Below, in pieces: positions 1-64,000 of a stretch of DNA of 64,000 nt. The notes under the pieces are model-generated. The model was given only the letters and a program-made list of their open reading frames with translations. It had not been told where the DNA came from and did not search any database. Location of the stretch: NCBI RefSeq assembly GCF_002118315.1, contig NZ_MTSZ01000001.1, positions 248,001-312,000 on the forward strand. The letters run 5' to 3'. This DNA is from Kiloniella majae. Lineage in GTDB: Bacteria > Pseudomonadota > Alphaproteobacteria > Kiloniellales > Kiloniellaceae. A program made the position numbers and the translations under genes. Position 1 is the stretch's first letter; every line of letters starts with the position of its first letter.

Positions 1-218
1 CAAGGCAAATAATCAACGGATGTTTTATATCCCATTCTAGAAAAAACCAATTCGACAAGTTGAGAAACAACACCGCCTCCTGGTATATGTTGAGAAGTAA
101 AAGGAGGATACTCGCCCGTCGTTAATCGCAGTTCCTCAGCAATCGTTCGAGAAAGAGTCATCCCCTTAAAAACAAGAACAACCAAAACAACAAACATTAT
201 TTTATGTACGCTTCTCAA
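1..218 (-). CDS. Periplasmic solute-binding protein (SBP_bac_3-like), partial
   Basis: This is the 5' end of a minus-strand gene that continues beyond base 1. The translation has a basic start (RSVHK), a hydrophobic stretch (IMFVVLVVLVF), then a mature-like start EELRLTTGEYPPFT followed by GGGVVSQLVELVFSRMGYK. That order is typical of polar-amino-acid-type periplasmic binding proteins (SBP_bac_3). I chose the TTG at 218 because an AGGA lies 9 bases upstream. An ATG at 197 is the alternative but would remove the basic part of the signal peptide. Nothing of a transporter is visible. The family is inferred from about 45 mature residues, so substrate cannot be assigned. Confidence 0.6.
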   Translation of the reverse strand, partial: MRSVHKIMFVVLVVLVFKGMTLSRTIAEELRLTTGEYPPFTSQHIPGGGVVSQLVELVFSRMGYKTSVDYLP

Positions 219-383
219 AACGAAGTTTTCCTGTAGATACGGTGTAGTTGGGGCATTCTCATACAAAAATCCCTCCTGTACGTAGTATAAAACAGGTTAA
301 AATCCGGTTATACGGCCAACAATTTAGCTTGTACGAAATGTACAGCGATCCAAAATATATTTTTTAATCAAATTTTTTCACAA

Positions 384-408
384 AAAAAGCGCTTACAAAG
401 CGCTTTTT
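384..408 (-). terminator. Intrinsic terminator downstream of tRNA-Ser
   Basis: A perfect AAAAAGCGC/GCGCTTTTT stem has a 7-base loop and a T-run on both strands. It sits 8 bases past the CCA end of the minus-strand tRNA, so it most likely ends the tRNA transcript. Confidence 0.8.
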
Positions 409-416
409 ATAAATAA

Positions 417-507
417 TGGCGGAGAGTGAGGGATTCGAACCCTCGATACGCGATTAACGTATACTCCCTTAGCAGGGGAGCGCCTTCAGCCACTCGGCCA
501 ACTCTCC
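417..507 (-). tRNA. tRNA-Ser (anticodon GCT)
   Basis: Read on the minus strand, a 7-bp acceptor stem GGAGAGT/ACTCTCC, the D-arm GGCCGAGTGGCTGAAGGC, the anticodon stem CTCCC/GGGAG with loop CTGCTAA, a long variable arm and the T-arm GGTTCGAATCC are all visible. The anticodon is GCT and the length is 91 nt, both right for a type II serine tRNA. The CCA end is encoded. The tRNA is intact and lies 1.7 kb from the prophage, so it is not an obvious integration target. Confidence 0.95.
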
Positions 508-804
508 ACATTCTGTGAACAGCCGAATTACTAAGGTCTAACATCAAATCTGTAAAGTGAAAAAATACAGAAAAATGCACTTTCTATCAAAGTGCGCAGG
601 AACAGTGCTGTTAAAGCGTTATAAAACCATACTATCAATACTTTGATTAGAAAGCTTGGATTCTAAATTATAGTAGCTAAGCTAACAAATTCATAAACGG
701 TTAAATTTATAAAGCAAAATGACGCAGAGTATTTTGGTGGTCAATGTGCTACTTGATAAACAAACTGACAATAATTAAACATTACACAGAAATCGATTAA
801 CAAA

Positions 805-1716
805 ATGGTCAATCCATCACAAACCATTGCAAAATTCACAACCAAGAACATACTTGTTTTACCGCAAGCATTAGATAATTTCGTGGAAGCGTCTTGCTTG
901 ATGAAAGATGGAAATAATGCCGTTTATTATAAAGAGCTGAAAAAAGACCTCGTAAACGTTGAGTTTTACTGTAACACACCATGTTTTATATACGCCGAAC
1001 AGGGCAAAGAACGTATAACCTCATCCGATGGGAATATTGTTACAATAAATGCCGACACGATAACGTTTCTTCCTTATGGTATTAATTTACATAGTGATTA
1101 CGTCAGAACGTCGGGCCAACTGAAAGCTTTTCTAATTTTCTTGGATGCAAATGTTGTAAAAAATTTTCTCGCCGACCAAATCATTAGAAATCGAAATAAA
1201 CAAAAGAATGAAGTCAAATTTTTAAATATTAAAAGTAACATTGCCTTTAAACATTACTTCCAGTCGCTAAGGCTCTTTAATGAGCAACAACTTTCTTCTA
1301 AAGGGCTATTAAGAAGTAAACTTTTGGAGTTTTTAAATCTATTAGCTCTCTCTAATCCAGAAATTAATCTGCCATCACTTATTGCCCAGCAGCGACCTCG
1401 ATCTGCAAAAAGAAATGTAAAAAGGCTGCTACAAAATCCGGAACACCTGAAACTCAGTATTGCGGATCTAGCAAGATTATCAGGAAGAAGTTTATCAAGT
1501 TTCAATCGAGATTTCCGTGCCAGCTATAACATGCCCCCAAAACAGTGGTTAAAAAAACAACGTTTGTCTTATGCAGAAAAACTTCTAAGAAAACAGAATC
1601 AAACCATTACAGAAATTGCGCTCGATATTGGCTATGAAAACGTTTCACACTTTATTAAATCTTACAAAGAATCTTATGGTATGACACCAAAAGAATATCG
1701 CCGTTTTATAACTTAA
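805..1716 (+). CDS. AraC/XylS-family transcriptional regulator
   Basis: A DNA-binding activator of 303 aa, normal length for the family. The N-terminal ~150 residues form the ligand or oligomerisation region, with the FYCNTPCFIYAEQGKERI segment resembling the ExsA-like AraC N-domain. The C-terminal ~100 residues contain two helix-turn-helix motifs: LSIADLARLSGRSLSSFNRDF, and TEIALDIGYENVSHFIKSYK followed by the hallmark YGMTPKEYRR. It is followed 93 bases later, on the same strand, by a small ABM-domain gene that is a plausible target. The ligand is unknown. About 300 bases upstream (508-804) contain no gene; its promoter should lie in this AT-rich stretch. Confidence 0.9.
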   Translation: MVNPSQTIAKFTTKNILVLPQALDNFVEASCLMKDGNNAVYYKELKKDLVNVEFYCNTPCFIYAEQGKERITSSDGNIVTINADTITFLPYGINLHSDYVRTSGQLKAFLIFLDANVVKNFLADQIIRNRNKQKNEVKFLNIKSNIAFKHYFQSLRLFNEQQLSSKGLLRSKLLEFLNLLALSNPEINLPSLIAQQRPRSAKRNVKRLLQNPEHLKLSIADLARLSGRSLSSFNRDFRASYNMPPKQWLKKQRLSYAEKLLRKQNQTITEIALDIGYENVSHFIKSYKESYGMTPKEYRRFIT

Positions 1717-1781
1717 TGAAACAAAAACGGTACTCTTGACATTTTCTGGGCAGTTTTAATTTCTATAAATACATAGCATCT

Positions 1782-1800
1782 CCATATCAATATAATATGG
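1782..1800 (+). promoter_or_regulatory. Inverted repeat overlapping the ribosome site of the ABM gene
   Basis: CCATAT and ATATGG form an inverted repeat separated by 7 bases. The right arm runs into the GGAGA ribosome-binding site of the gene starting at 1810. It could be an operator or an mRNA hairpin. No binding data can be read from sequence. Confidence 0.3.
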
Positions 1801-1809
1801 AGAAAAACT

Positions 1810-2100
1810 ATGTCTGTAAGAGTAACGTTAAATTGTCAGATTAATACCGACAAAACAGATACTCTAATTACTTTTTTAAAACAAAACCTACCAAATGTAC
1901 GCCAGTTTCCTGGCAATATTCGAGTGAATATACTCTTCGATCCTAGCAGAAAAGAAATGCTTATAGATGAAGATTGGGCATCTATTGAAGAGCATAAGGC
2001 CTATATCAAGTTCATAACCGAGAATGGTATTATGCAGGAACTTGTTACATACTTTCTCGAACCACCTATTGTAAAATACTTTGCGCCACAAGACCTTTGA
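1810..2100 (+). CDS. Antibiotic biosynthesis monooxygenase (ABM) domain protein, YgiN-like
   Basis: A 96-aa single-domain protein of the dimeric alpha/beta ABM fold. The ends match the family: VTLNCQINTDKTDTLITFLK at the start, then the NPR-like INILFDPSRKEMLIDEDWAS strand and the closing helix with HKAYIKF. Relatives include quinol monooxygenases and heme-degrading or detoxifying enzymes. Many act on small aromatic or quinone compounds, but no substrate can be inferred here. It is preceded by a strong GGAGA and lies downstream of the AraC-type regulator on the same strand, suggesting a regulator-effector pair. Confidence 0.8.
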   Translation: MSVRVTLNCQINTDKTDTLITFLKQNLPNVRQFPGNIRVNILFDPSRKEMLIDEDWASIEEHKAYIKFITENGIMQELVTYFLEPPIVKYFAPQDL

Positions 2101-2109
2101 TCAAAAGAC

Positions 2110-2158
2110 AAGACACCTAATAAAACTCAGTAATATAGTTTTATTAGGTGTCTTTTTT
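2110..2158 (+). terminator. Strong intrinsic terminator after the ABM gene
   Basis: An 18-bp perfect stem (2110-2127 with 2137-2154) is followed by a T-run. It starts 10 bases after the ABM stop codon and marks the host side of the prophage left boundary. Confidence 0.9.
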
Positions 2159-2201
2159 ATAAAATACATACGGAGACAAACTAAAAATTATCATCTTGAG
2201 A

Positions 2202-2624
2202 TTAACCATCATCCAACCAAGCAGCCTGCCCGCCCAGCCTAACAGCAATATAAGCAACCCAACGTTTGAGCCACGGCATACGATCTTGTTCCGCGACAAT
2301 ACGCAGAATAGCATCTGCTACAGTTCTTGAACCTTCACGGCTTGCATAGAGTAAGTCATGCAGAGTTGCTGCCCTGAAAAAACGCGCATCGGCGGGATGG
2401 ATAAACCACCATAAAGGACGTGGAACAGATGCGCCGTCATAATTAAAGCCACCCGGCACAATCACATCCATGCCCCTTGGTCCGGTGATCTTATGGGCAC
2501 ACGCAGCCGTAAAAGGGTTGTCAGGATCTTCGGGCGACACCCAGACCAGCACCGCACCGGACGGGCGCGATGCTTTAATCTGGGCTATGTCGTATTCAGG
2601 TGTGAACTCGTACACCTTAGCCAT
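2202..2624 (-). CDS. DUF1353 phage protein
   Basis: A 140-aa protein from the ATG at 2624. It contains the DUF1353 signature: VPGGFNYDGASVPRPLWW, then ATLHDLLY, then DAILRIV. The family is common near phage lysis and tail genes and has conserved His/Asp residues, but no proven activity. The start overlaps the stop of the preceding 62-aa gene by 8 bases, so the two are translationally coupled. It is the last gene of the prophage lysis cassette. An upstream in-frame extension exists, but it lacks the family pattern and overlaps the previous gene. Confidence 0.8.
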   Translation of the reverse strand: MAKVYEFTPEYDIAQIKASRPSGAVLVWVSPEDPDNPFTAACAHKITGPRGMDVIVPGGFNYDGASVPRPLWWFIHPADARFFRAATLHDLLYASREGSRTVADAILRIVAEQDRMPWLKRWVAYIAVRLGGQAAWLDDG

Positions 2625-2805
2625 TGTTTTTACCCGCCGCTTCCCATTCTGCCCAGGCATCGTCCAGCTTTGCTGAGATTGCTGGCCATTCGGCACGGAT
2701 CTCTTCAGGCGTTTTATCACCGTGTTGAACCGCCTTGATTGATTTAAATGCAAACACACCGATTTCAATAAGCGCGTTTACTGTTGCGATTGTTGCCGGG
2801 TTCAT
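2617..2805 (-). CDS. Small phage protein of the lysis cassette, unknown function
   Basis: A 62-aa product not recognised as a named family. It begins with a mildly hydrophobic helix (TIATVNALIEIGVFAF) and ends in a charged, Trp-containing helix (PAISAKLDDAWAEWEAAGK). Its ATG overlaps the TGA of the upstream lipoprotein gene (ATGA), and its stop overlaps the next start, so it is clearly part of a tightly coupled cassette. A holin or antiholin role is possible from position, but the hydrophobic part is weak. Confidence 0.6.
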   Translation of the reverse strand: MNPATIATVNALIEIGVFAFKSIKAVQHGDKTPEEIRAEWPAISAKLDDAWAEWEAAGKNNG

Positions 2806-3119
2806 GATTCAACACCTTTCTTTACAGTCAGAAGGACAAAAGCGGTTTCCTGCAAGGTGGTCAGGGCAGATTGATAATCTGTCACCTCGCCAGAGCAGAG
2901 CTTCACAGTGGATGGCATCAGATCAGAAACTGTCTTCACGGTTTCCTCTGACAACTCACCGGATACACGATAGCCAGCAAGGACCCGCACCGTTGAGATA
3001 ATGCCTTCGCAGGTAATCTGCACCTGTTGTTCAGCACTCAGACGATTGCCGCCCGGTGTTGTGCAGGCAGACATAAAAAAAGCCGCTACAAGAGCGACTG
3101 TCATCAGTATGTGTTTCAT
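2802..3119 (-). CDS. Phage-encoded lipoprotein in lysis cassette
   Basis: A 105-aa protein with a signal peptide MKHILMTVALVAAFFMSAC that ends in a lipobox, so it is probably a lipoprotein. Two further cysteines lie in the mature part, in ITCEG and LCSGE. It sits immediately after the M15 endolysin gene, where outer-membrane spanin lipoproteins (Rz1-like) are often found, but it lacks the proline-rich Rz1 composition. A spanin role is inference from place only. Confidence 0.7.
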   Translation of the reverse strand: MKHILMTVALVAAFFMSACTTPGGNRLSAEQQVQITCEGIISTVRVLAGYRVSGELSEETVKTVSDLMPSTVKLCSGEVTDYQSALTTLQETAFVLLTVKKGVES

Positions 3120-3133
3120 GGTGAATAGCTTCC

Positions 3134-3505
3134 CTAATAACTCCAGGACGCGGGGCGATATGCGTATGGGTGGCCCTCGTCTATGTGAATGAAAGATTTA
3201 GCAACCCCAATGCCTTTAAAACGCATGTCGCTAATGGTGGTGAGTAAATCGTAACGCCTTGCCTTAAGCGGGATGATATCCGCAGCAAGTCCTGCTGAAT
3301 GTGCGCCGGGTCTTTTCTTATTTTTCTCGACGGGGTGGCTCCGACATCGAAAACCACTTGTAATTTCCAGTGGTCCAACCTGATTACGAAGTTCTTGCAG
3401 CTTTTCCATAAACTCAGGCTTCATATCAGCACGCCCACAGCCACACTTACAAGCAAGCTCTGAGGCCGAGAAGTTGGGATAGTCGGGCCAATTCAATTTT
3501 GTCAT
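3134..3505 (-). CDS. Endolysin, peptidase M15 family
   Basis: A 123-aa peptidoglycan peptidase of the D-alanyl-D-alanine carboxypeptidase/M15A type. Zinc-site motifs are visible: ITSGFRCRSHP, then AHSAGLAADI (the HxxxxxxD pair) and FIHIDEGH (the second His). An N-terminal CKCGCG cluster matches many phage M15 endolysins. The ATG at 3505 is chosen because it overlaps the TGA of the holin-like gene (ATGA) and follows a GAGGGGGAAG ribosome site. Cleavage of cell-wall peptides at lysis is the expected role. Confidence 0.88.
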   Translation of the reverse strand: MTKLNWPDYPNFSASELACKCGCGRADMKPEFMEKLQELRNQVGPLEITSGFRCRSHPVEKNKKRPGAHSAGLAADIIPLKARRYDLLTTISDMRFKGIGVAKSFIHIDEGHPYAYRPASWSY

Positions 3506-3672
3506 GACTTCCCCCTCTCCTCTTTCGCCTTTAAGTAATCTTGTCTGGCCTTTGCTATCCTGAAGCCAAGTAACAACACGCCTCCAAGACCAACACAAAT
3601 CGCGATACCTGTGTTAAAATAATGAAGCCACAAAGGAGTTGATACAGCGGTAACACCGATAAGTTTATCCAT
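3502..3672 (-). CDS. Holin-like small membrane protein
   Basis: A 56-aa protein with one transmembrane helix (FNTGIAICVGLGGVLLLGF) and a highly charged C-terminus (RIAKARQDYLKAKEERGK), directly upstream of and overlapping the endolysin. Size, topology and place all fit a phage holin or an Rz-like membrane partner. The ATG at 3672 is preferred over an earlier in-frame start because AGAGGAG precedes it by 6 bases. Confidence 0.7.
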   Translation of the reverse strand: MDKLIGVTAVSTPLWLHYFNTGIAICVGLGGVLLLGFRIAKARQDYLKAKEERGKS

Positions 3673-3698
3673 GTTTTCTCCTCTTAGCACTGTATCAA

Positions 3699-4253
3699 TC
3701 ATGATGTTTGCCATGTTATATCATCAAGAACATCGACTTTTATCAATTCTTCATCTGGTAGAAGCATCAAAGCATTTGACCTTGAGCGAATGGCCTCAAT
3801 TTCTTTACGTTTTGCTCGAAGATAATCAGCCTCAACAATCTCATCTTCACCCCACTCCCTCGTGTTTTTTATCTCAAGTAATTCAATGGCACGTTCACTC
3901 CCCCTAATCTGTTTCCAGATCGGTGCGATGTTTTCGATCCGACGAGCAGCTTCAATATTAATATCTAATCGTTTTTGAGTGCTAATTTGATCTGTAGGTT
4001 TGTCCTTTGCTGTTTGAGAGATAACCCATTCATTCCCGACCAATGCACCACCATCATCAACAACATATTGATAAGATGTTGGACTAGCTTTAACAGTCCG
4101 AACAACCCTAAGCGTCGCGCCATCCCCCAAATCAAATGGCAAACCTTGAGGAGCCTGTTTGTTCCCTATAAGGTTACATTTCTTTGCTAGTCCGGGTGTC
4201 CAACCGCTTATTTGGGAAACAAGGACCCCATTTTTTTCAATTGTATATTTCAT
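3699..4253 (-). CDS. Tail-fibre-assembly-like phage protein
   Basis: A 184-aa protein lying 2 bases after the large tail protein stop, in the classic place of a tail fibre chaperone. The N-terminal half (KYTIEKNGVLVSQISGW, then DDGGALVGNEWVIS) is strand-like. The C-terminal half is helical and charged, with repeated basic-acidic runs. Similarity to tail-fibre-assembly proteins is one of layout rather than a clear motif. Confidence 0.5.
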   Translation of the reverse strand: MKYTIEKNGVLVSQISGWTPGLAKKCNLIGNKQAPQGLPFDLGDGATLRVVRTVKASPTSYQYVVDDGGALVGNEWVISQTAKDKPTDQISTQKRLDINIEAARRIENIAPIWKQIRGSERAIELLEIKNTREWGEDEIVEADYLRAKRKEIEAIRSRSNALMLLPDEELIKVDVLDDITWQTS

Positions 4254-4255
4254 GA

Positions 4256-7200
4256 TTAATTCCCCAAGATAGCTGGAAGGTTGCCGCCGCCAGCGAGGTC
4301 TGCGATTGCGAGGCCGATGTAGGTGATTCCGGCATTATTCAGCCCATAACCCGCAGGTTGACGAATTGTGATACCGTTAGCCGTTACATCAATGCCGTAG
4401 GCCCACGACCCTTCAACATTAGAAAGGTTTGCATACAGAGGAGTTTTCATTTCGTTAATAGTATTACGCTCTGTATCAATGATGTACCAATGGGTGCTGT
4501 TATTGACCGCCTTGATCATGACAAAACGAGCCTTAAAGTCTAAAGCGACATGGGGTCCGTTAGTGTTACTATTCCCATCGTAACTAAATACTTTTGAAAG
4601 CCCCTTAACAGACTTAAAGTTATAAGTAAGCATAGGCCCATTGTCGTTAGCATCATCATTGGCCCCAAGACCCATAACTAAATCAGTGGCGATATTTCGC
4701 TCAAAATAGTCAGTCGCAGGGTTGTTTTGAGAAGCATTTGAGTTCAGGAATATGCCGTAAGAAGCTGTAGCCAAATCTTTGTGCCAACAAACCCAACCTG
4801 TTGCCCCTGATAGTGCTTTAGCGATTACAAATTCAGGAATATCATCTAGGCCATGCCCATAAGTTGCACCTTGCGTTTGGTTGCCTACGTATTTAGCAAT
4901 CGACATATAACCAGAGCTATCGGCTATAACCTGAGAAGGGATTGTACCGTCGTTATTAGTGACTTCCGTACCATCAAGACCAAACACCCAATCAACGTAA
5001 TTATTACTCGCTCGATTACTCTCGTTTGATGTACCAAGGGTATAACCATCATCCTCAAACAACTTGAGAGTTTCAATATAATCTCCCTCAGCGTTTGTTG
5101 TGTCTGTTCTGAGATACTTTCCTGCACCTCGCAAAACATCATAAAGAGAGTTGCTATAAGCACCATTACGAGATTTCGTCCAGACAACGGCGGGTTTGAC
5201 AGCAGGATAAACTTTGGTCTCAGTGTTATCTGAATACCTTAAAAGAACATCAAACTTATCCCGCCCGTGATGCTTAGGTGTTTCCCGGTTGGAGCCTTTT
5301 AGTTCCTTGAAGCCTGTCGGAATAGGATATGTAAATGGTTTCTGCCCAAAGTTTATATCCCAAATGTTCGAGCCTGAAGCAGAGCTAACCTGCCCAACCG
5401 CAGCAACGTAAGACGGTTCCGCATTAACAAGGAACTTGCCTCTGGACGCATTATTTTTGAAGAACTCAATCTCATTAGTATCAAGATCAAGTGCGACGCC
5501 GATTACATCTCCAGTGGTGTAGGTAAGGCCTGTAGATCCTTGAACATTGTTAGAATAAACAGTCCCATTATAACCGTAATATCCATACGTTTTCTCATTA
5601 ATATACCAAGCACCAGATAACTGTGCACCAGCAGGAACAATACCAACTGCCCCTTGGCTTGGATTAGCCCCACCGGAAATGGTGACTTCCCAATACCATT
5701 TTCCAGATGACATAGGCATAGAACTTTGGGCATGTCGTGTAACACCGGAGGCAGACAATCTAGTTCCGCCGTGGCTAATGCCAGAGGCACCGTTCATTAT
5801 GGTACTCAGTATTGGATAAGGGTCCCCCGGCGTGTCTGTTAGCTGATCCTCTGATGTAATTCCCGTTAAGCTCCACGGCACAAGATTACCGGCAGAGGAT
5901 TTCCCAAGATTACCCCCATCTTCAAATAATAGCTGTGTACCGTTCGGGCCGTACTCACGCTCTGGCTGATAGGCCGTTTCAGCGTTAAGGGCTTGCCACC
6001 CCGCAGGAGCTACGGCATTAACATCCCACGTAACTGAGCCATTGCGATAAGCGCCTAACCACCAAGAATATTCAACATTATTAGCGTTGAGGCCCATAGC
6101 ACCAGTGCCAGCTTCATTATCCCCAAAGATGAGAGTACCGTTCACCTTTTGCCACATCAACTTAGCGTCAAGATCAACAAAGACCTCAGCAACATCCCCC
6201 GCAGAAGGGTTAGGGGAATATATAGAGCCAGCACTACCTGCTCTATATATACGAGGGCCATCAGTAGGCTGGAAGTACATGCCGTATGCATCGCTTCTTG
6301 TATAAGTATCTAGCTCAAAGGATTTTGTTATTGGTCCCGCTATTCCGATCATTAAGTGATCGGGGGCATTCATAATGAACCGACCGTAATACTTACCCGT
6401 TTTCATGGTGTTCTTGGAGTAGGTGGAAGGCCACGTATTAGTACCGTTAGTGTCTACTGTAAGATTACCATTAGATAGTGTTAGGGTGTTTTCAGTTGGC
6501 TTATAAAATTCATCTTTAAGGAGTGGACGCAAACTATCAAAGTCAAACTCAGCAGGGCCTTTAAAGCCTGTTGGTGGCGTGTGTTCCCAAGGGCTGTCAC
6601 CGAAGTTAAACAGACCACCACCATACGTGTGTGCTGAAACCCAAAGCTTCCAATCACGTCCTGTTGGAATTGTTAAGCCACCAGTGCCCAACGCAGGATC
6701 ACCGACCCATTCATCATCTGATCCGTACCACCAAAGGCCAGCATCGAAGTCGATAGCTATTTTGGTGGTTTCATCACTACGCTGTGCACCAAACCATTTG
6801 CCTCCGCCAACATTTGTAGGCCAAGATCCTGTATTACCGTGCTCTTGGTGATAATGATTTGCCGCGTCAAGATACATTCCAATAGAGTTTGCGTTTGCAT
6901 TTCCAAATGTCGCATTTGAAGCAAAGGTATTAATCCCACCAAGGTCATTAGTCATCCCCCAAGCTACCGAATTTACATCCGAAGTTTGGTTAGTGAACTC
7001 AATGTAAATTTTGCCCTTATTAAGTACAAAGTTGCTGTAAGCACTCCACCACGATCCACTCGCCTCATCAATCCATAACTGGCGTTGACGTAAGCCGGAT
7101 AAAGCACGATTAGGAAACGGAAATAATTTACATCGTTTGAGGTTTGACTTTGCTGGTTCTTTAAGGGGGCCGTACCCAGCGACAGGGCATTTGTAGTCAG

Positions 7201-8335
7201 CTTGACCGAAGTTGACCCTTGCACCTAGCATTGCATAGAGAGATACATAAAATTTGAAATCGTCATCACCAGAGAAGATATAACCACCAGTGCCAGCTGC
7301 AGGATCTTGACCTGTTACAAAAACTCCATCATAAGCAAAGTAAAGTTTCTTTGCGTCCATATCTATGCAGAATGAAGAAATCCCACCCACACGCGAACTG
7401 GAAGCAGGAGCGCCCACCATAGGGCTTTCAAGCACCCCAGCATTATATGCTATCAATCCCGCAGCTCTTGCGAAGTATGCCCCCGCAGCCCCTGACCAAG
7501 GGTAGCCAATGTATGTGGTATTATTTTTGTGGGATGATGGGGCTACACCTGCTTGGACGTCTTCAACATCTAACGCTGTAATTTCCACAAGATACTTACC
7601 AGTTCTAGGTAAATCTTCTGTATGTACTGAAGACCAGCTTGTAGAGGCTCTATAAATGTATTGGCTTTCGTCATTGATCACGTTGTTAGTGATCTGAGCA
7701 GGATCATTCGTGGCGAGACTATAGAACCGCTCTTGCTGTCCCTCAGTGGTGAACCGCTTCGTCGTGGTGATGACATTATTACCAAAAGGCACATTCTGAG
7801 TTCGGTAATTGATCATTTCCTGTGGCGTCAGGACTTCACCATCGAGAATGACCACATCAGAGATGCAATAATTACTATCCTTCGAGGTGTTGTTATTGTA
7901 TGTACCAATATCCTGATTGGCACCCGCAAGGTTCATATTTGTTTGATAGTTAGCGGAAGGCAGTGTTAAGGCCCCGGTTAGCTCTTCATCATTCATGACA
8001 ACTTTAATTGTTCTCGCCACGCTGTCATAAGCGGCACCTAAAAAAAACCATTCAGTGTCACGAATAACTTTATCTGAAATAAATGCACCAACAGCAGCAA
8101 CACCACCAATCTCAATCTTCCCATCAGCCCGGATACGATAGTAAAATGTTGTTCCGGCGTTAACTAACCAATGTTGTTGGTCGTGGTTAATACGACGAAT
8201 GTTCATCAAGATTGTAAACTGACGACGGTTTCCTGTAACGGTTGGCACTCGACGTAAGTACGAATTGTTGTTTAGAACAAGGGAAGCCTCAAGATCATTT
8301 TGCCAGCCGTCAGTACCTGAATAAAGAGCTCTCAT
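4256..8335 (-). CDS. Large tail protein with LamG and repeated SPRY-like domains
   Basis: A 1359-aa virion protein, probably the receptor-binding fibre or spike. Residues ~1-190 look like a LamG/concanavalin fold (RALYSGTDGW, then WFFLGAAYD, then ISDVVILDGEVLTPQEMINYR). About four SPRY-like units follow. Each ends in a D-x-D-x-x-x strand plus a G-x-G-turn (IDMDAKKLYFAYDG, IDFDAGLWWYG, VDLDAKLMWQKVNG, LDLDTNEIEFFKNN). The last ~280 residues (YGHGLDDIPEFVIAK, then FVMIKAVNNSTHWYIIDTER) match a module found at the ends of many marine phage tail proteins. The start overlaps the upstream gene by 4 bases (ATGA). Confidence 0.85.
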   Translation of the reverse strand: MRALYSGTDGWQNDLEASLVLNNNSYLRRVPTVTGNRRQFTILMNIRRINHDQQHWLVNAGTTFYYRIRADGKIEIGGVAAVGAFISDKVIRDTEWFFLGAAYDSVARTIKVVMNDEELTGALTLPSANYQTNMNLAGANQDIGTYNNNTSKDSNYCISDVVILDGEVLTPQEMINYRTQNVPFGNNVITTTKRFTTEGQQERFYSLATNDPAQITNNVINDESQYIYRASTSWSSVHTEDLPRTGKYLVEITALDVEDVQAGVAPSSHKNNTTYIGYPWSGAAGAYFARAAGLIAYNAGVLESPMVGAPASSSRVGGISSFCIDMDAKKLYFAYDGVFVTGQDPAAGTGGYIFSGDDDFKFYVSLYAMLGARVNFGQADYKCPVAGYGPLKEPAKSNLKRCKLFPFPNRALSGLRQRQLWIDEASGSWWSAYSNFVLNKGKIYIEFTNQTSDVNSVAWGMTNDLGGINTFASNATFGNANANSIGMYLDAANHYHQEHGNTGSWPTNVGGGKWFGAQRSDETTKIAIDFDAGLWWYGSDDEWVGDPALGTGGLTIPTGRDWKLWVSAHTYGGGLFNFGDSPWEHTPPTGFKGPAEFDFDSLRPLLKDEFYKPTENTLTLSNGNLTVDTNGTNTWPSTYSKNTMKTGKYYGRFIMNAPDHLMIGIAGPITKSFELDTYTRSDAYGMYFQPTDGPRIYRAGSAGSIYSPNPSAGDVAEVFVDLDAKLMWQKVNGTLIFGDNEAGTGAMGLNANNVEYSWWLGAYRNGSVTWDVNAVAPAGWQALNAETAYQPEREYGPNGTQLLFEDGGNLGKSSAGNLVPWSLTGITSEDQLTDTPGDPYPILSTIMNGASGISHGGTRLSASGVTRHAQSSMPMSSGKWYWEVTISGGANPSQGAVGIVPAGAQLSGAWYINEKTYGYYGYNGTVYSNNVQGSTGLTYTTGDVIGVALDLDTNEIEFFKNNASRGKFLVNAEPSYVAAVGQVSSASGSNIWDINFGQKPFTYPIPTGFKELKGSNRETPKHHGRDKFDVLLRYSDNTETKVYPAVKPAVVWTKSRNGAYSNSLYDVLRGAGKYLRTDTTNAEGDYIETLKLFEDDGYTLGTSNESNRASNNYVDWVFGLDGTEVTNNDGTIPSQVIADSSGYMSIAKYVGNQTQGATYGHGLDDIPEFVIAKALSGATGWVCWHKDLATASYGIFLNSNASQNNPATDYFERNIATDLVMGLGANDDANDNGPMLTYNFKSVKGLSKVFSYDGNSNTNGPHVALDFKARFVMIKAVNNSTHWYIIDTERNTINEMKTPLYANLSNVEGSWAYGIDVTANGITIRQPAGYGLNNAGITYIGLAIADLAGGGNLPAILGN

Positions 8336-9240
8336 TCCAACACCTCTAACGCAACGCGGGCAATGCCGTTGACGGTAGACATATGCATGATGGTGATCAC
8401 ACCGTCCCCGACACCAAATGATCCCTTCACATAATCAAAGCTGGAAATATCCAATGCCCCTGCTGTCGGTCCATTGGTCAACCAGACATCAACGGCATTA
8501 TTATTGCTCTTATCTGCTGTAATGACCCCATTGCCATTATTGGTCATTGATGTGAGGAAAGTTTTGGTCAGATCAATCACAGGATTATCTGTCGTATTGC
8601 CATATGAATTAACAGCGGTCGGGTAACTCACCCCCAAAATTCGGGATAAATTCGCCAAAAGAATCTGATCTGTTCCGGTCAAAACCGAAAAATCATGGGT
8701 ATGTGCCTGACCGGTGTCATTGGCGAGATTAATCAAATCCTGAACAGTCGACATCAAGGTGCTAAAGCCAACTGATGACATCACCAACTTGCCAGTTTCA
8801 TCGTAATAGGGAACTTCATTGGGCACCGGTGCCGGGAATTGCAACTCATCCCCTGAATAGGCAATTGGTAACTTGATTGCCCGACCAATCTGTACGTCCT
8901 GCTCCTGATTCTGAATGGTCAGTAGGTCAACAGCTGTCTCGATAACATCGGCGGGCATACCGTCTGATACCGCCAAATCAGTCTGCTGCTCCAATGGTGT
9001 CGCCCCAAGAACAGTAACCGTATCCCCAATGACAGGTGCAGAAGAAAGTGTAACAGAGCCGCCATTTTCTGTTCCCGCCCCGATGATTTGTGATGGGGTA
9101 ACAACCGTCTCCCCACCATTCACCGTTGTCACCACCACCTTCAAATGGCTATCGGCAAGGAACTTAAAGGGCACAGCAAAAGTTACCGTAGAGCCATCCC
9201 CGGTGTAAGAGGCCCTCCGCGGTGTCGCAGAAATAGTCAT
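8332..9240 (-). CDS. Tail fibre head-binding (T7 gp17 N-terminal-like) protein
   Basis: A 302-aa protein resembling the N-terminal tail-attachment part of T7-type fibres: RRASYTGDGSTVTFAVPFKF, then TVTVLGATPLEQQTDLAV, then IQNQEQDVQIGRAIKLP. The C-terminal ~120 residues are strand-rich. The ATG at 9240 follows a GGGGAAA; a TTG 15 bases upstream is less likely. It is fused by a 4-base overlap to the 1359-aa protein. The fibre is therefore probably split into an adaptor (this gene) and a receptor-binding part. Confidence 0.8.
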   Translation of the reverse strand: MTISATPRRASYTGDGSTVTFAVPFKFLADSHLKVVVTTVNGGETVVTPSQIIGAGTENGGSVTLSSAPVIGDTVTVLGATPLEQQTDLAVSDGMPADVIETAVDLLTIQNQEQDVQIGRAIKLPIAYSGDELQFPAPVPNEVPYYDETGKLVMSSVGFSTLMSTVQDLINLANDTGQAHTHDFSVLTGTDQILLANLSRILGVSYPTAVNSYGNTTDNPVIDLTKTFLTSMTNNGNGVITADKSNNNAVDVWLTNGPTAGALDISSFDYVKGSFGVGDGVITIMHMSTVNGIARVALEVLE

Positions 9241-9254
9241 GTCAGATTTCCCCA

Positions 9255-9285
9255 ATAAAAAAACCTCCGCTAAAAAGCAGAGGTT
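9255..9285 (-). terminator. Terminator-like hairpin upstream of tail fibre gene
   Basis: AACCTC-C-GCT pairs with AGC-A-GAGGTT. The single C/A mismatch becomes a G-U pair in minus-strand RNA, and a T-run follows on the minus strand. The hairpin lies about 15 bases before the fibre ATG, so it acts as an attenuator or processing site within the late operon. Confidence 0.7.
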
Positions 9286-9307
9286 GAGACCTGTTTATCC
9301 AAGAACG

Positions 9308-9336
9308 ATTATAGATGGAGGATCGGAGATGAACAA
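9308..9336 (-). promoter_or_regulatory. Late promoter element, copy 1
   Basis: On the minus strand, TTGTTC (9331-9336), a 17-bp spacer and TATAAT (9308-9313) are followed by CGTTCTTGGATAAACAGGTC. The same downstream block occurs at 22.69 and 23.32 kb at the same distance from a -35/-10 pair, which argues for a shared promoter plus a regulator or leader signal. It drives the tail fibre genes. Confidence 0.55.
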
Positions 9337-9354
9337 TTCATCTCAAAAAACGTT

Positions 9355-12300
9355 TTAAGGTACTCTAATCACATCTCGAACAACAGCTTTAGAAGATGGT
9401 GTCAAAAAAACATTCCCAACAGCAGAAACAGTATTTTCTCCTATGACTTCGACAACCTTGCCACCTGGTTCTAATGCCTTTTGAACAATCGGATTTTTAA
9501 CTGCAGAGTTAACCATCCCCCCCGTCATAACACTCGCAGCACCAGCAACAAATGCTTGCACTCTTGCGTCTTTTCTTATTTCGTCACCATATTCCGTCAT
9601 TGTTTCTTGGATGCTTTTGGGATCCTTCAAATCTGCACCATATTCTTCCAGTTTTTCCATTAGAACCTTAGAGTGCTCTAATGAGCCTGAAACTGCAGCA
9701 CTTGCAGCGGGGCCTCCGACGACACCACTAGCCATATCTACCGCAGTGCTAGCCAAATTCTCTAGAAAATATTGTCCAACAACCCCCATAGGATCATAAG
9801 ACATCAACTCCCAAAATTCGTCTGGATTTTCTACTTTTTCCATTGCCACTATAACTGGATTTCGACGCCCTTGCTTCATCAATTCATGGAACTCAGCTCC
9901 GTTTTTAATAAAGCCAATAAAATTTTCTTGATATTTCTTAGCCTGATTATTGTAATATTTTATTTTTCTCTGAGATGGCCCAAGGATATACTGATCTTCT
10001 TCGAAATTTGTTCCATTCTTTAGAGCAAATTCACGGAGTAGTGCTTCTTGGTTTTCAAGAGATTTTGTTTCCCTGTCAGACAGAGATTCAAAATATTCTT
10101 GCAATTGAAGATGATTCAACCCAATTGAAATATTACCTGAGGCCATAATCCCTCTTGCGCCATACATAAACCCATCTCTAAACCGTCCAAATACACTCGT
10201 TTCTTTATAGTATTTCTCTAAATCTCGCCCTAATTGTGTAGTTGGCGGTTTATATCCATTTAATCGAGGAGCCTTACCTTTCGCGGCAAGGTCATCAATC
10301 ATGGTATAGATTTCCCCTTGTGGTATATGATTCTCATCACCGTACTCTTCCCGGATAATGCCGTAGATATTTTCAGCTAATAGGAAGATCTCTTTTTCTT
10401 CATCTTCATTTACTGAATGCCGTCCACGAATTCCGTAGATATAATCCCTGGCAGCCATACTTGCCAGATTGTATTGTTTTTGGTTTCTTGGTTCATCTTT
10501 CAAAAAACCCTCTCCTGGCACATACCTAAGATGGCTTTGTTTGTTAGGCTCTCCAGGAAGGCGTTTCATAGTTGCAGGGCCATCTATAAGATTTCCATCT
10601 GAATCGTGAAAGATAACATTGTAGCTTGGTTTTCCTGTATGCTTATCATCAAGAGCTGTCTGTTCATCTTCTACAAAAGTTGCTGTCACTCCTTCTGGAA
10701 GTTCAACCTGCTTTTCAATTAAATTGTTAAATTCTTCTTCATTTGATACAGTTACTGGGAAACCTACACTTAAATCTCTTTCATTTTCAAAGAACTCTTG
10801 TTCTCCATCGCTAAGTGCTTCATCCACGTTCTCTAGTGAAATCATCTCATCATTTTCAATCATCCTGTTGGCGATTTTGTTGATATCCCCACCGCTTGCA
10901 GGTCTTTCTTCAAGCGTAATAAAGTCGTCAATTTCTTCGCCGAAACGAATGCTGAAGTTAATAAAATCCTGCCGATCCGGTTCGTCATAACCATTACGGC
11001 CTGTTACTTGTTTCCAGACCCTGAGGGCCTCTCTTTCACGCATTTTGAAACTGGCGGCACCCTTTGGATCAAGTCCGTTTTCTTGCATTGCCATGACCCC
11101 GGCAATTTGCTTTGGGGACAAACTCTTAAAATAACCAGATAAATCCCGATCTGCGAAAATGTCCGGGTTCGCTATCTGCAACTTCTTTATTTCATAAAGG
11201 AGCACGTCCGGAATCTTGGCACCCGGACCTTTGGGATCATACAATCCCATGTTCAGATCATCTTTATTATTCAGATAGGAAATGAATAGATCCCGATCTT
11301 CATCGGATAGATCCAAAGGTAAATCAGTGACATCAACATTACCGTTAGTCTCTGTAATATTTTGCCATACTGAATAGCGTTGTTTTTTGGCCCGGTCTCT
11401 GTTTACCTTTTTTTCAATTCGCTTTCTGTCTTGCCAAAGGGACAGTGCTTCCTGACCAAGACTGCTATCGGGATGATTTTGCAAAGCATCCAACAACTCA
11501 TCCGTTGATATAACCTGGGCCTCAACTTCATCCAGTAATTGGTATGCCGCCTCACGCCTTAGTCCTTTGCCAGCCAGGTTTTGGAAATAGTCTCTCTCTT
11601 CTGCTGTGATATAATCGCCACTGTTTAATTTAGCATTCGTCACCGGATCAATGCCATCCAAAAGAGATTGTACTGCAATATAGTTTTTTTGATCCGCATA
11701 TCCCTGTAAGGTGTTGCTAAACAGTAATCCCCGGGTTTCTCTTATTTTGTTTATGGCCCCTTCCCGCCCAATTCCGGGAGCCAGCTTATTAACAGTATCC
11801 TCAATCGCAATCATGGCATCCGTCAAGGTTTCCGGACTTTGCGTAACACCATGACCATATTTCTTAGCTAGACGGTCAATCGTACCAAAAGCTTTTTTCT
11901 GGTAAGCACTTTGCTGCAAACTTTCAATATACTGTTTATCGGCACTGATCTTTTTATCCAGTTTTTCGTCAAACTGGTGTGCTTGTTCTGAAGTCTCCTT
12001 TTTATAACGTGTAGAAAGTTCGGCTTTTATTCCGCCATACTCCTGATCTACTTTTTTCCGAACTTCTGTTGGGGAAAGATTTTCAAAATTGATTAGATCA
12101 ACAACTCCCCGATAGATATCTGTGGTAAGCTCAGAAATGCCGTCATGGAGATCCACATCCTGCAAAGTGTTGTGCAAGTATTCTGATACAGTATCTATCC
12201 CGGATTTTATATCATCCAACAGTCCACCATCATCAGCATTTTCCGTCCGGTATGTTTTCTGTTCTTTATTTTCTTGGGTTTCACGCAATACGACGGTACT

Positions 12301-12399
12301 GGAAAGGTGGGAAATGCCATTTTCAATTGTGGCGCTGTTTTCTTCAGGAAGTTCAAATCGAGCTGTGGTCGATACCTGATTATCAGGAATGTTTCGCAT
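9355..12399 (-). CDS. Large internal virion protein
   Basis: A 1014-aa protein, probably one of the ejection/core proteins stored in the head (T7 gp15/gp16 position). It is mostly charged and helical, with a glycine/alanine-rich hydrophobic C-terminus (VDMASGVVGGPAASAAVSG, FVAGAASVMTGGMVNSAV) suited to membrane insertion during ejection. I see no clear transglycosylase motif. The start at 12399 is chosen because its N-terminus (MRNIPD, RFELPEEN) matches that of the 113-aa protein upstream and GAGG precedes it. An upstream in-frame start would cover the terminator hairpin. Confidence 0.7.
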   Translation of the reverse strand: MRNIPDNQVSTTARFELPEENSATIENGISHLSSTVVLRETQENKEQKTYRTENADDGGLLDDIKSGIDTVSEYLHNTLQDVDLHDGISELTTDIYRGVVDLINFENLSPTEVRKKVDQEYGGIKAELSTRYKKETSEQAHQFDEKLDKKISADKQYIESLQQSAYQKKAFGTIDRLAKKYGHGVTQSPETLTDAMIAIEDTVNKLAPGIGREGAINKIRETRGLLFSNTLQGYADQKNYIAVQSLLDGIDPVTNAKLNSGDYITAEERDYFQNLAGKGLRREAAYQLLDEVEAQVISTDELLDALQNHPDSSLGQEALSLWQDRKRIEKKVNRDRAKKQRYSVWQNITETNGNVDVTDLPLDLSDEDRDLFISYLNNKDDLNMGLYDPKGPGAKIPDVLLYEIKKLQIANPDIFADRDLSGYFKSLSPKQIAGVMAMQENGLDPKGAASFKMREREALRVWKQVTGRNGYDEPDRQDFINFSIRFGEEIDDFITLEERPASGGDINKIANRMIENDEMISLENVDEALSDGEQEFFENERDLSVGFPVTVSNEEEFNNLIEKQVELPEGVTATFVEDEQTALDDKHTGKPSYNVIFHDSDGNLIDGPATMKRLPGEPNKQSHLRYVPGEGFLKDEPRNQKQYNLASMAARDYIYGIRGRHSVNEDEEKEIFLLAENIYGIIREEYGDENHIPQGEIYTMIDDLAAKGKAPRLNGYKPPTTQLGRDLEKYYKETSVFGRFRDGFMYGARGIMASGNISIGLNHLQLQEYFESLSDRETKSLENQEALLREFALKNGTNFEEDQYILGPSQRKIKYYNNQAKKYQENFIGFIKNGAEFHELMKQGRRNPVIVAMEKVENPDEFWELMSYDPMGVVGQYFLENLASTAVDMASGVVGGPAASAAVSGSLEHSKVLMEKLEEYGADLKDPKSIQETMTEYGDEIRKDARVQAFVAGAASVMTGGMVNSAVKNPIVQKALEPGGKVVEVIGENTVSAVGNVFLTPSSKAVVRDVIRVP

Positions 12400-12440
12400 G
12401 GCAAAAAACCTCGTTGTACGAGCCAGAAATACTCGGAATA

Positions 12441-12473
12441 AAAAAAGGCCCAGTGTATAAACTACCGGACCTT
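12441..12473 (-). terminator. Terminator-like hairpin upstream of large virion protein gene
   Basis: On the minus strand AAGGTCC pairs with GGGCCTT (one G-U), followed by TTTTTTT. It lies about 45 bases before the ATG at 12399. Confidence 0.7.
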
Positions 12474-12623
12474 GCAAATTAGGTATGGTGATTTTGGATA
12501 AGCTTTATCTGCCCGCAAACGGGACAACGAGAAAGCAACAACACAAAGACTAGCTAGGTCACAAACCTCTGTTTATGTTCTTTCAATAACGAACAAATCG
12601 AAGCGCTCTCAGAGATTATTTTC

Positions 12624-12965
12624 CTATACCCTTCGTGTTTTCTTCGTCCGAAACAGCAATGAAGAATTAGCAGCATACCCCCCAAGTAAGCCTGGATTAT
12701 ATTTCTCGTGAACGGCCTGCTTTCTCAACTTATTCATCTTGGCTTTCTCTTCTAAAGCCTCATCTCGATGGCTTTTAAGCTTTTCATCAGAATCAATAAC
12801 ATCCTCTGGTTCACCAAAGAAAAAGGCATCCAGTTTTTTATCCCAGCCCCTGCGTTTAATTCCCTTCACCAAAGACTCATACCCATCGACAAGATCTTTG
12901 ACATTCTCATCGGGAAGCTGAAATCTAACAGTTTCTGGTGTACGACTATCCGGAATATTTGGCAT
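12624..12965 (-). CDS. Small virion protein sharing the N-terminal motif of the large internal protein
   Basis: A 113-aa charged protein with no recognised family. Its first 21 residues (MPNIPD, TVRFQLPDEN) align without gaps to the start of the 1014-aa protein, with 12 identities. The rest is basic and helical, ending in LFRTKKTRRV. It precedes the large protein gene by about 220 bases that contain a terminator-like hairpin. A role as packaged internal protein is inferred from the shared motif. Confidence 0.6.
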   Translation of the reverse strand: MPNIPDSRTPETVRFQLPDENVKDLVDGYESLVKGIKRRGWDKKLDAFFFGEPEDVIDSDEKLKSHRDEALEEKAKMNKLRKQAVHEKYNPGLLGGYAANSSLLFRTKKTRRV

Positions 12966-13010
12966 TTTTGGAAACCCTTTGAGCTTGAACCAACTGAATT
13001 TGTGACAGAA

Positions 13011-13041
13011 GAAAACAGGTCCAGCAGCAATGCGTGGACCT
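13011..13041 (-). terminator. Terminator-like hairpin upstream of 113-aa virion gene
   Basis: AGGTCCA/TGGACCT arms with an 11-base loop are followed by TTTTC on the minus strand. It lies about 45 bases before the next ATG. Confidence 0.55.
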
Positions 13042-13109
13042 AAAAAAGAAATTAGAGATTATACACGATAAGGTAAAAACTATGATCTGAAGTGGCGGAT
13101 TAAAACATC

Positions 13110-13193
13110 CTACAGATCAATTGTGACAGCGCCATATTCATCCGTGAAAAACGTTGCCGTACCATCTTCATTTAACTGCCATTTGTCTGACAT
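13110..13193 (-). CDS. Very small phage ORF (27 aa)
   Basis: This reads MSDKWQLNEDGTATF followed by FTDEYGAVTIDL. It overlaps the last 26 bases of the 192-aa membrane protein gene. GAGGA lies about 12 bases upstream. The composition looks protein-like (acidic, strand-forming), but the length makes it uncertain. Confidence 0.4.
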   Translation of the reverse strand: MSDKWQLNEDGTATFFTDEYGAVTIDL

Positions 13194-13746
13194 TTTCTTT
13201 GTTTCCTCTTTTATAGAATCTTAGATAAACAGCTGCGCCAATCAAACCTTCAGCTAAATCCACAAAAAAACCTTTTGCCCAGATTTCATACCCGCAAGCG
13301 GTCCGAACATTGTCAACAATAGCCACGCAATCCCTCGTGCTATAACCAAACGTTGATGGACCTTGACGTGGATACATAAATTCAAACAGGTTATAAATAT
13401 CATATGAAATGAAGCAGATAACAAAGAGCAAATATGTCCAAATGATCCGTTTCACTTTAAAGAAATTCAGGACCAATCCCCCCAGGAGAACAGGCAAATT
13501 TGACGGAATTTGATAGAGAACTAAATAAAGCGAAAACTTTATGATCAACTCCAGAGCTCTCTCCAGAAGCATATTTGTCTTTTGAGGGTTCTTTTCATCT
13601 ATAGAAATAAAGTCATAATAAATTTTATCAATAAATTCATATACAAAGGTCAGAAGAAAAAGAACCAGTATAGAAATGATGAAGGCTTTCAATACCCGTT
13701 TGAATTCTATTTCCTTAAAACGTGACTGAATAGCTGTCATAAACAT
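13168..13746 (-). CDS. Phage-encoded integral membrane protein, unknown function
   Basis: A 192-aa protein with about four hydrophobic segments: AFIISILVLFLLTFVYEFI near residue 25, IIKFSLYLVLYQI near 70-90, a glycine-rich LLGGLVLNFF, and IIWTYLLFVICFISYDIY. A loop carries two cysteines (RDCVAIVDNVRTACGYE) before a last helix. It is AT-richer than adjacent structural genes, as is typical of cargo (moron) genes. Exclusion or host-modifying roles are possible, but nothing specific is visible. Confidence 0.65.
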   Translation of the reverse strand: MFMTAIQSRFKEIEFKRVLKAFIISILVLFLLTFVYEFIDKIYYDFISIDEKNPQKTNMLLERALELIIKFSLYLVLYQIPSNLPVLLGGLVLNFFKVKRIIWTYLLFVICFISYDIYNLFEFMYPRQGPSTFGYSTRDCVAIVDNVRTACGYEIWAKGFFVDLAEGLIGAAVYLRFYKRGNKENVRQMAVK

Positions 13747-13857
13747 TCAATGATCTCATTTACTATCAAATTCAGATAGCCAATTAACTCAGAAAGCGCC
13801 ACTTTATTCAACCATAAGATATAAAGGGATTAGATCTCTATTTTAAAATATCATTAT

Positions 13858-14301
13858 CTATAAGAAGCTTGATCCTGCATTCAAAAAACCACCGATCATA
13901 GCGTTGTTTCCGGCACGTTTATAAGCTTTGGCTTTCTGATTCCCGGCGTAGAGAATATTATCCACTTCCTGCGCCCCCAGTTTTTCAGTTTCTTCAATCA
14001 ACAGAGCAGGACTGCCTTCAATCTTCAAGCCTGCCGCAGCGAAGTTCGCGCGCTGCTGCCCCGCCAAACGTTGTGTATTTCGCCGACTGATCGCGGCCTC
14101 CTGTGCCGCAAACCGTCGAGCCATTTTAGCCTGTTTTTTTGCCCGTTTGCGTTCGGCAAAACCGTTAAAAAGTGCCCCACCTGCCCCAAGCAAACCAGCA
14201 GTAGCTCCCAATCCGCCAATCCCCGCCAGCGCACCAATAGCTGGGGCTGCATCTTTCAATACATTTCCAACTTTTTTAAATATCTTTTTGAACCATCCCA
14301 T
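13858..14301 (-). CDS. Internal virion protein, T7 gp14-like
   Basis: A 147-aa protein. The N-terminus is an amphipathic/glycine-alanine-rich segment (GALAGIGGLGATAGLLGAGG), followed by a basic helix (RKRAKKQAKMARRF) and the family-like core NTQRLAGQQRANFAAAGLKI, GSPALLIEETEKLG, ILYAGNQKAKAYKR. This arrangement is seen in small ejection proteins of T7-like podoviruses, which form a channel in the cell envelope. It lies downstream of tail tube genes, as in T7. Confidence 0.7.
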   Translation of the reverse strand: MGWFKKIFKKVGNVLKDAAPAIGALAGIGGLGATAGLLGAGGALFNGFAERKRAKKQAKMARRFAAQEAAISRRNTQRLAGQQRANFAAAGLKIEGSPALLIEETEKLGAQEVDNILYAGNQKAKAYKRAGNNAMIGGFLNAGSSFL

Positions 14302-14425
14302 AGCTTTTCCCTTTATTTAATTGTTTATAAAATTGAAACCAGCTATCGTTACATGTAACCGACCGGTATCTACTTACACCTTCATGAGACACGTTAACTT
14401 ATGTTTTTCATCGAAAATTTTGATA

Positions 14426-15034
14426 ATGGGCCAACACATAAAAATACTTATAAAATACTGTAGCAATTACCCTTGGACATATCGATTAGTTTCTTTTTCA
14501 CTAAGTATACTTTTCGCATTATGCCTATTTCTTTATTTTATATTTTTAACACCCAATGATCTTATACGAGCCGGGAAAGATTTCCGGCCTCCCGAATTAC
14601 AAATGTACAGTCAATTCCGGGATATCGCCGTATCATTGCTGCTTTTCTTATTCTTGTTTATATCCCTCAAAATTACTTTATTAGGACCGTTTTACCTTAA
14701 GAATAAAAAAATATTGGATAAGGTAATACTCCAGTACAAATTGTGGGCGGGCAGTATTATAAGAAATTACAGCTTCTTGAAGTATTCATTTATTGCAATA
14801 ATAATTATTTGGACCTTAACGAGTAGCGCTTTTACAATTTGGCTTTTATTTAAAACCTACCCACCAACTCTGGGCCAACTAATTTTTGAAATTTATGGGA
14901 TGTCAACGGCAGAACACTTTACTACACACATCAACCTTCTTTTTTATAGCATTTTGTTTATTGGTTTTGTCTCAATTTTCAGCCCTTTATTTTTAATCAC
15001 TTATTACCGTTTCAAAACAAAGGGAGAATGCTGA
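14426..15034 (+). CDS. Membrane protein encoded against the late operon (moron)
   Basis: A plus-strand gene inside the minus-strand structural operon. The product (~202 aa from the ATG at 14426; in-frame upstream ATGs exist and no start has a good ribosome site) has about four transmembrane segments: LVSFSLSILFALCLFLYFIF, AVSLLLFLFLFISL, SFIAIIIIWTLTSSAFTIWLLF and LLFYSILFIGFVSIFSPLFLI. Its end overlaps the end of the convergent gene by 31 bases. It is low in GC. The opposite strand suggests its own promoter and expression in the lysogen. Function is unknown. Confidence 0.65.
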   Translation: MGQHIKILIKYCSNYPWTYRLVSFSLSILFALCLFLYFIFLTPNDLIRAGKDFRPPELQMYSQFRDIAVSLLLFLFLFISLKITLLGPFYLKNKKILDKVILQYKLWAGSIIRNYSFLKYSFIAIIIIWTLTSSAFTIWLLFKTYPPTLGQLIFEIYGMSTAEHFTTHINLLFYSILFIGFVSIFSPLFLITYYRFKTKGEC

Positions 15035-15603
15035 AGTTTACCTTCCTGATAAAGCTTCATAATTATATCAGCCGTTTTTAAGTTCTTATTCTTTTTATTC
15101 ATTGCAGCATCTCGACCAACTCGATTGTTATAAAGATCTTGCAACTCACTTTCTCTATTATCGTCATCCAACCCTATATAACCTAAAGGGAAAGAAGTTC
15201 TTTCATGTCCATCAGTTATTTCTTTTGCCACATCAACTCCATATTTCTTGACTAAAAGATAACTTCCCAACGCATGCCGTACAGCATCTTGTGCATCATC
15301 AAATCCTTTATAGGGTTTTCCTTCTTTATCTCTTGGCAACAACTGACGAGCAGCTTCTTCAGCTTCATTGATAATGTCCCTTGGATCACCATAGCGAATA
15401 TAATTACCTATATCTCCACCCCCATCTTCTGGGTTATAATTCAGGAACCTGTAATATTGTTCTGCATTAACAGGCTCTGTTGTTGGGAGAGGAAGCGTTC
15501 CATATCTTCCGTTGTACAGCCCGTTTCCTCTTATGGGTCTTTCTTTGCTATCTTTATTTACCCCAGTAATATCTTTATTAAACTTATTTTCAAGAAACCC
15601 CAT
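15004..15603 (-). CDS. Virion-associated protein with DUF6973-like motifs
   Basis: A 199-aa protein from the ATG at 15603, 4 bases after the tail tube B stop, with AGAGGGG ahead of it. It carries the pattern DAVRHALGSYLLVKKYG, TDGHER and LYNNRVGRDAA. That resembles the conserved R-H-A / D-x-H-E / N-N-x-x-G layout of DUF6973 domains found in phages and toxins. Conserved His and Glu residues hint at a catalytic or metal-binding site, but no reaction is established here. Its place among ejection proteins fits a packaged protein. Confidence 0.6.
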   Translation of the reverse strand: MGFLENKFNKDITGVNKDSKERPIRGNGLYNGRYGTLPLPTTEPVNAEQYYRFLNYNPEDGGGDIGNYIRYGDPRDIINEAEEAARQLLPRDKEGKPYKGFDDAQDAVRHALGSYLLVKKYGVDVAKEITDGHERTSFPLGYIGLDDDNRESELQDLYNNRVGRDAAMNKKNKNLKTADIIMKLYQEGKLQHSPFVLKR

Positions 15604-15607
15604 AACT

Positions 15608-17371
15608 TTACCCCTCTGACTGTACTTCTGTGATGAGTGACCGGATCGTGGCTGGTAGCGGTTGTCTTGCTCTGATGAAAATTTGTGCTTTATCGCTAAA
15701 GCCGTTTTCCGGATCGATTTCCAGATACCCGGTGTAGAGATCCGGGGATTGTCCGAATGGTGTCGATCCATCACGGAAGATATGCGTTTGCGTATCTTCC
15801 AAACTGTCCCCAGCTTCGATTGTTCCCGTGTTCATCACATCAACGCCCATGGAAACAACACGCTTTTTCTTGCCTCGGCCTGTCCCATTTTGCAAAGCAA
15901 CAATCGGGGACAAGGGCTGTACGACCGACTGGTAAGGCAAGCCAGCTGTAATTTTCAAACCTGTACGGTTATTTTTTAGCGATACCTTGCCATCATTTGC
16001 CACCGTTGATCGCGGAGACACTTTGCCATCATGCAAAATATCCACCCCTTCACCGATCAGATGATCAAATCCATTGATGGTGTTCGCCGCGACACCTTCA
16101 TAGGTTCCGCCACAATCCACAAAGAAGGCGTCTTTTTTGTCCAGACCATCATCAAACCCGGCTTCCATAAATTCAATGTGGCGTACGATTTCTCCATTGA
16201 CTTTACGCTTGACCGACAGCCACAAAACTTCCCGCTTGGCTTCATAGGTCACAGCAACGGTTTCAACTTCACCCCAGTCATGCTCGTCTGTTGAACCGCC
16301 CAGCTTATGACGGTGGAACGCGACAACCTCTTGAGATTTTTCATAGGTAACGCCTACCAGTTGCCCATCGTCCCGGACCATCCAGATAATGGAATCAGGG
16401 TCATTGACCATGTCCATATCCTTGATCCCGGTTCCCGTTATATGTTGAGATAAAAAGGTCTGATCGGGCGCAATAAAGCTGTCTCGCTCAAACGAGAACA
16501 CAAATTCATGCAACCGTTTTCTGTTCCGGCTTAAAAATAGAGCCACCTCCCCCTTCTGGATAGGCGGAATAGCCGCTGATCCCTCGGTGGTATGGCGACG
16601 GTTGATAACCGACGTAACCGTTAAGGCTTCATTGGCCGAAGATCCACTCAAAGTCCTTGTGGCACCGGACGTCCCCATCATCAGGGCACGTCCCTCGACC
16701 ATCCATTGAATGTGGTTGACTTGTCCGGCCTTGATCGTGGCTTTGAACGCATCGTCGGCATTGGTGCCTAAAGTGAAATTCTTCTCATTAGATGTTTTCG
16801 ATGTCCAGATGGTTTGTGGCTGATCAGGTGGTGAGGCAAAAATAGATCGCTGCTGATAAAAGGAACAGCGTCTGGGATAATTCCCTGCCTTCCATTCCGA
16901 CGGTTTGGCGGTAAAGGTAATATCCGCCAAGGCCCAATCGGCATGATCATTTCGTTTCAACTCTTTAGGCGGGTGATCCTTGTGCACAATCCACAGACTG
17001 TTTTCCGTCTGGGTAAAAACCAGATCAAACAGCTCTTCTTCCTTATAAGGCGTGGTAATTTCATAGGGGGCATCATCTTTTTCTATTTGCCCGAAATCAC
17101 GGTAAAACCGCATGTAAAGATCGCCAATTTCCAGAATATAGGCGTCTTCTGTCGAATATTCGAACGAAATAAGGCGACATTGTTTATCCGCATGTTTTGC
17201 TTTTGCGACAAATCGTGTTCCAGGACGCCGCGTCATGCCGCCATGCGGGAGGACGATCCAGTTTTCGCACAGCGCCAATCCTGTTTGGTAAAGTTGTGTA
17301 TCTTCCCGTCCATGTAATCGGGGCGTAATCTCGCCACGAACAAAGCTGGCCTGAAGGGTTCTTGGTGGCAT
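15608..17371 (-). CDS. Tail tubular protein B (T7 gp12-like)
   Basis: A 587-aa structural protein of the podovirus tail nozzle. The N-terminus ASFVRGEITPRLHGREDTQL, then GLALCENWIVLPHGGMTRRP and GTRFVA, is the standard start of this family. Repeated strand motifs follow, with characteristic segments VNHIQWMVEGRALMMGTSG and DPDSIIWMVRDDGQLVGVTY. The start at 17371 shares TGATG with the stop of tail tube A and has GGAGG 9 bases upstream. An ATG seven codons earlier is less likely. Confidence 0.85.
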   Translation of the reverse strand: MPPRTLQASFVRGEITPRLHGREDTQLYQTGLALCENWIVLPHGGMTRRPGTRFVAKAKHADKQCRLISFEYSTEDAYILEIGDLYMRFYRDFGQIEKDDAPYEITTPYKEEELFDLVFTQTENSLWIVHKDHPPKELKRNDHADWALADITFTAKPSEWKAGNYPRRCSFYQQRSIFASPPDQPQTIWTSKTSNEKNFTLGTNADDAFKATIKAGQVNHIQWMVEGRALMMGTSGATRTLSGSSANEALTVTSVINRRHTTEGSAAIPPIQKGEVALFLSRNRKRLHEFVFSFERDSFIAPDQTFLSQHITGTGIKDMDMVNDPDSIIWMVRDDGQLVGVTYEKSQEVVAFHRHKLGGSTDEHDWGEVETVAVTYEAKREVLWLSVKRKVNGEIVRHIEFMEAGFDDGLDKKDAFFVDCGGTYEGVAANTINGFDHLIGEGVDILHDGKVSPRSTVANDGKVSLKNNRTGLKITAGLPYQSVVQPLSPIVALQNGTGRGKKKRVVSMGVDVMNTGTIEAGDSLEDTQTHIFRDGSTPFGQSPDLYTGYLEIDPENGFSDKAQIFIRARQPLPATIRSLITEVQSEG

Positions 17372-17949
17372 CAGTTTCGCGCCTCCACCCATGATGAAGA
17401 CATAATATCACTCACACCATCTTCCATCATGTCGTTGGCTTTTGCCTGAGCCAAATCATTCCGATAGAGACCAAGAGCCATATTCAATTTGGTTTGCGAT
17501 CCGGTCAGAACCTCTGCCAATCTCACGGCCAACTGAGTTGCCACAACACGGCGTAAATCCGGCGGCATATCAGACGGTTCAACCTCACTACTGATATAGC
17601 GATAATAAAGCGGTGCGTCTTGGTGGCACAGGATATACCGTCCCTCTAGTTGATAGGTCACGGGCAAGCCATTGGCTTCACCTGTCGTTGTGATCGGCAA
17701 AACCTGAATGTCATCAACCGGGCGGCGATATCGTTCCCACTCTCCAAAAGCAGATACTTCTGCTGATGCAGCCAGTTTGACCCGACGAATGGCGCACGAC
17801 CAGGGATAGCTACGCAAGACGGTCTCTACCGCTCTGGGATAGGCAATCTTGCACTGTCGTGCTTCTTTGCTGCTGTCTTCCAGACTGACAATCGATTTAT
17901 CCCCCAGGATCTGTAAAGCATCCCGACAGATTTCAACCTTGCTGCTCAT
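17371..17949 (-). CDS. Tail tubular protein A (T7 gp11-like)
   Basis: A 192-aa protein, normal length for the family that forms the gatekeeper ring below the portal. It shows VEICRDALQILGDKSIVSLE, SKEARQCKIAYPRAVETVLR, YPWSCAIRR and LRRVVATQLAVRLAEVLTGS, all typical of this family. It is coupled to tail tube B by an overlapping TGATG. Confidence 0.88.
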   Translation of the reverse strand: MSSKVEICRDALQILGDKSIVSLEDSSKEARQCKIAYPRAVETVLRSYPWSCAIRRVKLAASAEVSAFGEWERYRRPVDDIQVLPITTTGEANGLPVTYQLEGRYILCHQDAPLYYRYISSEVEPSDMPPDLRRVVATQLAVRLAEVLTGSQTKLNMALGLYRNDLAQAKANDMMEDGVSDIMSSSWVEARN

Positions 17950-17982
17950 CTGTTTTCCTGACCTGTAATTATGGGAAAATAT

Positions 17983-18017
17983 AAAAACGGGAGATCAGTG
18001 TTCCGATCTCCCGTTTT
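17983..18017 (-). terminator. Terminator-like hairpin upstream of tail tube genes
   Basis: A 13-bp perfect stem AAAACGGGAGATC/GATCTCCCGTTTT with an 8-base loop and T-runs on both strands lies 35 bases before the tail tube A start. It separates head from tail genes. Confidence 0.8.
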
Positions 18018-18053
18018 CTCAAACATCAAAGGAAATTTTAACCCTTGATGACG

Positions 18054-18290
18054 CTAAATCCTTTCCATCCAGCTGGATGAAAAGTGCTCTGCCTCTCTCA
18101 GTTCAAAGGTATCTCCCTCCTCCCTGAGTTCGGCACCGTAATAGCCCAAGGCAATCGCCCGTACATTCAACGACACAGCTTCCGACACAGTATTTTGGAC
18201 ACCCGAAAGGCTTTCAGCAGACACTGATCGTGCAGAACTACGCGTCCCCTTTGCAGTCACCCCTTTTGCTGATTTTGCCCGCAGCGCCAT
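18054..18290 (-). CDS. Small head-module protein, unknown
   Basis: A 78-aa protein. Its ATG overlaps the stop of the cement-protein gene (TAATG), so it is translated with it. The N-terminus is Ala/Ser/Lys-rich and likely disordered (ALRAKSAKGVTAKGTRSSAR). The C-terminus is acidic and aromatic (GAELREEGDTFELREAEHF). No family is recognised; neck or capsid decoration is possible from place. Confidence 0.6.
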   Translation of the reverse strand: MALRAKSAKGVTAKGTRSSARSVSAESLSGVQNTVSEAVSLNVRAIALGYYGAELREEGDTFELREAEHFSSSWMERI

Positions 18291-18712
18291 TAACTCTGCA
18301 CTCCGGCCACAATTGCCGCCGAAATTTTACCGTTGGTCGGATTTGTGCCCGTCACGGTATAACGCAGACGCATATAACGTTCATTCAGACCTTTGGGCAG
18401 AATGTGGAAAGACGTCTGTTTACCAGCGACGAGGTCGGCCCGTACAATAGACTGGGACAATACTTCACGTGGAGAAGAGAAGCTTGTTGTGCTATCCACT
18501 TCAATTCCAATCTTAAGTGACGTCAGATTGTTGAAATCCTCTGTCACCTGAACATTCAACGGCACCGCAGTACCATCACCAGGGTTACTTGGCAGCGTAG
18601 CAGATGCACCGACAACTGTTCCGGTTGCACCAAGATCAAGAATGTTGGTTGATGCAGCAGTACTGGTAATTGCCTGCTGATCAGAGAAGGTGAGTTGCTT
18701 ACTATGAATCAT
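18290..18712 (-). CDS. Capsid cement protein, Bbp16 family
   Basis: A 140-aa protein matching the Bbp16 family, which decorates and stabilises the BPP-1 capsid. Characteristic segments are LTFSDQQAITSTAASTNILD, PLNVQVTEDFNNLTSLKIGI, ILPKGLNERYMRLRYTVTGT and NGKISAAIVAG. It lies between the major capsid gene and a 78-aa gene, the usual place for it. Confidence 0.88.
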   Translation of the reverse strand: MIHSKQLTFSDQQAITSTAASTNILDLGATGTVVGASATLPSNPGDGTAVPLNVQVTEDFNNLTSLKIGIEVDSTTSFSSPREVLSQSIVRADLVAGKQTSFHILPKGLNERYMRLRYTVTGTNPTNGKISAAIVAGVQS

Positions 18713-18769
18713 ATTAAATCTCTCTCTAAATTTAGTCCCTAAACTTTGCCCCTCAAATTTTTTCAGGGA

Positions 18770-19789
18770 TTAAGCAGACAAAACGCGTGCTTCGGTATTG
18801 AGCAACGCATCGGTTTCACGAATTGGAATACCGCGATAGGTCAGAACTTCCTGACCTTCCAGTTCACTGTCTTTCAGACGAACAAAGTTGTCTCCGGCCC
18901 CGGCATTCGTGGCCAGTGCGTCCAACGCTTCAAGCACATCACGGTTACAATAGATAACCTGACGACCGCCTGCTGCATCTCCGCGACGGATACGACTTTG
19001 CAGCTTGTAATAAGCTTTGCGCATAAAATCATACAGCTTCACATTGCCCGCCTGCATTTCAGACACATCAATGTTGGCAACACGGGATACATAACGCCAA
19101 TCTTTGACCGCCAAACCAAGATGCCATGTGAACTTTTCTTCCTTCACATAGTATGGATTATTGTTTTCATCCAAAACGCGTTGACGGCCCATATCGTCCC
19201 GTTGCAAGCCAGCTTTTGTGCCTTGCGGATAAAGCAGATGACAATGACGATCGCCCCAGGTAACAAACCAGATAGACGTGTTGTCAGATCCTGTACCACC
19301 AGCGTCAATGACCTGTTCGCCAGCTCCGCCGCCACCAATGGCACTAAATCGCGCAGAAAGCCCTTTGAACTTTTCAGGGGTAGAGGCTGTGTCATGATAA
19401 AACAGCCCCGAAGCCGCTTCCTGGTTCATTGATTCCATGAACGCCATAGCTTCGTTAAGACGGACACCCGCTTCATTTTTTGACAAGCTTAGAACACGCT
19501 CATCAATGGTTGCCAAAGCTTCCAGATAACCTGTTGTATCGGTTACCTGTTGTTGTTTGGCTTTTGATTGCGTGATCCCCTGATACAACGCGCCCCAGGA
19601 AACAGACGGCAAACCGGTACGAATGGTATGCAGGTGTTCTGATCCTTTATTACACTCCATCGCAATCGCATCATCCAGAATAGGATTTTGCTGTTTGAGA
19701 AGCTCAATAATGGTTGCCGTAGAACCATTTGGATCAGTTTGTTTGTAAATATCGATAAGATCGACAAAAGTATTTCCAAGTGTAGCCAT
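18770..19789 (-). CDS. Major capsid protein, BPP-1 Bbp17-like
   Basis: A 339-aa protein following the scaffold gene by 2 bases. Segments typical of this podovirus capsid family include DLIDIYKQTDPNGSTATIIE, NPILDDAIAMECN, RTGLPSVSWGALYQGI, FVTWGDRHCHLLYPQGTKAG and VIYCNRDVLEALD. The fold is expected to be HK97-like with the BPP-1 topology. Together with the Bbp16-like gene it places the head module with BPP-1 relatives. Confidence 0.88.
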   Translation of the reverse strand: MATLGNTFVDLIDIYKQTDPNGSTATIIELLKQQNPILDDAIAMECNKGSEHLHTIRTGLPSVSWGALYQGITQSKAKQQQVTDTTGYLEALATIDERVLSLSKNEAGVRLNEAMAFMESMNQEAASGLFYHDTASTPEKFKGLSARFSAIGGGGAGEQVIDAGGTGSDNTSIWFVTWGDRHCHLLYPQGTKAGLQRDDMGRQRVLDENNNPYYVKEEKFTWHLGLAVKDWRYVSRVANIDVSEMQAGNVKLYDFMRKAYYKLQSRIRRGDAAGGRQVIYCNRDVLEALDALATNAGAGDNFVRLKDSELEGQEVLTYRGIPIRETDALLNTEARVLSA

Positions 19790-19791
19790 GA

Positions 19792-20601
19792 TCAGCCTTC
19801 CTTAGTAGATGATGGGTAGAGAATTTCCGCAGCAGATTTGTTGCGTCTGGTTGCACCGGCACCGCCGGGGCTGCTGTCCTCTACCAGGGAGAGGCCAGCT
19901 TTATGAAAGGCGCGAATGACAACAGGGTCGTTCAGAACCCCGGCCTCAGACAACACCCCCTCAAGTTCAGAACCACCCAATGCCTTCAGGGCACGATTGG
20001 CAGTTCTGACATTCACATCCATTTTGGATCCCCACTCATCGCGAAGCGTTTCCGTGGTTTCCTCAATTTGTTGGCTCAGATACTGTTCTTGCTCACGCTC
20101 CATGTTTTCCATGGATTGTGTTTTGGCCTGTAAATCCATATCAGCCAGGGCCTGTGCCTGTTCTGGCGAAAGCCCCAGTGCATGCGACAACTCACTAATA
20201 GCTCCGGTATAGGCTTTCCAGTCTTCCTCACTATGCTGAGAACAGAGCTCTTCGGGAACTTCCAGTTCGTAACCATCCGGGGTTTCCGGCACGCCCAACG
20301 CTTCATAAAAAGCGTCAATTTCGTCTTCATTGGCCCCTTCTGTGGGTAACTTGATATAACCATCCTGCCCAATGGTATGATCTTCGCTTTCTGGAAGAAC
20401 CTCATTGGATGCCCCACCATGCGCTTCAAAAGCCTGGGTATTTACACCGTCATCATTACTTTGGTTTTGAGCATAGCTTGAATTTTCGACATAAAAAGAC
20501 CCGCTATCTTGCGATGCGGGCTGATCTGGAGAAGGTTGTGAATAACCGGGACTTTCAGCTCCCGAAAACTCATGACTACTTGAACCGGGATCGTCACTCA
20601 T
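19792..20601 (-). CDS. Capsid scaffolding protein
   Basis: A 269-aa acidic protein directly upstream of the major capsid gene. Residues 1-80 are disordered (SSSHEFSGAESPGYSQPSPD), then come coiled helices rich in Glu and Gln (MENMEREQEQYLSQQIEE). The C-terminus is short and basic (RRNKSAAEILYPSSTKEG). Scaffold C-termini bind the inner capsid wall. The ILYP element here also occurs in three other proteins of this prophage. Its start overlaps the previous gene by 8 bases. Confidence 0.82.
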   Translation of the reverse strand: MSDDPGSSSHEFSGAESPGYSQPSPDQPASQDSGSFYVENSSYAQNQSNDDGVNTQAFEAHGGASNEVLPESEDHTIGQDGYIKLPTEGANEDEIDAFYEALGVPETPDGYELEVPEELCSQHSEEDWKAYTGAISELSHALGLSPEQAQALADMDLQAKTQSMENMEREQEQYLSQQIEETTETLRDEWGSKMDVNVRTANRALKALGGSELEGVLSEAGVLNDPVVIRAFHKAGLSLVEDSSPGGAGATRRNKSAAEILYPSSTKEG

Positions 20602-20875
20602 TCTGTGTATCTTCCTCTTGTTTCAGATAAGCTGCTTTTGCCAGCTCTGCTCTTAAGTCAGAACTGACAGAAGCTTTACGAAGAATATCAAACGCAACAG
20701 CACGCTTTCCGTCATTGAAGACAGACGGCCCATCAGGGGGCGTCGCCTCAAAAGCTTGTGCCTGGTCAAGAATATCGGTAAGAACTATCTGACCATCACT
20801 TGACGCAAAAAGTCGACTATAAGCCTCGACAAGTTCGTGTTGTTTTTGCAGGGAAAAGGGCCAGCCTTTAAGCAT
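20594..20875 (-). CDS. Small protein between portal and scaffold, unknown
   Basis: A 93-aa protein 4 bases after the portal stop and overlapping the scaffold start. It is helical (QKQHELVEAYSRLFASSDGQ, RAVAFDILRKASVSSDLRAE) with no recognised family. Tight packing in the head operon supports it being real. A head-assembly accessory role is inferred from place. Confidence 0.7.
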   Translation of the reverse strand: MLKGWPFSLQKQHELVEAYSRLFASSDGQIVLTDILDQAQAFEATPPDGPSVFNDGKRAVAFDILRKASVSSDLRAELAKAAYLKQEEDTQNE

Positions 20876-20879
20876 ATCC

Positions 20880-22541
20880 TTAAACCTCTCCTTCCGGGAT
20901 CTGATCAGGGTTAAGTCCAGCCGCCCCCAGTGTTTCCATTATCGGCAAGGCTTTCCCTGCGGTATCAACATCCTGTGCTTGCTGCGCAGCCATCAACTGC
21001 TGTTGCTCCGCATCTATTTTTGCCTGTCTACTTGCCTGTACGTCTTCCACAGGCCGCATCAAATCTGCGGGCATACCATTAATATCTGCACGGGCACGAA
21101 TAATACGGTCATGGTCAAAATTATCCATAATCGTCGGGTCGAACTGTGCCTGCTGCGCAGCCGTTTCCAACGTCCGTTGAATACCCACATCTTCTGCCGC
21201 ACGACGTAATTTGGCCATGGGGCTGGTAAATTTCAGGGTCAGGCTTTTCCCCTCTAGTCCATCAGGCCGCGGCGGCAAATCGATAATGCCGTCCTCTGCC
21301 TGACGTTCCAAAATCGCATTTTCGCGCATCACCATAGATGCCAGCATTTCTTCCTGCTTGGCAAAAGGTGGCCCAATCAATTCGTTCTTTTCCTGCGCCC
21401 GCAACGCCGCTTCATAGGCGGTCATATCCGGCTTATTCACAAGGATCTGCCAAAGATCCCCATAAAAATTCGCACTGATATCCATCTGCTTCTTGGCAAT
21501 CAATTGTTCTCCGATATCCGGTCGTGCACCAGTCACAATTGGCTGAATTTTTAAACGTCCATCATCTGTTACAAGATCTGGATTGATTGCATTGGCACTC
21601 AGGTTCAGTCTACGCTTAAGCTTTTGCACCGTTGCAAAGGCTGGTGACACTGCCTGTTCAGCCGCTGCAATCGTTGTCTTGTTCATCACATTGAGCTGTT
21701 TGATATCCGGCAGGGCCATCATGCCCGGCCCCCATCCATAAGCTTCGCCGTCACTCTCTACGAATGATGACGCGTGAATGGGAAATTCGTAATAGCCGGA
21801 CTGCCGTAAGACATGATGATGACCTTTGAGAACATGAACAGATGGCCAGGGAAGGGCAGTTTGCGTATCCCCACTCAGGGTCGTATCTATGGCATGGATA
21901 ATTTCAAACTTTTCTTCCAACAAGTCTGGCTTGTCCAATCGGGTCATCAAAAACTCAGGCAAAGCCTCCAGACCAAACTCATCAATAATCTGGCGTAGTG
22001 TAAGCTTATAAACCCGGTAGAAGGTATCTACCTGTCCCCAGGCCGTGGTTGCCAGAAAGCATTCAATAATCGGGATCATGCGATAACGAATAGGTGGCAA
22101 ATCTTCACCGCCCGGACCTCTGGATAGTACTTCCTCTGTCATCAGCACCTGATTGCCATAACACCCCAATGACCGAAACATCCGTTGAGTGTTTGAGACA
22201 AAGCCTGATCTCGCCATATACCGAATGGAAAAGAGCTTCTTCGTACGCTGTTCTGCCCAGGCCTGAATTTCATCGCTCTCTCGCAAATCATCATCGACAG
22301 GCTCTAACCCATGCCAGATTGATCCCCGTGGAATGAGCAGACTTTCGATTGCCGCAGAAAAACGCGCCAGATCCTGTAAAGGACGAGAGCTGAACATCTT
22401 TGACATGTCCCCACGTCTGCCCTCCAGTATCGAACCAAAAGGATCGAGGCGTTCAGCCGTTTCCACCCAGATCTTGTCAAACTTGGATCGTTCATTTGCC
22501 AACCCGGCCTGACGATTAATTACCTTCTCAGCAAGTTCCAT
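20880..22541 (-). CDS. Portal (head-to-tail connector) protein
   Basis: A 553-aa protein of the podovirus head-tail connecting family. The N-terminus reads ERSKFDKIWVETAERLDPFG, then MFSSRPLQDLARFSAAIESL and IPRGSIWHGLEP. Later come GCYGNQVLMTEE, RYRMIPIIECFLATTAWGQV and GWGPGMMALPDIKQLNVMNK, all hallmark connector segments. The C-terminal ~80 residues are Gln-rich. It forms the dodecameric ring through which DNA is packaged and ejected. The first 18 codons are duplicated at 23.1 kb. Confidence 0.92.
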   Translation of the reverse strand: MELAEKVINRQAGLANERSKFDKIWVETAERLDPFGSILEGRRGDMSKMFSSRPLQDLARFSAAIESLLIPRGSIWHGLEPVDDDLRESDEIQAWAEQRTKKLFSIRYMARSGFVSNTQRMFRSLGCYGNQVLMTEEVLSRGPGGEDLPPIRYRMIPIIECFLATTAWGQVDTFYRVYKLTLRQIIDEFGLEALPEFLMTRLDKPDLLEEKFEIIHAIDTTLSGDTQTALPWPSVHVLKGHHHVLRQSGYYEFPIHASSFVESDGEAYGWGPGMMALPDIKQLNVMNKTTIAAAEQAVSPAFATVQKLKRRLNLSANAINPDLVTDDGRLKIQPIVTGARPDIGEQLIAKKQMDISANFYGDLWQILVNKPDMTAYEAALRAQEKNELIGPPFAKQEEMLASMVMRENAILERQAEDGIIDLPPRPDGLEGKSLTLKFTSPMAKLRRAAEDVGIQRTLETAAQQAQFDPTIMDNFDHDRIIRARADINGMPADLMRPVEDVQASRQAKIDAEQQQLMAAQQAQDVDTAGKALPIMETLGAAGLNPDQIPEGEV

Positions 22542-22575
22542 AAGATCTCCAGTTCGCTATATTATTGGTCCCACA

Positions 22576-22608
22576 AAACAAAACCCCTCGCATCAAATAC
22601 GAAGGGTT
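22576..22608 (-). terminator. Terminator-like hairpin upstream of portal
   Basis: AACCCCTCG pairs with CGAAGGGTT, with one C/A mismatch that becomes G-U in minus-strand RNA, followed by GGGGTTTTGTTTT. It lies about 40 bases before the portal ATG. Confidence 0.7.
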
Positions 22609-22700
22609 CAAGACTTATCCGTCATGATTTTTTAATTTCTATAAAACGACGAAATAGCCAATCAATTTCATCATTCAAGGGACCTATTTATCCAAGAACG

Positions 22701-22729
22701 AATATACCGCTATCCCTATACTCAAACAA
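22701..22729 (-). promoter_or_regulatory. Late promoter element, copy 2
   Basis: On the minus strand, TTGTTT (22724-22729), 17 bp, TATATT (22701-22706), then CGTTCTTGGATAAATAGGTC. It lies ahead of the portal gene and its hairpin, and overlaps the region just after the 103-aa gene. Confidence 0.55.
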
Positions 22730-22748
22730 AGTATAACAAAGATAAATC

Positions 22749-23060
22749 TCAACGAATTTTGGTATATTCAGGACGATATAAGTTTAATGTCGCCAAGCCG
22801 CGAACCCGTCGGACAGGTGATGGAGCCAAACTGGTATAGGGCGTCAATAAAGGCTTTGAATAGTTTGCACTTGGATACAAAATATCCTCAGGGGGACGCC
22901 TGATCGTCCTCAAACTTCGGGCATCCTCAAATCGTCCTTGAGAAACACGAAAGGATCGACCTGTACTTTGTTGAGCCTTTTGGGATACCAGAATTCCCTC
23001 AACCGCCTCAGATTTTCTAGCTGGTCGTGGCGCCCGGTAATTCGTCGAAGTCAGCTGCAT
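22749..23060 (-). CDS. Small ILYP-motif protein, copy A
   Basis: A 103-aa basic protein. The N-terminal half (RAPRPARKSEAVEGILVSQK) is unlike its paralogue. From residue 57 it has PEDILYP, then YTSLAPSPVRRVRGLATLNL and YRPEYTKIR, of which the last 29 residues are identical to copy B. Its ATG overlaps the stop of the chimeric mini-ORF (TAATG). No known family. The ILYP element matches the scaffold C-terminus, so a capsid-bound or packaged role is inferred. Confidence 0.7.
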   Translation of the reverse strand: MQLTSTNYRAPRPARKSEAVEGILVSQKAQQSTGRSFRVSQGRFEDARSLRTIRRPPEDILYPSANYSKPLLTPYTSLAPSPVRRVRGLATLNLYRPEYTKIR

Positions 23061-23158
23061 TATCTCACCTTCCCGAAATTAGCCCGTCTGGCTTTTAGCT
23101 TGGGTCTTTCATTTGCCAACGCGGCCTGACGATTAGTTACCTTCTCAGCAAGTTCCAT
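23060..23158 (-). CDS. Chimeric mini-ORF: portal N-terminus fused to 400-aa protein C-terminus
   Basis: A 32-aa reading frame made at the duplication junction. Residues 1-18 (MELAEKVTNRQAALANER) copy the portal start with two changes. Residues 19-32 (PKLKARRANFGKVR) copy the C-terminus of the 400-aa protein. It keeps the portal-like GGAGAT-type leader and ends in TAATG, coupling it to the next gene. It may be translated mainly to feed ribosomes into that gene. Confidence 0.55.
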   Translation of the reverse strand: MELAEKVTNRQAALANERPKLKARRANFGKVR

Positions 23159-23203
23159 GAAATCTCCAATTCACTATATTTGGCCCAGTAAAACAAAGCC
23201 TCC

Positions 23204-23237
23204 AAAACAAAACCCCTCGTATCAAATACGAGAGGTT
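23204..23237 (-). terminator. Terminator-like hairpin, duplicated copy
   Basis: AACC-C-CTCGTAT pairs with ATACGAG-A-GGTT around a 3-base loop, with GGTTTTGTTTTGG on the minus strand. It differs from the portal-side copy at several bases, yet the arms still pair. Confidence 0.7.
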
Positions 23238-23330
23238 CAAGGCTTGTCCGTCACAATTTTCTAATTTCGATAAACCCGACGAGGCAGTCGATCAATTTCA
23301 TCATTCAAAGGACCTATTTATCCAAGAACG

Positions 23331-23359
23331 AATATACCGTTATCCCTATGCTCAAACAA
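23331..23359 (-). promoter_or_regulatory. Late promoter element, copy 3
   Basis: TTGTTT (23354-23359), 17 bp and TATATT (23331-23336), followed by the same conserved downstream block as copies 1 and 2. It lies in the duplicated intergenic region ahead of the chimeric ORF. Confidence 0.5.
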
Positions 23360-23378
23360 AGTATAACAAAGATAAATC

Positions 23379-23696
23379 TCAACGAATTTTGGTATATTCA
23401 GGACGGTATAAATTTAACGTGGCCAAACCACGAACCCGTCGGACAGGTGATGGAGCCAAACTAGTATAAGATGACAACAGAGGCTTTGGATTATTAACAG
23501 TTGGGTACAGAACCTGTTCAGGTGAACGCCATCCACCATCCAAACTCCGAGATGCTTGAAAGCTTCCGCTAGAACTGCCTGAAGACCGAGAGGCACTTAT
23601 ATTTTCTCGGTTGGATGAAAGGCTATTCTTTAGAAACCCAACATCTCTGTCTTTCGTGGGTTCATAATTATAAGATGAAAAACTAGCTAATCCCAT
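23379..23696 (-). CDS. Small ILYP-motif protein, copy B
   Basis: A 105-aa protein whose ATG follows the 400-aa protein stop directly. The N-terminal half is Ser-rich and disordered (SASRSSGSSSGSFQASRS) and unrelated to copy A. PEQVLYP lies at residues 59-65, followed by the C-terminal block identical to copy A. It is probably the ancestral copy, because it sits in the original context after the 400-aa gene. Confidence 0.7.
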   Translation of the reverse strand: MGLASFSSYNYEPTKDRDVGFLKNSLSSNRENISASRSSGSSSGSFQASRSLDGGWRSPEQVLYPTVNNPKPLLSSYTSLAPSPVRRVRGLATLNLYRPEYTKIR

Positions 23697-24899
23697 TTAC
23701 CTAACCCTTCCGAAATTTGCACGTCTGGCATTTAGTTTTGATAGTTTTGGCGCCCTGCGTACTCTGGATTTTAAAGGTATTACAGATAAATTTGCATCAT
23801 CTTCTGTATAGGGATAAAGAATGTGTTCAGGCCGTCTGTTAAACACGTCAGTGAAATCACTCCTTCCTCCATCGCGCTGCAAAGAAGAATTTTGTTTCTC
23901 TCTATATCCTCGTTGAATTGCCTGAGATCTATAGGAAGTATTCTTCAAAGATTCTTTTGCTTTTGTAACATCTGGTGACGTTACATCTGGTCCGACATTA
24001 AAACCTGACCATCCTTCTTTACGTGTTCCAAGAATGTCATCTATACCCCATCCAAATTCATCTGCTACGCCATTTAACATGCTACCGAAACCAAGACCTT
24101 GAGCCATTCTTGATAGCGGACTAACCATACTACCAAATTTAGCAACAGTAGACAGTGCACTCCCAACGGGTCTTTTCCCCGTACTTCCACGTAAAAATTC
24201 ATAACCAATTCCAAGCATCGGATTGGCCATTGTTAGTCCTAAACCAATAGCTGCACCGGGAATACCAGAAAAAGGGTTAAAGCCCCAATTTGCACGTGTA
24301 TTCAGATTTTGAGGTGAAAAGCTCGGCTTCACTTCATTAAAGCCAAAAGCACTTCCTATTAGATTGCCTATATTCTCTGCATTCGTATTACCTTCATTCA
24401 TATAATCAGAAAGTCTTTGCTGATAAGCTTTGTGCGAAACAGATCCCAAGTATTCATGATATCCTCGCCGGTCCATATTCTGGGCGGCACGACCTGAGGA
24501 CGTTTGTCTCCCTCCCCATTTACGTTCATGTTTTGGATGTGCTCCGGAACCTTCTTCTTCTACAGAAATTCCTGCACCAAAGTTCTCCACACCAGGATAT
24601 TGCGGATCCAAAGTAGATTTTCGATGAGTCTTTCTCATTTTAGCAATGGCAGAAGCTCTTTGTCCTGCCCTTGCATTTTGCCAATCCCTTATATTAGAAC
24701 GGTGTGCTTCAGGTGATTGCGACGGTTTTTTTCCAGGTGCAGGATTATTCCATGGATCGGAATGTCTCCAACCTCCTGTACTTGGTCGATCATATCCCCC
24801 CCGGTTACTACCAAAATCAGGATTACCACCGTTTCGCTCACTCGTACCACCTCCGCCGTAACTGCCTCTATCAGTATCGAAATCCCTAGATCTGGCCAT
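23697..24899 (-). CDS. 400-aa glycine-rich head-associated protein with C-terminal ILYP module
   Basis: The start MARSRDFDTDRGSYGGGG at 24899 is chosen for its AAGGGAATT leader and because a relic of the same start exists at 27.91 kb. The N-terminal ~100 residues are Gly/Arg-rich and disordered. The middle has a hydrophobic Gly/Ala-rich stretch (FSGIPGAAIGLGLTMANPML) that could cross a membrane. The C-terminus has RRPEHILYP and VRRAPKLSKLNARRANFGRV, the same layout as the two small proteins after it. No known family. A packaged ejection or pilot protein is plausible from place and composition. Confidence 0.65.
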   Translation of the reverse strand: MARSRDFDTDRGSYGGGGTSERNGGNPDFGSNRGGYDRPSTGGWRHSDPWNNPAPGKKPSQSPEAHRSNIRDWQNARAGQRASAIAKMRKTHRKSTLDPQYPGVENFGAGISVEEEGSGAHPKHERKWGGRQTSSGRAAQNMDRRGYHEYLGSVSHKAYQQRLSDYMNEGNTNAENIGNLIGSAFGFNEVKPSFSPQNLNTRANWGFNPFSGIPGAAIGLGLTMANPMLGIGYEFLRGSTGKRPVGSALSTVAKFGSMVSPLSRMAQGLGFGSMLNGVADEFGWGIDDILGTRKEGWSGFNVGPDVTSPDVTKAKESLKNTSYRSQAIQRGYREKQNSSLQRDGGRSDFTDVFNRRPEHILYPYTEDDANLSVIPLKSRVRRAPKLSKLNARRANFGRVR

Positions 24900-24960
24900 C
24901 TCAATTCCCTTATAAAGTATATTTCGATGAGTCTCTTCTTCATCAACCATTCACCCAACA

Positions 24961-24988
24961 AAAAAGCCCCGCATCTGTGGAGCTTTTT
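24961..24988 (-). terminator. Terminator-like hairpin upstream of 400-aa gene
   Basis: AAAAAGCCCC pairs with GGAGCTTTTT, with one C/A mismatch that is G-U in minus-strand RNA, then TTTTTTG. It lies about 60 bases before the ATG at 24899. Confidence 0.65.
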
Positions 24989-25200
24989 GATCGTAAGGCG
25001 CATTTTCCTATGGGGATATTACCTGCGGAATCATCAGAACGAAAAGTATCATAGAACTATGCTATCTTTTCTAATAATGATCCTCTTTTATCTGCTCAAA
25101 AATATAGATGAAAATCATTTGAACTCAGGGTATTAACATCCTACTGTTACGCATAATTGAGATTACTATATATTTTTCTATCATGGTTAGTGCCCTAGAA

Positions 25201-25863
25201 ATGCGTATCATTACATCGATGGTTTTATTGCTTGTCGTCACAGCCTGTCAGACAACATCCTCATCACATAAAAACAAAGCCTCTACACAGACAAAATCTG
25301 AATACAACTATTCGCGACATTATCCCTTGGAGATAGCAAAGCGCATAACCAATATCTTTCAGTTAAAACACGCGCTCACATCCGGTGATTTTAAACACTA
25401 CGACCAAAAAACTCTTGATACTCTGGCACTGGATAGAAAACTGGTCGATACGCCCGGCAAAGCCGTCATCTATCGCTATAATTATCAGGACATCACTGAT
25501 CCAGCAGAACGACAAAAAGTTGCAAAGCTATTTGACGACCTGAAATCCAAACCAGGTGCGCCGCATTCACATGTTGTGTTTTTTGAAAAACTAAAAGACC
25601 GCATTATCAATATGACACCAGAAGAGTCTTCCAAAACCGCGGCCTGTATGGCCGATTACACTTGGAAAGATTTTCCCGATAATCAGAAAGAAACGTTTAA
25701 CAAACTTGCTTTAGGTGTGGATGCAACTCCAGAAGAAGTGCTCGATCTCGCGCACACACCAACTGCAACAAAACCTTCTGGGAAAATACCCAAATCAGTA
25801 AAATGTACTCTTGTACCTATGGGACTATACAGCGAACTTAAAACGCGGTTTCGACTTTACTAA
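25201..25863 (+). CDS. Lipoprotein, paralogue of the next gene
   Basis: A 220-aa secreted lipoprotein: MRIITSMVLLLVVTAC is a signal peptide with lipobox. The body shares a pattern with the next gene: TSGDFKHYDQKTLDTL, DRIINMTPEESSK, then FNKLALGVDATPEE and the ending LVPMGLYSELK. Two conserved cysteines bracket the C-terminal half (AACMAD, VKCTL). An in-frame ATG 18 bases earlier is possible. No known family. Being on the plus strand within the prophage, it is probably cargo acting at the envelope. Confidence 0.7.
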   Translation: MRIITSMVLLLVVTACQTTSSSHKNKASTQTKSEYNYSRHYPLEIAKRITNIFQLKHALTSGDFKHYDQKTLDTLALDRKLVDTPGKAVIYRYNYQDITDPAERQKVAKLFDDLKSKPGAPHSHVVFFEKLKDRIINMTPEESSKTAACMADYTWKDFPDNQKETFNKLALGVDATPEEVLDLAHTPTATKPSGKIPKSVKCTLVPMGLYSELKTRFRLY

Positions 25864-25939
25864 TCCCAACACCTCCAGATTTCTTGCAAATAATTTCTTC
25901 ATGACCAAAGTACAATATTTGACCTGACAGGATTAACTC

Positions 25940-26515
25940 ATGCGATTTTTTGCCCCCATATTTTTCATTCTAAGCTTGATAATAAGTAATATATCTTACG
26001 CTCAATCAATTGATGCCAAAGAACTTGAACGTCAAATGAGAAATGGCGAATTTACAAAATACCCGCCAGAAATTCTAAACGAGCTCGAACAAGTCAATGT
26101 TTTATTTGATCAACCCGGCATGTCTATCGGCTATATGACATGTATGAAACAGGCTGATACCAACTTAACAAAAGATAGTATTATCCAGGAATTCAATCAA
26201 TTCATTGATCATCCTCAGATCACCAGAAAACAAAAAGACTTCATGAAAAAAGCAGTCGACAGGCTTATAAATTTAAAACCTGCTGAACAATCAGAAATGT
26301 GCTCCTGTAATAGCAAAGATACATGGGATAATCTGATGACAACAGCCCATCGCAAAGCTTTCAATAAGATGGCACAAGGAATTCCGTTACAAACAGAAGA
26401 TCAAAAAGCTTTGCAAACGAAGAACACCAACTTCCGACCAGTATCCGAATATGATCCATTACAATGCATGTTTAAACCTCTGGGACTGTACGACGAATAC
26501 CGTGACATTCTCTGA
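25940..26515 (+). CDS. Secreted protein, paralogue of the preceding lipoprotein
   Basis: A 191-aa protein with a Sec signal peptide (FFAPIFFILSLIISNISYAQ), cleaved after YAQ-like residues, and AGGA before the ATG. It aligns with the 220-aa lipoprotein through RNGEFTKYPPEILNEL, DRLINLKPAEQSE, FNKMAQGIPLQTED and FKPLGLYDEYR. It has extra cysteines (MTCMKQ, CSCNSK, LQCMF) likely to form disulfides. Function is unknown. The pair differs in anchoring: one lipidated, one periplasmic. Confidence 0.7.
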   Translation: MRFFAPIFFILSLIISNISYAQSIDAKELERQMRNGEFTKYPPEILNELEQVNVLFDQPGMSIGYMTCMKQADTNLTKDSIIQEFNQFIDHPQITRKQKDFMKKAVDRLINLKPAEQSEMCSCNSKDTWDNLMTTAHRKAFNKMAQGIPLQTEDQKALQTKNTNFRPVSEYDPLQCMFKPLGLYDEYRDIL

Positions 26516-26676
26516 GCTATTGAGCGCGACTGATCATTTCAAAGCATAAGCATAATAAGATTAGTACGCATACTTCGTTACAAGTCATAAATTTCTCACA
26601 ACAAAACATTGACGAAAGGCATAAACATCGTCAAAATCAACACAACCATAAGGATATGTTACTACGGTAAACTCCA

Positions 26677-26850
26677 ATGAAAAATAGTTTCCTCGGTGCA
26701 CTCATCGGCACTATAGTTGCTCTGATATTAAGCTGGTTTAGTATTACTTTCATCGGTGGTACTTTTGGTCTAGCAACGATAATTTTAATCCTGGTTTTCT
26801 CAACTATAGGCTATGCGTTGGGAAGTATGCGTAGTAGTCATTACGATTAG
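26677..26850 (+). CDS. Small two-helix membrane protein
   Basis: A 57-aa product with two hydrophobic helices, LGALIGTIVALILSWFSITF and FGLATIILILVFSTIGYALG, and a short polar tail (SMRSSHYD). Protein-like codon use and hydrophobic pattern support it, though the ribosome site is weak. It follows the secreted pair on the same strand. Function is unknown. Confidence 0.55.
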   Translation: MKNSFLGALIGTIVALILSWFSITFIGGTFGLATIILILVFSTIGYALGSMRSSHYD

Positions 26851-27267
26851 CTACGCATTCACTCGCAAAATGAACTATTTTTTGATCACCCAAGGTAATT
26901 TGAATACTTATTCTGGGATCAGCGAGATTTAATTCCAAACATCTGCTGAAAATTTTTGAGGCCAGATACCAAAACGCCGCGCCCCTCAGCAAGGTTTGCG
27001 GCGTTCGGTACAATCAATCAGTCACAACAATCCTAATCATATTAGGTTATTTTTCAATCATTTTTTAAAACAATGATCACATCATCGTATATTGACTTGA
27101 GATATGCGCCCAATCACTATTCATCAGCACATTAAAGTTAGCTTTTGCTCAAGACTTAAAGAGAGAAGTGAAGATAGAACTACACGAACAATGAAACAGC
27201 GATGAGAAATCGTTAGATTTGACGGCTATAAATACGACTAATCAAATGAAGTGTTAATTCAGATTAA
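26851..27267. other. Gene-free stretch
   Basis: 417 bases without a convincing gene. It contains a GC-rich hairpin (listed separately) and otherwise AT-rich sequence. The open frame on the minus strand at 26804-27013 overlaps the small membrane gene and has no protein-like features. Confidence 0.5.
26971..27005 (-). terminator. GC-rich hairpin, possible terminator
   Basis: AACGCCGC/GCGGCGTT arms with a 17-base loop, followed by TTTTGG on the minus strand. No obvious minus-strand gene ends here, so its use is unclear. Confidence 0.35.
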
Positions 27268-27558
27268 ATGCTTACAAATTTCCGGAACAGCTTGATGATT
27301 TTCAAACAGAGGCTGTTAGATCTCTTTTTACTCCTCCTCTTTCCACACCTGTGTCTGTCTGTGTGGGTCAGTGAACGCATTTCCCCGACATTGAGCATAA
27401 TCATAACCGTTTTATATGCTGGTGGAATTTGCTATTTTCTCTTTATCAACCAGCCAGGGTTTTACTACCAACTCACCCAATTCTGGCTTTTGCTTATCAC
27501 CGTATACGCTGCGCTACCTTGCCTGTTTTTCCTCGCCCGGGGTTTTGATAAAGTTTAA
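27268..27558 (+). CDS. Small integral membrane protein, unknown
   Basis: A 96-aa product with three hydrophobic segments: LDLFLLLLFPHLCLSVWV, LSIIITVLYAGGICYFLF and FWLLLITVYAALPCLFFLA. It starts after a weak ribosome site; an ATG at codon 10 is also possible. No family recognised. Confidence 0.5.
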   Translation: MLTNFRNSLMIFKQRLLDLFLLLLFPHLCLSVWVSERISPTLSIIITVLYAGGICYFLFINQPGFYYQLTQFWLLLITVYAALPCLFFLARGFDKV

Positions 27559-27603
27559 AGGGGGTTTGATAGATTTCACCTGATCAATTTTATCTGGGTG
27601 CGT

Positions 27604-27786
27604 TCAACGACTGCGATAGTAAATCACAACAATGGAAATGATAATCAAAACCCCGCCAGCTAGAGCACTGAACATCGGGTAGAGGCCATCCATTTCATCA
27701 AATCGCACCCGGCCAGCATCCGTATACATCCCCCACATCCCAAACGCGAGCCCCACAAGACCAGCAAGAAAAAACACGAACCCCAT
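27604..27786 (-). CDS. Small two-helix membrane protein
   Basis: 60 aa. The ATG at 27786 follows a perfect GGAGG spaced by 6 bases. There are two membrane helices, GFVFFLAGLVGLAFGMWGMY and FSALAGGVLIIISIVVIYY, separated by a charged loop (TDAGRVRFDEMDG). No family recognised; a cargo gene of the prophage accessory block. Confidence 0.7.
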   Translation of the reverse strand: MGFVFFLAGLVGLAFGMWGMYTDAGRVRFDEMDGLYPMFSALAGGVLIIISIVVIYYRSR

Positions 27787-27869
27787 TTTATCCTCCAACA
27801 ATAAACAAAGATTTATACTGTTAGTCAGCGATATTATCCAAAAAGTTCATATAAAACACAAACCGCATC

Positions 27870-27960
27870 CATAAACTTCCTCAATCTACATCGGGATCTC
27901 TAGATCGTGCCATTTCACAACTCCTTATAGTTGACTCTTCATCATTCCACTCTCAATATG
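27870..27960 (-). pseudogene. Relic of the 400-aa gene start
   Basis: From an ATG at 27913 the minus strand reads MARSRDPDVD then stop, against MARSRDFDTDRGS in the intact gene at 24899; GS follows the stop codon too. The upstream leader also matches (CTTATA, then GACTCTTCATCA-like blocks). It is therefore a broken second copy of that gene's 5' end in the same orientation, 3 kb away. Confidence 0.7.
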
Positions 27961-27981
27961 AGGGTAGATAACGGGGTTATT

Positions 27982-28333
27982 ATGTTTGCTCGAATTTGTG
28001 TTTTATTGCTGTCGTTAGGCTTGGCTTCTTGTCAGCCCGCTGAATTGGCTCATTTTGGCGCTAAGGCTTTAAACTTTGCGAACCCGAACAAATCATCAGG
28101 CACAAATTACAACTGCACTAGCTCCCTATTTAGCAGCGACATCTGCATTTAGCAGCGACATCTGCAAAAAAGACGCAGAAAAACTTGCCACAGCTGATAA
28201 AGCTCGCGTCTGTGAGGCGAGAATGACCAACTGTAAACATAAACCGATTGAGCAAACTACCAACCTAACCCGCAGGTGCTTTTCCTCGGATGGAGAAAGT
28301 AGCTTCTGCTGGTTTGAAGGCAAAAACACATAA
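27982..28333 (+). pseudogene. Lipoprotein gene frameshifted by a 19-bp tandem duplication
   Basis: It starts MFARICVLLLSLGLASC, a signal peptide with lipobox, and runs to SLFSSDICI then stop. Removing one of two adjacent 19-bp repeats at 28129-28166 restores a single frame: SLFSSDIC-KKDAEKLATADK, continuing to WFEGKNT at 28333 (about 110 aa, Cys-rich). The disruption looks recent, because both halves are otherwise intact. It is followed by a hairpin. Confidence 0.75.
28129..28166. repeat. Perfect 19-bp tandem duplication
   Basis: TTTAGCAGCGACATCTGCA occurs twice head to tail (28129-28147, 28148-28166). The length is not a multiple of three, so it shifts the reading frame of the lipoprotein gene. 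Confidence 0.95.
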
Positions 28334-28363
28334 CAAAAAAGGCCCTGCATTTGCAGAGCCTTT
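28331..28363 (-). terminator. Intrinsic terminator, minus strand
   Basis: AAAGGC-C-CTGC pairs with GCAG-A-GCCTTT around a 4-base loop; the mismatch is G-U in minus-strand RNA, and TTTTTTG follows on the minus strand. It ends the Sel1-protein transcript. Confidence 0.7.
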
Positions 28364-28480
28364 GGGCGAACTAGCCCGCGAGAATGATACGAGATATTGA
28401 GTTAGAACGCAATGGGATACAAAGCACTGTAATAGTCAAGGTTAGAGATAAAGGTTCTACTATCACTTTACTTCAAATGA

Positions 28481-30082
28481 TCATTGATTCAAATAAGCAC
28501 AACTTTCTGAAATTCCATGTTCACAAGATATTTGAAAATAAGAAATAGCTTTAGAATCATTTGGCTCAACCCCTCTGCCTTCTAAGTACATAGTACCCAA
28601 GTTATGACAACTTTCGCCATGAAGTAAATTATTGCAAAGGGCTTCATACATTTTAATCGCAAACAAATAATCTGCTTCAAAATGTACTCCTTCGTCGAAC
28701 AAATAGGCCACCAAGAAACATGAATCAACATAGTTCACTCCACAAGAATCTTCATATAACTTCAAGGCCTTATCAGCATCATATGCTAGATATCGCCCTT
28801 CTAAGTAAAAACCCGCAAGATTAAAACACCCCGGACCATTACCGGCGTCACAGGACTTTTTATAGTATTCTGCAGCCTTTTCATCGCTTTGAGGCACGCC
28901 TTCCCCTAGACTGTACAACACCCCTAAATGTTTACAGCCAACGCTAACGGTATCGTTACAAGATTTATTTAAATAGTATAATGCTTCTTTATAATTTTTT
29001 GTTACTCCCTTACCTTTGCTATACATAAATCCGAGATTAGAACAAGTTTGAAAATAATCTGCCCGACACGCTTTTAGCCATAATTGTACTGCTTTAGCGT
29101 CATCATTATTGAAATATTTTTGTCCAGATTTAAGGCAATGATTTTCTGACCCTCCCAAGCAAGCTTTTGAGAAATATTCCAAAGCCTTTTTATCATCTTT
29201 GGTTAAATTAGCTTGAGCAACGCATACTTCAGAATCTCTTTGGCATAGCACGTCGTCAAACACCCCTTTGCTTTGTAAACCTTCAAAACCGAGAACAATA
29301 AAATACACCCATGTCCCACAAATAAAGCTAAATATCACGAACGGATACTTATCCGGACTTGCTCGATTTGATTTAAAAAGTCCTTTTGTAATCCGCATAG
29401 TTGTTACGGAGAGAAAAAATAAAATTGACCAAACAGATGTAAGAAAAGAGGAGTAAATAAAAATAGCATACACACTGTAGATACCGAATAATTGCCCCCA
29501 ACTTGGAATCTCAATAGGCCCCGTTGTGAGGTACGAATACGCATAAAAGTACAAATAAAGGGAGCTAAAAATAATGCTGGCACTAAGAATTATATCAAGT
29601 AAAAGCCATATAAACCCTGACACCACGCTCCCCCATACCGAAGGTATTATTCTTTCTAAGCGTGGAATAAAGCCAAGGAGCCAACGACTTTGGCGTAGAG
29701 ATATGTAATCTGCAAAAACATTTACACTAAGTCCTATAATTATTATTTCAGAAAGAGGAAGAGGTGTACCTGGACGCTGCCCCAATTGGGCGGTAAAAAC
29801 CCAATACAACGCTGTTACGCCAACAAGAGATGCAATCGTTGATCTAATGAAGCACCTTCTGCTCCAATGGTTATCGCCAAACACACTATCGAACCAACTT
29901 CTAAAACTATGTGACCAGTTCTTAGAATAATCCCCCTGCAAATATAAGCTGATTTCAGCTTTCAAATGATCTGAGCCTATGACTTTAGTCACGGTAAAAA
30001 ATAAGCTGAAAGTAAAAATAGCCCATTGAGCAGGAAGAGGTGTCGCTTCCATAAATAATTTTAGCCATTCAGGCACAGACAT
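28481..30082 (-). CDS. Membrane protein with Cys-rich Sel1-like repeats
   Basis: A 533-aa protein. Residues 1-270 have about six membrane segments (QWAIFTFSLFFTVTKVIG, FIWLLLDIILSASIIFSSLY, FVIFSFICGTWVYFIVLGFE). Residues ~280-530 have about seven Sel1/TPR-like repeats of ~36 residues with paired cysteines (ALEYFSKACLGGSENHC, ALYYLNKSCNDTVSVGCKHL, AAEYYKKSCDAGNGPGCFNL). These match Hcp-type disulfide-stapled repeats, which suggests they lie in the periplasm. Such repeats bind proteins. AT-rich cargo of the prophage; an exclusion or defence role is possible but not shown. Confidence 0.75.
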   Translation of the reverse strand: MSVPEWLKLFMEATPLPAQWAIFTFSLFFTVTKVIGSDHLKAEISLYLQGDYSKNWSHSFRSWFDSVFGDNHWSRRCFIRSTIASLVGVTALYWVFTAQLGQRPGTPLPLSEIIIIGLSVNVFADYISLRQSRWLLGFIPRLERIIPSVWGSVVSGFIWLLLDIILSASIIFSSLYLYFYAYSYLTTGPIEIPSWGQLFGIYSVYAIFIYSSFLTSVWSILFFLSVTTMRITKGLFKSNRASPDKYPFVIFSFICGTWVYFIVLGFEGLQSKGVFDDVLCQRDSEVCVAQANLTKDDKKALEYFSKACLGGSENHCLKSGQKYFNNDDAKAVQLWLKACRADYFQTCSNLGFMYSKGKGVTKNYKEALYYLNKSCNDTVSVGCKHLGVLYSLGEGVPQSDEKAAEYYKKSCDAGNGPGCFNLAGFYLEGRYLAYDADKALKLYEDSCGVNYVDSCFLVAYLFDEGVHFEADYLFAIKMYEALCNNLLHGESCHNLGTMYLEGRGVEPNDSKAISYFQISCEHGISESCAYLNQ

Positions 30083-30202
30083 ACTCCTAATTAAACTAAG
30101 AGAGTAGTTATTTGTAGGCTAACATTAACTGAAAACAGAATTATTTCTACTTTTTTCAACCTATAGGTACATAATTGTGATTACCAAATACATCTAGTAA
30201 TA

Positions 30203-30229
30203 AGAAAAAGACCCCTGTTAAGGGGCCTT
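30203..30229 (-). terminator. Intrinsic terminator, minus strand
   Basis: On the minus strand AAGGCCCCT pairs with AGGGGTCTT around a short loop (one G-U), followed by TTTTTCTT. It ends the transcript of the frameshifted small gene just upstream. Confidence 0.7.
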
Positions 30230-30258
30230 CCAAATATTGCAAAAAGGTAACGCTTTTA

Positions 30259-30515
30259 TTAACTCTTCAAAATAGGCAACACATCAGCATTCCATTTAAT
30301 CTGCTGTATTGGCGTTCCATCACTGTGCTGCTTGTTAGCGTCAAGAACACGAGAGAATTTTTCACCTTGATTCCCTTCACACAACAACAGGTTGAGGCGT
30401 TCGATTAGGCTCAGTTGCCGTATTTAGCCTGTGTTTCCTTGTAGTAATCCACCATCTCATCAGTAACATCGCGCTCATAGCAAAGTGGCACAAATACTAA
30501 TGCGATTTTATACAT
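30259..30515 (-). pseudogene. Small gene split by a frameshift
   Basis: The first frame begins at the ATG at 30515 after AGGGGGTGG and reads MYKIALVFVPLCYERDVTD to KYGN then stop at 30411. The -1 frame continues through LSLIERLNLLLCEGNQGEKF, SRVLDANKQHSDGT and IKWNADVLPILKS to a stop at 30259. The two parts read as one ~85-aa protein. No slippery site is evident, so a mutation or sequencing error is likelier than programmed shifting. Confidence 0.55.
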
Positions 30516-30584
30516 TTACCACCCCCTGTTGACTTAATCTATAACTGAGGGCAGAATTTTGCAATCAAGGGGGGCAAGAGGTAT

Positions 30585-31535
30585 ATGTCTTTTTTAGAAA
30601 TAGGTTTAATTCTAGCAGTTCCCGCAGCGCTCGGCACATTGATAGATGTCTGGATGAGTAATGCGCAAAAAATAGAATTCCATCGCAAATTACTGATATA
30701 TTTAACGAAACTTAACTATTACAAACCTCCTGAATTACCTCGTCTGACAGCTATTAACACTCTAAAACTTGGTAGGTTATTACTAGGTAAAAATAGCTCT
30801 TCAACCAAAAAAATACTTGTAATAGCATCATCAAGTTTCCCGCTAACGATTATCGCGATTTCCCTAGGAGTTATGATATCATACGAAACAATGCACTCTC
30901 TCCCCTATACCACAACCCTTAGATCCTATTGGGGCTTAACTTTTGAAAATTCAAATACTGATCCAATTTCAACATTGTTTTTATTATTATTAATTAATGC
31001 ATTTTTCGATACACTTACTGCAATATTGGCAACAAAAACATTGTATAAAATAGCAAAATCTAAACTAACTTTTTTAAAATTCAACATGACATTACTTCAA
31101 TTAACAACACAAGCCTTAATATTGTCACTCTTATTATTATGGTTTCTATTTACTTTCAACTTACATTATTCATCGTATATAATTGCCTTTATGAACGAGC
31201 CATTTAAATTTATAATTGATTTAGATGTACAATTATTTTTAAGCTACTTAAATGATGTATTTATTGAATCTCCTTTTGAAGCAAACAATTTGAGCAATAT
31301 ACTTTACTCTCTAACATCCTTCGTACCACTAACCATTTATTTGGCATTTCTTTACATTATGTTTTTTTTAAAATTCATTTTATATTTAGGAAAAACACTC
31401 AGTATCCAATGGATAACAGTAACTACAGATGAAGACCCAGCTAACACTTCTTCAAAGTTCAAACCATTTTCATTAATTGGAGGGATCTTTTCTTTCACAG
31501 GCCTTATACTAACTACTATTCACAAACTACTCTAA
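30585..31535 (+). CDS. Integral membrane protein, unknown (prophage cargo)
   Basis: A 316-aa protein with about six hydrophobic segments: EIGLILAVPAALGTLIDVW, KILVIASSSFPLTIIAISLG, LFLLLLINAFFDTLTAILAT, LILSLLLLWFLFTFNL, FVPLTIYLAFLYIMFFLKFI and FSLIGGIFSFTGLILTTI. The layout of the first half resembles the membrane part of the Sel1 protein next to it, including the NAFFDTLTAILATK and NVFADYISLRQSR segments after similar spacing. It is very AT-rich. Its 3' end overlaps the terL 3' end by 4 bases. Confidence 0.7.
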   Translation: MSFLEIGLILAVPAALGTLIDVWMSNAQKIEFHRKLLIYLTKLNYYKPPELPRLTAINTLKLGRLLLGKNSSSTKKILVIASSSFPLTIIAISLGVMISYETMHSLPYTTTLRSYWGLTFENSNTDPISTLFLLLLINAFFDTLTAILATKTLYKIAKSKLTFLKFNMTLLQLTTQALILSLLLLWFLFTFNLHYSSYIIAFMNEPFKFIIDLDVQLFLSYLNDVFIESPFEANNLSNILYSLTSFVPLTIYLAFLYIMFFLKFILYLGKTLSIQWITVTTDEDPANTSSKFKPFSLIGGIFSFTGLILTTIHKLL

Positions 31536-32995
31536 CCCCCCGGCTCATAATCCGAGATAGCAACCTCCATATCTCCGTAATCATCCTCTGACCACTTGAC
31601 GATATCCTCGGCAAAGGTAAGCGCCAGTGCATCCGCCACATCAGGTGAGTGCAGCCCCCGCTTTTTCATGTCTTCCTTACGTTCAAGCTGTAGCCTGTTC
31701 TTTGCGTCAAAGCCGTATTCAATAGCTGTCAGATCCGTTTCTACCTCCTGATCATCAGCAGGGATATCACCACCCTTGAGCCAGTCACGCATCTTGCCCC
31801 ACATCTCGGCGCGTTTATTCATGTAAGTCTTCTGGTCCTGCGCTCTGGCACCGGCATTCACATCAATGCAGTCATGGCCCAATTGCTTCAGGCGATCCAC
31901 AACCCCACCACCAACGCCTACACCATCAACGAGAACACCGTCTGGACGATATTGGCGTATGACCTCAACCACATGCCCAACAAGCTGCATGGTATCCACA
32001 CGGTACTTTTTGATTTCCAATACCTTACGTCCCTGCCGTACTAAAATCACCGACTGATCATCGCCAAAACGGGCCACATCCACACCGATGACGATGGCAT
32101 CTTGTGGCTGCGCCGAAAGCTGGCGACTTTGTGCCACCTCAACAATCACACCACTGATAAACTGGGTTGATCCTGCCCTTGGGAAAACACCTCGGACACG
32201 CACGCGGACAAAGTCACTGTCTTCGCCATAGTCCTCAACCCATTGCTGCATCAGGTTCTGGTTGGTTCCATCCACCGAACGACTGTCAATCTGTCTGGTT
32301 TTCCAGCGGTGGCGTAACCGATTAAAGCACTCAAAAAAACGCCCCGAGTTTCTGGTTGGATTGCCAAAGACAAAGCGCATGGGCTCGCCATCGGTCAGTC
32401 CGCCATCCGAAACTTCCCAGATTTTATCGGGTACAGCTGAGGCTTCATCAAAAAGATAAAATGGCGTCGAATTTGCTGCGTGCAAGCCGGCAAAGCTTTC
32501 AGAGTTTTCCTCGCGACAAGTCTGCGCATCACACCGCCAGCTTTCGGGGTGGCGTTTATGGACCAGCGCCATATTCCCTTTGCTTGCGCTATAGCTAAAC
32601 CAATGACCGGTTAAACAACGCTTATGCCACTTCCCCAGCTCGGCCCAGGTTTTTGTGCGCAGCTGATCACTGGTATTCGATGTTACCACCCCTTTGGCAA
32701 AGGGCCGCGTTGACATGATAAAGAGAATAAGCCAAGCCGACATCGCTGATTTGCCAATCCCATGGCCAGAAGCCGTTGCCATATCCATTGGAGCAACGGG
32801 ATGAAGACCATCAAACCCGCGTTCTCTGATCTGTTCCCCCAGATCTTCCAGATACGCCAGCTGCCAGTCGCGTGGGCCTTCAAAATCGGCTAAGTCTCCC
32901 TGCCCCCAATCAAAAGCCCATAGGACAAACCCGAGCGGATCGGCATAAAATTTTGCACAGTCCTCGGCAAGATCCAAATCAACCCCATGGGTCAT
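31532..32995 (-). CDS. Terminase large subunit
   Basis: A 487-aa DNA-packaging motor. The ATPase domain has Walker A ASGHGIGKSA and Walker B FYLFDEAS. The C-terminal nuclease domain begins IVIGVDVARFGDDQS and has the later acidic residues VLVDGVGVGGG and SPDVADALALTF. The ATG at 32995 is chosen because GAGGTGTTTG precedes it; a GTG 36 bases upstream is weaker. It follows terS by 62 bases. Confidence 0.92.
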   Translation of the reverse strand: MTHGVDLDLAEDCAKFYADPLGFVLWAFDWGQGDLADFEGPRDWQLAYLEDLGEQIRERGFDGLHPVAPMDMATASGHGIGKSAMSAWLILFIMSTRPFAKGVVTSNTSDQLRTKTWAELGKWHKRCLTGHWFSYSASKGNMALVHKRHPESWRCDAQTCREENSESFAGLHAANSTPFYLFDEASAVPDKIWEVSDGGLTDGEPMRFVFGNPTRNSGRFFECFNRLRHRWKTRQIDSRSVDGTNQNLMQQWVEDYGEDSDFVRVRVRGVFPRAGSTQFISGVIVEVAQSRQLSAQPQDAIVIGVDVARFGDDQSVILVRQGRKVLEIKKYRVDTMQLVGHVVEVIRQYRPDGVLVDGVGVGGGVVDRLKQLGHDCIDVNAGARAQDQKTYMNKRAEMWGKMRDWLKGGDIPADDQEVETDLTAIEYGFDAKNRLQLERKEDMKKRGLHSPDVADALALTFAEDIVKWSEDDYGDMEVAISDYEPGG

Positions 32996-33057
32996 CAAAC
33001 ACCTCAAAAAAACAGATAAAAAGGTAGTCACAAGAAGATGAGATGGCTTATGTAAAG

Positions 33058-33507
33058 CTACTTATCATTCAACCGCTTACGGCCACGCATCAGACGGTCG
33101 ATGAGTTCGTTTTCGATCGACATTTCAACTTTTTCCTTAAAGGCCTGAACAGAAACATGCCGCCCGATAATCTCCAACGCTTTCCCAGCCCCCGTGTGCT
33201 GAAACTTGTATTCACCATCTGCATCAGCAACCGGACTGCGCTGCATACAACGTTCAAACAGCTCTACGGCTCCCTTAAGAACGTAATCGGCATCTACCTG
33301 CAAACGTTGAGAGCGTGCAGCTTTAGCTTGTTCAATGGCTTCTTGCACCAAGGGATTTTTCAATGTTCGGCTGGCGCTTTGCTTGATTGAATTGGGACTA
33401 TATCCCGCCCGAATTGCAGCTTGCGTGGCGTTAAAATCAATCAGATATTCTTCGACAAATCGCTTTTGTCGTTCGGTCAGCTGCTGCTTTAGATCCGGAT
33501 CACTCAT
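33058..33507 (-). CDS. Terminase small subunit
   Basis: A 149-aa protein of the Terminase_2 type. The N-terminal helix-turn-helix LTERQKRFVEEYLIDFNATQ, AAIRAGYSPNSIKQSASRTL is the DNA recognition part. A helical oligomerisation region follows, then a basic end (RLMRGRKRLNDK). It is the first phage gene at the right boundary and is divergent from the topoisomerase gene. Confidence 0.9.
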   Translation of the reverse strand: MSDPDLKQQLTERQKRFVEEYLIDFNATQAAIRAGYSPNSIKQSASRTLKNPLVQEAIEQAKAARSQRLQVDADYVLKGAVELFERCMQRSPVADADGEYKFQHTGAGKALEIIGRHVSVQAFKEKVEMSIENELIDRLMRGRKRLNDK

Positions 33508-33749
33508 TATTCCTCCCGCCAGATATAAAACAGAAATGAGGAAATGATATGTGCATATCCAACGCAGAAATCACGCCCACTTCCCCGCCCCTATTTTATA
33601 GCTGACAGGCAAACCAAACAATTCATCTGGAATTTTGTGAAGAAATCCATTTAGAGGAAAAAACCAATCAAACCCTCAACACGCAAACTTTTTAAAAAGA
33701 GAGGCTTTATCCCACGCCCTTCTTTACGGTAAAAGCATAGGAGAGTTGA

Positions 33750-36700
33750 GTGACGGTAAAGGGTTTCAGATTGTCCACCATTATTATTACGGAAAAAACC
33801 TCGCAAAAGCGCGACGTTCAAGCGGCAATCGGCAGTAAATACGGGCAAATTCTTCCCGCGGAAGGACACTTGTTAAGCCTGCAGGAACCTCAACAAATTC
33901 AAAGCAGTTGGGGACGGTGGTCATTTGACTTGCTCAAGCCTGATGATTTCTATCCAACCTGTCCGGCCCCTGATGCCTCGCCTTCAGCAAAAAGCAAACT
34001 GGAAGCCATTGCCAAAGCTCTTAAGACAGCCGAACGCGTCATCATCGCAACCGACTGTGACCGCGAAGGGCAGCTTATTGGTGAAGAGATTTTACGGCAC
34101 TATAAATTTGCAGGTCAGGTTCAGCGCGCCATGTTCACAGCGCAGGACGAAAAGACCCTGCGACAGGCTTTTGATAATCTGGAACCCAATGATAAATATC
34201 ATAATCTGGGCCAAGCAGCAGTTGTACGTCAGCAAGCGGATCAGGTTTATAACCTGTCTCTAACCCGTGCCGCTACCGTTGCCCTCAAACAACCCGGACA
34301 ATACGGCGCAATAGGTATTGGTCGTGTAAAGACGCCGACCATGGCAATCGTCTGTATGCGCGAATTGGAAATTCTGGATTTTACGCCGCAGGATTATTAC
34401 CATCTTGTCGCGACGGCAAAGGCTGAAAGTGGCGAACTGGACCTTCGTCACGCCCCCAAAGACCGTATTCTGAACCCGGAAAAGGCTGAAAAACTCCGCG
34501 CAGCTGTCGAAGGCTTTGAAGGTCCACTCAAAACAGAAAAGAAGATCAAGAAAACAAAACCACCGCGCCTTCTTGATCTGCCAGAATTACAAAAAATATG
34601 CGCCCGCCGCTGGGGATGGAGCGCCGACAAGACGCTTAATATTGCTCAAGAACTCTACGATGGGGAAGGTAAAAAAATTCAGACCTACCCCCGTGCTGAA
34701 TCCCGTTATCTGGCAGAAAACCAGATAGAAGACATCGGCGAAATCATTCAGGGACTGACCAAGCTTCCGCAATATCAGGGGATTGACCTGTCATCTCCCG
34801 AAGTGCGCAAAGGAAAATCCGGCCACTTTTCTGATGCAGGTTTGAAGGGTGTATCGCACCACGCGATTGTCCCCAATAAAAACACCATGGATCGCGTAGA
34901 AGTCATCTATGCACGCCTGACCCAAGATGAACAACGCATGTTCGATCTGGTTGCAAGTTCTTATCTCGCGATCCTGATGCCTGATTACGTCTATGAATCG
35001 ACCAGTGTATCTATGGAAGCCCCGGTAACTTTGCCTGATGAAGAGACAGGTCAAGAAAAAGAGAACATTCTCGATTTCAAAGTGACAGGTAATATCCCCA
35101 AAGAACAAGGTTGGAAAGCCGTCTATACCGATGTCATGGAAAAGAAGGAAGATCATGCTGGTGAACTTCCCCCTATTCAAGACGGAGACATTGCCGTTCT
35201 GTCCCCCGTGACAACGGATACCAAGAAAACCAAAGCGCCCCCACGCTACAACGAGGGAACCTTGATCGACGCCATGCAGAATGCCTGGCGGTTTGTTGAA
35301 AACAAAGACCTGAAAGAACGTCTAAAAGAAGCTAAGGGTATCGGCACACCGGCCACACGTGCAGCGGTAATTACCGGGCTAAAACTACAAAACTTTCTGG
35401 CCCAAAGTGGAAAACATATCGTTCCAACCGACGCAGGTCTGACCCTGTTCAAAACCCTGAAAGCAGCAGCCCCGGAACTGGTTGACCCCGGTGTTACCGC
35501 CATGTGGGAAATGAACATGGACGACGTGCTCGAAGGGAAACAGACGGCTCGGCAGGTTTGGGACGATATCGGCAATGATACAGAACGCCTTATCAGCATC
35601 CTCAAAACCAGTGCTGCTACCGCGCCCAAGATCAACACAGGCGTGGCAATGCCAAAAAATGCGGGTAAAGGCAAGCCAACGGATAAAATGAAGGAAACGG
35701 CAAAGTCCGTTGCCCAAAACAAGGGGTTAAAACTTCCCAAGGGCTATACATCCGATTTTAATGTTTGTCGTGAGTTTTTGGACGAACATCTCGGCGGCAA
35801 AGGGCCAAGCCCGGAAAAAGTTCTCGCAAACCTTGAAAAACAGCTCTCTGACGGCATGATCAAAGGGCTCGGGGCAAAGGCAGCAAAACAATTGGTCGAA
35901 AGCTTTGGAACCGATACGCTGAAAGTAATCATTGAAGCACCGGAAAAGCTTGCGACAGAAACATCCCTGCCAAAAGGGAAAGTTAACCTTCTGCAAGAAT
36001 GGTCAGAAGAAAGAAAAACACTCTCGGAAATTGCGACCTTCTTGCATAACCACGGTGTTGATCCTGCTAGGGCCTATCGACTTTTTACTTGTTTTGGACA
36101 AGACACTATCGCGAAATTAAAAGGCAATCCCTATTGTATCGTTCGCGATGTAAAGGCTATTCCCTTTGATGTACCCGATAGTATTGCGCACCGACTTGGA
36201 TTGGAAGCGCACTCTATAGAACGAGCTGGCGCAGCCTTGTATTACGCACTCGCTCAGGCCGCTGATGCACGCGAAAAAAACAACCTTTTGGCTCTCCTGC
36301 ATAAGCGCCTGGAAATCCCTGCTGATATTCTTGAACAGGCTCTGGCAAAAGAGATTGAAGCCAAACATATACATGCCTTCAAAGAAAAAGATGCCCAAAA
36401 AAATACAACTGGGAACTCACACGAATTCTTGATCCTGAAACAAGATTGGCAGGTAGATACAAAAATCAAAAAGCGTCTGAACACATTTTCAGAAGGCACT
36501 GTTCCCTGGGGAGAGATAGATACCCAAAAAGCAATTGATTGGGTTATTAACCGCGACAAGATTGTTCTCGCCGAAAAACAAAAAGGTGCCGTTGCCAAAC
36601 TGCTGGAAAGAAAGTTCACCATCCTGGAAGCCATTCACGGAACTGGTAAAGATGACGTTATAAAAGCTTTTGCTAAAATCGTCACAGCAAAAAACATATC

Positions 36701-37766
36701 CACTGTCGTCGCGGTTCCATCCTCTACACAGTTAAAAACAACAAATTCTGCACTGGATACAGATACAGTTTCAGTAACCAAACTACTTGAATACAATGCC
36801 AAGAGTAAAAGTTACAAACGAACCGCACGCAAGCCACTGGATTGCGAGCTTCTGATTATTGATCAGGCAGATCTCTTGGACCGTTCAATCTTACTTTCTG
36901 TACTGGACGCTCTGCCTGAGAGTGCAAGTCTGGTGTTGATGAAAAATCATTTACCCACAACTTTTCCAGGTAGTTTCTTCCCCGGCACTGGCCGGGTACT
37001 CGATAAGCTTCTTAAATCAGTTGATCATAGTAAGATTGCTCTTGATCAACTATCCGCAAGCTTTCAAAGCAACAAGCTTGCCCAAAACACGCTTACACTA
37101 AGCACGGGCGGGGACATCGACTATAGTTCTGACACACAAAATCCTGGTAGCTTCTATTTTATTACAGCTGAGAATGAGCAGGACGCACAACGTAAACTAG
37201 TCGAAGTCATCAAAAACCGCTTACCCAAAAGCTTTAAATACAACCCGATAAAAGACATTCAGGTCATTAGCATGGCCAAAGGCATGATCGGGCCGCAAAA
37301 CTTGACGTTTCAACTTCAGAATCTGTTAAATGATCAACAGCATGGCTTAAATCTGCAAAAATTTGGGGCGCGCTATAAAATTGGCGACAAAGTCATTTTG
37401 CAACAGAATGATTGCGAAAAAGATTTAATGACAGGCGATATTGGTTTTATCAAAGATATCACCCGTGATGAAATCCCCACGACTGGTGCTGAAAAATCCT
37501 ATTTAGACGACGGGCGGGTTACGATAGAATTTAGCGGGAAAAATCACGATTTTTCTTTTGGGGAACTGGATAACCTTAACCTCGCCTACGCTCTCCCTGC
37601 CAACAAAAGCCGGGACCAACTATCTCCGGCAACTGTCCTTATCCTTCCGCTCGAGAACTCTGTATCACCCTCTTCAGAAACCAAAGACATCACGTTCAGA
37701 AATACTTTATTAAAAGGCCTATTAACTGCCTCAGAACGGATCATTTTGATCGGACAACCTCAGTAA
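33750..37766 (+). CDS. Topoisomerase III fused to a degenerate RecD2-type helicase
   Basis: 1338 aa. Residues ~8-620 are a type IA topoisomerase: TOPRIM STIIITEKTSQKRDVQAAIG with ATDCDREGQLIGEEI, then IGIGRVKTPTMAIV, and catalytic Tyr313 in QTYPRAESRYL. Residues ~680-1338 match RecD2: helix-hairpin-helix region GLGAKAAKQLVESFGTDTLK, HNHGVDPARAYRLFTCFGQD, then the helicase core. Core motifs are altered: AIHGTGKDD for GxGKT, LLIIDQAD for IIDEAS, and NKSRDQLSPA for the KSQGSE motif. The GTG at 33750 has GGAG 6 bases upstream; a TTG at 33771 is possible. It lies 240 bases from terS, divergent, probably host DNA. Confidence 0.85.
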   Translation: MTVKGFRLSTIIITEKTSQKRDVQAAIGSKYGQILPAEGHLLSLQEPQQIQSSWGRWSFDLLKPDDFYPTCPAPDASPSAKSKLEAIAKALKTAERVIIATDCDREGQLIGEEILRHYKFAGQVQRAMFTAQDEKTLRQAFDNLEPNDKYHNLGQAAVVRQQADQVYNLSLTRAATVALKQPGQYGAIGIGRVKTPTMAIVCMRELEILDFTPQDYYHLVATAKAESGELDLRHAPKDRILNPEKAEKLRAAVEGFEGPLKTEKKIKKTKPPRLLDLPELQKICARRWGWSADKTLNIAQELYDGEGKKIQTYPRAESRYLAENQIEDIGEIIQGLTKLPQYQGIDLSSPEVRKGKSGHFSDAGLKGVSHHAIVPNKNTMDRVEVIYARLTQDEQRMFDLVASSYLAILMPDYVYESTSVSMEAPVTLPDEETGQEKENILDFKVTGNIPKEQGWKAVYTDVMEKKEDHAGELPPIQDGDIAVLSPVTTDTKKTKAPPRYNEGTLIDAMQNAWRFVENKDLKERLKEAKGIGTPATRAAVITGLKLQNFLAQSGKHIVPTDAGLTLFKTLKAAAPELVDPGVTAMWEMNMDDVLEGKQTARQVWDDIGNDTERLISILKTSAATAPKINTGVAMPKNAGKGKPTDKMKETAKSVAQNKGLKLPKGYTSDFNVCREFLDEHLGGKGPSPEKVLANLEKQLSDGMIKGLGAKAAKQLVESFGTDTLKVIIEAPEKLATETSLPKGKVNLLQEWSEERKTLSEIATFLHNHGVDPARAYRLFTCFGQDTIAKLKGNPYCIVRDVKAIPFDVPDSIAHRLGLEAHSIERAGAALYYALAQAADAREKNNLLALLHKRLEIPADILEQALAKEIEAKHIHAFKEKDAQKNTTGNSHEFLILKQDWQVDTKIKKRLNTFSEGTVPWGEIDTQKAIDWVINRDKIVLAEKQKGAVAKLLERKFTILEAIHGTGKDDVIKAFAKIVTAKNISTVVAVPSSTQLKTTNSALDTDTVSVTKLLEYNAKSKSYKRTARKPLDCELLIIDQADLLDRSILLSVLDALPESASLVLMKNHLPTTFPGSFFPGTGRVLDKLLKSVDHSKIALDQLSASFQSNKLAQNTLTLSTGGDIDYSSDTQNPGSFYFITAENEQDAQRKLVEVIKNRLPKSFKYNPIKDIQVISMAKGMIGPQNLTFQLQNLLNDQQHGLNLQKFGARYKIGDKVILQQNDCEKDLMTGDIGFIKDITRDEIPTTGAEKSYLDDGRVTIEFSGKNHDFSFGELDNLNLAYALPANKSRDQLSPATVLILPLENSVSPSSETKDITFRNTLLKGLLTASERIILIGQPQ

Positions 37767-37827
37767 AACCAAAAAATTTCCGTTGTCCTTCATCAAGTGA
37801 TTATTTTCTATAAATCCAGGAGAAAAT

Positions 37828-39723
37828 TTAACCGCGAACACGCTCGGATGGGAAGATAAGTGTTACTTCGGTACCTTGGCCAAGTTCGGACTTTATCTCG
37901 ATGGTTCCGCTGTGAATTTCCATCATCCGTTTGGCCAATGGTAACCCCAAACCAGTTCCTTTTGTATTATCGTCATAGGCACTCCGAACCATACCAAATG
38001 GTGTTAACGCAGTTTCCATTCCCTCTTCATCCATACCAATACCTGTATCAATGATAACAAGATGGTAATCGCCATTTTCTTGAAAGCTATCACGAATACA
38101 AATCGTGCCACCATTTGGAGTAAATTTTACAGCATTTACCAGCAAGTTCATAATAACTTGCCGAACTAATCTTTCATCAGCAAAAAGCACCAATCGTTCG
38201 TATTTAACTTCACTGCAAAGCTTGACATTTTTTTCAGTAGCCTGAAGCTTGACCATCAACTCGGCTTCGTTCAAAGTTGTTTCAAAAACGAACTCCCCTT
38301 CATTTATTTTAAACGAACCGGCTTCAATTGCAGAAACATCCAAAATATCATTAATGATATCCAGAAGGTGTGCCCCGGACCGCTTTATATCCTGGCAATA
38401 TTCGATGTATTTATCATTTCCCAAGGGACCGAATGCTTGCATTTTCATTATCTCAGAAAAACCGATAATCGCATTCAAAGGTGTCCGCAATTCATGGCTC
38501 ATTGATGCCAGAAAATTATCTTTGGACTGATTGGCAGCTTCGGCCTGACGCCGCAAATGACCAAGTGTATCAACCTGTTTTGAAACCGCTTTGAATATCA
38601 ACCAGATCACAATAAGAAAAATTAAGCCTCCCCAAAAGCTGATCAATGAAACTGTAATCCACGTCTTCGATAAATTTTCATCCGACTTCACAACAGAGAG
38701 TTCGTGTAATTTGCGTGTTGTATTAACAAACGAAACCCAATCCTGATCCAAATTAACAAGGATTCCACTTAATTCATCGCGTAACTCTTTATTGCGAACC
38801 TGTAAGCCCAAATAATCATACATAACGGAATAAAGACTGACACCAATATCTCTTTTAGATGTGACCTCACCAAGATACTCAGTTCCCAAGAGCTTTACTT
38901 TGAGCAACGCCAATTCATTATCTAGGTCGCTATTCACATTGGCGCCAAGATTGATAGAACGAACAGCCCTTTCAAGGCGCTCTAAACTCGGTTTTAAGCG
39001 ATTATCTTTTATATCCGATAGACGGTCATAATCTTTCTCTCCGGAAAGAACCTCAACCAACCTTTGTAGGTCCGCCAGTTCAGTTAAAAGATTTCCAACA
39101 TTCCGACTTAAGAGATTTTTATGTTCACGAATAATTGCATCAACGGCATGCTTTGAGTTTCTGCCTTTTTTGCCTCTTTCATACTCTTTCAACGAAAGCA
39201 CCATATCCAGCCGTAATTTCCCAATAACAGCATTAATGAGCACTTGAATTTTGGTCAGTTGGCCGCGAACATCATTCAACGTCACATCGCGACTGATATC
39301 TTCAAATACCCGATCATTCCGACCACGCCAATCCGCCGCTTTAAAAAGAACACCAAGAAGTTTTTTTGACTGTTCTTTAAGTGAATTTTTGAGCTGTTTG
39401 AGTTCCGCATTATCATTAGTAGGCAAGCCATTGATAGCAACTTCTAGTCCTCGTATAGCCTTGATTCCCTCAACAGGTTTCGTTCGCTCAGATGCTTCCA
39501 ACAACCTCTCAATCTCAAATATACCAGTCCGTATCTTTTCATTAATATTTGAAACATCTTCGTTAAACGTTTTTTCTTGCTCTATTAATACACCTTTTTG
39601 TTCCTGTTGATTAACAACGCCCCACCCCAAAAAAAGATTGACCACAAGAGGAATAAAGATGCTCAGACCGATGAGTGCCCACAGCATTCGTTTTATTCTT
39701 CTAACATGACTATCTTCGATCAT
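37828..39723 (-). CDS. Sensor histidine kinase paired with a periplasmic binding protein
   Basis: A 631-aa membrane kinase. TM1 (ALIGLSIFIPLVVNLFLGW) and TM2 (LISFWGGLIFLIVIWLIF, ~residue 360) bracket a long helical periplasmic domain. HisKA has FLASMSHELRTPLNAIIGFS with His410. The HATPase has the N-box MNLLVNAVKFTPNGG and the G boxes DTGIGMDEEG and GTGLGLPLAKRMM. It starts 9 bases after the binding-protein gene, so the two form an operon. No response regulator is adjacent. Ligand sensing through the bound periplasmic partner is inferred. Confidence 0.88.
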   Translation of the reverse strand: MIEDSHVRRIKRMLWALIGLSIFIPLVVNLFLGWGVVNQQEQKGVLIEQEKTFNEDVSNINEKIRTGIFEIERLLEASERTKPVEGIKAIRGLEVAINGLPTNDNAELKQLKNSLKEQSKKLLGVLFKAADWRGRNDRVFEDISRDVTLNDVRGQLTKIQVLINAVIGKLRLDMVLSLKEYERGKKGRNSKHAVDAIIREHKNLLSRNVGNLLTELADLQRLVEVLSGEKDYDRLSDIKDNRLKPSLERLERAVRSINLGANVNSDLDNELALLKVKLLGTEYLGEVTSKRDIGVSLYSVMYDYLGLQVRNKELRDELSGILVNLDQDWVSFVNTTRKLHELSVVKSDENLSKTWITVSLISFWGGLIFLIVIWLIFKAVSKQVDTLGHLRRQAEAANQSKDNFLASMSHELRTPLNAIIGFSEIMKMQAFGPLGNDKYIEYCQDIKRSGAHLLDIINDILDVSAIEAGSFKINEGEFVFETTLNEAELMVKLQATEKNVKLCSEVKYERLVLFADERLVRQVIMNLLVNAVKFTPNGGTICIRDSFQENGDYHLVIIDTGIGMDEEGMETALTPFGMVRSAYDDNTKGTGLGLPLAKRMMEIHSGTIEIKSELGQGTEVTLIFPSERVRG

Positions 39724-39732
39724 TAATACGCC

Positions 39733-40989
39733 CTAAGGAACCAATAGTGATGGTATGTTTTTCCAATTGAAGGGAATAAATTCACCTTGCCTTAAAATTG
39801 TTGACCAAACCCTGTGACTTGCTTGATGGTTTTCCCGGTCATAATACAGTTTATGTCCCAAACCAATTTCAAAGTTTCCAAGATTTTCAAGGGTATCAAT
39901 AATATTCTCGCGATTGGGCTGCTCTTCGATATTGTTCATCGCCTTGATTAAGATCTCCATGGCGATATATCCCTCTAAACTACCAAAAGAGACATTTCGG
40001 CCACTGCCATAAAACTTCATATCGTCATGATAAGCGCGCACAATTGGGACAGACAGATCTTCAGGATAGGGTACAACCTGTGTCACAATTACCCTTTTCA
40101 TATCATTGCCAAGTTCTTTGGCCAGTGGTGCACTCCCGACAAAAGATACATTAAGAAAAAGTGACTCTAGTCCTACCTTGCGGGCGAGCTTCATAAACTT
40201 TGCTGACGGAGCATACGCACCGACAATAATGATCGCTTTTGGAACAGGATCTGCGAGCAAAATATCGGCTAACGCACTTTCAACGACCAGTGTGTTTCTC
40301 TCGTACCGACTATGGACGATATCCGTTTCAGATTGCAGCCCATGTTCTTTCAGGGCATTTATACCACCGATATACCCCGCATCTCCATAGCTGTCTCTTT
40401 GGGTAAAAAAAGCAATCTCTTCTGGTTTCAACCCACCTTCCTTAATCAAGGCATTCACCATGGCTGATGTTTCTTCCGCATAGCTAGCGCGATAGTTTAT
40501 GACATAGCGATCAGGGGGATTTTTTCTCAAGACACCAGCACCAGTGTAAGGTGCAAACAGGAGTGTTTTTTCTTCGTTCACAATCGGAATAGCCGATATA
40601 GCTGTCGGTGTCCCAACATTCCCAATAACGGCGAGAACTTCTTCCTGATTAATAAGATCTCGCATATTCGGGATTGTGCGTTCAGGCTCATACCCGTCAT
40701 CCCAGGCAATCAATCTGATTTTACGTCCACCAATTCCCCCGGCTTTATTTTCCCGTTCCAACCTGATCTGCACCCCAAGGCGCATATTTTTCCCAAGTTC
40801 AGCGGCAGGACCGGACAACGCGGTCGACATGCCAAAAACCAGTTCGTTTTTCGTCTTAAATTTAACCGTATTTGATGTTTCCTGAGAAAACACAGGTTTA
40901 GCTATGCCAGCAACTAAACAGCAAAAACCAATGAAGAATAGCTTTTTAAATGAAATTTCCTTGAAAGCACTTAATCCTTTAAGTGACAT
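39733..40989 (-). CDS. Periplasmic ligand-binding protein (Peripla_BP_6), sensor partner
   Basis: A 418-aa protein with a signal peptide (FFIGFCCLVAGIAKPVFSQ). The mature part is a branched-chain amino-acid/amide-type receptor: LVFGMSTALSGPAAELGKNM, NKAGGIGGRKIRLIAWDDGY, VLAVIGNVGTPTAISAIPIV, then FAPYTGAGVLR and a Tyr-rich C-lobe. No permease or ATPase genes lie nearby; instead it is immediately followed by a histidine kinase. It probably delivers its ligand signal to that kinase rather than to a transporter. The ligand is unknown. Confidence 0.85.
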   Translation of the reverse strand: MSLKGLSAFKEISFKKLFFIGFCCLVAGIAKPVFSQETSNTVKFKTKNELVFGMSTALSGPAAELGKNMRLGVQIRLERENKAGGIGGRKIRLIAWDDGYEPERTIPNMRDLINQEEVLAVIGNVGTPTAISAIPIVNEEKTLLFAPYTGAGVLRKNPPDRYVINYRASYAEETSAMVNALIKEGGLKPEEIAFFTQRDSYGDAGYIGGINALKEHGLQSETDIVHSRYERNTLVVESALADILLADPVPKAIIIVGAYAPSAKFMKLARKVGLESLFLNVSFVGSAPLAKELGNDMKRVIVTQVVPYPEDLSVPIVRAYHDDMKFYGSGRNVSFGSLEGYIAMEILIKAMNNIEEQPNRENIIDTLENLGNFEIGLGHKLYYDRENHQASHRVWSTILRQGEFIPFNWKNIPSLLVP

Positions 40990-41169
40990 TAATAGCGCCT
41001 TGTTTTAATTGAAATAATTCCCTGAATCACTCTTAGAAGAAAACCATCTTATCTCATTGCTCTTTATAGGATGTTAATAAAACAACACCTTAACAATCAT
41101 CATGGGTTGCGCATTAATGAATTAGAAATCCCTAGATTGTAGAATTAGAAACATTGATACTTATTCTAT

Positions 41170-41181
41170 CGCGATATCGCG
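41170..41181. promoter_or_regulatory. Perfect 12-bp palindrome upstream of Cache-PAS kinase
   Basis: CGCGATATCGCG lies 38 bases before the ATG at 41219, in the divergent intergenic region. It could be an operator. Nothing more specific is visible. Confidence 0.3.
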
Positions 41182-41218
41182 TGGGATCGGCCATCCAAAG
41201 GATAATCGGGGTACCTTA

Positions 41219-43447
41219 ATGGATACAGGTGGCAAGAAGATAAGCCCAAAGAAAATTCGTCTGCATCACATACTTTTTGTAGGGTTTACCCTTATCTCAA
41301 CCATACCTGTTTTCTTCCTCGCAGCATGGGCCCAAAAAACTGCAATTGAAAATGAATATTCGGCAACTGAAGACAAACATTTGCTATTAGCAAAAAACCT
41401 GACGGGCGCATTAGATCGTTATGCCCGCGACGCCGAACAGATTTTCCGAGTTTCCGCCCAATATCTGCAAACAAAAAAGTCCGCCGAGCAAATTGGTGAT
41501 CTTATGAAAATCGTCAACTTCAATCATATTTGTATAACAGACAAGACAGGGCGTGTATTCAGTATCAATACAGATCAACAGGGGAAAACATCGATCAAGA
41601 ACAACGGCCATCTCTCCCAGGACATGTTGGCCAAACTATCTCTGGATATAGAACGCGCGAAACTCTTGCCTGATCACGTTTTCTTTTCCCCTGCCTTTCA
41701 TAACTCTCATGGGAAACCAACAATATACCTAATAAAATCTGATCTTGATGGATCTTTGGTTATTGGTGGCCTTGAGACTGATTATATTGTTGATATTGGA
41801 CAGAAAATTTCGTTCGGCAAACTCGGTCACGCAGCAATTGTTGATCACAAGGGGCAGGTTCTTTCCCACCCTAATTCCTTATGGCAGGATGAGATCAAAG
41901 ATATTTCCGACATCAGACCCGTTGCTCTTATGATGGCTGCTCAGACAGGGGTAACTACCTTTTACTCCCCTGCAATAAAGGCCGATATGATTGCAGGCTT
42001 CACATCGTTACCCAAAATTGGGTGGGGGGTCATGATCCCTCAACCTTTATCAGAGCTTGAAGAACGCGCCAATGGTGTAAAAACCGCAGTTGTAATTATT
42101 ACGCTTCTTGGTGTGATAGCTGCTGCACTCGTCAGTTGGCTTTTGGCACGTTATCTATCAATGCCGATGCAGGCTGTCGTTCACGCAGCAGGGGATGTTG
42201 CATCCGGTAAATTGAACGCAAGAGTACCTTCATTTCACACATTCGTTCTCAAAGAAGCCAATGATCTCGTCCACTCTTTTAATTCAATGGTCAATGAACT
42301 GGAGAAAGTTGAACGCCGCCTAAGAACAAGCGAAGAGAGGTTTAGAGAATTTGCCTCAACAGCATCAGACTGGCTTTGGGAAACAGACGAAAAGGGCCGT
42401 ATCGTTTGGGAATCAGCCAGTAAAAAGTTGGGTTACCGGGGGCGAAAATTCACTGACATACAGGGAATGACCCGGCAAGAGCTGGCTGGCGATGCCATGA
42501 CATCTGAAGATTGGTATCCATATCAACAAGCGATTGATGATCGCGAAGAGATCAAGGATTTTCATTACAGATACCGCGGCGAAAACGGTAAAATTTATCA
42601 CGCTCTGATTAATGGTATCCCTCTCTATGACGACGCAGGCAAGTACAAAGGCTATAGAGGATCAGCATCAGATATTACCAAACGCAAGAAGGCTGAGTAC
42701 GAGTTAAAAAAAGCGCGCGACGCGGCAGAACGTGCCAATAAATCGAAATCAGATTTTCTGGCAAATATGAGCCATGACCTCAGAACACCTCTTACTGCTA
42801 TCATTGGATTTAGTGATATCATGCTTGGTAAAACGTTTGGGAAATTAGGACACCCCAAATACGAAGAATATGTGCGTGATATTCATAATAGCGGAACCCT
42901 GTTGATCAGCCTGATTAACGATATTCTTGACCTATCCAAGATTGAGGCAGGCAAATATGAACTAACGGAAGAGCCTTTAGAGATAAAAGAACTTATCGAG
43001 ATATCATTTAGACAACTAGAGCTAATGGCCGAAAGCTCTCAACAAAATCTCAAAATGGAAATTTCCCCAGGCCTCCCCAATTTAAAGGGCGATAAACGGG
43101 CTGTAATACAAATTTTGAATAACCTGATTTCCAACGCAATCAAATATTCTCCAGAACAGGGAACTATTCTTGTTCAAGCAGCGACTAAAGAAGATAACGC
43201 CCTTATTATAACAGTAGAAGATACCGGAATGGGAATGTCCGAACAGGACCTTGAGTGCGCAATGCAAGCTTTTGACCAAACAGACCGTGTACACCCCAGA
43301 AAGCACGAGGGAACGGGATTAGGTCTTTTCTTGTGCCATAGCTTTATGAAACTTTTTGGTGGCAATCTAAAAGTTGCCAGCAAGGTTGATGTCGGAACCA
43401 AGATCACACTCTTATTTCCATCATCCAGAACAATACATCCCACATAA
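41219..43447 (+). CDS. Cache-HAMP-PAS sensor histidine kinase
   Basis: 742 aa. TM1 (ILFVGFTLISTIPVFFLAAW) and a periplasmic dCache domain with HICITDKTGRVFSIN are followed by TM2 (AVVIITLLGVIAAALVSWLL). Then come HAMP (YLSMPMQAVVHAAGDVASGK), a PAS domain (~residues 375-490, DWLWETDEKGRIVWES, KGYRGSASDITKRK), HisKA with His519 in NMSHDLRTPLTAIIGFSDI, and a HATPase (NNLISNAIKYSPEQG, DTGMGMSEQD, GTGLGLFLCHSF). The REC-GGDEF-EAL gene begins 99 bases downstream on the same strand and is its most likely output partner. Confidence 0.9.
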   Translation: MDTGGKKISPKKIRLHHILFVGFTLISTIPVFFLAAWAQKTAIENEYSATEDKHLLLAKNLTGALDRYARDAEQIFRVSAQYLQTKKSAEQIGDLMKIVNFNHICITDKTGRVFSINTDQQGKTSIKNNGHLSQDMLAKLSLDIERAKLLPDHVFFSPAFHNSHGKPTIYLIKSDLDGSLVIGGLETDYIVDIGQKISFGKLGHAAIVDHKGQVLSHPNSLWQDEIKDISDIRPVALMMAAQTGVTTFYSPAIKADMIAGFTSLPKIGWGVMIPQPLSELEERANGVKTAVVIITLLGVIAAALVSWLLARYLSMPMQAVVHAAGDVASGKLNARVPSFHTFVLKEANDLVHSFNSMVNELEKVERRLRTSEERFREFASTASDWLWETDEKGRIVWESASKKLGYRGRKFTDIQGMTRQELAGDAMTSEDWYPYQQAIDDREEIKDFHYRYRGENGKIYHALINGIPLYDDAGKYKGYRGSASDITKRKKAEYELKKARDAAERANKSKSDFLANMSHDLRTPLTAIIGFSDIMLGKTFGKLGHPKYEEYVRDIHNSGTLLISLINDILDLSKIEAGKYELTEEPLEIKELIEISFRQLELMAESSQQNLKMEISPGLPNLKGDKRAVIQILNNLISNAIKYSPEQGTILVQAATKEDNALIITVEDTGMGMSEQDLECAMQAFDQTDRVHPRKHEGTGLGLFLCHSFMKLFGGNLKVASKVDVGTKITLLFPSSRTIHPT

Positions 43448-43545
43448 AAAAAGGCACCGCCGTTACTAATCAGCAGACAACATAAATTTCAAAAAAAAAC
43501 TAAGACCAATTGTTTTATAGGAATTAATTACACAGGAAGCCCAAT

Positions 43546-45252
43546 ATGGAAGAGCAGCTCAATATATTGCTCCTAGAAGATGAGCAGGAACAAAACCTTC
43601 TGGTCAAAAGTTGCCTGAAAAAGGCTTTCCATAACACTCATCGTTATGACAAGGTCACCAGCCTGATTACAGGTGTCGAAAAGATAAAATTGGAAAGTTA
43701 CGATCTCGTTCTGCTAGATTACAAATCAACAGGTCAAGACGGTATAGAATTTGTTAATCATGTCATTAATGAACTCAAGATTATGGTTCCCATAATTTTC
43801 CTTGCTGATGAAAATAACCGCGAAGCAGACTTGAAGGCAATGGAAGCAGGCGCACAAGATTTCCTTTTAAAGCAAGAACTAACCCCCTATTCCGTGGAAA
43901 TGGCTATCCGGTATTCTCTCAAACATAAAAAAGCCGAAGAGCATATTCAGTACCTAGCCTATCACGATGCCTTGACAGGGCTACCCAACAAAAACCTTTT
44001 AATAGATCGCCTGGAACATACCTTGATCAGGTTCGCACGTCATCAACGTCACAGCGCTTTACTTTTTCTCGACTTAGACAGCTTTAAGATTATTAATGAT
44101 TCCTTGGGGCATTCTGTTGGCGACAATCTACTGATAGAAGTATCAAAACGTCTTCGTCGTATTTTAAAAGAAACCACTTCAGTAGCACGACCAGGTGGCG
44201 ACGAATTTATCATTCTTCTACCGGAAATTTCGAGAGATAAAGAAGAAGCCGCCCTTAAAGCGCAACAGATTGCTGATGAAATCATTCACGCGCTTAGCTT
44301 GCCGTTTGAATTCGGCGACCATCTTTTGCACATAGGTCTTTCCATCGGGGCTTCATTATTTTCAGGAAAGAATACCACCTGTGCAGATACCGTATTAAAA
44401 CATGCTGACACAGCAATGTATGAAGCTAAGGCGGCAGGGCGCAATACTGTCAGATTTTTTCAGGAAGAAATGGAAAAATCAGTCAAATACAAATTAGCTT
44501 TAGAGAATGATCTTCGCAAAGCCATACCGGCAAAACAGTTTGAGTTATATTACCAGCCGCAGGTGTGTGTGAACTCAGGCCAAGTTTTGGGGGCAGAAGC
44601 ACTTGTCAGATGGATACATCCGGAAAAAGGGTTAATCTCCCCCCTTGATTTTATTCCCTCAGCAGAACAAAGCGGCTTGATTCATCCCCTAGGCGCTTTG
44701 ATTTTCAGAACTGCTTGCGAACAACTTCATAGTTTCCCGAAAATCCCGCGAATTTCAGTAAATATAAGTGCCAAGCAATTCCATGCGCCAAACTTTGTAA
44801 AGACCATAGAGCAGATTATCAAAGAAACCAATACCAGCCCAAAGCGACTTGAATTAGAGCTAACTGAAAGTGCTATGTTGGCTGATATAGAAGAAACCGC
44901 CGCCAAAATGCTAGAGCTCAAAGATATGGGCTTCTCTTTTGCCCTGGATGATTTTGGTACAGGTTATTCATCCCTGACTTACTTAAAGCGACTTCCCTTT
45001 GATGTTCTTAAAATTGACCGCTCTTTTATTGCCAATATTATGGAAGATCCCGAACATGCTGGTATTGCTACCGCGGTTATTTCACTCGGGAAAGCCTTGG
45101 ACCTTCATGTTGTAGGTGAAGGGGTAGAAACAGAAGATCACCTGCAGTTTTTAAAACGCCAGGGGGCCCATTCTGCCCAAGGATACTATATCAGCCGCCC
45201 GGTCCCCGCTGATCAGTTTATTGCATGGCATAACCAGCGAATGGCTGGATAA
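43546..45252 (+). CDS. Response regulator with GGDEF and EAL domains
   Basis: 568 aa. The REC domain (1-125) has phosphoacceptor Asp58 in LVLLDYKSTGQDG and the conserved Lys in FLLKQEL. The GGDEF domain (~135-300) has an intact ARPGGDEFIILL, but the usual RxxD inhibitory site upstream reads KETTS, so product inhibition is probably absent. The EAL domain (~315-565) has EALVRW, ELTESAML, DDFGTGYSSLTYL and EGVETEDHL, all catalytic signatures of c-di-GMP hydrolysis. Both activities look possible. Phosphorylation by the upstream kinase probably sets the balance. Confidence 0.9.
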   Translation: MEEQLNILLLEDEQEQNLLVKSCLKKAFHNTHRYDKVTSLITGVEKIKLESYDLVLLDYKSTGQDGIEFVNHVINELKIMVPIIFLADENNREADLKAMEAGAQDFLLKQELTPYSVEMAIRYSLKHKKAEEHIQYLAYHDALTGLPNKNLLIDRLEHTLIRFARHQRHSALLFLDLDSFKIINDSLGHSVGDNLLIEVSKRLRRILKETTSVARPGGDEFIILLPEISRDKEEAALKAQQIADEIIHALSLPFEFGDHLLHIGLSIGASLFSGKNTTCADTVLKHADTAMYEAKAAGRNTVRFFQEEMEKSVKYKLALENDLRKAIPAKQFELYYQPQVCVNSGQVLGAEALVRWIHPEKGLISPLDFIPSAEQSGLIHPLGALIFRTACEQLHSFPKIPRISVNISAKQFHAPNFVKTIEQIIKETNTSPKRLELELTESAMLADIEETAAKMLELKDMGFSFALDDFGTGYSSLTYLKRLPFDVLKIDRSFIANIMEDPEHAGIATAVISLGKALDLHVVGEGVETEDHLQFLKRQGAHSAQGYYISRPVPADQFIAWHNQRMAG

Positions 45253-45390
45253 TATGTAACCCGGATAATATGTAACTATACCGTATAGAAAAACTTTAAC
45301 TTTTCAAACAATTGCATCATCATTTATATGATGTAATGATTGCGCTCTTCAAAAATTTATTCCAACCGCAAATGACATAGAGAGTAATCA

Positions 45391-45864
45391 ATGATTATCC
45401 CCAACCTCATGGTAACGGATATAGAAAAATCCCTTAATTTCTATAGAGACATTTTAGGGATGGAACTTGTTGTCCTTGTTTCCCCGCAAAAAGATGTTTC
45501 CTTTGAAGGGAATGGTGCTGGGGCAGCTTTTGCGACACTGGAGTGGAAAAATCAAAACAGCGCTTCAAACAATAAAGCTGACGATAATAATAAAGAAACG
45601 CAATCTGGCGGGCAGATAATGCTTCAAACAGCCCAAAGCCTGGCTGATGAATTGTCAGTCTATAGCCCCGAAAACTCCCCTACTCCATCGGGAACTATTT
45701 ACTTCCGTGGCTTGGATCCAGAAACAATCCTGAACAAAGCCCCTCAAGACATTGTTGTAAAAGGTCCTTTTCAACAGTGGTATGGCATGAACGAACTCTA
45801 CCTTCGGGATCCTGATGGGTACATCATCTGTGTCGGAATACCTGCAGGAAATCCGCCTCAATAA
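45391..45864 (+). CDS. VOC-superfamily (glyoxalase/bleomycin-resistance-like) protein
   Basis: A 157-aa metalloenzyme-fold protein. The N-terminal module is MIIPNLMVTDIEKSLNFYRD, ILGMELVV. The C-terminal module ends in WYGMNELYLRDPDGYIICVG, the usual closing strand of the family. A polar insert (NKADDNNKETQSGG) separates them and looks like a loop extension. Substrate is unknown. The next gene follows by 41 bases on the same strand. Confidence 0.8.
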   Translation: MIIPNLMVTDIEKSLNFYRDILGMELVVLVSPQKDVSFEGNGAGAAFATLEWKNQNSASNNKADDNNKETQSGGQIMLQTAQSLADELSVYSPENSPTPSGTIYFRGLDPETILNKAPQDIVVKGPFQQWYGMNELYLRDPDGYIICVGIPAGNPPQ

Positions 45865-45904
45865 GCCATAACCCAACAAGTTTAAAGACCGGACACAGAA
45901 ATTT

Positions 45905-46225
45905 ATGGTGACAAAACCTGTTCTTTTTATTCTAAAAATGCCATTTGAAGACAAGGATCTTCCTTCAACAAATAAAGACGGTTGGTTTTGCACTCACTGT
46001 GCAATGATCGAAGGAGCACTTTTGGTTAATCCTCATTGGCTTGATCATATCGAAGTCAGGCGTATTGATCATGCGAAACCTAGAACTGAAGTGATCGAAT
46101 TTCTCGGACAAGAAAAGCAATGGCTTCCGGTTCTCATAATCAATGGATCTGAAACGCTGACCGACCCCAAAGAGATTACCACCTATCTGTCAGATCACTT
46201 TGGTGGCGCTGCACCGCATCCTTAA
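45905..46225 (+). CDS. DUF3088 protein
   Basis: A 106-aa thioredoxin/glutaredoxin-like small protein. The family pattern is visible: VLFILKMPFEDKD, then WFCTHCAMIEGALL with a CxxC pair, IEVRRIDHAKPR and QWLPVLIINGSE. Function is not established; the CxxC suggests redox or metal binding. It probably forms an operon with the VOC gene. Confidence 0.8.
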   Translation: MVTKPVLFILKMPFEDKDLPSTNKDGWFCTHCAMIEGALLVNPHWLDHIEVRRIDHAKPRTEVIEFLGQEKQWLPVLIINGSETLTDPKEITTYLSDHFGGAAPHP

Positions 46226-46448
46226 TTATTTAAGGCTTAAATATCTCTGGCTTAACCCTCTATGTCCTAGACCTATCTAGTTCAATCTATATTGACGCTC
46301 CCTTTTCTTCATGGCATAAATTTCTTGGCTTTAATTAAGCCTCCATGTTCGCGGAAAGGGCTGCGCCCAAAATTAAACGTTTATGATCGATATAAACGAT
46401 TTCCTAACCTGACTGGCGGACACAGGTTCTTATTCAGAGGATAATCGT

Positions 46449-47735
46449 ATGAATAATACACCAGAATTAGATCTGGCGTCTCCCGCTACCCCCCGAACAA
46501 TGTTTCATGGTGTTCTAAACTACGAACAGCAAAAAAAGCGTGCGAAAGAGCTTTTAAAAACTTTCAAGAATCAAAATCAAACTGCCAGGACGAAGCTAAA
46601 GCGTTTTCATCCCCAGTTTGAAAAAAGGCCGATAGATTCAAGCAATATAACACTTTCTGATTGCCAATTATGTGTCGCCCGCGAAAATGGCTTTTCATCC
46701 TGGCTCAAATTAAAAGCCCATTGTGATCAGCTTAAAATAAAGCAAAACCAAATTAATTCAGGACATATTCCAGAGCTTGATAATAAAGATACTCTTCATA
46801 TCCGCTGTGGATCAGATATTAAACATAGCCTAAAAGTCGCCGGGTTTATCGGGGAGTTTCACGAGTTTAACGATCCTTTTTGCCAAGGTCCGATCCCTAA
46901 AGGAAGCAAGCTGGATTTTCTAAAAACGAGGACTGAGTTTATATCTACGGCTTACGGCATTCCCTTAAAAGAAATTACAGCCAATCAAAAAATTGCTTAT
47001 GAGAAGCTGGAAAAGCTTTGGGATTATGAACGGGTTATTTTATGGTTCGAGCACGATAGCTACGATCAGCTTATTCTTGCCTTTTTGCTCGACCATTTTT
47101 CCTCACTTGTCTCCCGCCCAAAGCTAGAGATCATTTGTATCGATAGTGTTCCCGGCGTTCCTGATTTTGTTGGTCTAGGACAGCTTGCCCCGGAAATGTT
47201 GATATGGCTATGGGAAAACCAGCGTGCACCAATAACAGACGAACAACTCACGCTGGGTGAAAGCATATGGGGCGCTCTAAAACAAGAAACACCTCACGAT
47301 CTTGAAAGAATCATTGAGACAGGCACACCAGAACTCCCCTTAATGGCAAATGCCTTAAAACGACATTTAAAAGAACTGCCCTCGGATAAAAACGGTCTGG
47401 GTCTTACACAGGAATTGACCCTAGGTATCCTCGCAGATAAAGGCCCTTTGAAAGGCAAAGAACTATTTGCAACCTTAATGCGCGAATATGAGCCCCTCCC
47501 TTACCTTGGCGACCTGATGTACTGGTATGAATTGAGCCAACTTAAAAAATCAAAAACAGCACTTATTAATGACGAAGCGGCAGATACGCCTCTCCCCTGG
47601 CCAGAACGCCTAATTAGCATCACACAAGCTGGACAAGAGCTTCTATCAGGAAAACTGAACTATAAAGATTTCATACCTGATGCCAGGTGGGTCGGAGGCA
47701 TAAAAATCAACCCAGATATTACCCAAAAGACATAA
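46449..47735 (+). CDS. DUF1835 domain protein
   Basis: 428 aa. The N-terminal ~90 residues are an ankyrin-like helical region (QQKKRAKELLKTFKNQNQTA, LCVARENGFSSWLKLKAHC). Next is DUF1835 (LHIRCGSDIKHSLKVAGFIG, DPFCQGPIPKG) with the later ERVILWFEHDSYDQLILAFL. A C-terminal winged-helix-like part (DUF3658 region) follows. Function unknown. Its own leader (46226-46448) is gene-free. Confidence 0.82.
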   Translation: MNNTPELDLASPATPRTMFHGVLNYEQQKKRAKELLKTFKNQNQTARTKLKRFHPQFEKRPIDSSNITLSDCQLCVARENGFSSWLKLKAHCDQLKIKQNQINSGHIPELDNKDTLHIRCGSDIKHSLKVAGFIGEFHEFNDPFCQGPIPKGSKLDFLKTRTEFISTAYGIPLKEITANQKIAYEKLEKLWDYERVILWFEHDSYDQLILAFLLDHFSSLVSRPKLEIICIDSVPGVPDFVGLGQLAPEMLIWLWENQRAPITDEQLTLGESIWGALKQETPHDLERIIETGTPELPLMANALKRHLKELPSDKNGLGLTQELTLGILADKGPLKGKELFATLMREYEPLPYLGDLMYWYELSQLKKSKTALINDEAADTPLPWPERLISITQAGQELLSGKLNYKDFIPDARWVGGIKINPDITQKT

Positions 47736-47903
47736 TATTCTATCACGTCTATTAAAGCTGAAACCTCTGACGATATTAGCCCATTGTTAACCGATATCAT
47801 TGTAAAAGAGGAATAACTGTAAGTTTTATTGTCACAAGAAGATAGGCCTTCTCTGAAACAATTCAACTTGCTAATCAATAAAAGATACTATGAGGTTTCA
47901 GCT

Positions 47904-48974
47904 TTGCCACTTTCAGCTCGCATTACTAAAGGAAGTCACCGGTTTATCAAACTGGTCGTTGCCATATACGTTCTGCTTGCTTTTGTGCTCAGCTTTAGTG
48001 TGGTTACACAGGCCACAGCTCAATCATCAAAAAGAATTATTGTTTTGGAAACAATGGCTGTTCCGGTTCTGCAAGATGCCACGAAGTGGTTCCGTCAAGG
48101 AATGACTGACTTGGGCTATACTGAAGGATCGAACGTTGAATATGTCATTCTTAATGCTGAAGGCAACATTGATAAAGCGTTTAGCTTGTTGGAAGCCGAA
48201 CTAAAGAACGAACAACCCGACATGGTAATGTCCATTGCCACACTTGCGACAAGGGCTTCTCATAGCCTTCTCAAGGGCAAGGAAATTCCACAAGTCTTTA
48301 TTTTTGTCTCTTACCCGGACCAAGAAGGCTTTGTCAGCGCCATTGGCCAGAAAACAGGCACCAATATTACCGGGAAAACTCACATTGTCCCACCAGCAGC
48401 CAAACTCGAAGTCGTCAAGCAAGCCCTAAAGCCACTAACGGATAAATCACCTTTGAGAATAGGAATTGTCAATTCAACCTATCCCTCAGCTCTCAGTGAA
48501 GCAGCACAACTCATCGAAATAGACAAACAAGTTAATGAACTGAGCTTCATTGATTTGAATTTTGAATATCAACCAGGCTCTGAAAATAGAAAAGCACTAC
48601 GGGACAGCGCGTTAAAAACAATTGAAGAAAACCGCTCAAAATACGATTTACTCTGGTTTGCAACTGGTCCCATTGGAAATGACACAGAGCTCCTAAAAAC
48701 TCTGAAAGAAAAAAACATCCCGGTCGTTTTTGCCAACAACACAGCGGCGGTGAAATCCGGGGCCATGATCTCGATGGTCTCTAACGCCGAAGTAAACGGG
48801 ATTGCCGCGGCCCAGATGGTCGATCAGATTTTTAAAGGCACCAAAGCAGGCGATATTCCTGTTACTCGCCCCAACAGTTACTTAGTCAGCATCAACGTAA
48901 CAACAGCCACTGAATTGGGAACAGTCATCCCCTCTTCTCTTTTAAAGCTCGCTGGCAAAAACATTTATCGATAG
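47904..48974 (+). CDS. ABC-type substrate-binding protein (PF04392 type), sensor partner
   Basis: 356 aa from the TTG at 47904, chosen because GAGG precedes it by 8 bases and it leaves a normal signal peptide (FIKLVVAIYVLLAFVLSFSV, cleaved after TQATAQ). An upstream TTG at 47829 is also open. The mature domain has RIIVLETMAVPVLQDATKWF, RQGMTDLGYTEG, VIPPAAKLE-like HIVPPAAKLEVVKQ and NGIAAAQMVDQIFKGTKAGD, typical of ABC_sub_bind. No permease or ATPase follows. Instead a hybrid kinase begins 9 bases later. Confidence 0.82.
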   Translation: MPLSARITKGSHRFIKLVVAIYVLLAFVLSFSVVTQATAQSSKRIIVLETMAVPVLQDATKWFRQGMTDLGYTEGSNVEYVILNAEGNIDKAFSLLEAELKNEQPDMVMSIATLATRASHSLLKGKEIPQVFIFVSYPDQEGFVSAIGQKTGTNITGKTHIVPPAAKLEVVKQALKPLTDKSPLRIGIVNSTYPSALSEAAQLIEIDKQVNELSFIDLNFEYQPGSENRKALRDSALKTIEENRSKYDLLWFATGPIGNDTELLKTLKEKNIPVVFANNTAAVKSGAMISMVSNAEVNGIAAAQMVDQIFKGTKAGDIPVTRPNSYLVSINVTTATELGTVIPSSLLKLAGKNIYR

Positions 48975-48983
48975 AAACCTGAC

Positions 48984-50897
48984 ATGAGATTATATCAAAA
49001 ATACTTTTTGACCATGTTGCCAATCATTTTAATTTGTATTGGCTCTCTTGGGTTTTGGTCTTATACGCACTCCAGAAATGCACTCTATGAAAGTGAAGAA
49101 GAAAATATGAACCTGCTTCTGAACGAGGCAGTACATCATATAATTTCATCGCGTCATGAATTGCTAGAACAAGCTGGCCTCACCGATATACCGGCATTTG
49201 TACAATCCTATCAGGATGAAGTCTTTAAAGAATTGGACGACTTGGCAGTTGTCACAAATCGACGCTACTTTATTATTGCCCAGGATGGTACCCCTATCTA
49301 TTGCAGTGACAGTAAAGATCCCAGTGTACTTGCAGAATGGAGCGTTCTCGCTCAATCCTTACAGGGACAGACTTTTGGATCTTTTCAAGCCAAGGACAAC
49401 ATTAATACTTTATATGCATCCGCTGCTTTCAGTAAACCGGACTGGAATTGGGTCATTTTTGTCTCCCGCCCCGAAGCAGAGGTCACCAAACAGGTTTCCA
49501 TCATCCAGCTGGTAACAATTGGCGTATCCCTCATTTCCATCCTTTTAATGGGGGGCTTGCTCACCCTTGTGACGCGCCGTCTTCTCATCCAACCCATTAA
49601 TCATCTACAAGAAGCCGCAGCGCAAATTTCCAGGCAAGAACCCGTTGACCATATTGATATAACCTCAAATGACGAGCTCGGCGATTTGGCCCGTGATATG
49701 GAGGGCATGTCCGAAGCAATTAAAAACAAAATCGAAGAAGTGCAGGTTGCAAACAAAGCTAAATCCATGTTTTTGGCCCATATGAGCCACGAATTACGAT
49801 CACCGCTAAATTCTATTCTTGGCTATGCAGACCTCGCCTTGGGTAATAAAGAAATTCAGGCCCTTCCCAAGGAAACCCAAAATTACATCAAAACCATCTC
49901 CAGTTCTGGAAACCACTTGATGGACTTGATTGGTGATATTCTGGATTTCTCGAAAATAGAAGCCGGTGAACTCGTCCTTGAAAAAAGTACAATGAGTTTG
50001 GCTGAACTCATCGAAGAAACCAGTAGTATGATGGTTCTGGCAGCAAGAGAGAAAAACAACACTCTTGATGTTGTATTCCCAGACAATATTCACAGGTGGG
50101 TTCTTGGTGACAGTGTTCGCTTGCGACAGATCCTGATGAACTTCCTTTCAAATGCAGTAAAATTTACCACGGATGGCACCATCAGACTGGGCGTGACATT
50201 AAAATCGGAAGATGAATTCACTCAAAAACTACGCTTCGAAGTATCTGACGAAGGCATTGGTATTCCAAAAGCCAAACAAACGTCACTCTTTAGTGCCTTT
50301 TCACAGGCAGACGTATCAACAACACGAAACTATGGCGGTACAGGTTTAGGCCTCGCGATCAATAAACAGCTCGTACTGGCTATGGATGGTCAGATTGGGG
50401 TTGATAGTGAAGAGGAAAAGGGAAGTACCTTCTGGTTTGAAGTTACACTGGATAAAGCCAAAGCGCTCTATCGCCCGCAAGAAGAAATACTAGAGCACGA
50501 TCTGAGGAACCTCAAACTCCTGCTTGTCGAAGATATCAAGGTTAACCAGATCATGGCAAAAGCACTGCTTGAAAAAAGTGGTCAGACCGTGGATACCGCA
50601 GACAACGGTTTTGAAGCCGTCGAAAAAGTAACGACCAATGAGTATGATATCATTCTCATGGATATCCATATGCCGGAAATGGACGGTGTTGAAGCAACCA
50701 AACAAATACGGTCCCTTTCAGATACGACAAAATCTTCCACTCCCATCATTGCACTGACAGCAGATATCGAAACCAGCAATCTAAAAGAATACATTGCAAG
50801 TGGTATGAACGCGACCTGTTCAAAGCCCTTGAATATGGATGACCTGTTAAAGACCCTAAAGCGCCTTGTTCATGAAAGATCAGCAAGTGCGGCTTAG
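48984..50897 (+). CDS. Hybrid sensor histidine kinase with receiver domain
   Basis: 637 aa. TM1 (FLTMLPIILICIGSLGFWSY), a periplasmic sensor of about 150 residues, TM2 (VTIGVSLISILLMGGLLTLV), HAMP, then HisKA with His269 in AHMSHELRSPLNSILGYADL. The HATPase has NFLSNAVKFTTDG, DEGIGIPKAK and GTGLGLAINKQL. The C-terminal REC (~515-630) has Asp560 in LMDIHMPEMDG. It is co-transcribed with the binding protein ahead of it. No separate HPt is visible, so the final output lies elsewhere. Confidence 0.9.
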   Translation: MRLYQKYFLTMLPIILICIGSLGFWSYTHSRNALYESEEENMNLLLNEAVHHIISSRHELLEQAGLTDIPAFVQSYQDEVFKELDDLAVVTNRRYFIIAQDGTPIYCSDSKDPSVLAEWSVLAQSLQGQTFGSFQAKDNINTLYASAAFSKPDWNWVIFVSRPEAEVTKQVSIIQLVTIGVSLISILLMGGLLTLVTRRLLIQPINHLQEAAAQISRQEPVDHIDITSNDELGDLARDMEGMSEAIKNKIEEVQVANKAKSMFLAHMSHELRSPLNSILGYADLALGNKEIQALPKETQNYIKTISSSGNHLMDLIGDILDFSKIEAGELVLEKSTMSLAELIEETSSMMVLAAREKNNTLDVVFPDNIHRWVLGDSVRLRQILMNFLSNAVKFTTDGTIRLGVTLKSEDEFTQKLRFEVSDEGIGIPKAKQTSLFSAFSQADVSTTRNYGGTGLGLAINKQLVLAMDGQIGVDSEEEKGSTFWFEVTLDKAKALYRPQEEILEHDLRNLKLLLVEDIKVNQIMAKALLEKSGQTVDTADNGFEAVEKVTTNEYDIILMDIHMPEMDGVEATKQIRSLSDTTKSSTPIIALTADIETSNLKEYIASGMNATCSKPLNMDDLLKTLKRLVHERSASAA

Positions 50898-51094
50898 AAA
50901 ACACAGTTCCTAAACACATAGATTTCAGAACAAATAGGTCTGAGAAAAAAACTCTTTAATACAAGTGTAAGCTTTACACCGAAATTAGAATAGAGAGTGC
51001 TCTCTTATCTGCAATACATGTTACCGAGATAAAGAGCACTCAAAATGTCTATGAGGATAAAGTTACATGAGCTATGAAAATCAAAACGACAAAT

Positions 51095-51535
51095 TCACAT
51101 TGTATCCTTCTTGGATAAAACTTTTCGCAGAGAAGCAAAGTGTTCATCCCAGCCTGCATCCAGCGACAAGATCATATCCATAGCTGCTTCTCCAGCCGCA
51201 GCTTCAACACCTTCGTGTTTAAGCGTTAACCGGGTTCCACAAAGAACTTCCTCCAACACCCAGGTGACCGTTGTTAATGAACCATTCAAAGGATTTACCG
51301 TAAAGGACCACACCATCTTTTCAGGACGGTGCATCTCCAAAACACTCCCCCAGCAAACCTTCGCCTTTTCGCCGTTGTCTCGGGTTAAAATCAGCTCATA
51401 GTCCTCGCCATCGGCCAAATCTTCTTTAGGTGGGTGGAACCAAAGGCCGATTTTGTCCCGCTCGGTTAGAAAAGACCACACGGTTTCCCGGGTTGCGTTG
51501 AAAAAAACAGTCTTTGTTATTGTTGATGTCGTCAT
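51095..51535 (-). CDS. SRPBCC (AHSA1-like) protein
   Basis: A 146-aa START-like fold protein: TKTVFFNATRETVWSFLTER, then FHPPKEDLADGEDYELIL, KMVWSFTVNPL, VTWVLEEVLCGTRLTLKHEG and the final helix AGWDEHFASLRKVL. Such proteins bind small hydrophobic ligands and are usually encoded beside an ArsR regulator, as here. It starts 3 bases after the ArsR gene stop. Confidence 0.85.
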   Translation of the reverse strand: MTTSTITKTVFFNATRETVWSFLTERDKIGLWFHPPKEDLADGEDYELILTRDNGEKAKVCWGSVLEMHRPEKMVWSFTVNPLNGSLTTVTWVLEEVLCGTRLTLKHEGVEAAAGEAAMDMILSLDAGWDEHFASLRKVLSKKDTM

Positions 51536-51538
51536 TAT

Positions 51539-51883
51539 CTATATCCTTCCCTTAATAGATTTTCGTTTTGTCTTTTCCGCATCCTCCACAGCTGTTTTCA
51601 ACGCTCCCAGACGTTGATCCCAGAACTGATCAAAATAACCGATCCAGTCAGAAACGGCAGATAACCCTTGTGCTTCCAGTCTATTGATCCGCTCACGCCC
51701 TTGAACATGAACTGAAATCAGCTGTCCCTCTTCCAGAATGTTCAAATGCTTTTTTACCGCCGCACGGGTGATTTCAAACCTCTCTGTCACCTCACCGATC
51801 GTCATCTCCTGTCGACTTAGATGCATCAAGATTTCGCGCCGTGTCGGATCTGCAAGCGCCCTGAATGTTTCTTGTATGTGCAT
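51539..51883 (-). CDS. ArsR-family transcriptional regulator
   Basis: 114 aa. Winged helix: FRALADPTRREILMHLSRQE, MTIGEVTERFEITRAAVKKH, LNILEEGQLISVHVQGRE. It lacks the metal-binding ELCVCD motif, so it is of the SRPBCC-associated type. The ATG at 51883 is chosen for GAGG spaced by 7 bases. It probably represses its own two-gene operon through the double operator upstream. Confidence 0.88.
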   Translation of the reverse strand: MHIQETFRALADPTRREILMHLSRQEMTIGEVTERFEITRAAVKKHLNILEEGQLISVHVQGRERINRLEAQGLSAVSDWIGYFDQFWDQRLGALKTAVEDAEKTKRKSIKGRI

Positions 51884-51900
51884 AATCACACCTCAACATA

Positions 51901-51947
51901 GTACCTTATGGTATCATTTTATACAATACCTTTTGGTATCATGTCAA
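51901..51947 (-). promoter_or_regulatory. Promoter with two operators for the arsR-SRPBCC operon
   Basis: On the minus strand, TTGACA (51942-51947), an 18-bp spacer and TATAAA (51918-51923). Two copies of an imperfect palindrome (T)ACC-NNNN-GGTA lie at 51902-51913 and 51927-51938, 25 bp apart. One fills the spacer and the other sits just past the -10. This is a textbook repression layout for the ArsR product. Confidence 0.75.
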
Positions 51948-51997
51948 GATACAAAAACCACTCATGTCATTAACAAGAGTTCTCACCTTCGCAAAAA

Positions 51998-52042
51998 AAC
52001 CAAAACCGCCAACAGAGATAATTCCTGTTGGCGGTTTTGGTT
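51998..52042 (-). terminator. Intrinsic terminator of the MCP gene
   Basis: An 18-bp perfect stem (51998-52015 with 52025-52042) is followed by seven T on the minus strand, 38 bases after the MCP stop codon. Confidence 0.9.
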
Positions 52043-52080
52043 TCTATTAATGAGCAAACGAACTAATTGTTTACTTTTGT

Positions 52081-54075
52081 TTATGAAGCCGTTCTGATTT
52101 GAAGCAAGAATTTTTCGACCTCTTGCTTCAATTGATCCGAATTTTTACCTAATTCATCGGCGGCTGATAAAACTTGATTTGAAACTTTTCCGACCTCACC
52201 AGAAGCCTCTGTAACACCACTAATATTTGAAGAGACTTCCTGAGTTCCCGCAGCAGCTTGATCAACATTTCTGGCAATTTCCTGCGTCGCTGCTGTTTGC
52301 TCCTCAACTGCCGCGGCCACTGAAGCAGCAATTTGGTCGATTTGCTGAATAGTTTCACTGATACTATCAATAGAGCCAGCTGCAAGCCGGGTAGAAGACT
52401 GGATACCCTCCACTTGTCCGCGTATCTCCTCAGTTGCTTTCCCAGTCTGGTTAGCCAAATTCTTGACTTCGCTTGCGACAACGGCAAAGCCCTTGCCTGC
52501 ATCTCCTGCCCTCGCGGCTTCGATCGTTGCGTTAAGCGCCAAGAGGTTAGTTTGTTCAGCGATATCAGTAATTAAACTTATCACTTCTCCTATTTTTTCA
52601 GCAGCTTTAATAAGCTCATTAATATTATTTTTTGAATGTGTTGCCTGATTAACCGCTTCACGAGCGACAGTCGCAGACTGAGAGACCTGCTGGCTAATTT
52701 CATTACTGGATGCCGTTAACTCTTCCGTCGCAGCGGCAACGGTTTGAACATTGGAAGATGCTTCATTTGAAGCTGAAGCAACTGTCGAAGCCTGCGCTCG
52801 CGTTTCCTCTGATATAGCAGACATAGATTGCGCTGTTTGCTTAAGCTCTGAAGCCGCATTAGAGACAAAATCAACAACAGACCCAACACTGCTTTCAAAA
52901 TCCTCTGCCATTTGCGTCATAAGCTTGCGCTTTTCATCCTGATTTCGTTTCTCCGCCCCTTTTTGCTCATTTTCAAGTTTGGTATTTTGAATAATACCAA
53001 GTCTGAAAACTTCCACAGCACGGGCAATCGCCCCTATTTCATCTTTGCCGTCCTGCGCGGGTACCTCAACATCCGTATTACCCTGAGTTAACTGACCGAC
53101 AACCGCAGTAATTTTATTGATCGGGGACGAAATTTGACGGGCTATAAGAAAAACAACAAAAACAGCACCTGCTAATATAACCATCACAATCAATGCAATT
53201 TTTGCCATGGAATCAGTAATGTCGCCAAAAATTTCAACGGCGGGAACTTCAATAATAACAAATGATTGAATAGAAGGTATCCAAGAAGCACCTACAATCA
53301 TATCACCATTGTTTCCGTTGTAGCTTGCAAAATTAACAGCATCTTCATTTGCTTCTGAAGAAACTTTTAATAACGTTTCGGCAACATCCGATATGCCAAT
53401 GGCTTTTGTAATATTTTGATTTCCGATCAGTTCAGCATCACGATGCAGCTTGATCATACCGTCAACTGTTGTCAGATAAACAAACCCAGATTTTCCCACT
53501 TTGATATTCGCAATGTCTTTGGCCAATTCTTCTGCTCCGACACCAAGACCTACAGAAGCCAGTTTGCCGTTAACATCAACCCGGACATTTGTGAACATTT
53601 TCCACTTATTGCCAGTGGTTTCGTTCTTATCCAAAACCATTTCATAAGGTTGGTTACTCTCAATAAAAGCATCAAACCAAAATTTAATAGCCCCGCTTGC
53701 CCCTTCATTATAGCCGTTCTGATCATAATATTTACGAGAAACATTCGATACGAGCGAAACATTAAATGCCTGTGTTCTCTGCTGTACTCTTGAAGCATAT
53801 TTTTGCCACCCGGCAATGCCTTCAACAGATTCACCTTGCGCAAACCAATCCAGAACAAAAGTATTATCAGCAACCGCCAGCGACGTTGTTAAATAAACGT
53901 TCAGTCTTTTTTCAATATTGTTGCGAATAGACAAAACAGTTGCGGGTAACTCATTGTTATAAAGCCGCTTTGACACTAGATCAGTGGTTTGAAAGTAACT
54001 GATTGTTCCAGCAATCAAAATTGTGACACTCAATAAAACTGAAATTAGCAGCATTAGTTTATTACGTATCGTCAT
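52081..54075 (-). CDS. Methyl-accepting chemotaxis protein (Cache-HAMP-MCP)
   Basis: 664 aa. TM1 ([20 protein letters not shown]), a periplasmic dCache ligand domain (~35-280, with [20 protein letters not shown]), TM2 ([20 protein letters not shown]), HAMP ([20 protein letters not shown]) and a long coiled signalling domain. The hairpin tip reads [40 protein letters not shown]. No C-terminal tethering pentapeptide is present. It monitors a small external ligand and controls CheA. Confidence 0.92.
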
Positions 54076-54342
54076 CTATCGATCCTCTGAGTAAACTCCT
54101 AAATCGACCTTTTGCCTAATGACACATAAACGACCATACATATAGCATCAGCAGACTCATTAAATCTTTAGGTCTGATTGCACACACATCTTTTGATATC
54201 GCCTTTACTTACAAAAGAACTTTACCATAATATCTTAAGGAAACCTGCTGACATCTTTAACACGAAGCAAAATAGTATTTTCAATCAATAACATTAACAA
54301 ACCATCGAGTTCACAAAACAAATCAATCCTGTTTAAATTACA

Positions 54343-55683
54343 TCACTCTCCTATCCCATAAAATTCAACGGGTTGAGTTTGCCCCCTGACAGTTGTCTCG
54401 CCGTGTAAGCATAAGTTTTGCATTGCTGACTTTGAAGGGGCCAACTTTGTATAGGTATGGCCGGACACCAGAAGAGACTGGCCTTTTTCTTTTGCCAGAG
54501 CTTCCAAACGGGCCGCCAGGTTCACCGCATCTCCGTAAACGGTATAGCTTTGGCGACCACCTCCACCGACATTACCTGCGACAACAGATCCGGTATTAAT
54601 GCCGATACGAATTGAAAGCTTCTCTCCGGCAAAGTAATCCTCATCCACACGTAACAACATCGCCTGCGCTGCCTTTAACGCATGTTCCGCGTGCTTGTTA
54701 TCCTCAAGCGGCACATTAAAAATCGCAAGAATCGCATCGCCGTGGAAGGTCGCAACAATACCACCATTTTCCATGATGACATTCGTCATTTCGTCAAAAT
54801 AACTATTAAGAACATCAACTGTTTTTGTTGGACCCAGACGCTCTGTCAGGCTTGTAAAGCCAACAACATCGGCAAAGAGAATAGTTGCCTCTCTCTCCAG
54901 CGGGGCAAGAAGTCCTTGATCGTTAATCATCGCTTCGACAATAGGTTCCGGTACAAACCGCCCGAATATCCCCGTAATGGACTGTCGATCACGTTCTGCC
55001 ATCAACTTATCTCTCAAGGTATTTTGAGCTCTCTTCATTACAATCGCGATCAAAACAGCAACCACCACCAGTATGATCGCTTCTTGAATACGACTGCCCG
55101 TGCCACCAAACATAGGGTCCAGAATGACCTTTATCGCGTCTTCAGCTGTCGGATTTCTGGGAACATGCCCCCAGTCAAGAACATCGCCATCCTTGTGCAC
55201 CACCCAAGCATAGGCACTAAGCCATCCAGCGGCGCCAATGCCTCCGGCCCATAAAACAAGCCTGGGCGAAAAGCTAAAGGCCGCAACGGCAAGAATTATA
55301 AAATAATAGGTAAGCAGGGGACTGCGGAAAATCATTACTTGAGGCAAATCCGCGGTTTGGTAGAGCGGTTGAGTTGCAATCAAGATCGAGAGAATAGCAA
55401 CATCAATAGCAACAAAAAGATATTTAACCCAAAACTTATCCCATCGTGTCCCAATGATACGATAATGCAACAACCCCAGAAAAATAAGCAGCAGAACAAG
55501 TATGCCAAACTTTAGAGAAACACCAGGTAAAGCCAATCGGGACAAAACAAGCCAAATACCTAAAATCAAAAGCGCAATCGTTCGCCCTGCAATAGCAAGT
55601 TTTAACCCTGCACTTTGAGCTTGATTAAAAGTTTGATCCAAGTCTGATGCCAGATCGGGATTGTGATATTTGCTTTGTGACAA
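54343..55683 (-). CDS. Membrane adenylate/guanylate cyclase (class III)
   Basis: 446 aa. Residues ~25-220 have about six membrane helices (AGRTIALLILGIWLVLSRLA, FGILVLLLIFLGLLHYRIIG, AIILVVVAVLIAIVMKRA). The catalytic domain (~250-440) has metal-site Asp in ATILFADVVGFTSLTERLG and in VATFHGDAILAIFNVP, plus IRIGINTGSVVAGNVGGGGR and YGDAVNLAARLEALAKE. All catalytic blocks look intact; cAMP synthesis is most likely. It is divergent from selO, and its promoter lies in 55684-55900. Confidence 0.88.
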   Translation of the reverse strand: MSQSKYHNPDLASDLDQTFNQAQSAGLKLAIAGRTIALLILGIWLVLSRLALPGVSLKFGILVLLLIFLGLLHYRIIGTRWDKFWVKYLFVAIDVAILSILIATQPLYQTADLPQVMIFRSPLLTYYFIILAVAAFSFSPRLVLWAGGIGAAGWLSAYAWVVHKDGDVLDWGHVPRNPTAEDAIKVILDPMFGGTGSRIQEAIILVVVAVLIAIVMKRAQNTLRDKLMAERDRQSITGIFGRFVPEPIVEAMINDQGLLAPLEREATILFADVVGFTSLTERLGPTKTVDVLNSYFDEMTNVIMENGGIVATFHGDAILAIFNVPLEDNKHAEHALKAAQAMLLRVDEDYFAGEKLSIRIGINTGSVVAGNVGGGGRQSYTVYGDAVNLAARLEALAKEKGQSLLVSGHTYTKLAPSKSAMQNLCLHGETTVRGQTQPVEFYGIGE

Positions 55684-55914
55684 ACTGAATTTTCCTCACT
55701 CAAGACTTGCTTAAACCTTGAAAGCTGTTGATTTGTTTTGGCACAATGCATGCCTTCAATCATTCTGCAGTTTAGAACGAACTTCCTAATCGGAGGTAAG
55801 CATTTTTTGTTTTCTATTGGATTTGGTGTCAGAGAACGGCGCTTTTTCATTGTTCATCCGCATCATAATCCCTAACTATTGAGAACATTAATTCATACAA
55901 CCAAGCTGGCCCAT

Positions 55915-57423
55915 ATGACCTCAACTTTAAACATTCCCTTTGATAACAGCTTTGCCGAACTGCCTGATCAGTTTTACACACGGCAAGATCCTGTGCCTGT
56001 AACGGCCCCCAAGCTGATTAAGGTGAATGAAAAGCTTGCAAGGCTTATGGGAATTGATCCTGCTGAATTGAAATCCGATGACGGTGTTCAGATACTTGCC
56101 GGGAATAATGTCCCCGATGGCGCATCACCACTGGCCATGGTTTATGCTGGGCATCAATTTGGGGGATGGTCACCTCGTCTGGGTGACGGACGCGCGATTT
56201 TGCTCGGCGAAACCATTGGAACCGATGGTATCCGCCGCGATATTCACCTCAAGGGTTCGGGGCGCACCCCCTATTCCCGTGGCGGTGATGGTCGTGCGTG
56301 GCTGGGGCCTGTCCTGCGTGAATATATCATCAGTGAAGCCATGGCAGCCTTGAATATTCCGACAACACGGGCACTGGCCGCGGTTGAAACGGGCAACAAG
56401 GTCCTCCGCGAAGAAGGCCCTTTGCCCGGCGCCATTATCACCCGGGTTGCCCAAAGCCATATCCGTGTCGGCACCTTTCAATATCACTATTCCCGCGGAG
56501 ACAAAGACGCCCTGCGCACGCTGGCAAACTATGTCATAGAACGTCATTATCCCGATGCCAAACAGGCACAAACCCCATATCGCGCGCTGATTGAAATGGT
56601 CATGGAAAGACAGGCCAGATTGATTGCCAAGTGGATGCAGGTTGGCTTTATCCACGGCGTCATGAATACGGATAATATGTCCATAGCGGGCGAAACCATC
56701 GACTTTGGCCCCTGTGCCTTTATGGATACTTACCACCCTGGCACTGTTTTTAGCTCGATTGATCACGCAGGCCGTTATGCCTGGGCAAAACAACCCGGTA
56801 TGGCACACTGGAACCTTTCCCAGTTTGCTCAGTCCCTGCTACCGATTTTACACGAAGATGCTCAAATCGCGGTTGGTATCGGCCAGGAAACCATTGATGA
56901 ATTTCAGGGTATTTTCAGCGATTATTACTTCGAAGGATTTGGCAAAAAACTCGGCCTTGTAACCTTACAGCAAGGTGACCCGGATTTTATTGGCGACACT
57001 CTAAAACTCTTGTCAGATAACGAAGTCGATTTCACCCTCTTCTTCCGCCATCTCACGGGCTACGCCCAGTCAGCCTTGGATCAAGGTCAAGGTGAGGAAA
57101 ATCATAAAGAAAAACTACAAAACCTGTTCAAAGATCCCGAAGCACTAACCAACTGGCTTCCCCAATGGCAAGCCCGACCGGATCAGGAAACAACGCCGAC
57201 CAAGGAACGCTTTGAGATCATGCGCACATCAAACCCGATCTTTATCCCTCGAAATCATCAGGTCGAAGCCATGATCCAAGCTGCTGTTGCAGGTGACTAT
57301 GGGCCTTTTGAGCAGCTCCACAGCGTTCTGTCAGATCCTTTCAACGAACAACCTGATAATGCTCATTACGAAGAGTCTCCCAAGCCCGAAGAAGTTGTCC
57401 ATGCTACTTTTTGCGGGACTTAA
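55915..57423 (+). CDS. selO: Protein adenylyltransferase SelO
   Basis: 502 aa, the usual length for bacterial SelO (YdiU/UPF0061). The start matches FDNSFAELPDQFYTRQDPVP. Then YAGHQFGGWSPRLGDGRAIL, LKGSGRTPYSRGGDGRAWLG and PVLREYIISEAM are seen. The kinase-like active site is HGVMNTDNMSIAGETIDFGP followed by CAFMDTYHPG. The closing VVHATFCGT has the Cys found at the C-terminus of bacterial members. It transfers AMP to protein hydroxyls using an inverted ATP and acts in redox stress. The ATG at 55915 fits the family; a TTG 36 bases upstream is open. Confidence 0.93.
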   Translation: MTSTLNIPFDNSFAELPDQFYTRQDPVPVTAPKLIKVNEKLARLMGIDPAELKSDDGVQILAGNNVPDGASPLAMVYAGHQFGGWSPRLGDGRAILLGETIGTDGIRRDIHLKGSGRTPYSRGGDGRAWLGPVLREYIISEAMAALNIPTTRALAAVETGNKVLREEGPLPGAIITRVAQSHIRVGTFQYHYSRGDKDALRTLANYVIERHYPDAKQAQTPYRALIEMVMERQARLIAKWMQVGFIHGVMNTDNMSIAGETIDFGPCAFMDTYHPGTVFSSIDHAGRYAWAKQPGMAHWNLSQFAQSLLPILHEDAQIAVGIGQETIDEFQGIFSDYYFEGFGKKLGLVTLQQGDPDFIGDTLKLLSDNEVDFTLFFRHLTGYAQSALDQGQGEENHKEKLQNLFKDPEALTNWLPQWQARPDQETTPTKERFEIMRTSNPIFIPRNHQVEAMIQAAVAGDYGPFEQLHSVLSDPFNEQPDNAHYEESPKPEEVVHATFCGT

Positions 57424-57503
57424 ACACACCTAATTGTTGCATAACTTTAAATCCTAAATTAAAACAGTTTTAAACTGTGCATTTAAATTGGGGGATTAGG
57501 TAA

Positions 57504-58784
57504 ATGCGAAACTTGTTAATTTTATCAGTAGCGTCTTTATTTACTTTTACTGGATGTCAAACTACCGTTAACCAAGTTGCGCATAAACCAGCAATTGAAA
57601 TATCCAATCAAGATGAATTAAAACCAATCGCGATCACAAAAGTGGTTGCCAAGATTAAAAGAGGGGCTGAAATTGGAGCTATCCAATTTGGAGCGTTTTG
57701 TATTGATCAAGGGAAAATTAACTGGAAGTCAGGTGGAAAGGTCAATCTATCCACCGAAGAACTCGTTGATGTTTTCAAAGACGAACTAGAACTTAATGGT
57801 TGGCCCGTGGTTGGGTCAACAGATGACTTGTTCTCAGGATACGATGTTTCGGGAGCAGAAATACTTGTCGCTGCGAAAATCTCACAAATAGAAAGTGCTG
57901 TTTGCTATCCCATGACAGGATTTGGCAACTTCACCGATGCAAAAGGGTCAATGCGAATTGACGTCGATTGGCAGATTTATAACCCGGCAAGAAAAGAGAT
58001 AATCGGAGAACTTTCATCCTCAGGTTCAGCAGAGGTTGGAACGATGACCTCAGGGGTAGAGTATGAGCTATTAAATAGTTCTTTTGCCTCTGCTGTTAAC
58101 AATTTGATCGCCACTCAAAAGTTTCTTTCCTTGGCTGAACGAAATAAGAATAGCCCTTCAAGTAAGCAAGTAGCCATTACAACAACCATTCCCAATAGTA
58201 ACATCAAAAACCAATCAGCCCTGAACCCCGTTAATACTGTAACTAATTCAACAGTTACAATAAGAACCTCAGTTGGGCATGGATCTGGCTTTGTCATAGG
58301 CGATGGAAATTACGTTTTAACAAATTCACATGTTATCGGCCAAGCAAAACACGCGACATTGATAACAAACAATGGCATAAAAATCGACGCCGACGTTTTG
58401 AGTTCAGATAAAGCACGTGATGTTGCTTTATTAAAACTAAATCATGTCAGATTGTTGCCTCTTCACCTAGACACAGAGAAACCGGCTTTGGCTCAAACAG
58501 TTTATGCAATAGGCTCACCTTTGGATGAAAGTCTGTCAGGCAGCGTTACAAAAGGTATCATCAGTTCTATACGTACCTTAGATGGTTATGAGTGGCTACA
58601 GTCTGATGTGGCGATTAATCCCGGGAATAGTGGCGGCCCACTTATTAATGAATCTGGGTCCGTAATAGGAATCTCCACCGCTGGTTACCAACGGGGAGGC
58701 TCTCAAGTCGGGGTAAACCTGTTCATCCCGATTAAAGACGCTCTGAAATTCCTTGGTGTTAAGCTTGAAGATATAAAAACTTAA
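57504..58784 (+). CDS. Lipoprotein with C-terminal trypsin-like (HtrA-type) protease
   Basis: 426 aa. The signal peptide with lipobox is NLLILSVASLFTFTGC. Residues ~30-215 form an unnamed domain (SGYDVSGAEILVAAKISQIE, SMRIDVDWQIYNP). A Ser/Asn-rich linker follows. The protease domain (~250-420) has the catalytic His in VLTNSHVIG, Asp in KARDVALLKL and Ser in VAINPGNSGGPLI. There is no PDZ domain, unlike DegP. It is expected to be membrane-anchored and face the periplasm. The role is unknown, perhaps surface or stress proteolysis. Confidence 0.85.
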   Translation: MRNLLILSVASLFTFTGCQTTVNQVAHKPAIEISNQDELKPIAITKVVAKIKRGAEIGAIQFGAFCIDQGKINWKSGGKVNLSTEELVDVFKDELELNGWPVVGSTDDLFSGYDVSGAEILVAAKISQIESAVCYPMTGFGNFTDAKGSMRIDVDWQIYNPARKEIIGELSSSGSAEVGTMTSGVEYELLNSSFASAVNNLIATQKFLSLAERNKNSPSSKQVAITTTIPNSNIKNQSALNPVNTVTNSTVTIRTSVGHGSGFVIGDGNYVLTNSHVIGQAKHATLITNNGIKIDADVLSSDKARDVALLKLNHVRLLPLHLDTEKPALAQTVYAIGSPLDESLSGSVTKGIISSIRTLDGYEWLQSDVAINPGNSGGPLINESGSVIGISTAGYQRGGSQVGVNLFIPIKDALKFLGVKLEDIKT

Positions 58785-58811
58785 ACGCATTCAAATACTT
58801 CAAAATTCGTT

Positions 58812-59171
58812 TCACTCATCAATAAAGCTCCAGGTGTCTGCCCCGTCGAATTTACGGATTTTAATGCCTTCGATATCGCTACGGTCGAACAGGCGTGCGT
58901 TAATTGCCATACGAGGCTCGGGGTATTTGTCCGTACCGATCCAGTGCGTGACACAACCGCAATTTTCGCAGTGATGGAAGGCAATTGTTTCATCGCCATG
59001 TTTATAGGCTTTAGTCTCGTTACCAGAACATTCAACCTTGATTTGATCCGGGGTTGAGTAGGTCCAGAGTGCCCCGTAACGATTACAGATAGAGCAGTTA
59101 CAACTTAAAAGAAATTCCGGTTTTTGCTTGATGGTCAGTCGAACCGCTTTGCAATGGCATGTTGCTTCCAC
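58812..59171 (-). CDS. GFA family (CENP-V/glutathione-dependent formaldehyde-activating-like) protein
   Basis: 119 aa. Zinc ligands are visible: CHCKAVRL, LSCNCSICNRYGALWTY, and FHHCENCGCVTHW. Overall length and pattern match the small GFA domain. Members bind zinc and sometimes glutathione; the substrate is seldom known. Convergent with the protease gene. Confidence 0.88.
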   Translation of the reverse strand: MEATCHCKAVRLTIKQKPEFLLSCNCSICNRYGALWTYSTPDQIKVECSGNETKAYKHGDETIAFHHCENCGCVTHWIGTDKYPEPRMAINARLFDRSDIEGIKIRKFDGADTWSFIDE

Positions 59172-59568
59172 TGTCTTCCCCCCCTGTTTTGACGTTGGCT
59201 GTTTTAATACGGATTGTAATTTATTTTGTGCATTTTATGATTTGTTCCTGCGAGAGTACTCAATTTTTCAAGCGAATTCATCCTGAAAACTAAAATCAAT
59301 ATTATTCAACAGAGCAGAGGGAATTGTTTAACCTCTGTGTGCTTTACTTTCTTGGCTGCACAACGTACAAGGACGCCAGCTTTCAAGTATTTTACGATAA
59401 AGTATGTACGGTGGACCCGACGAATGAAGAAATTGAGGTCCCCATTCACGTTACACCTGCCGCGCCTGTTCGTTAGCCATCCTAATTGATGGCCCTTGCC
59501 GCGCAGCCAGAAAATTGCCCAGAATATCCATATGGGATATTACGGCTAAATAATCAGAAAGATAAAAG
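59172..59568. other. Long leader region of the DEAD-box gene
   Basis: 397 bases without a clear gene. It holds an open frame of 45 codons (59339-59476, reading VLYFLGCTTYKDASFQ at its start) with no good ribosome site, and a small hairpin GCCAT/ATGGC at 59475-59492. Long structured leaders are common for cold-induced DEAD-box genes, so the region may control the helicase. Confidence 0.4.
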
Positions 59569-62076
59569 ATGTCCAATTCGGATAAGCCCGTCAACGACAC
59601 TCCAAAAGACGTTACAGAAAACATCGCAGAAGATACCTCCGTTGATACGCCTGTAGAAACCAGTACTGAAGAAAAAAATCCTGACGTTTCACCACAGGAT
59701 GAACAAGACGAAACGCATGATGCAGATACTGACGCGGATGCAGAAACCACTTCTGACTCAGAGGCCAACACTGACACCGCCGCAAACGCTGAACCAGACG
59801 CTGAACCAGAACAAGCTGATCCCTTTGAAGGCGTAGCTGCACCCTTGGCAAAAGCCTTGGCCCAAAAAGGCTATGCCAAACTGACCCCTGTTCAAAAAGC
59901 CGTTCTTGATCCAGAACTAGCCGATGCGGATGCGTTGGTTTCTGCGCAAACAGGTTCCGGTAAAACCGTTGCTTTTGGTATTGCCCTCGCCCCGACATTG
60001 TTGGAAGGACAAGATCACTTCAAACGCGCCGATGCGCCCTTTGCCCTGATCATCACCCCAACCCGTGAACTTGCCCTACAGGTCATGCGAGAGCTGGAAT
60101 GGCTCTATGGCGATACAGGCGCGCGTACAGCCACCTGCGTTGGTGGTATGGATATGCGCAGTGAACGTCGTGCGTTGGAACGTGGTGCGCATATTGTTGT
60201 TGGTACGCCCGGGCGTCTTCGGGACCATATTGAACGCGGTTCCCTGAACATTAGTGCCTTGAGGGCCGTTGTTCTAGATGAAGCGGATGAAATGCTTGAT
60301 CTCGGCTTCCGGGATGATCTGGAATATATGCTGGATACCACACCAAAAGAACGTCGCACGCTGATGTTCTCGGCGACTGTACCGCGCTCTATTGCCATGC
60401 TAGCCAAGCGTTATCAGCGTAATGCAGTTCGGATCAGCACCAAAGCCGAAGAAAAACAGCACAGCGATATTGAATACCGCGCCTTGACCGTTGCTCCTAA
60501 CGACAAGGAAAATGCGATCATCAATCTGGTTCGATATTATGAGCCAAAGAATGCGATTGTTTTCTGTGCGACCCGTGCAACGGTAAACCACATGACCAGC
60601 CGCTTTTCCAATCGCGGCTTTTCAGTCGTGGCTCTGTCCGGTGAGTTAAGTCAAAACCTTCGTAGCCATGCGATTCAAGCCCTGCGTGATGGGCGGGCAC
60701 AAGTCTGCATTGCTACAGACGTTGCCGCCCGTGGTATTGATCTACCAGATCTGGAACTCGTTGTTCATGCCGATATTCCCAAAAGCCGCGAACCACTGCT
60801 TCACAGGTCCGGCAGAACAGGCCGTGCAGGCCGTAAGGGTGTTTCTGCCCTTGTTGTGCCCTTTAACTGGCGTAAACGCACGGAACGGCTATTGGAAAGT
60901 GCCAAGGTTCAAGCAACCTGGGCCAAGCCGCCATCTGTTGAAGAAATTTTGCAACGAGATCGTGAGCGCTTCCTTGCCAACCCAACACTGATCGAGCCTA
61001 TAAAAGAAGAAGAACAGGCTTTCATCAAAGAGTTAATCGAAAAGCACGGCGCAGAACAGATTGCTGCTGCGTTAATTCGGACACAAAGCGCAGGACGTCC
61101 CGCGCCGGAAGAGCTAATCGACCGCCCGGAAAGACCATCACGAGAAAGAGATCGCGACAGAGGTGGCAGAGATCGTGGCGGCAGCGATCGGGACAGAGGT
61201 CGTGATCGCGACGAAGGGTACGAATACGGCAACGGCGGCAGACGCAATAACGCCCCTGGAACCCGTAAAGAGCGGGTAGATTTCGAAGACGGTGTCTGGA
61301 TTTCCATGACCGTCGGGCGCAAGCATACAGCAGACCCTAAATGGTTGTTGCCAATGGTTTGTCGTGCAGGGTGCATCACCAAAAAGGAAATCGGTGCTAT
61401 CCGCATTCACATGGCCGAAACCCATGTCGAGCTTACCCCTAAAGGCGCGGAAAAGTTCTTTGAGACCATTGGCGGTAGCAACCGGATTGAAAAAACCATT
61501 ACCGTTAAACGTCTGGAAGGTATTCCTGATCTGCCCGAAGATACGCTGGATGATAAAGACGGTCCCGGATACCACCGCCAGCCCAGAGAAAGCAAAAAAC
61601 ATAAGCAAAAACCGTTTCGCGATAACTTCAACCGAAGCGACCGGAGTAAAGAATACAGCCGTCGCGCGGCCGAAGGAAAAGACACCAAAGATCGGGATGA
61701 AAAATCTACTGATCGTAAATTTGGCGATAAACCTTACGGCAAAAAGAAATTTGGTGACCGCAAAGCGGGTGAGCGGGATTACGCAAAGAAAGATCACAAT
61801 CCCAAAGCTAAAACCAAGTTTAAAGGCAAATTTGGTTCTGATGGCAAGTTCCAAGGCCCCCAAGATGATAGCGGAAAAAAACCTTGGTTTGACGACAGTT
61901 CGGATAGCAAGCGTCGCGAAGGTGACAAAAAGCCATTTGGCAAAAAACCGTTCCGCGATAGCGCCAAAGGTCCAAAGTCAGGTGCGAAACCTTTCAAAGG
62001 TAAAGGCGGAAAACCAGCTGGTGATAAAGCAGGCGCCTCGACACTGAAACGGAAAAAATCGCCAAAGAAGGATTGA
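59569..62076 (+). CDS. DEAD-box RNA helicase, DeaD/CsdA-like
   Basis: 835 aa. Residues 1-85 are very acidic and Thr-rich (disordered). The helicase core has Q-motif FEGVAAPLAKALAQKGYAKL, motif I AQTGSGKT, PTRELALQ, DEAD as LDEADEML, SAT, and HRSGRTGRAGR. A DbpA-type RNA-binding domain follows (WISMTVGRKHTADPKWLLPM, GAIRIHMAETHVEL). The last ~230 residues are a Lys/Asp/Gly-rich basic tail. It unwinds RNA in ribosome assembly and RNA decay, often in cold. The long acidic head and basic tail are unusual in degree. Confidence 0.92.
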   Translation: MSNSDKPVNDTPKDVTENIAEDTSVDTPVETSTEEKNPDVSPQDEQDETHDADTDADAETTSDSEANTDTAANAEPDAEPEQADPFEGVAAPLAKALAQKGYAKLTPVQKAVLDPELADADALVSAQTGSGKTVAFGIALAPTLLEGQDHFKRADAPFALIITPTRELALQVMRELEWLYGDTGARTATCVGGMDMRSERRALERGAHIVVGTPGRLRDHIERGSLNISALRAVVLDEADEMLDLGFRDDLEYMLDTTPKERRTLMFSATVPRSIAMLAKRYQRNAVRISTKAEEKQHSDIEYRALTVAPNDKENAIINLVRYYEPKNAIVFCATRATVNHMTSRFSNRGFSVVALSGELSQNLRSHAIQALRDGRAQVCIATDVAARGIDLPDLELVVHADIPKSREPLLHRSGRTGRAGRKGVSALVVPFNWRKRTERLLESAKVQATWAKPPSVEEILQRDRERFLANPTLIEPIKEEEQAFIKELIEKHGAEQIAAALIRTQSAGRPAPEELIDRPERPSRERDRDRGGRDRGGSDRDRGRDRDEGYEYGNGGRRNNAPGTRKERVDFEDGVWISMTVGRKHTADPKWLLPMVCRAGCITKKEIGAIRIHMAETHVELTPKGAEKFFETIGGSNRIEKTITVKRLEGIPDLPEDTLDDKDGPGYHRQPRESKKHKQKPFRDNFNRSDRSKEYSRRAAEGKDTKDRDEKSTDRKFGDKPYGKKKFGDRKAGERDYAKKDHNPKAKTKFKGKFGSDGKFQGPQDDSGKKPWFDDSSDSKRREGDKKPFGKKPFRDSAKGPKSGAKPFKGKGGKPAGDKAGASTLKRKKSPKKD

Positions 62077-62147
62077 TGATCCAAAGCTCCAAAGAAGATT
62101 AGGGGTTTAAAGAAAGATCACTCGGTACTTATTGGCGTACATGATAC

Positions 62148-62179
62148 AGGAGCTACAATTTTTATTGTGGCTCCTTTTC
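62148..62179 (+). terminator. Intrinsic terminator of the DEAD-box gene
   Basis: AGGAGC-T-ACAAT pairs with ATTGT-G-GCTCCT around a 4-base loop, followed by TTTTC. It lies 72 bases after the stop codon. Confidence 0.8.
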
Positions 62180-62282
62180 ATATCAGTGTTTTCCATTCAT
62201 ACTAAAAAATACAACCTATAATTAACATGTCATCTGAAAATAATACATTTAAGAGCACCCTTATTGATAAGGAACTTAAGAC

Positions 62283-62768
62283 GTGAGCATTCAAACTGGC
62301 CGTACAGCTATTCTTGTACCGATGACCGAAGCAGATTACCCTGTCTGGCGTGAGCGCGGTATTAAAGCCTATGCGGAAGACAAAGCACAGTCAGGATACA
62401 GCCTTGAAAACGCACAGAAACTGTCCGAAGAATCATACGCAACAAGCCTGCCAAAAGGTGTAAACACGCCGGATAACTATATCTTCACTATTTTAAATGC
62501 TTCGGAACAACCCGTTGGAGCACTGTGGTTCGCCGTCAAGGAAGACTACGGTAAAAAGACCGCTTTCATTTATGATATTGAAATTAATCTGGCAGAACGT
62601 GGCAAGGGATTGGGCAAAGCAACCATGCTGGCGTTAGAAGCAGAGATAAAGAAACTTGGTATCAATAGAATTGGATTGCATGTCTTTGCCTTTAACAAAA
62701 CAGCACACGCACTCTATGCATCGCTTGGTTACAAAAGCACAGATATCACGATGGAAAAGATCATCTAG
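62283..62768 (+). CDS. GNAT-family N-acetyltransferase
   Basis: 161 aa. Acetyl-CoA site: IYDIEINLAERGKGLGKATM with the R-G-x-G-x-G/K pattern, then LGINRIGLHVFAFNKTAHAL and YASLGYKSTDITMEK at the end. The start is GTG after AAGGAACTTAAGAC. Substrate unknown. A stand-alone gene between two convergent or terminated units. Confidence 0.85.
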   Translation: MSIQTGRTAILVPMTEADYPVWRERGIKAYAEDKAQSGYSLENAQKLSEESYATSLPKGVNTPDNYIFTILNASEQPVGALWFAVKEDYGKKTAFIYDIEINLAERGKGLGKATMLALEAEIKKLGINRIGLHVFAFNKTAHALYASLGYKSTDITMEKII

Positions 62769-62793
62769 ATAACGATCTATATAGAATGTCCCC

Positions 62794-64000
62794 TTATCTC
62801 AACAGATCTTCTAGTACCTCGAATATCTTGGGGTTCTGTGATTGGGCAGCATTAAAACGGATATAGTTATCAGCGGATTGCGTAATACTGAAAACGCTAC
62901 CGGGTGCCAGAATGACGTCACGGGCCAAGGCACGCTGTGCCAAATCAGCAGCATTTACACTTTTGGGCAATTCACACCAGAGAAACATGCCCCCACGTGG
63001 TTCTATCCACGGTTTGATCCCCAGCGAGGTCAAACGGGCAGCCGTAGTACCCATTGTATCGGCCAACTTTGTTTTCAGAGCATCCAGATGTTTACGATAG
63101 CTGCCGTCTTTTAAAACCGACAACACAAGTTCAGCTGAAAAATGTCCTGCCCCAAACGACGTAGCAATGCGCAGATCCACCAAACTATCAATCCAGTCTG
63201 GCCGGGCAATAATATAACCGCAGCGTACAGAAGCCGAGAGTGTTTTTGAGAAGCTGCCGATATGAACAACCCGCTCTAAACCGTCAAAAGCAGCATAGCG
63301 CGGTGCGTGTTCATGCTCCAGATCCGCAAAGATATCATCTTCAATAATGGTCAGATTGTGTTGTTCAGCAAGCTTTAGAACCCTATGAGCTACAACAGGG
63401 GACAAGGTTGCGCCTGTGGGGTTATGTAAACCCGAGTTAGTAATGTAAAGCTTTGGTTTGTGCTCAATCAAGACTTGCTCAAATGCCCCGACATCCGGGC
63501 CATTAGGAGTAAATGGTACCGAAATCACCTTTGCACGATGCGCCCTTAAAAGCGCGTGAAAGTTAAAATAACAGGGATCATCAACAACCACGCAATGCCC
63601 CGGTTCAAGCAAAAATCGGCAAAGCTGGTCAATAGCCTGCGTACCAGACCCTGTGAGAATAATTTGATCCGGGCTGGCATCGATACCGTGCCCTCCTGCC
63701 CGTCTGGCAAGAAACTGGCGCAATTCTGACAATCCCAATGGCGATCCATATTCAGTCAAAATTGTATCATTCGCCCGTGATAGAGATCGCAAAGCCTTGC
63801 GAATAGATGTTTCCGGCATCCACGACGGTGGCATCCACCCACACCCCGGCTTCAAGAAATTTCTTCCCGCATCTAGCGACTGCCGTGATACCCATAGGGG
63901 ATCAACCTCCCGATCCAGTTTGGGGCCGATTTCCGCCAAAGACAAAGGCGCCAATTGTCCTGCCACATAAAACCCTGATCCGGGTCGCGATATGATAATT
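62794..64000 (-). CDS. MocR-type GntR regulator, aminotransferase part (partial)
   Basis: The minus-strand gene runs off the right edge. Just inside the edge the frame reads ISRPGSGFYVAGQ, the usual end of a GntR winged helix. The rest is a fold-type I aminotransferase: LTEYGSPLGLSELRQFLARR, ILTGSGTQAIDQLCRFLLEP, NSGLHNPTGATLSP, IIEDDIFADLEHE and the PLP lysine in IGSFSKTLSASVRCGYI. MocR proteins use PLP or PLP-amino acid adducts as effectors and regulate PLP, GABA or amino-acid genes. An internal GTG at 63966 would make a shorter protein but is not the true start. Confidence 0.88.
   Translation of the reverse strand, partial: IIISRPGSGFYVAGQLAPLSLAEIGPKLDREVDPLWVSRQSLDAGRNFLKPGCGWMPPSWMPETSIRKALRSLSRANDTILTEYGSPLGLSELRQFLARRAGGHGIDASPDQIILTGSGTQAIDQLCRFLLEPGHCVVVDDPCYFNFHALLRAHRAKVISVPFTPNGPDVGAFEQVLIEHKPKLYITNSGLHNPTGATLSPVVAHRVLKLAEQHNLTIIEDDIFADLEHEHAPRYAAFDGLERVVHIGSFSKTLSASVRCGYIIARPDWIDSLVDLRIATSFGAGHFSAELVLSVLKDGSYRKHLDALKTKLADTMGTTAARLTSLGIKPWIEPRGGMFLWCELPKSVNAADLAQRALARDVILAPGSVFSITQSADNYIRFNAAQSQNPKIFEVLEDLLR

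Follow-up and report, generated by a model that had tools for sequence, protein, structure and literature searches.

To our knowledge, the partnerships known between topoisomerases and helicases, such as reverse gyrase and the RecQ-topoisomerase III pair, rest on an active motor. Reverse gyrase carries a type IA topoisomerase and a helicase in one chain, and its motor is active, N-terminal and of the SF2 type, in part as described in PMC10233626. The Kiloniella majae gene presented here also joins a type IA topoisomerase and a helicase in one chain, although its helicase is derived from SF1B, lies at the C-terminus and is dead. The reverse gyrase model (rgy, TIGR01054) gave only 74.4 bits versus 471.7, with its best stretch (residues 79-318) in the topoisomerase half. 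With RecD2, an SF1B helicase, the fusion has in common the predicted fold and the helix-hairpin-helix (HhH) and SH3-like parts, but it is without the motor motifs and the N-terminal OB domain and is attached to a topoisomerase. AddB and RecC contain inactivated helicase domains which, according to PMC4824097, have kept the SF1 fold and lost the motifs, as has the fusion; by analogy these domains appear comparable to the dead RecD2 half and may be its closest working model. They sit in helicase-nuclease complexes, that of AddB is UvrD-like, and the likeness to the fusion is proposed as one of function. Going by its motifs and by the structural model, the dead half is itself an inactivated SF1 fold of this pseudo-helicase type, the fold being predicted.

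The literature searched (most subscription papers lay outside it) gave no earlier description of such a gene, which agrees with the proposal in the initial annotation that this would be a new kind of fusion. In several genera the motor was removed and its shape, by prediction, kept, and a topoisomerase and a motor-live RecD2 that are not fused are available for comparison. The part that a helicase plays beside a type IA topoisomerase, other than unwinding, is thereby open to direct test, and AddB and RecC would be joined by a further example of a dead SF1 helicase fold put to new use.

The gene is a single open reading frame with a GTG start (Table 1) in a window of 64,000 nt, the whole stretch of K. 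majae DNA that was analysed, and its start and frame are common to most Kiloniella-group relatives. That one frame holds both a type IA topoisomerase and a RecD2-type half, as first annotated, was borne out by the open reading frame, Pfam and NCBIfam: the TopB model matched residues 34-659 and the RecD2 model TIGR01448 residues 693-1337, both under their curated cut-offs, and AAA_19/AAA_30 matched residues 940-1063. Most unfused relatives also have the C-terminal module of the topoisomerase close to their end, and in the fusion the RecD2 part is joined behind it, with the GxG and PY residues of the RecD2 HhH region retained. A scan for promoters and terminators gave no more matches than chance.

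Table 1. Features of the fusion gene, with positions in the window.
Feature	Position	Strand	Basis
Topoisomerase III - pseudo-RecD2 fusion gene	33750..37766	+	1338 aa; fusion shared by 14 species genomes
AGGAGAG, likely ribosome-binding site	33739..33745	+	Sequence
TOPRIM, residues 10-119, E15/D102/D104/E106	33777..34106	+	Pfam PF01751; residues invariant in 13/13 fusions
Type IA topoisomerase core, residues 149-603	34194..35558	+	Pfam PF01131 (Topoisom_bac), E 3.1e-87
Catalytic Tyr313 codon	34686..34688	+	TYPRAESRY, invariant in 13/13 fusions
Topoisomerase C-terminal module PTDKM...CREFLDEH, residues 641-683	35670..35798	+	Comparison with unfused relatives
RecD2 helix-hairpin-helix region, residues ~693-840	35826..36269	+	PF14490 (HHH_RecD2) at 755-839; TIGR01448 from 693
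Degenerate Walker A HGTGKDD, residues 963-969	36636..36656	+	Motif alignment
Degenerate Walker B IIDQAD, Q1039 replaces catalytic Glu	36855..36872	+	Motif alignment
SH3-like RecD2 domain, residues 1188-1241, conserved	37311..37472	+	PF18335 (SH3_13), 39.6 bits, just below the cut-off of 41
Degenerate motif V, KSRDQ replaces KSQGS	37605..37619	+	Motif alignment

The topoisomerase had been described as complete, with a TOPRIM domain and the catalytic Tyr313, and this holds well beyond K. majae: E15, K16, D102, D104, E106 and Tyr313, and also R315, are identical in all 13 aligned fusions. Pfam and the alignment place this half among the type IA enzymes by its TOPRIM acidic residues and catalytic Tyr. 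The best NCBIfam models are both topoisomerase III models, each scoring under its cut-off (topB TIGR01056, 401.3 bits against 515.75; NF005829, 428.4 against 597), and the PDB match is topoisomerase III 1d6m (E 6.8e-58). TOPRIM and the catalytic Tyr are thus in common with TopB, whereas the fusion adds a RecD2-derived extension of ~650 residues and does not reach the TIGR01056 cut-off. Unfused alphaproteobacterial topoisomerases of ~720-800 aa, from Azospirillum, Methylosinus and Bradyrhizobium plasmids, showed 47-56% identity over most of residues 8-680 (full-length loci). The C-terminal module is mostly common to these proteins and the fusion, but they stop at it or shortly beyond, some with another short tail, and are without the RecD2 half. 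In addition, the PADLOC profile PDLC02865 for DpdF, of the Dpd defence system, matches the topoisomerase (E 3e-54), its best stretch (238-601) being confined to the core. PMC12278908 lists DpdF with the defence proteins that have an SF1/SF2 helicase domain.

The initial annotation read three altered motifs in the helicase half (HGTGKDD, IIDQAD with Gln at the catalytic Glu position, and KSRDQ for KSQG). All three readings are correct by alignment, and the loss is wider and takes in motifs Ia, III, IV and VI. The Walker B Glu, the motif IV Arg and the motif V Gly are kept in none of the 13 aligned fusions and the motif VI Arg in one, while each of the four is present in 23/23 standalone alphaproteobacterial RecD2 proteins (the 28 loci L027-L054, minus two fusions already in the set and three fragments, L050, L053 and L054). 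The motor motifs are dead also in a 14th fusion cut by its contig (L146) and in an IMG/VR copy (L023), and the L069 fusion fits the Walker A consensus GxxxxGKT but has DR at Walker B. Close relatives with intact GKT and DE, which would make the K. majae gene simply a decayed copy, were looked for and none was found among these sequences; isolated decay of one copy is therefore rejected, every fusion found being dead. The half is a pseudo-helicase, as had been proposed, and does not have the intact Walker A and B and motifs III-VI of a RecD2 helicase. It also missed the TIGR01448 RecD2 cut-off (306 bits against 500), which was exceeded in 0/14 genomes. The N-terminal OB domain of RecD2 is absent, the profile match beginning at position 73 of 713 and the structural model being helical up to its residue 230, and the Pfam domains OB_YrrC and UvrD_C_2 are both present in an intact standalone alphaproteobacterial RecD2 (L129 for OB_YrrC) and neither is in the fusion. 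The N-terminal domain missing here has been proposed as a second DNA site of RecD2.

The fusion was found in 14 species genomes of Alphaproteobacteria. Eight of these are among the nine of the Kiloniella genus group, one is Terasakiella, one Aestuariispira, and four belong to a Sneathiella group. A sequencing or assembly artefact is rejected by its presence in six other species besides the eight Kiloniella-group ones. The occurrence is patchy. Counting the query genomes, the fusion is in 4/25 genomes of the order of G223, 1/43 of the order of G266 and 1/150 of the order of Terasakiella, and it is in 0/49 genomes from the Kiloniella family and order outside the genus. No fusion with a live motor was found in 385 genomes of the class, where 32 had a match and the four fusions were all dead (a few other matches were short frames), nor in 398 genomes of the phylum searched with PF14490, where 17 had a match, a few of them as short frames, and only the K. 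majae genome had a frame longer than 911 aa; both sets are samples from this one phylum, so that a live fusion may exist elsewhere. Among the best 5000 plasmid matches at least seven records had one place covering at least 80% of the query. A plasmid fusion was rejected, the seven listed with both halves (H11-H16 and H22; H13 was examined) having separate genes. Of the phages, 77 records matched and none covered more than 80% of the query.

In the quick tree of the helicase half the fusions form one clade (SH-aLRT 100; L153 fell out and L161 was left out), and so they do in the topoisomerase tree, made with 25 unfused loci (100/100, and 100% of 200 bootstrap trees). As each half forms one supported fusion clade, a single origin in an ancestor of these bacteria is likely. 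Long-branch warnings attach to both trees, for L160, G223, L074, L076 and L073 in that of the helicase half and for L010 and long branches that meet in that of the topoisomerase, and the branch order inside the clade differs between the two.

The dead helicase core is under purifying selection. Over seven fusion pairs the NG86 dN/dS was 0.02-0.07 for the topoisomerase, 0.05-0.19 for the HhH region and 0.10-0.28 for the helicase core (highest bootstrap upper bound 0.38), these ratios being rough as dS was near or above 1 in several pairs; YN00 gave 0.15-0.33 for the core in four pairs. Structure modelling, suggested in the initial annotation, was run on two dead halves (pLDDT 85.7 and 86.0) and predicted that the RecD2 tertiary fold is kept. 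The best structural match of the modelled half was RecD2 3e1s (Z 32.9; 476 residues, 3.7 A), and the Terasakiella half, which has no P-loop, matched the same structure with Z 35.6 (457 residues, 4.2 A).

We consider it fairly probable that the gene encodes a lineage-conserved, ATP-independent topoisomerase III with an inert RecD2 module that positions it on DNA or on a replisome target, the helicase part probably now serving to hold or guide the topoisomerase. A RecD2 that lacked its N-terminal OB domain would have been joined to the rear of the topoisomerase, most likely in a single event, and the motor would then have been lost with the HhH domains and SF1 fold retained as an accessory module. 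This module may place the topoisomerase on DNA that is forked or in part single-stranded; type IA enzymes act on such DNA, so that an unwinding activity of its own would be dispensable. Further unwinding, where needed, could be supplied by the replisome or by RecQ, which is present in 17/20 genomes and absent only from incomplete assemblies.

Going by sequence, a DNA clamp and a protein-docking scaffold are each possible roles of the dead half. As a tentative version of the first, the dead core might be a DNA-reading head that recognises a certain DNA structure or sequence, for instance a fork, gap or precatenane crossing, and keeps the type IA gate at that place, which would make the protein a target-selective, ATP-free decatenase. 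PMC4824097 describes inactivated SF1 helicase folds that have come to serve in reading single-stranded DNA, and in PMC12143592 intact RecD2 is proposed to contact both fork arms. Along with the ATP site, residues of the track for single-stranded DNA (in motifs Ia, III and V) have been lost, which makes it less than certain that the core binds DNA. This loss favours the scaffold, in which the dead half would chiefly bind a replisome or recombination partner and so recruit the topoisomerase, a role that we find rather unlikely. Against this role, the HhH region, of a kind that usually binds the DNA backbone, shows stronger conservation than the core. In its favour, there are conserved blocks beyond the motifs, for example at NRLP (1156-1159) and in the SH3-like region with its surroundings (1205-1274), and Bacillus subtilis RecD2 is listed among the proteins recruited by SsbA (PMC13220808).

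It is improbable that the module is an ATP-binding switch, some fusions binding nucleotide without hydrolysis and so shifting the conformation around the topoisomerase. The Walker A Lys is kept in 8/13 fusions and the Walker B Asp in 6/13, and DQ replaces DE in four of the eight Kiloniella-group fusions and in L074, a change that typically blocks ATP hydrolysis and not binding. The match of L069 to the Walker A consensus also fits this reading. However, Terasakiella, L074, L075 and G223 have lost the Lys and Aestuariispira has Arg in its place, L069 alone keeps the Thr among the eight that retain the Lys, and in 5/7 pairs dN/dS is higher in the 1A region than in any other segment.

Still less credible is that the helicase half is a passenger dying since the fusion, with only the topoisomerase of importance. 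The dead core evolves several-fold faster than the topoisomerase half, the residues differ at each motif and the occurrence is patchy, all as decay would produce. Against this, the ~600 or more codons of the RecD2 half are free of internal stops in all 14 fusions, which come from several genera, and dN/dS is well below 1. Moreover, among the positions kept in at least 22/23 intact RecD2 proteins, 38 are also kept in 10-13 of the 13 fusions; 62 are kept in three or fewer, 51 of them within the shared part, catalytic ones included.

The setting of the fusion is that of an old gene of the chromosome. A DEAD-box helicase gene, identified with Pfam, is its direct neighbour in G223 and the next but one in Terasakiella and Aestuariispira, and was not in range at L074 and L075. 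That the fusion belongs to the adjoining phage-like cluster, as a small terminase gene 242 bp away and divergent from it and two IMG/VR contigs with the fusion at one end might suggest, is hardly believable and was rejected on its settings in other genomes, the three near the DEAD-box gene showing no terminase match in the stretch seen and the major head protein being found in 0/4 outgroup genomes tested.

That topoisomerase and RecD2 genes lie together as a rule was also rejected. RecD2 was in range at one of 66 alphaproteobacterial topoisomerase loci that are not fusions, some of which are short or partial; at this locus, L129, it is divergent from the topoisomerase and has intact motifs; a 67th locus with RecD2 in range is on a Geobacillus plasmid. 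Of 27 genomes bearing RecD2, two have a topoisomerase close by, and the two genes are side by side only in G136. An unfused topoisomerase with an intact RecD2 was found near an integrase gene in another alphaproteobacterium.

The gene encoding the topoisomerase-RecD2 fusion is an uninterrupted reading frame whose GTG start is preceded by AGGAGAG. Pfam and NCBIfam matches assign residues 10-659 to a type IA topoisomerase and residues 693-1337 to a RecD2-like protein; the N-terminal OB domain of RecD2 is missing. The initial annotation had read three altered motifs in the helicase half (HGTGKDD for Walker A, IIDQAD for Walker B and KSRDQ in place of KSQG). These readings are correct, and alignment with standalone RecD2 proteins adds the loss of motifs Ia, III, IV and VI. 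The catalytic set of the topoisomerase (E15, K16, D102, D104, E106, Y313 and R315) is complete in all 13 aligned fusions.

Coordinates of the fusion and of related features (window positions unless a locus is named)
Feature	Position	Strand	Remarks
Topoisomerase-RecD2 fusion	33750-37766	+	1338 aa, single frame
Match to PADLOC DpdF profile PDLC02865	34461-35552		topoisomerase core, E 3e-54
Phage-like cluster	2202-33507		head-tail adaptor, major head and tail proteins, both terminase subunits
Homologue of the DEAD-box helicase gene	59569-62076		
Unfused row in genome G136	L168:4154-10943	integrase, topoisomerase, 120-aa ORF and RecD2 on one strand	phage-type integrase, 152-aa ORF, topoisomerase, 120-aa ORF, intact RecD2
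Close topoisomerase relative in genome G401	G401:C1:789375-791218		two frames (530 and 485 aa)

The motor motifs of the 13 aligned fusions were compared with those of 23 standalone alphaproteobacterial RecD2s. The Walker A Lys is kept in eight fusions; at Walker B the Asp is kept in six and the Glu in none. The motif Ia Gly and Arg, the motif IV Arg (one gap) and the motif V Gly are absent from all 13, and the motif VI Arg survives in one, whereas every one of these residues is intact in 23/23 standalone proteins. Two copies stand apart: the L069 fusion still matches the Walker A consensus GxxxxGKT but has DR at Walker B, and the L074 fusion retains both motif III (GDADQL) and the Arg of motif VI, with Walker A broken and DQ at Walker B. 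A fourteenth copy, cut by a contig end (L146), reads IIDA at Walker B. The earlier proposal of a dead motor therefore holds for all fusions found, close relatives included, and the RecD2 half, judging by its sequence, lacks the residues with which SF1 enzymes hydrolyse ATP. Since DQ replaces DE in 4/8 Kiloniella-group fusions and in L074, the change from DE to DQ may have come early, with the other motifs eroding afterwards. The Kiloniella laminariae fusions (L072 and L078) are longer, with 1480 and 1500 aa, and have insertions within the C-terminal pseudo-helicase, one of which adjoins the SH3-like region.

Over seven pairs, the NG86 dN/dS was 0.02-0.07 in the topoisomerase half, against 0.05-0.19 in the HhH region and 0.10-0.28 in the dead core (highest bootstrap upper bound 0.38), and YN00 gave 0.15-0.33 for the dead core over four pairs; these figures are rough, as dS approaches or exceeds 1 in several cases. 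The dead core is thus constrained, though less so than the topoisomerase half, and outside Kiloniella its terminal branches lengthen severalfold. Positions conserved in 22 or all 23 of the intact RecD2s served as reference: 38 of them persist in 10 or more of the 13 fusions, and 62 in three or fewer. Six of these 62 lie before the shared part and five past its end; the catalytic and ssDNA-track motifs fall among the remaining 51.

The AlphaFold2 model of the window's RecD2 half (residues 641-1338, built from the fusions' own alignment) is confident, with pLDDT 85.7 and pTM 0.80. Its top PDB match is RecD2 3e1s (Z 32.9, 476 residues, rmsd 3.7 A) and Foldseek matched it to 3gp8 (E 3.7e-31). For the Terasakiella half, which lacks the P-loop, preservation of the RecD2 fold is predicted as well (pLDDT 86.0, Z 35.6, 457 residues, rmsd 4.2 A). 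The two models are not independent, because their shallow alignments have rows largely in common.

We lean towards a reading in which the constrained RecD2 body would act as a fixed module that delivers the intact topoisomerase to its substrate. A precedent is given by AddB and RecC, described in PMC4824097 as having inactivated SF1 helicase domains, without most or all motifs, co-opted as scanners of ssDNA sequence. Moreover, PMC12143592 describes intact RecD2 as binding forks and proposes that it contacts both arms, perhaps one of them via the N-terminal domain; in the fusion this domain is absent and the topoisomerase occupies its place. The main rival is that the RecD2 half serves for docking alone by binding a protein partner, since the old ssDNA track has also lost its conserved residues, which counts against a simple DNA clamp; we consider this rather unlikely. 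Delivery of the topoisomerase to its substrate by the RecD2 body remains the preferred reading.

The closest one-chain architecture is that of reverse gyrase, in which the motor is active, belongs to another superfamily and lies at the opposite end of the chain. The rgy model has its best stretch within the topoisomerase half of the fusion (for reverse gyrase see PMC10233626). DpdF, whose profile matches the topoisomerase core, is listed as helicase-bearing in PMC12278908, so it may be another bacterial topoisomerase-helicase combination. In our literature searches we found neither a description of a topoisomerase joined to RecD2 nor one of a type IA topoisomerase that carries a dead helicase.

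The fusion is present in 14 species genomes in all. Within the 58 genomes of the first search of relatives, it was found in the genome itself and in 7/8 others of the genus (the remaining one is 77% complete), whereas the 49 further members of the family and order gave no such gene. Outside the genus it occurs in Terasakiella pusilla, Aestuariispira insulae and one genus group comprising a Sneathiella MAG, bacterium 46_93_T64 and genomes G223 and G455 (the G455 copy is cut by a contig end). In the order samples, query genomes counted in, it was found in 4/25, 1/43 and 1/150 genomes. In addition, two IMG/VR contigs carry it: L023 holds a further copy at 97% identity, and the copy on L022 is identical to the K. 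litopenaei gene. The fusion is the sole full-length RecD2-like gene in 12 of the 13 fusion-bearing genomes searched; K. litopenaei has an additional one of 739 aa. RecQ was above the cut-off in 17/20 genome handles, a set in which three lack the fusion and two genomes are entered twice; the three negative handles represent two incomplete assemblies.

In trees of either half a fully supported branch separates the fusions from the other sequences (helicase half: quick tree, SH-aLRT 100, 32 standalone RecD2s; topoisomerase half: 100/100, 25 unfused relatives). A single origin is likely but not proved, because both trees gave long-branch warnings and differ in the order inside the fusion clade. 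A gene for a DEAD-box helicase (with the Pfam domains DEAD, Helicase_C and DbpA) directly adjoins the fusion in G223 and is next but one to it in Terasakiella and Aestuariispira; the stretches around L074 and L075 did not include it. From these settings the fusion has most likely long been a gene of the chromosome, and the adjacent phage-like cluster of Kiloniella is best treated separately. This cluster, perhaps of a short-tailed phage, looks like a fixed element, perhaps domesticated, or a gene transfer agent. Its major head protein shows 96-99% identity in 6/8 other Kiloniella-group genomes (the two without a match are a 77% complete genome and a 440-contig assembly), several of its other genes are far more divergent, and the distance between the terminase genes and the fusion is 86-3273 bp in 7/7 other Kiloniella-group loci.

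A possible precursor is the arrangement in genome G136, where the unfused topoisomerase (778 aa) is 51% identical to that of the window and the intact RecD2 (729 aa) overlaps by 4 bases the 120-aa ORF, which had no Pfam match. In an Acidisphaera locus (L129) an intact RecD2 is divergent to a topoisomerase. On a Geobacillus plasmid, RecD2 is followed by lepB and then by a type IA topoisomerase, and the same trio of names appears in five more Bacillota plasmid records. Such adjacency is exceptional in Alphaproteobacteria, but these cases show that the pairing has arisen more than once. The topoisomerase gene of G401, a genome with two RecD2 copies, may be split.
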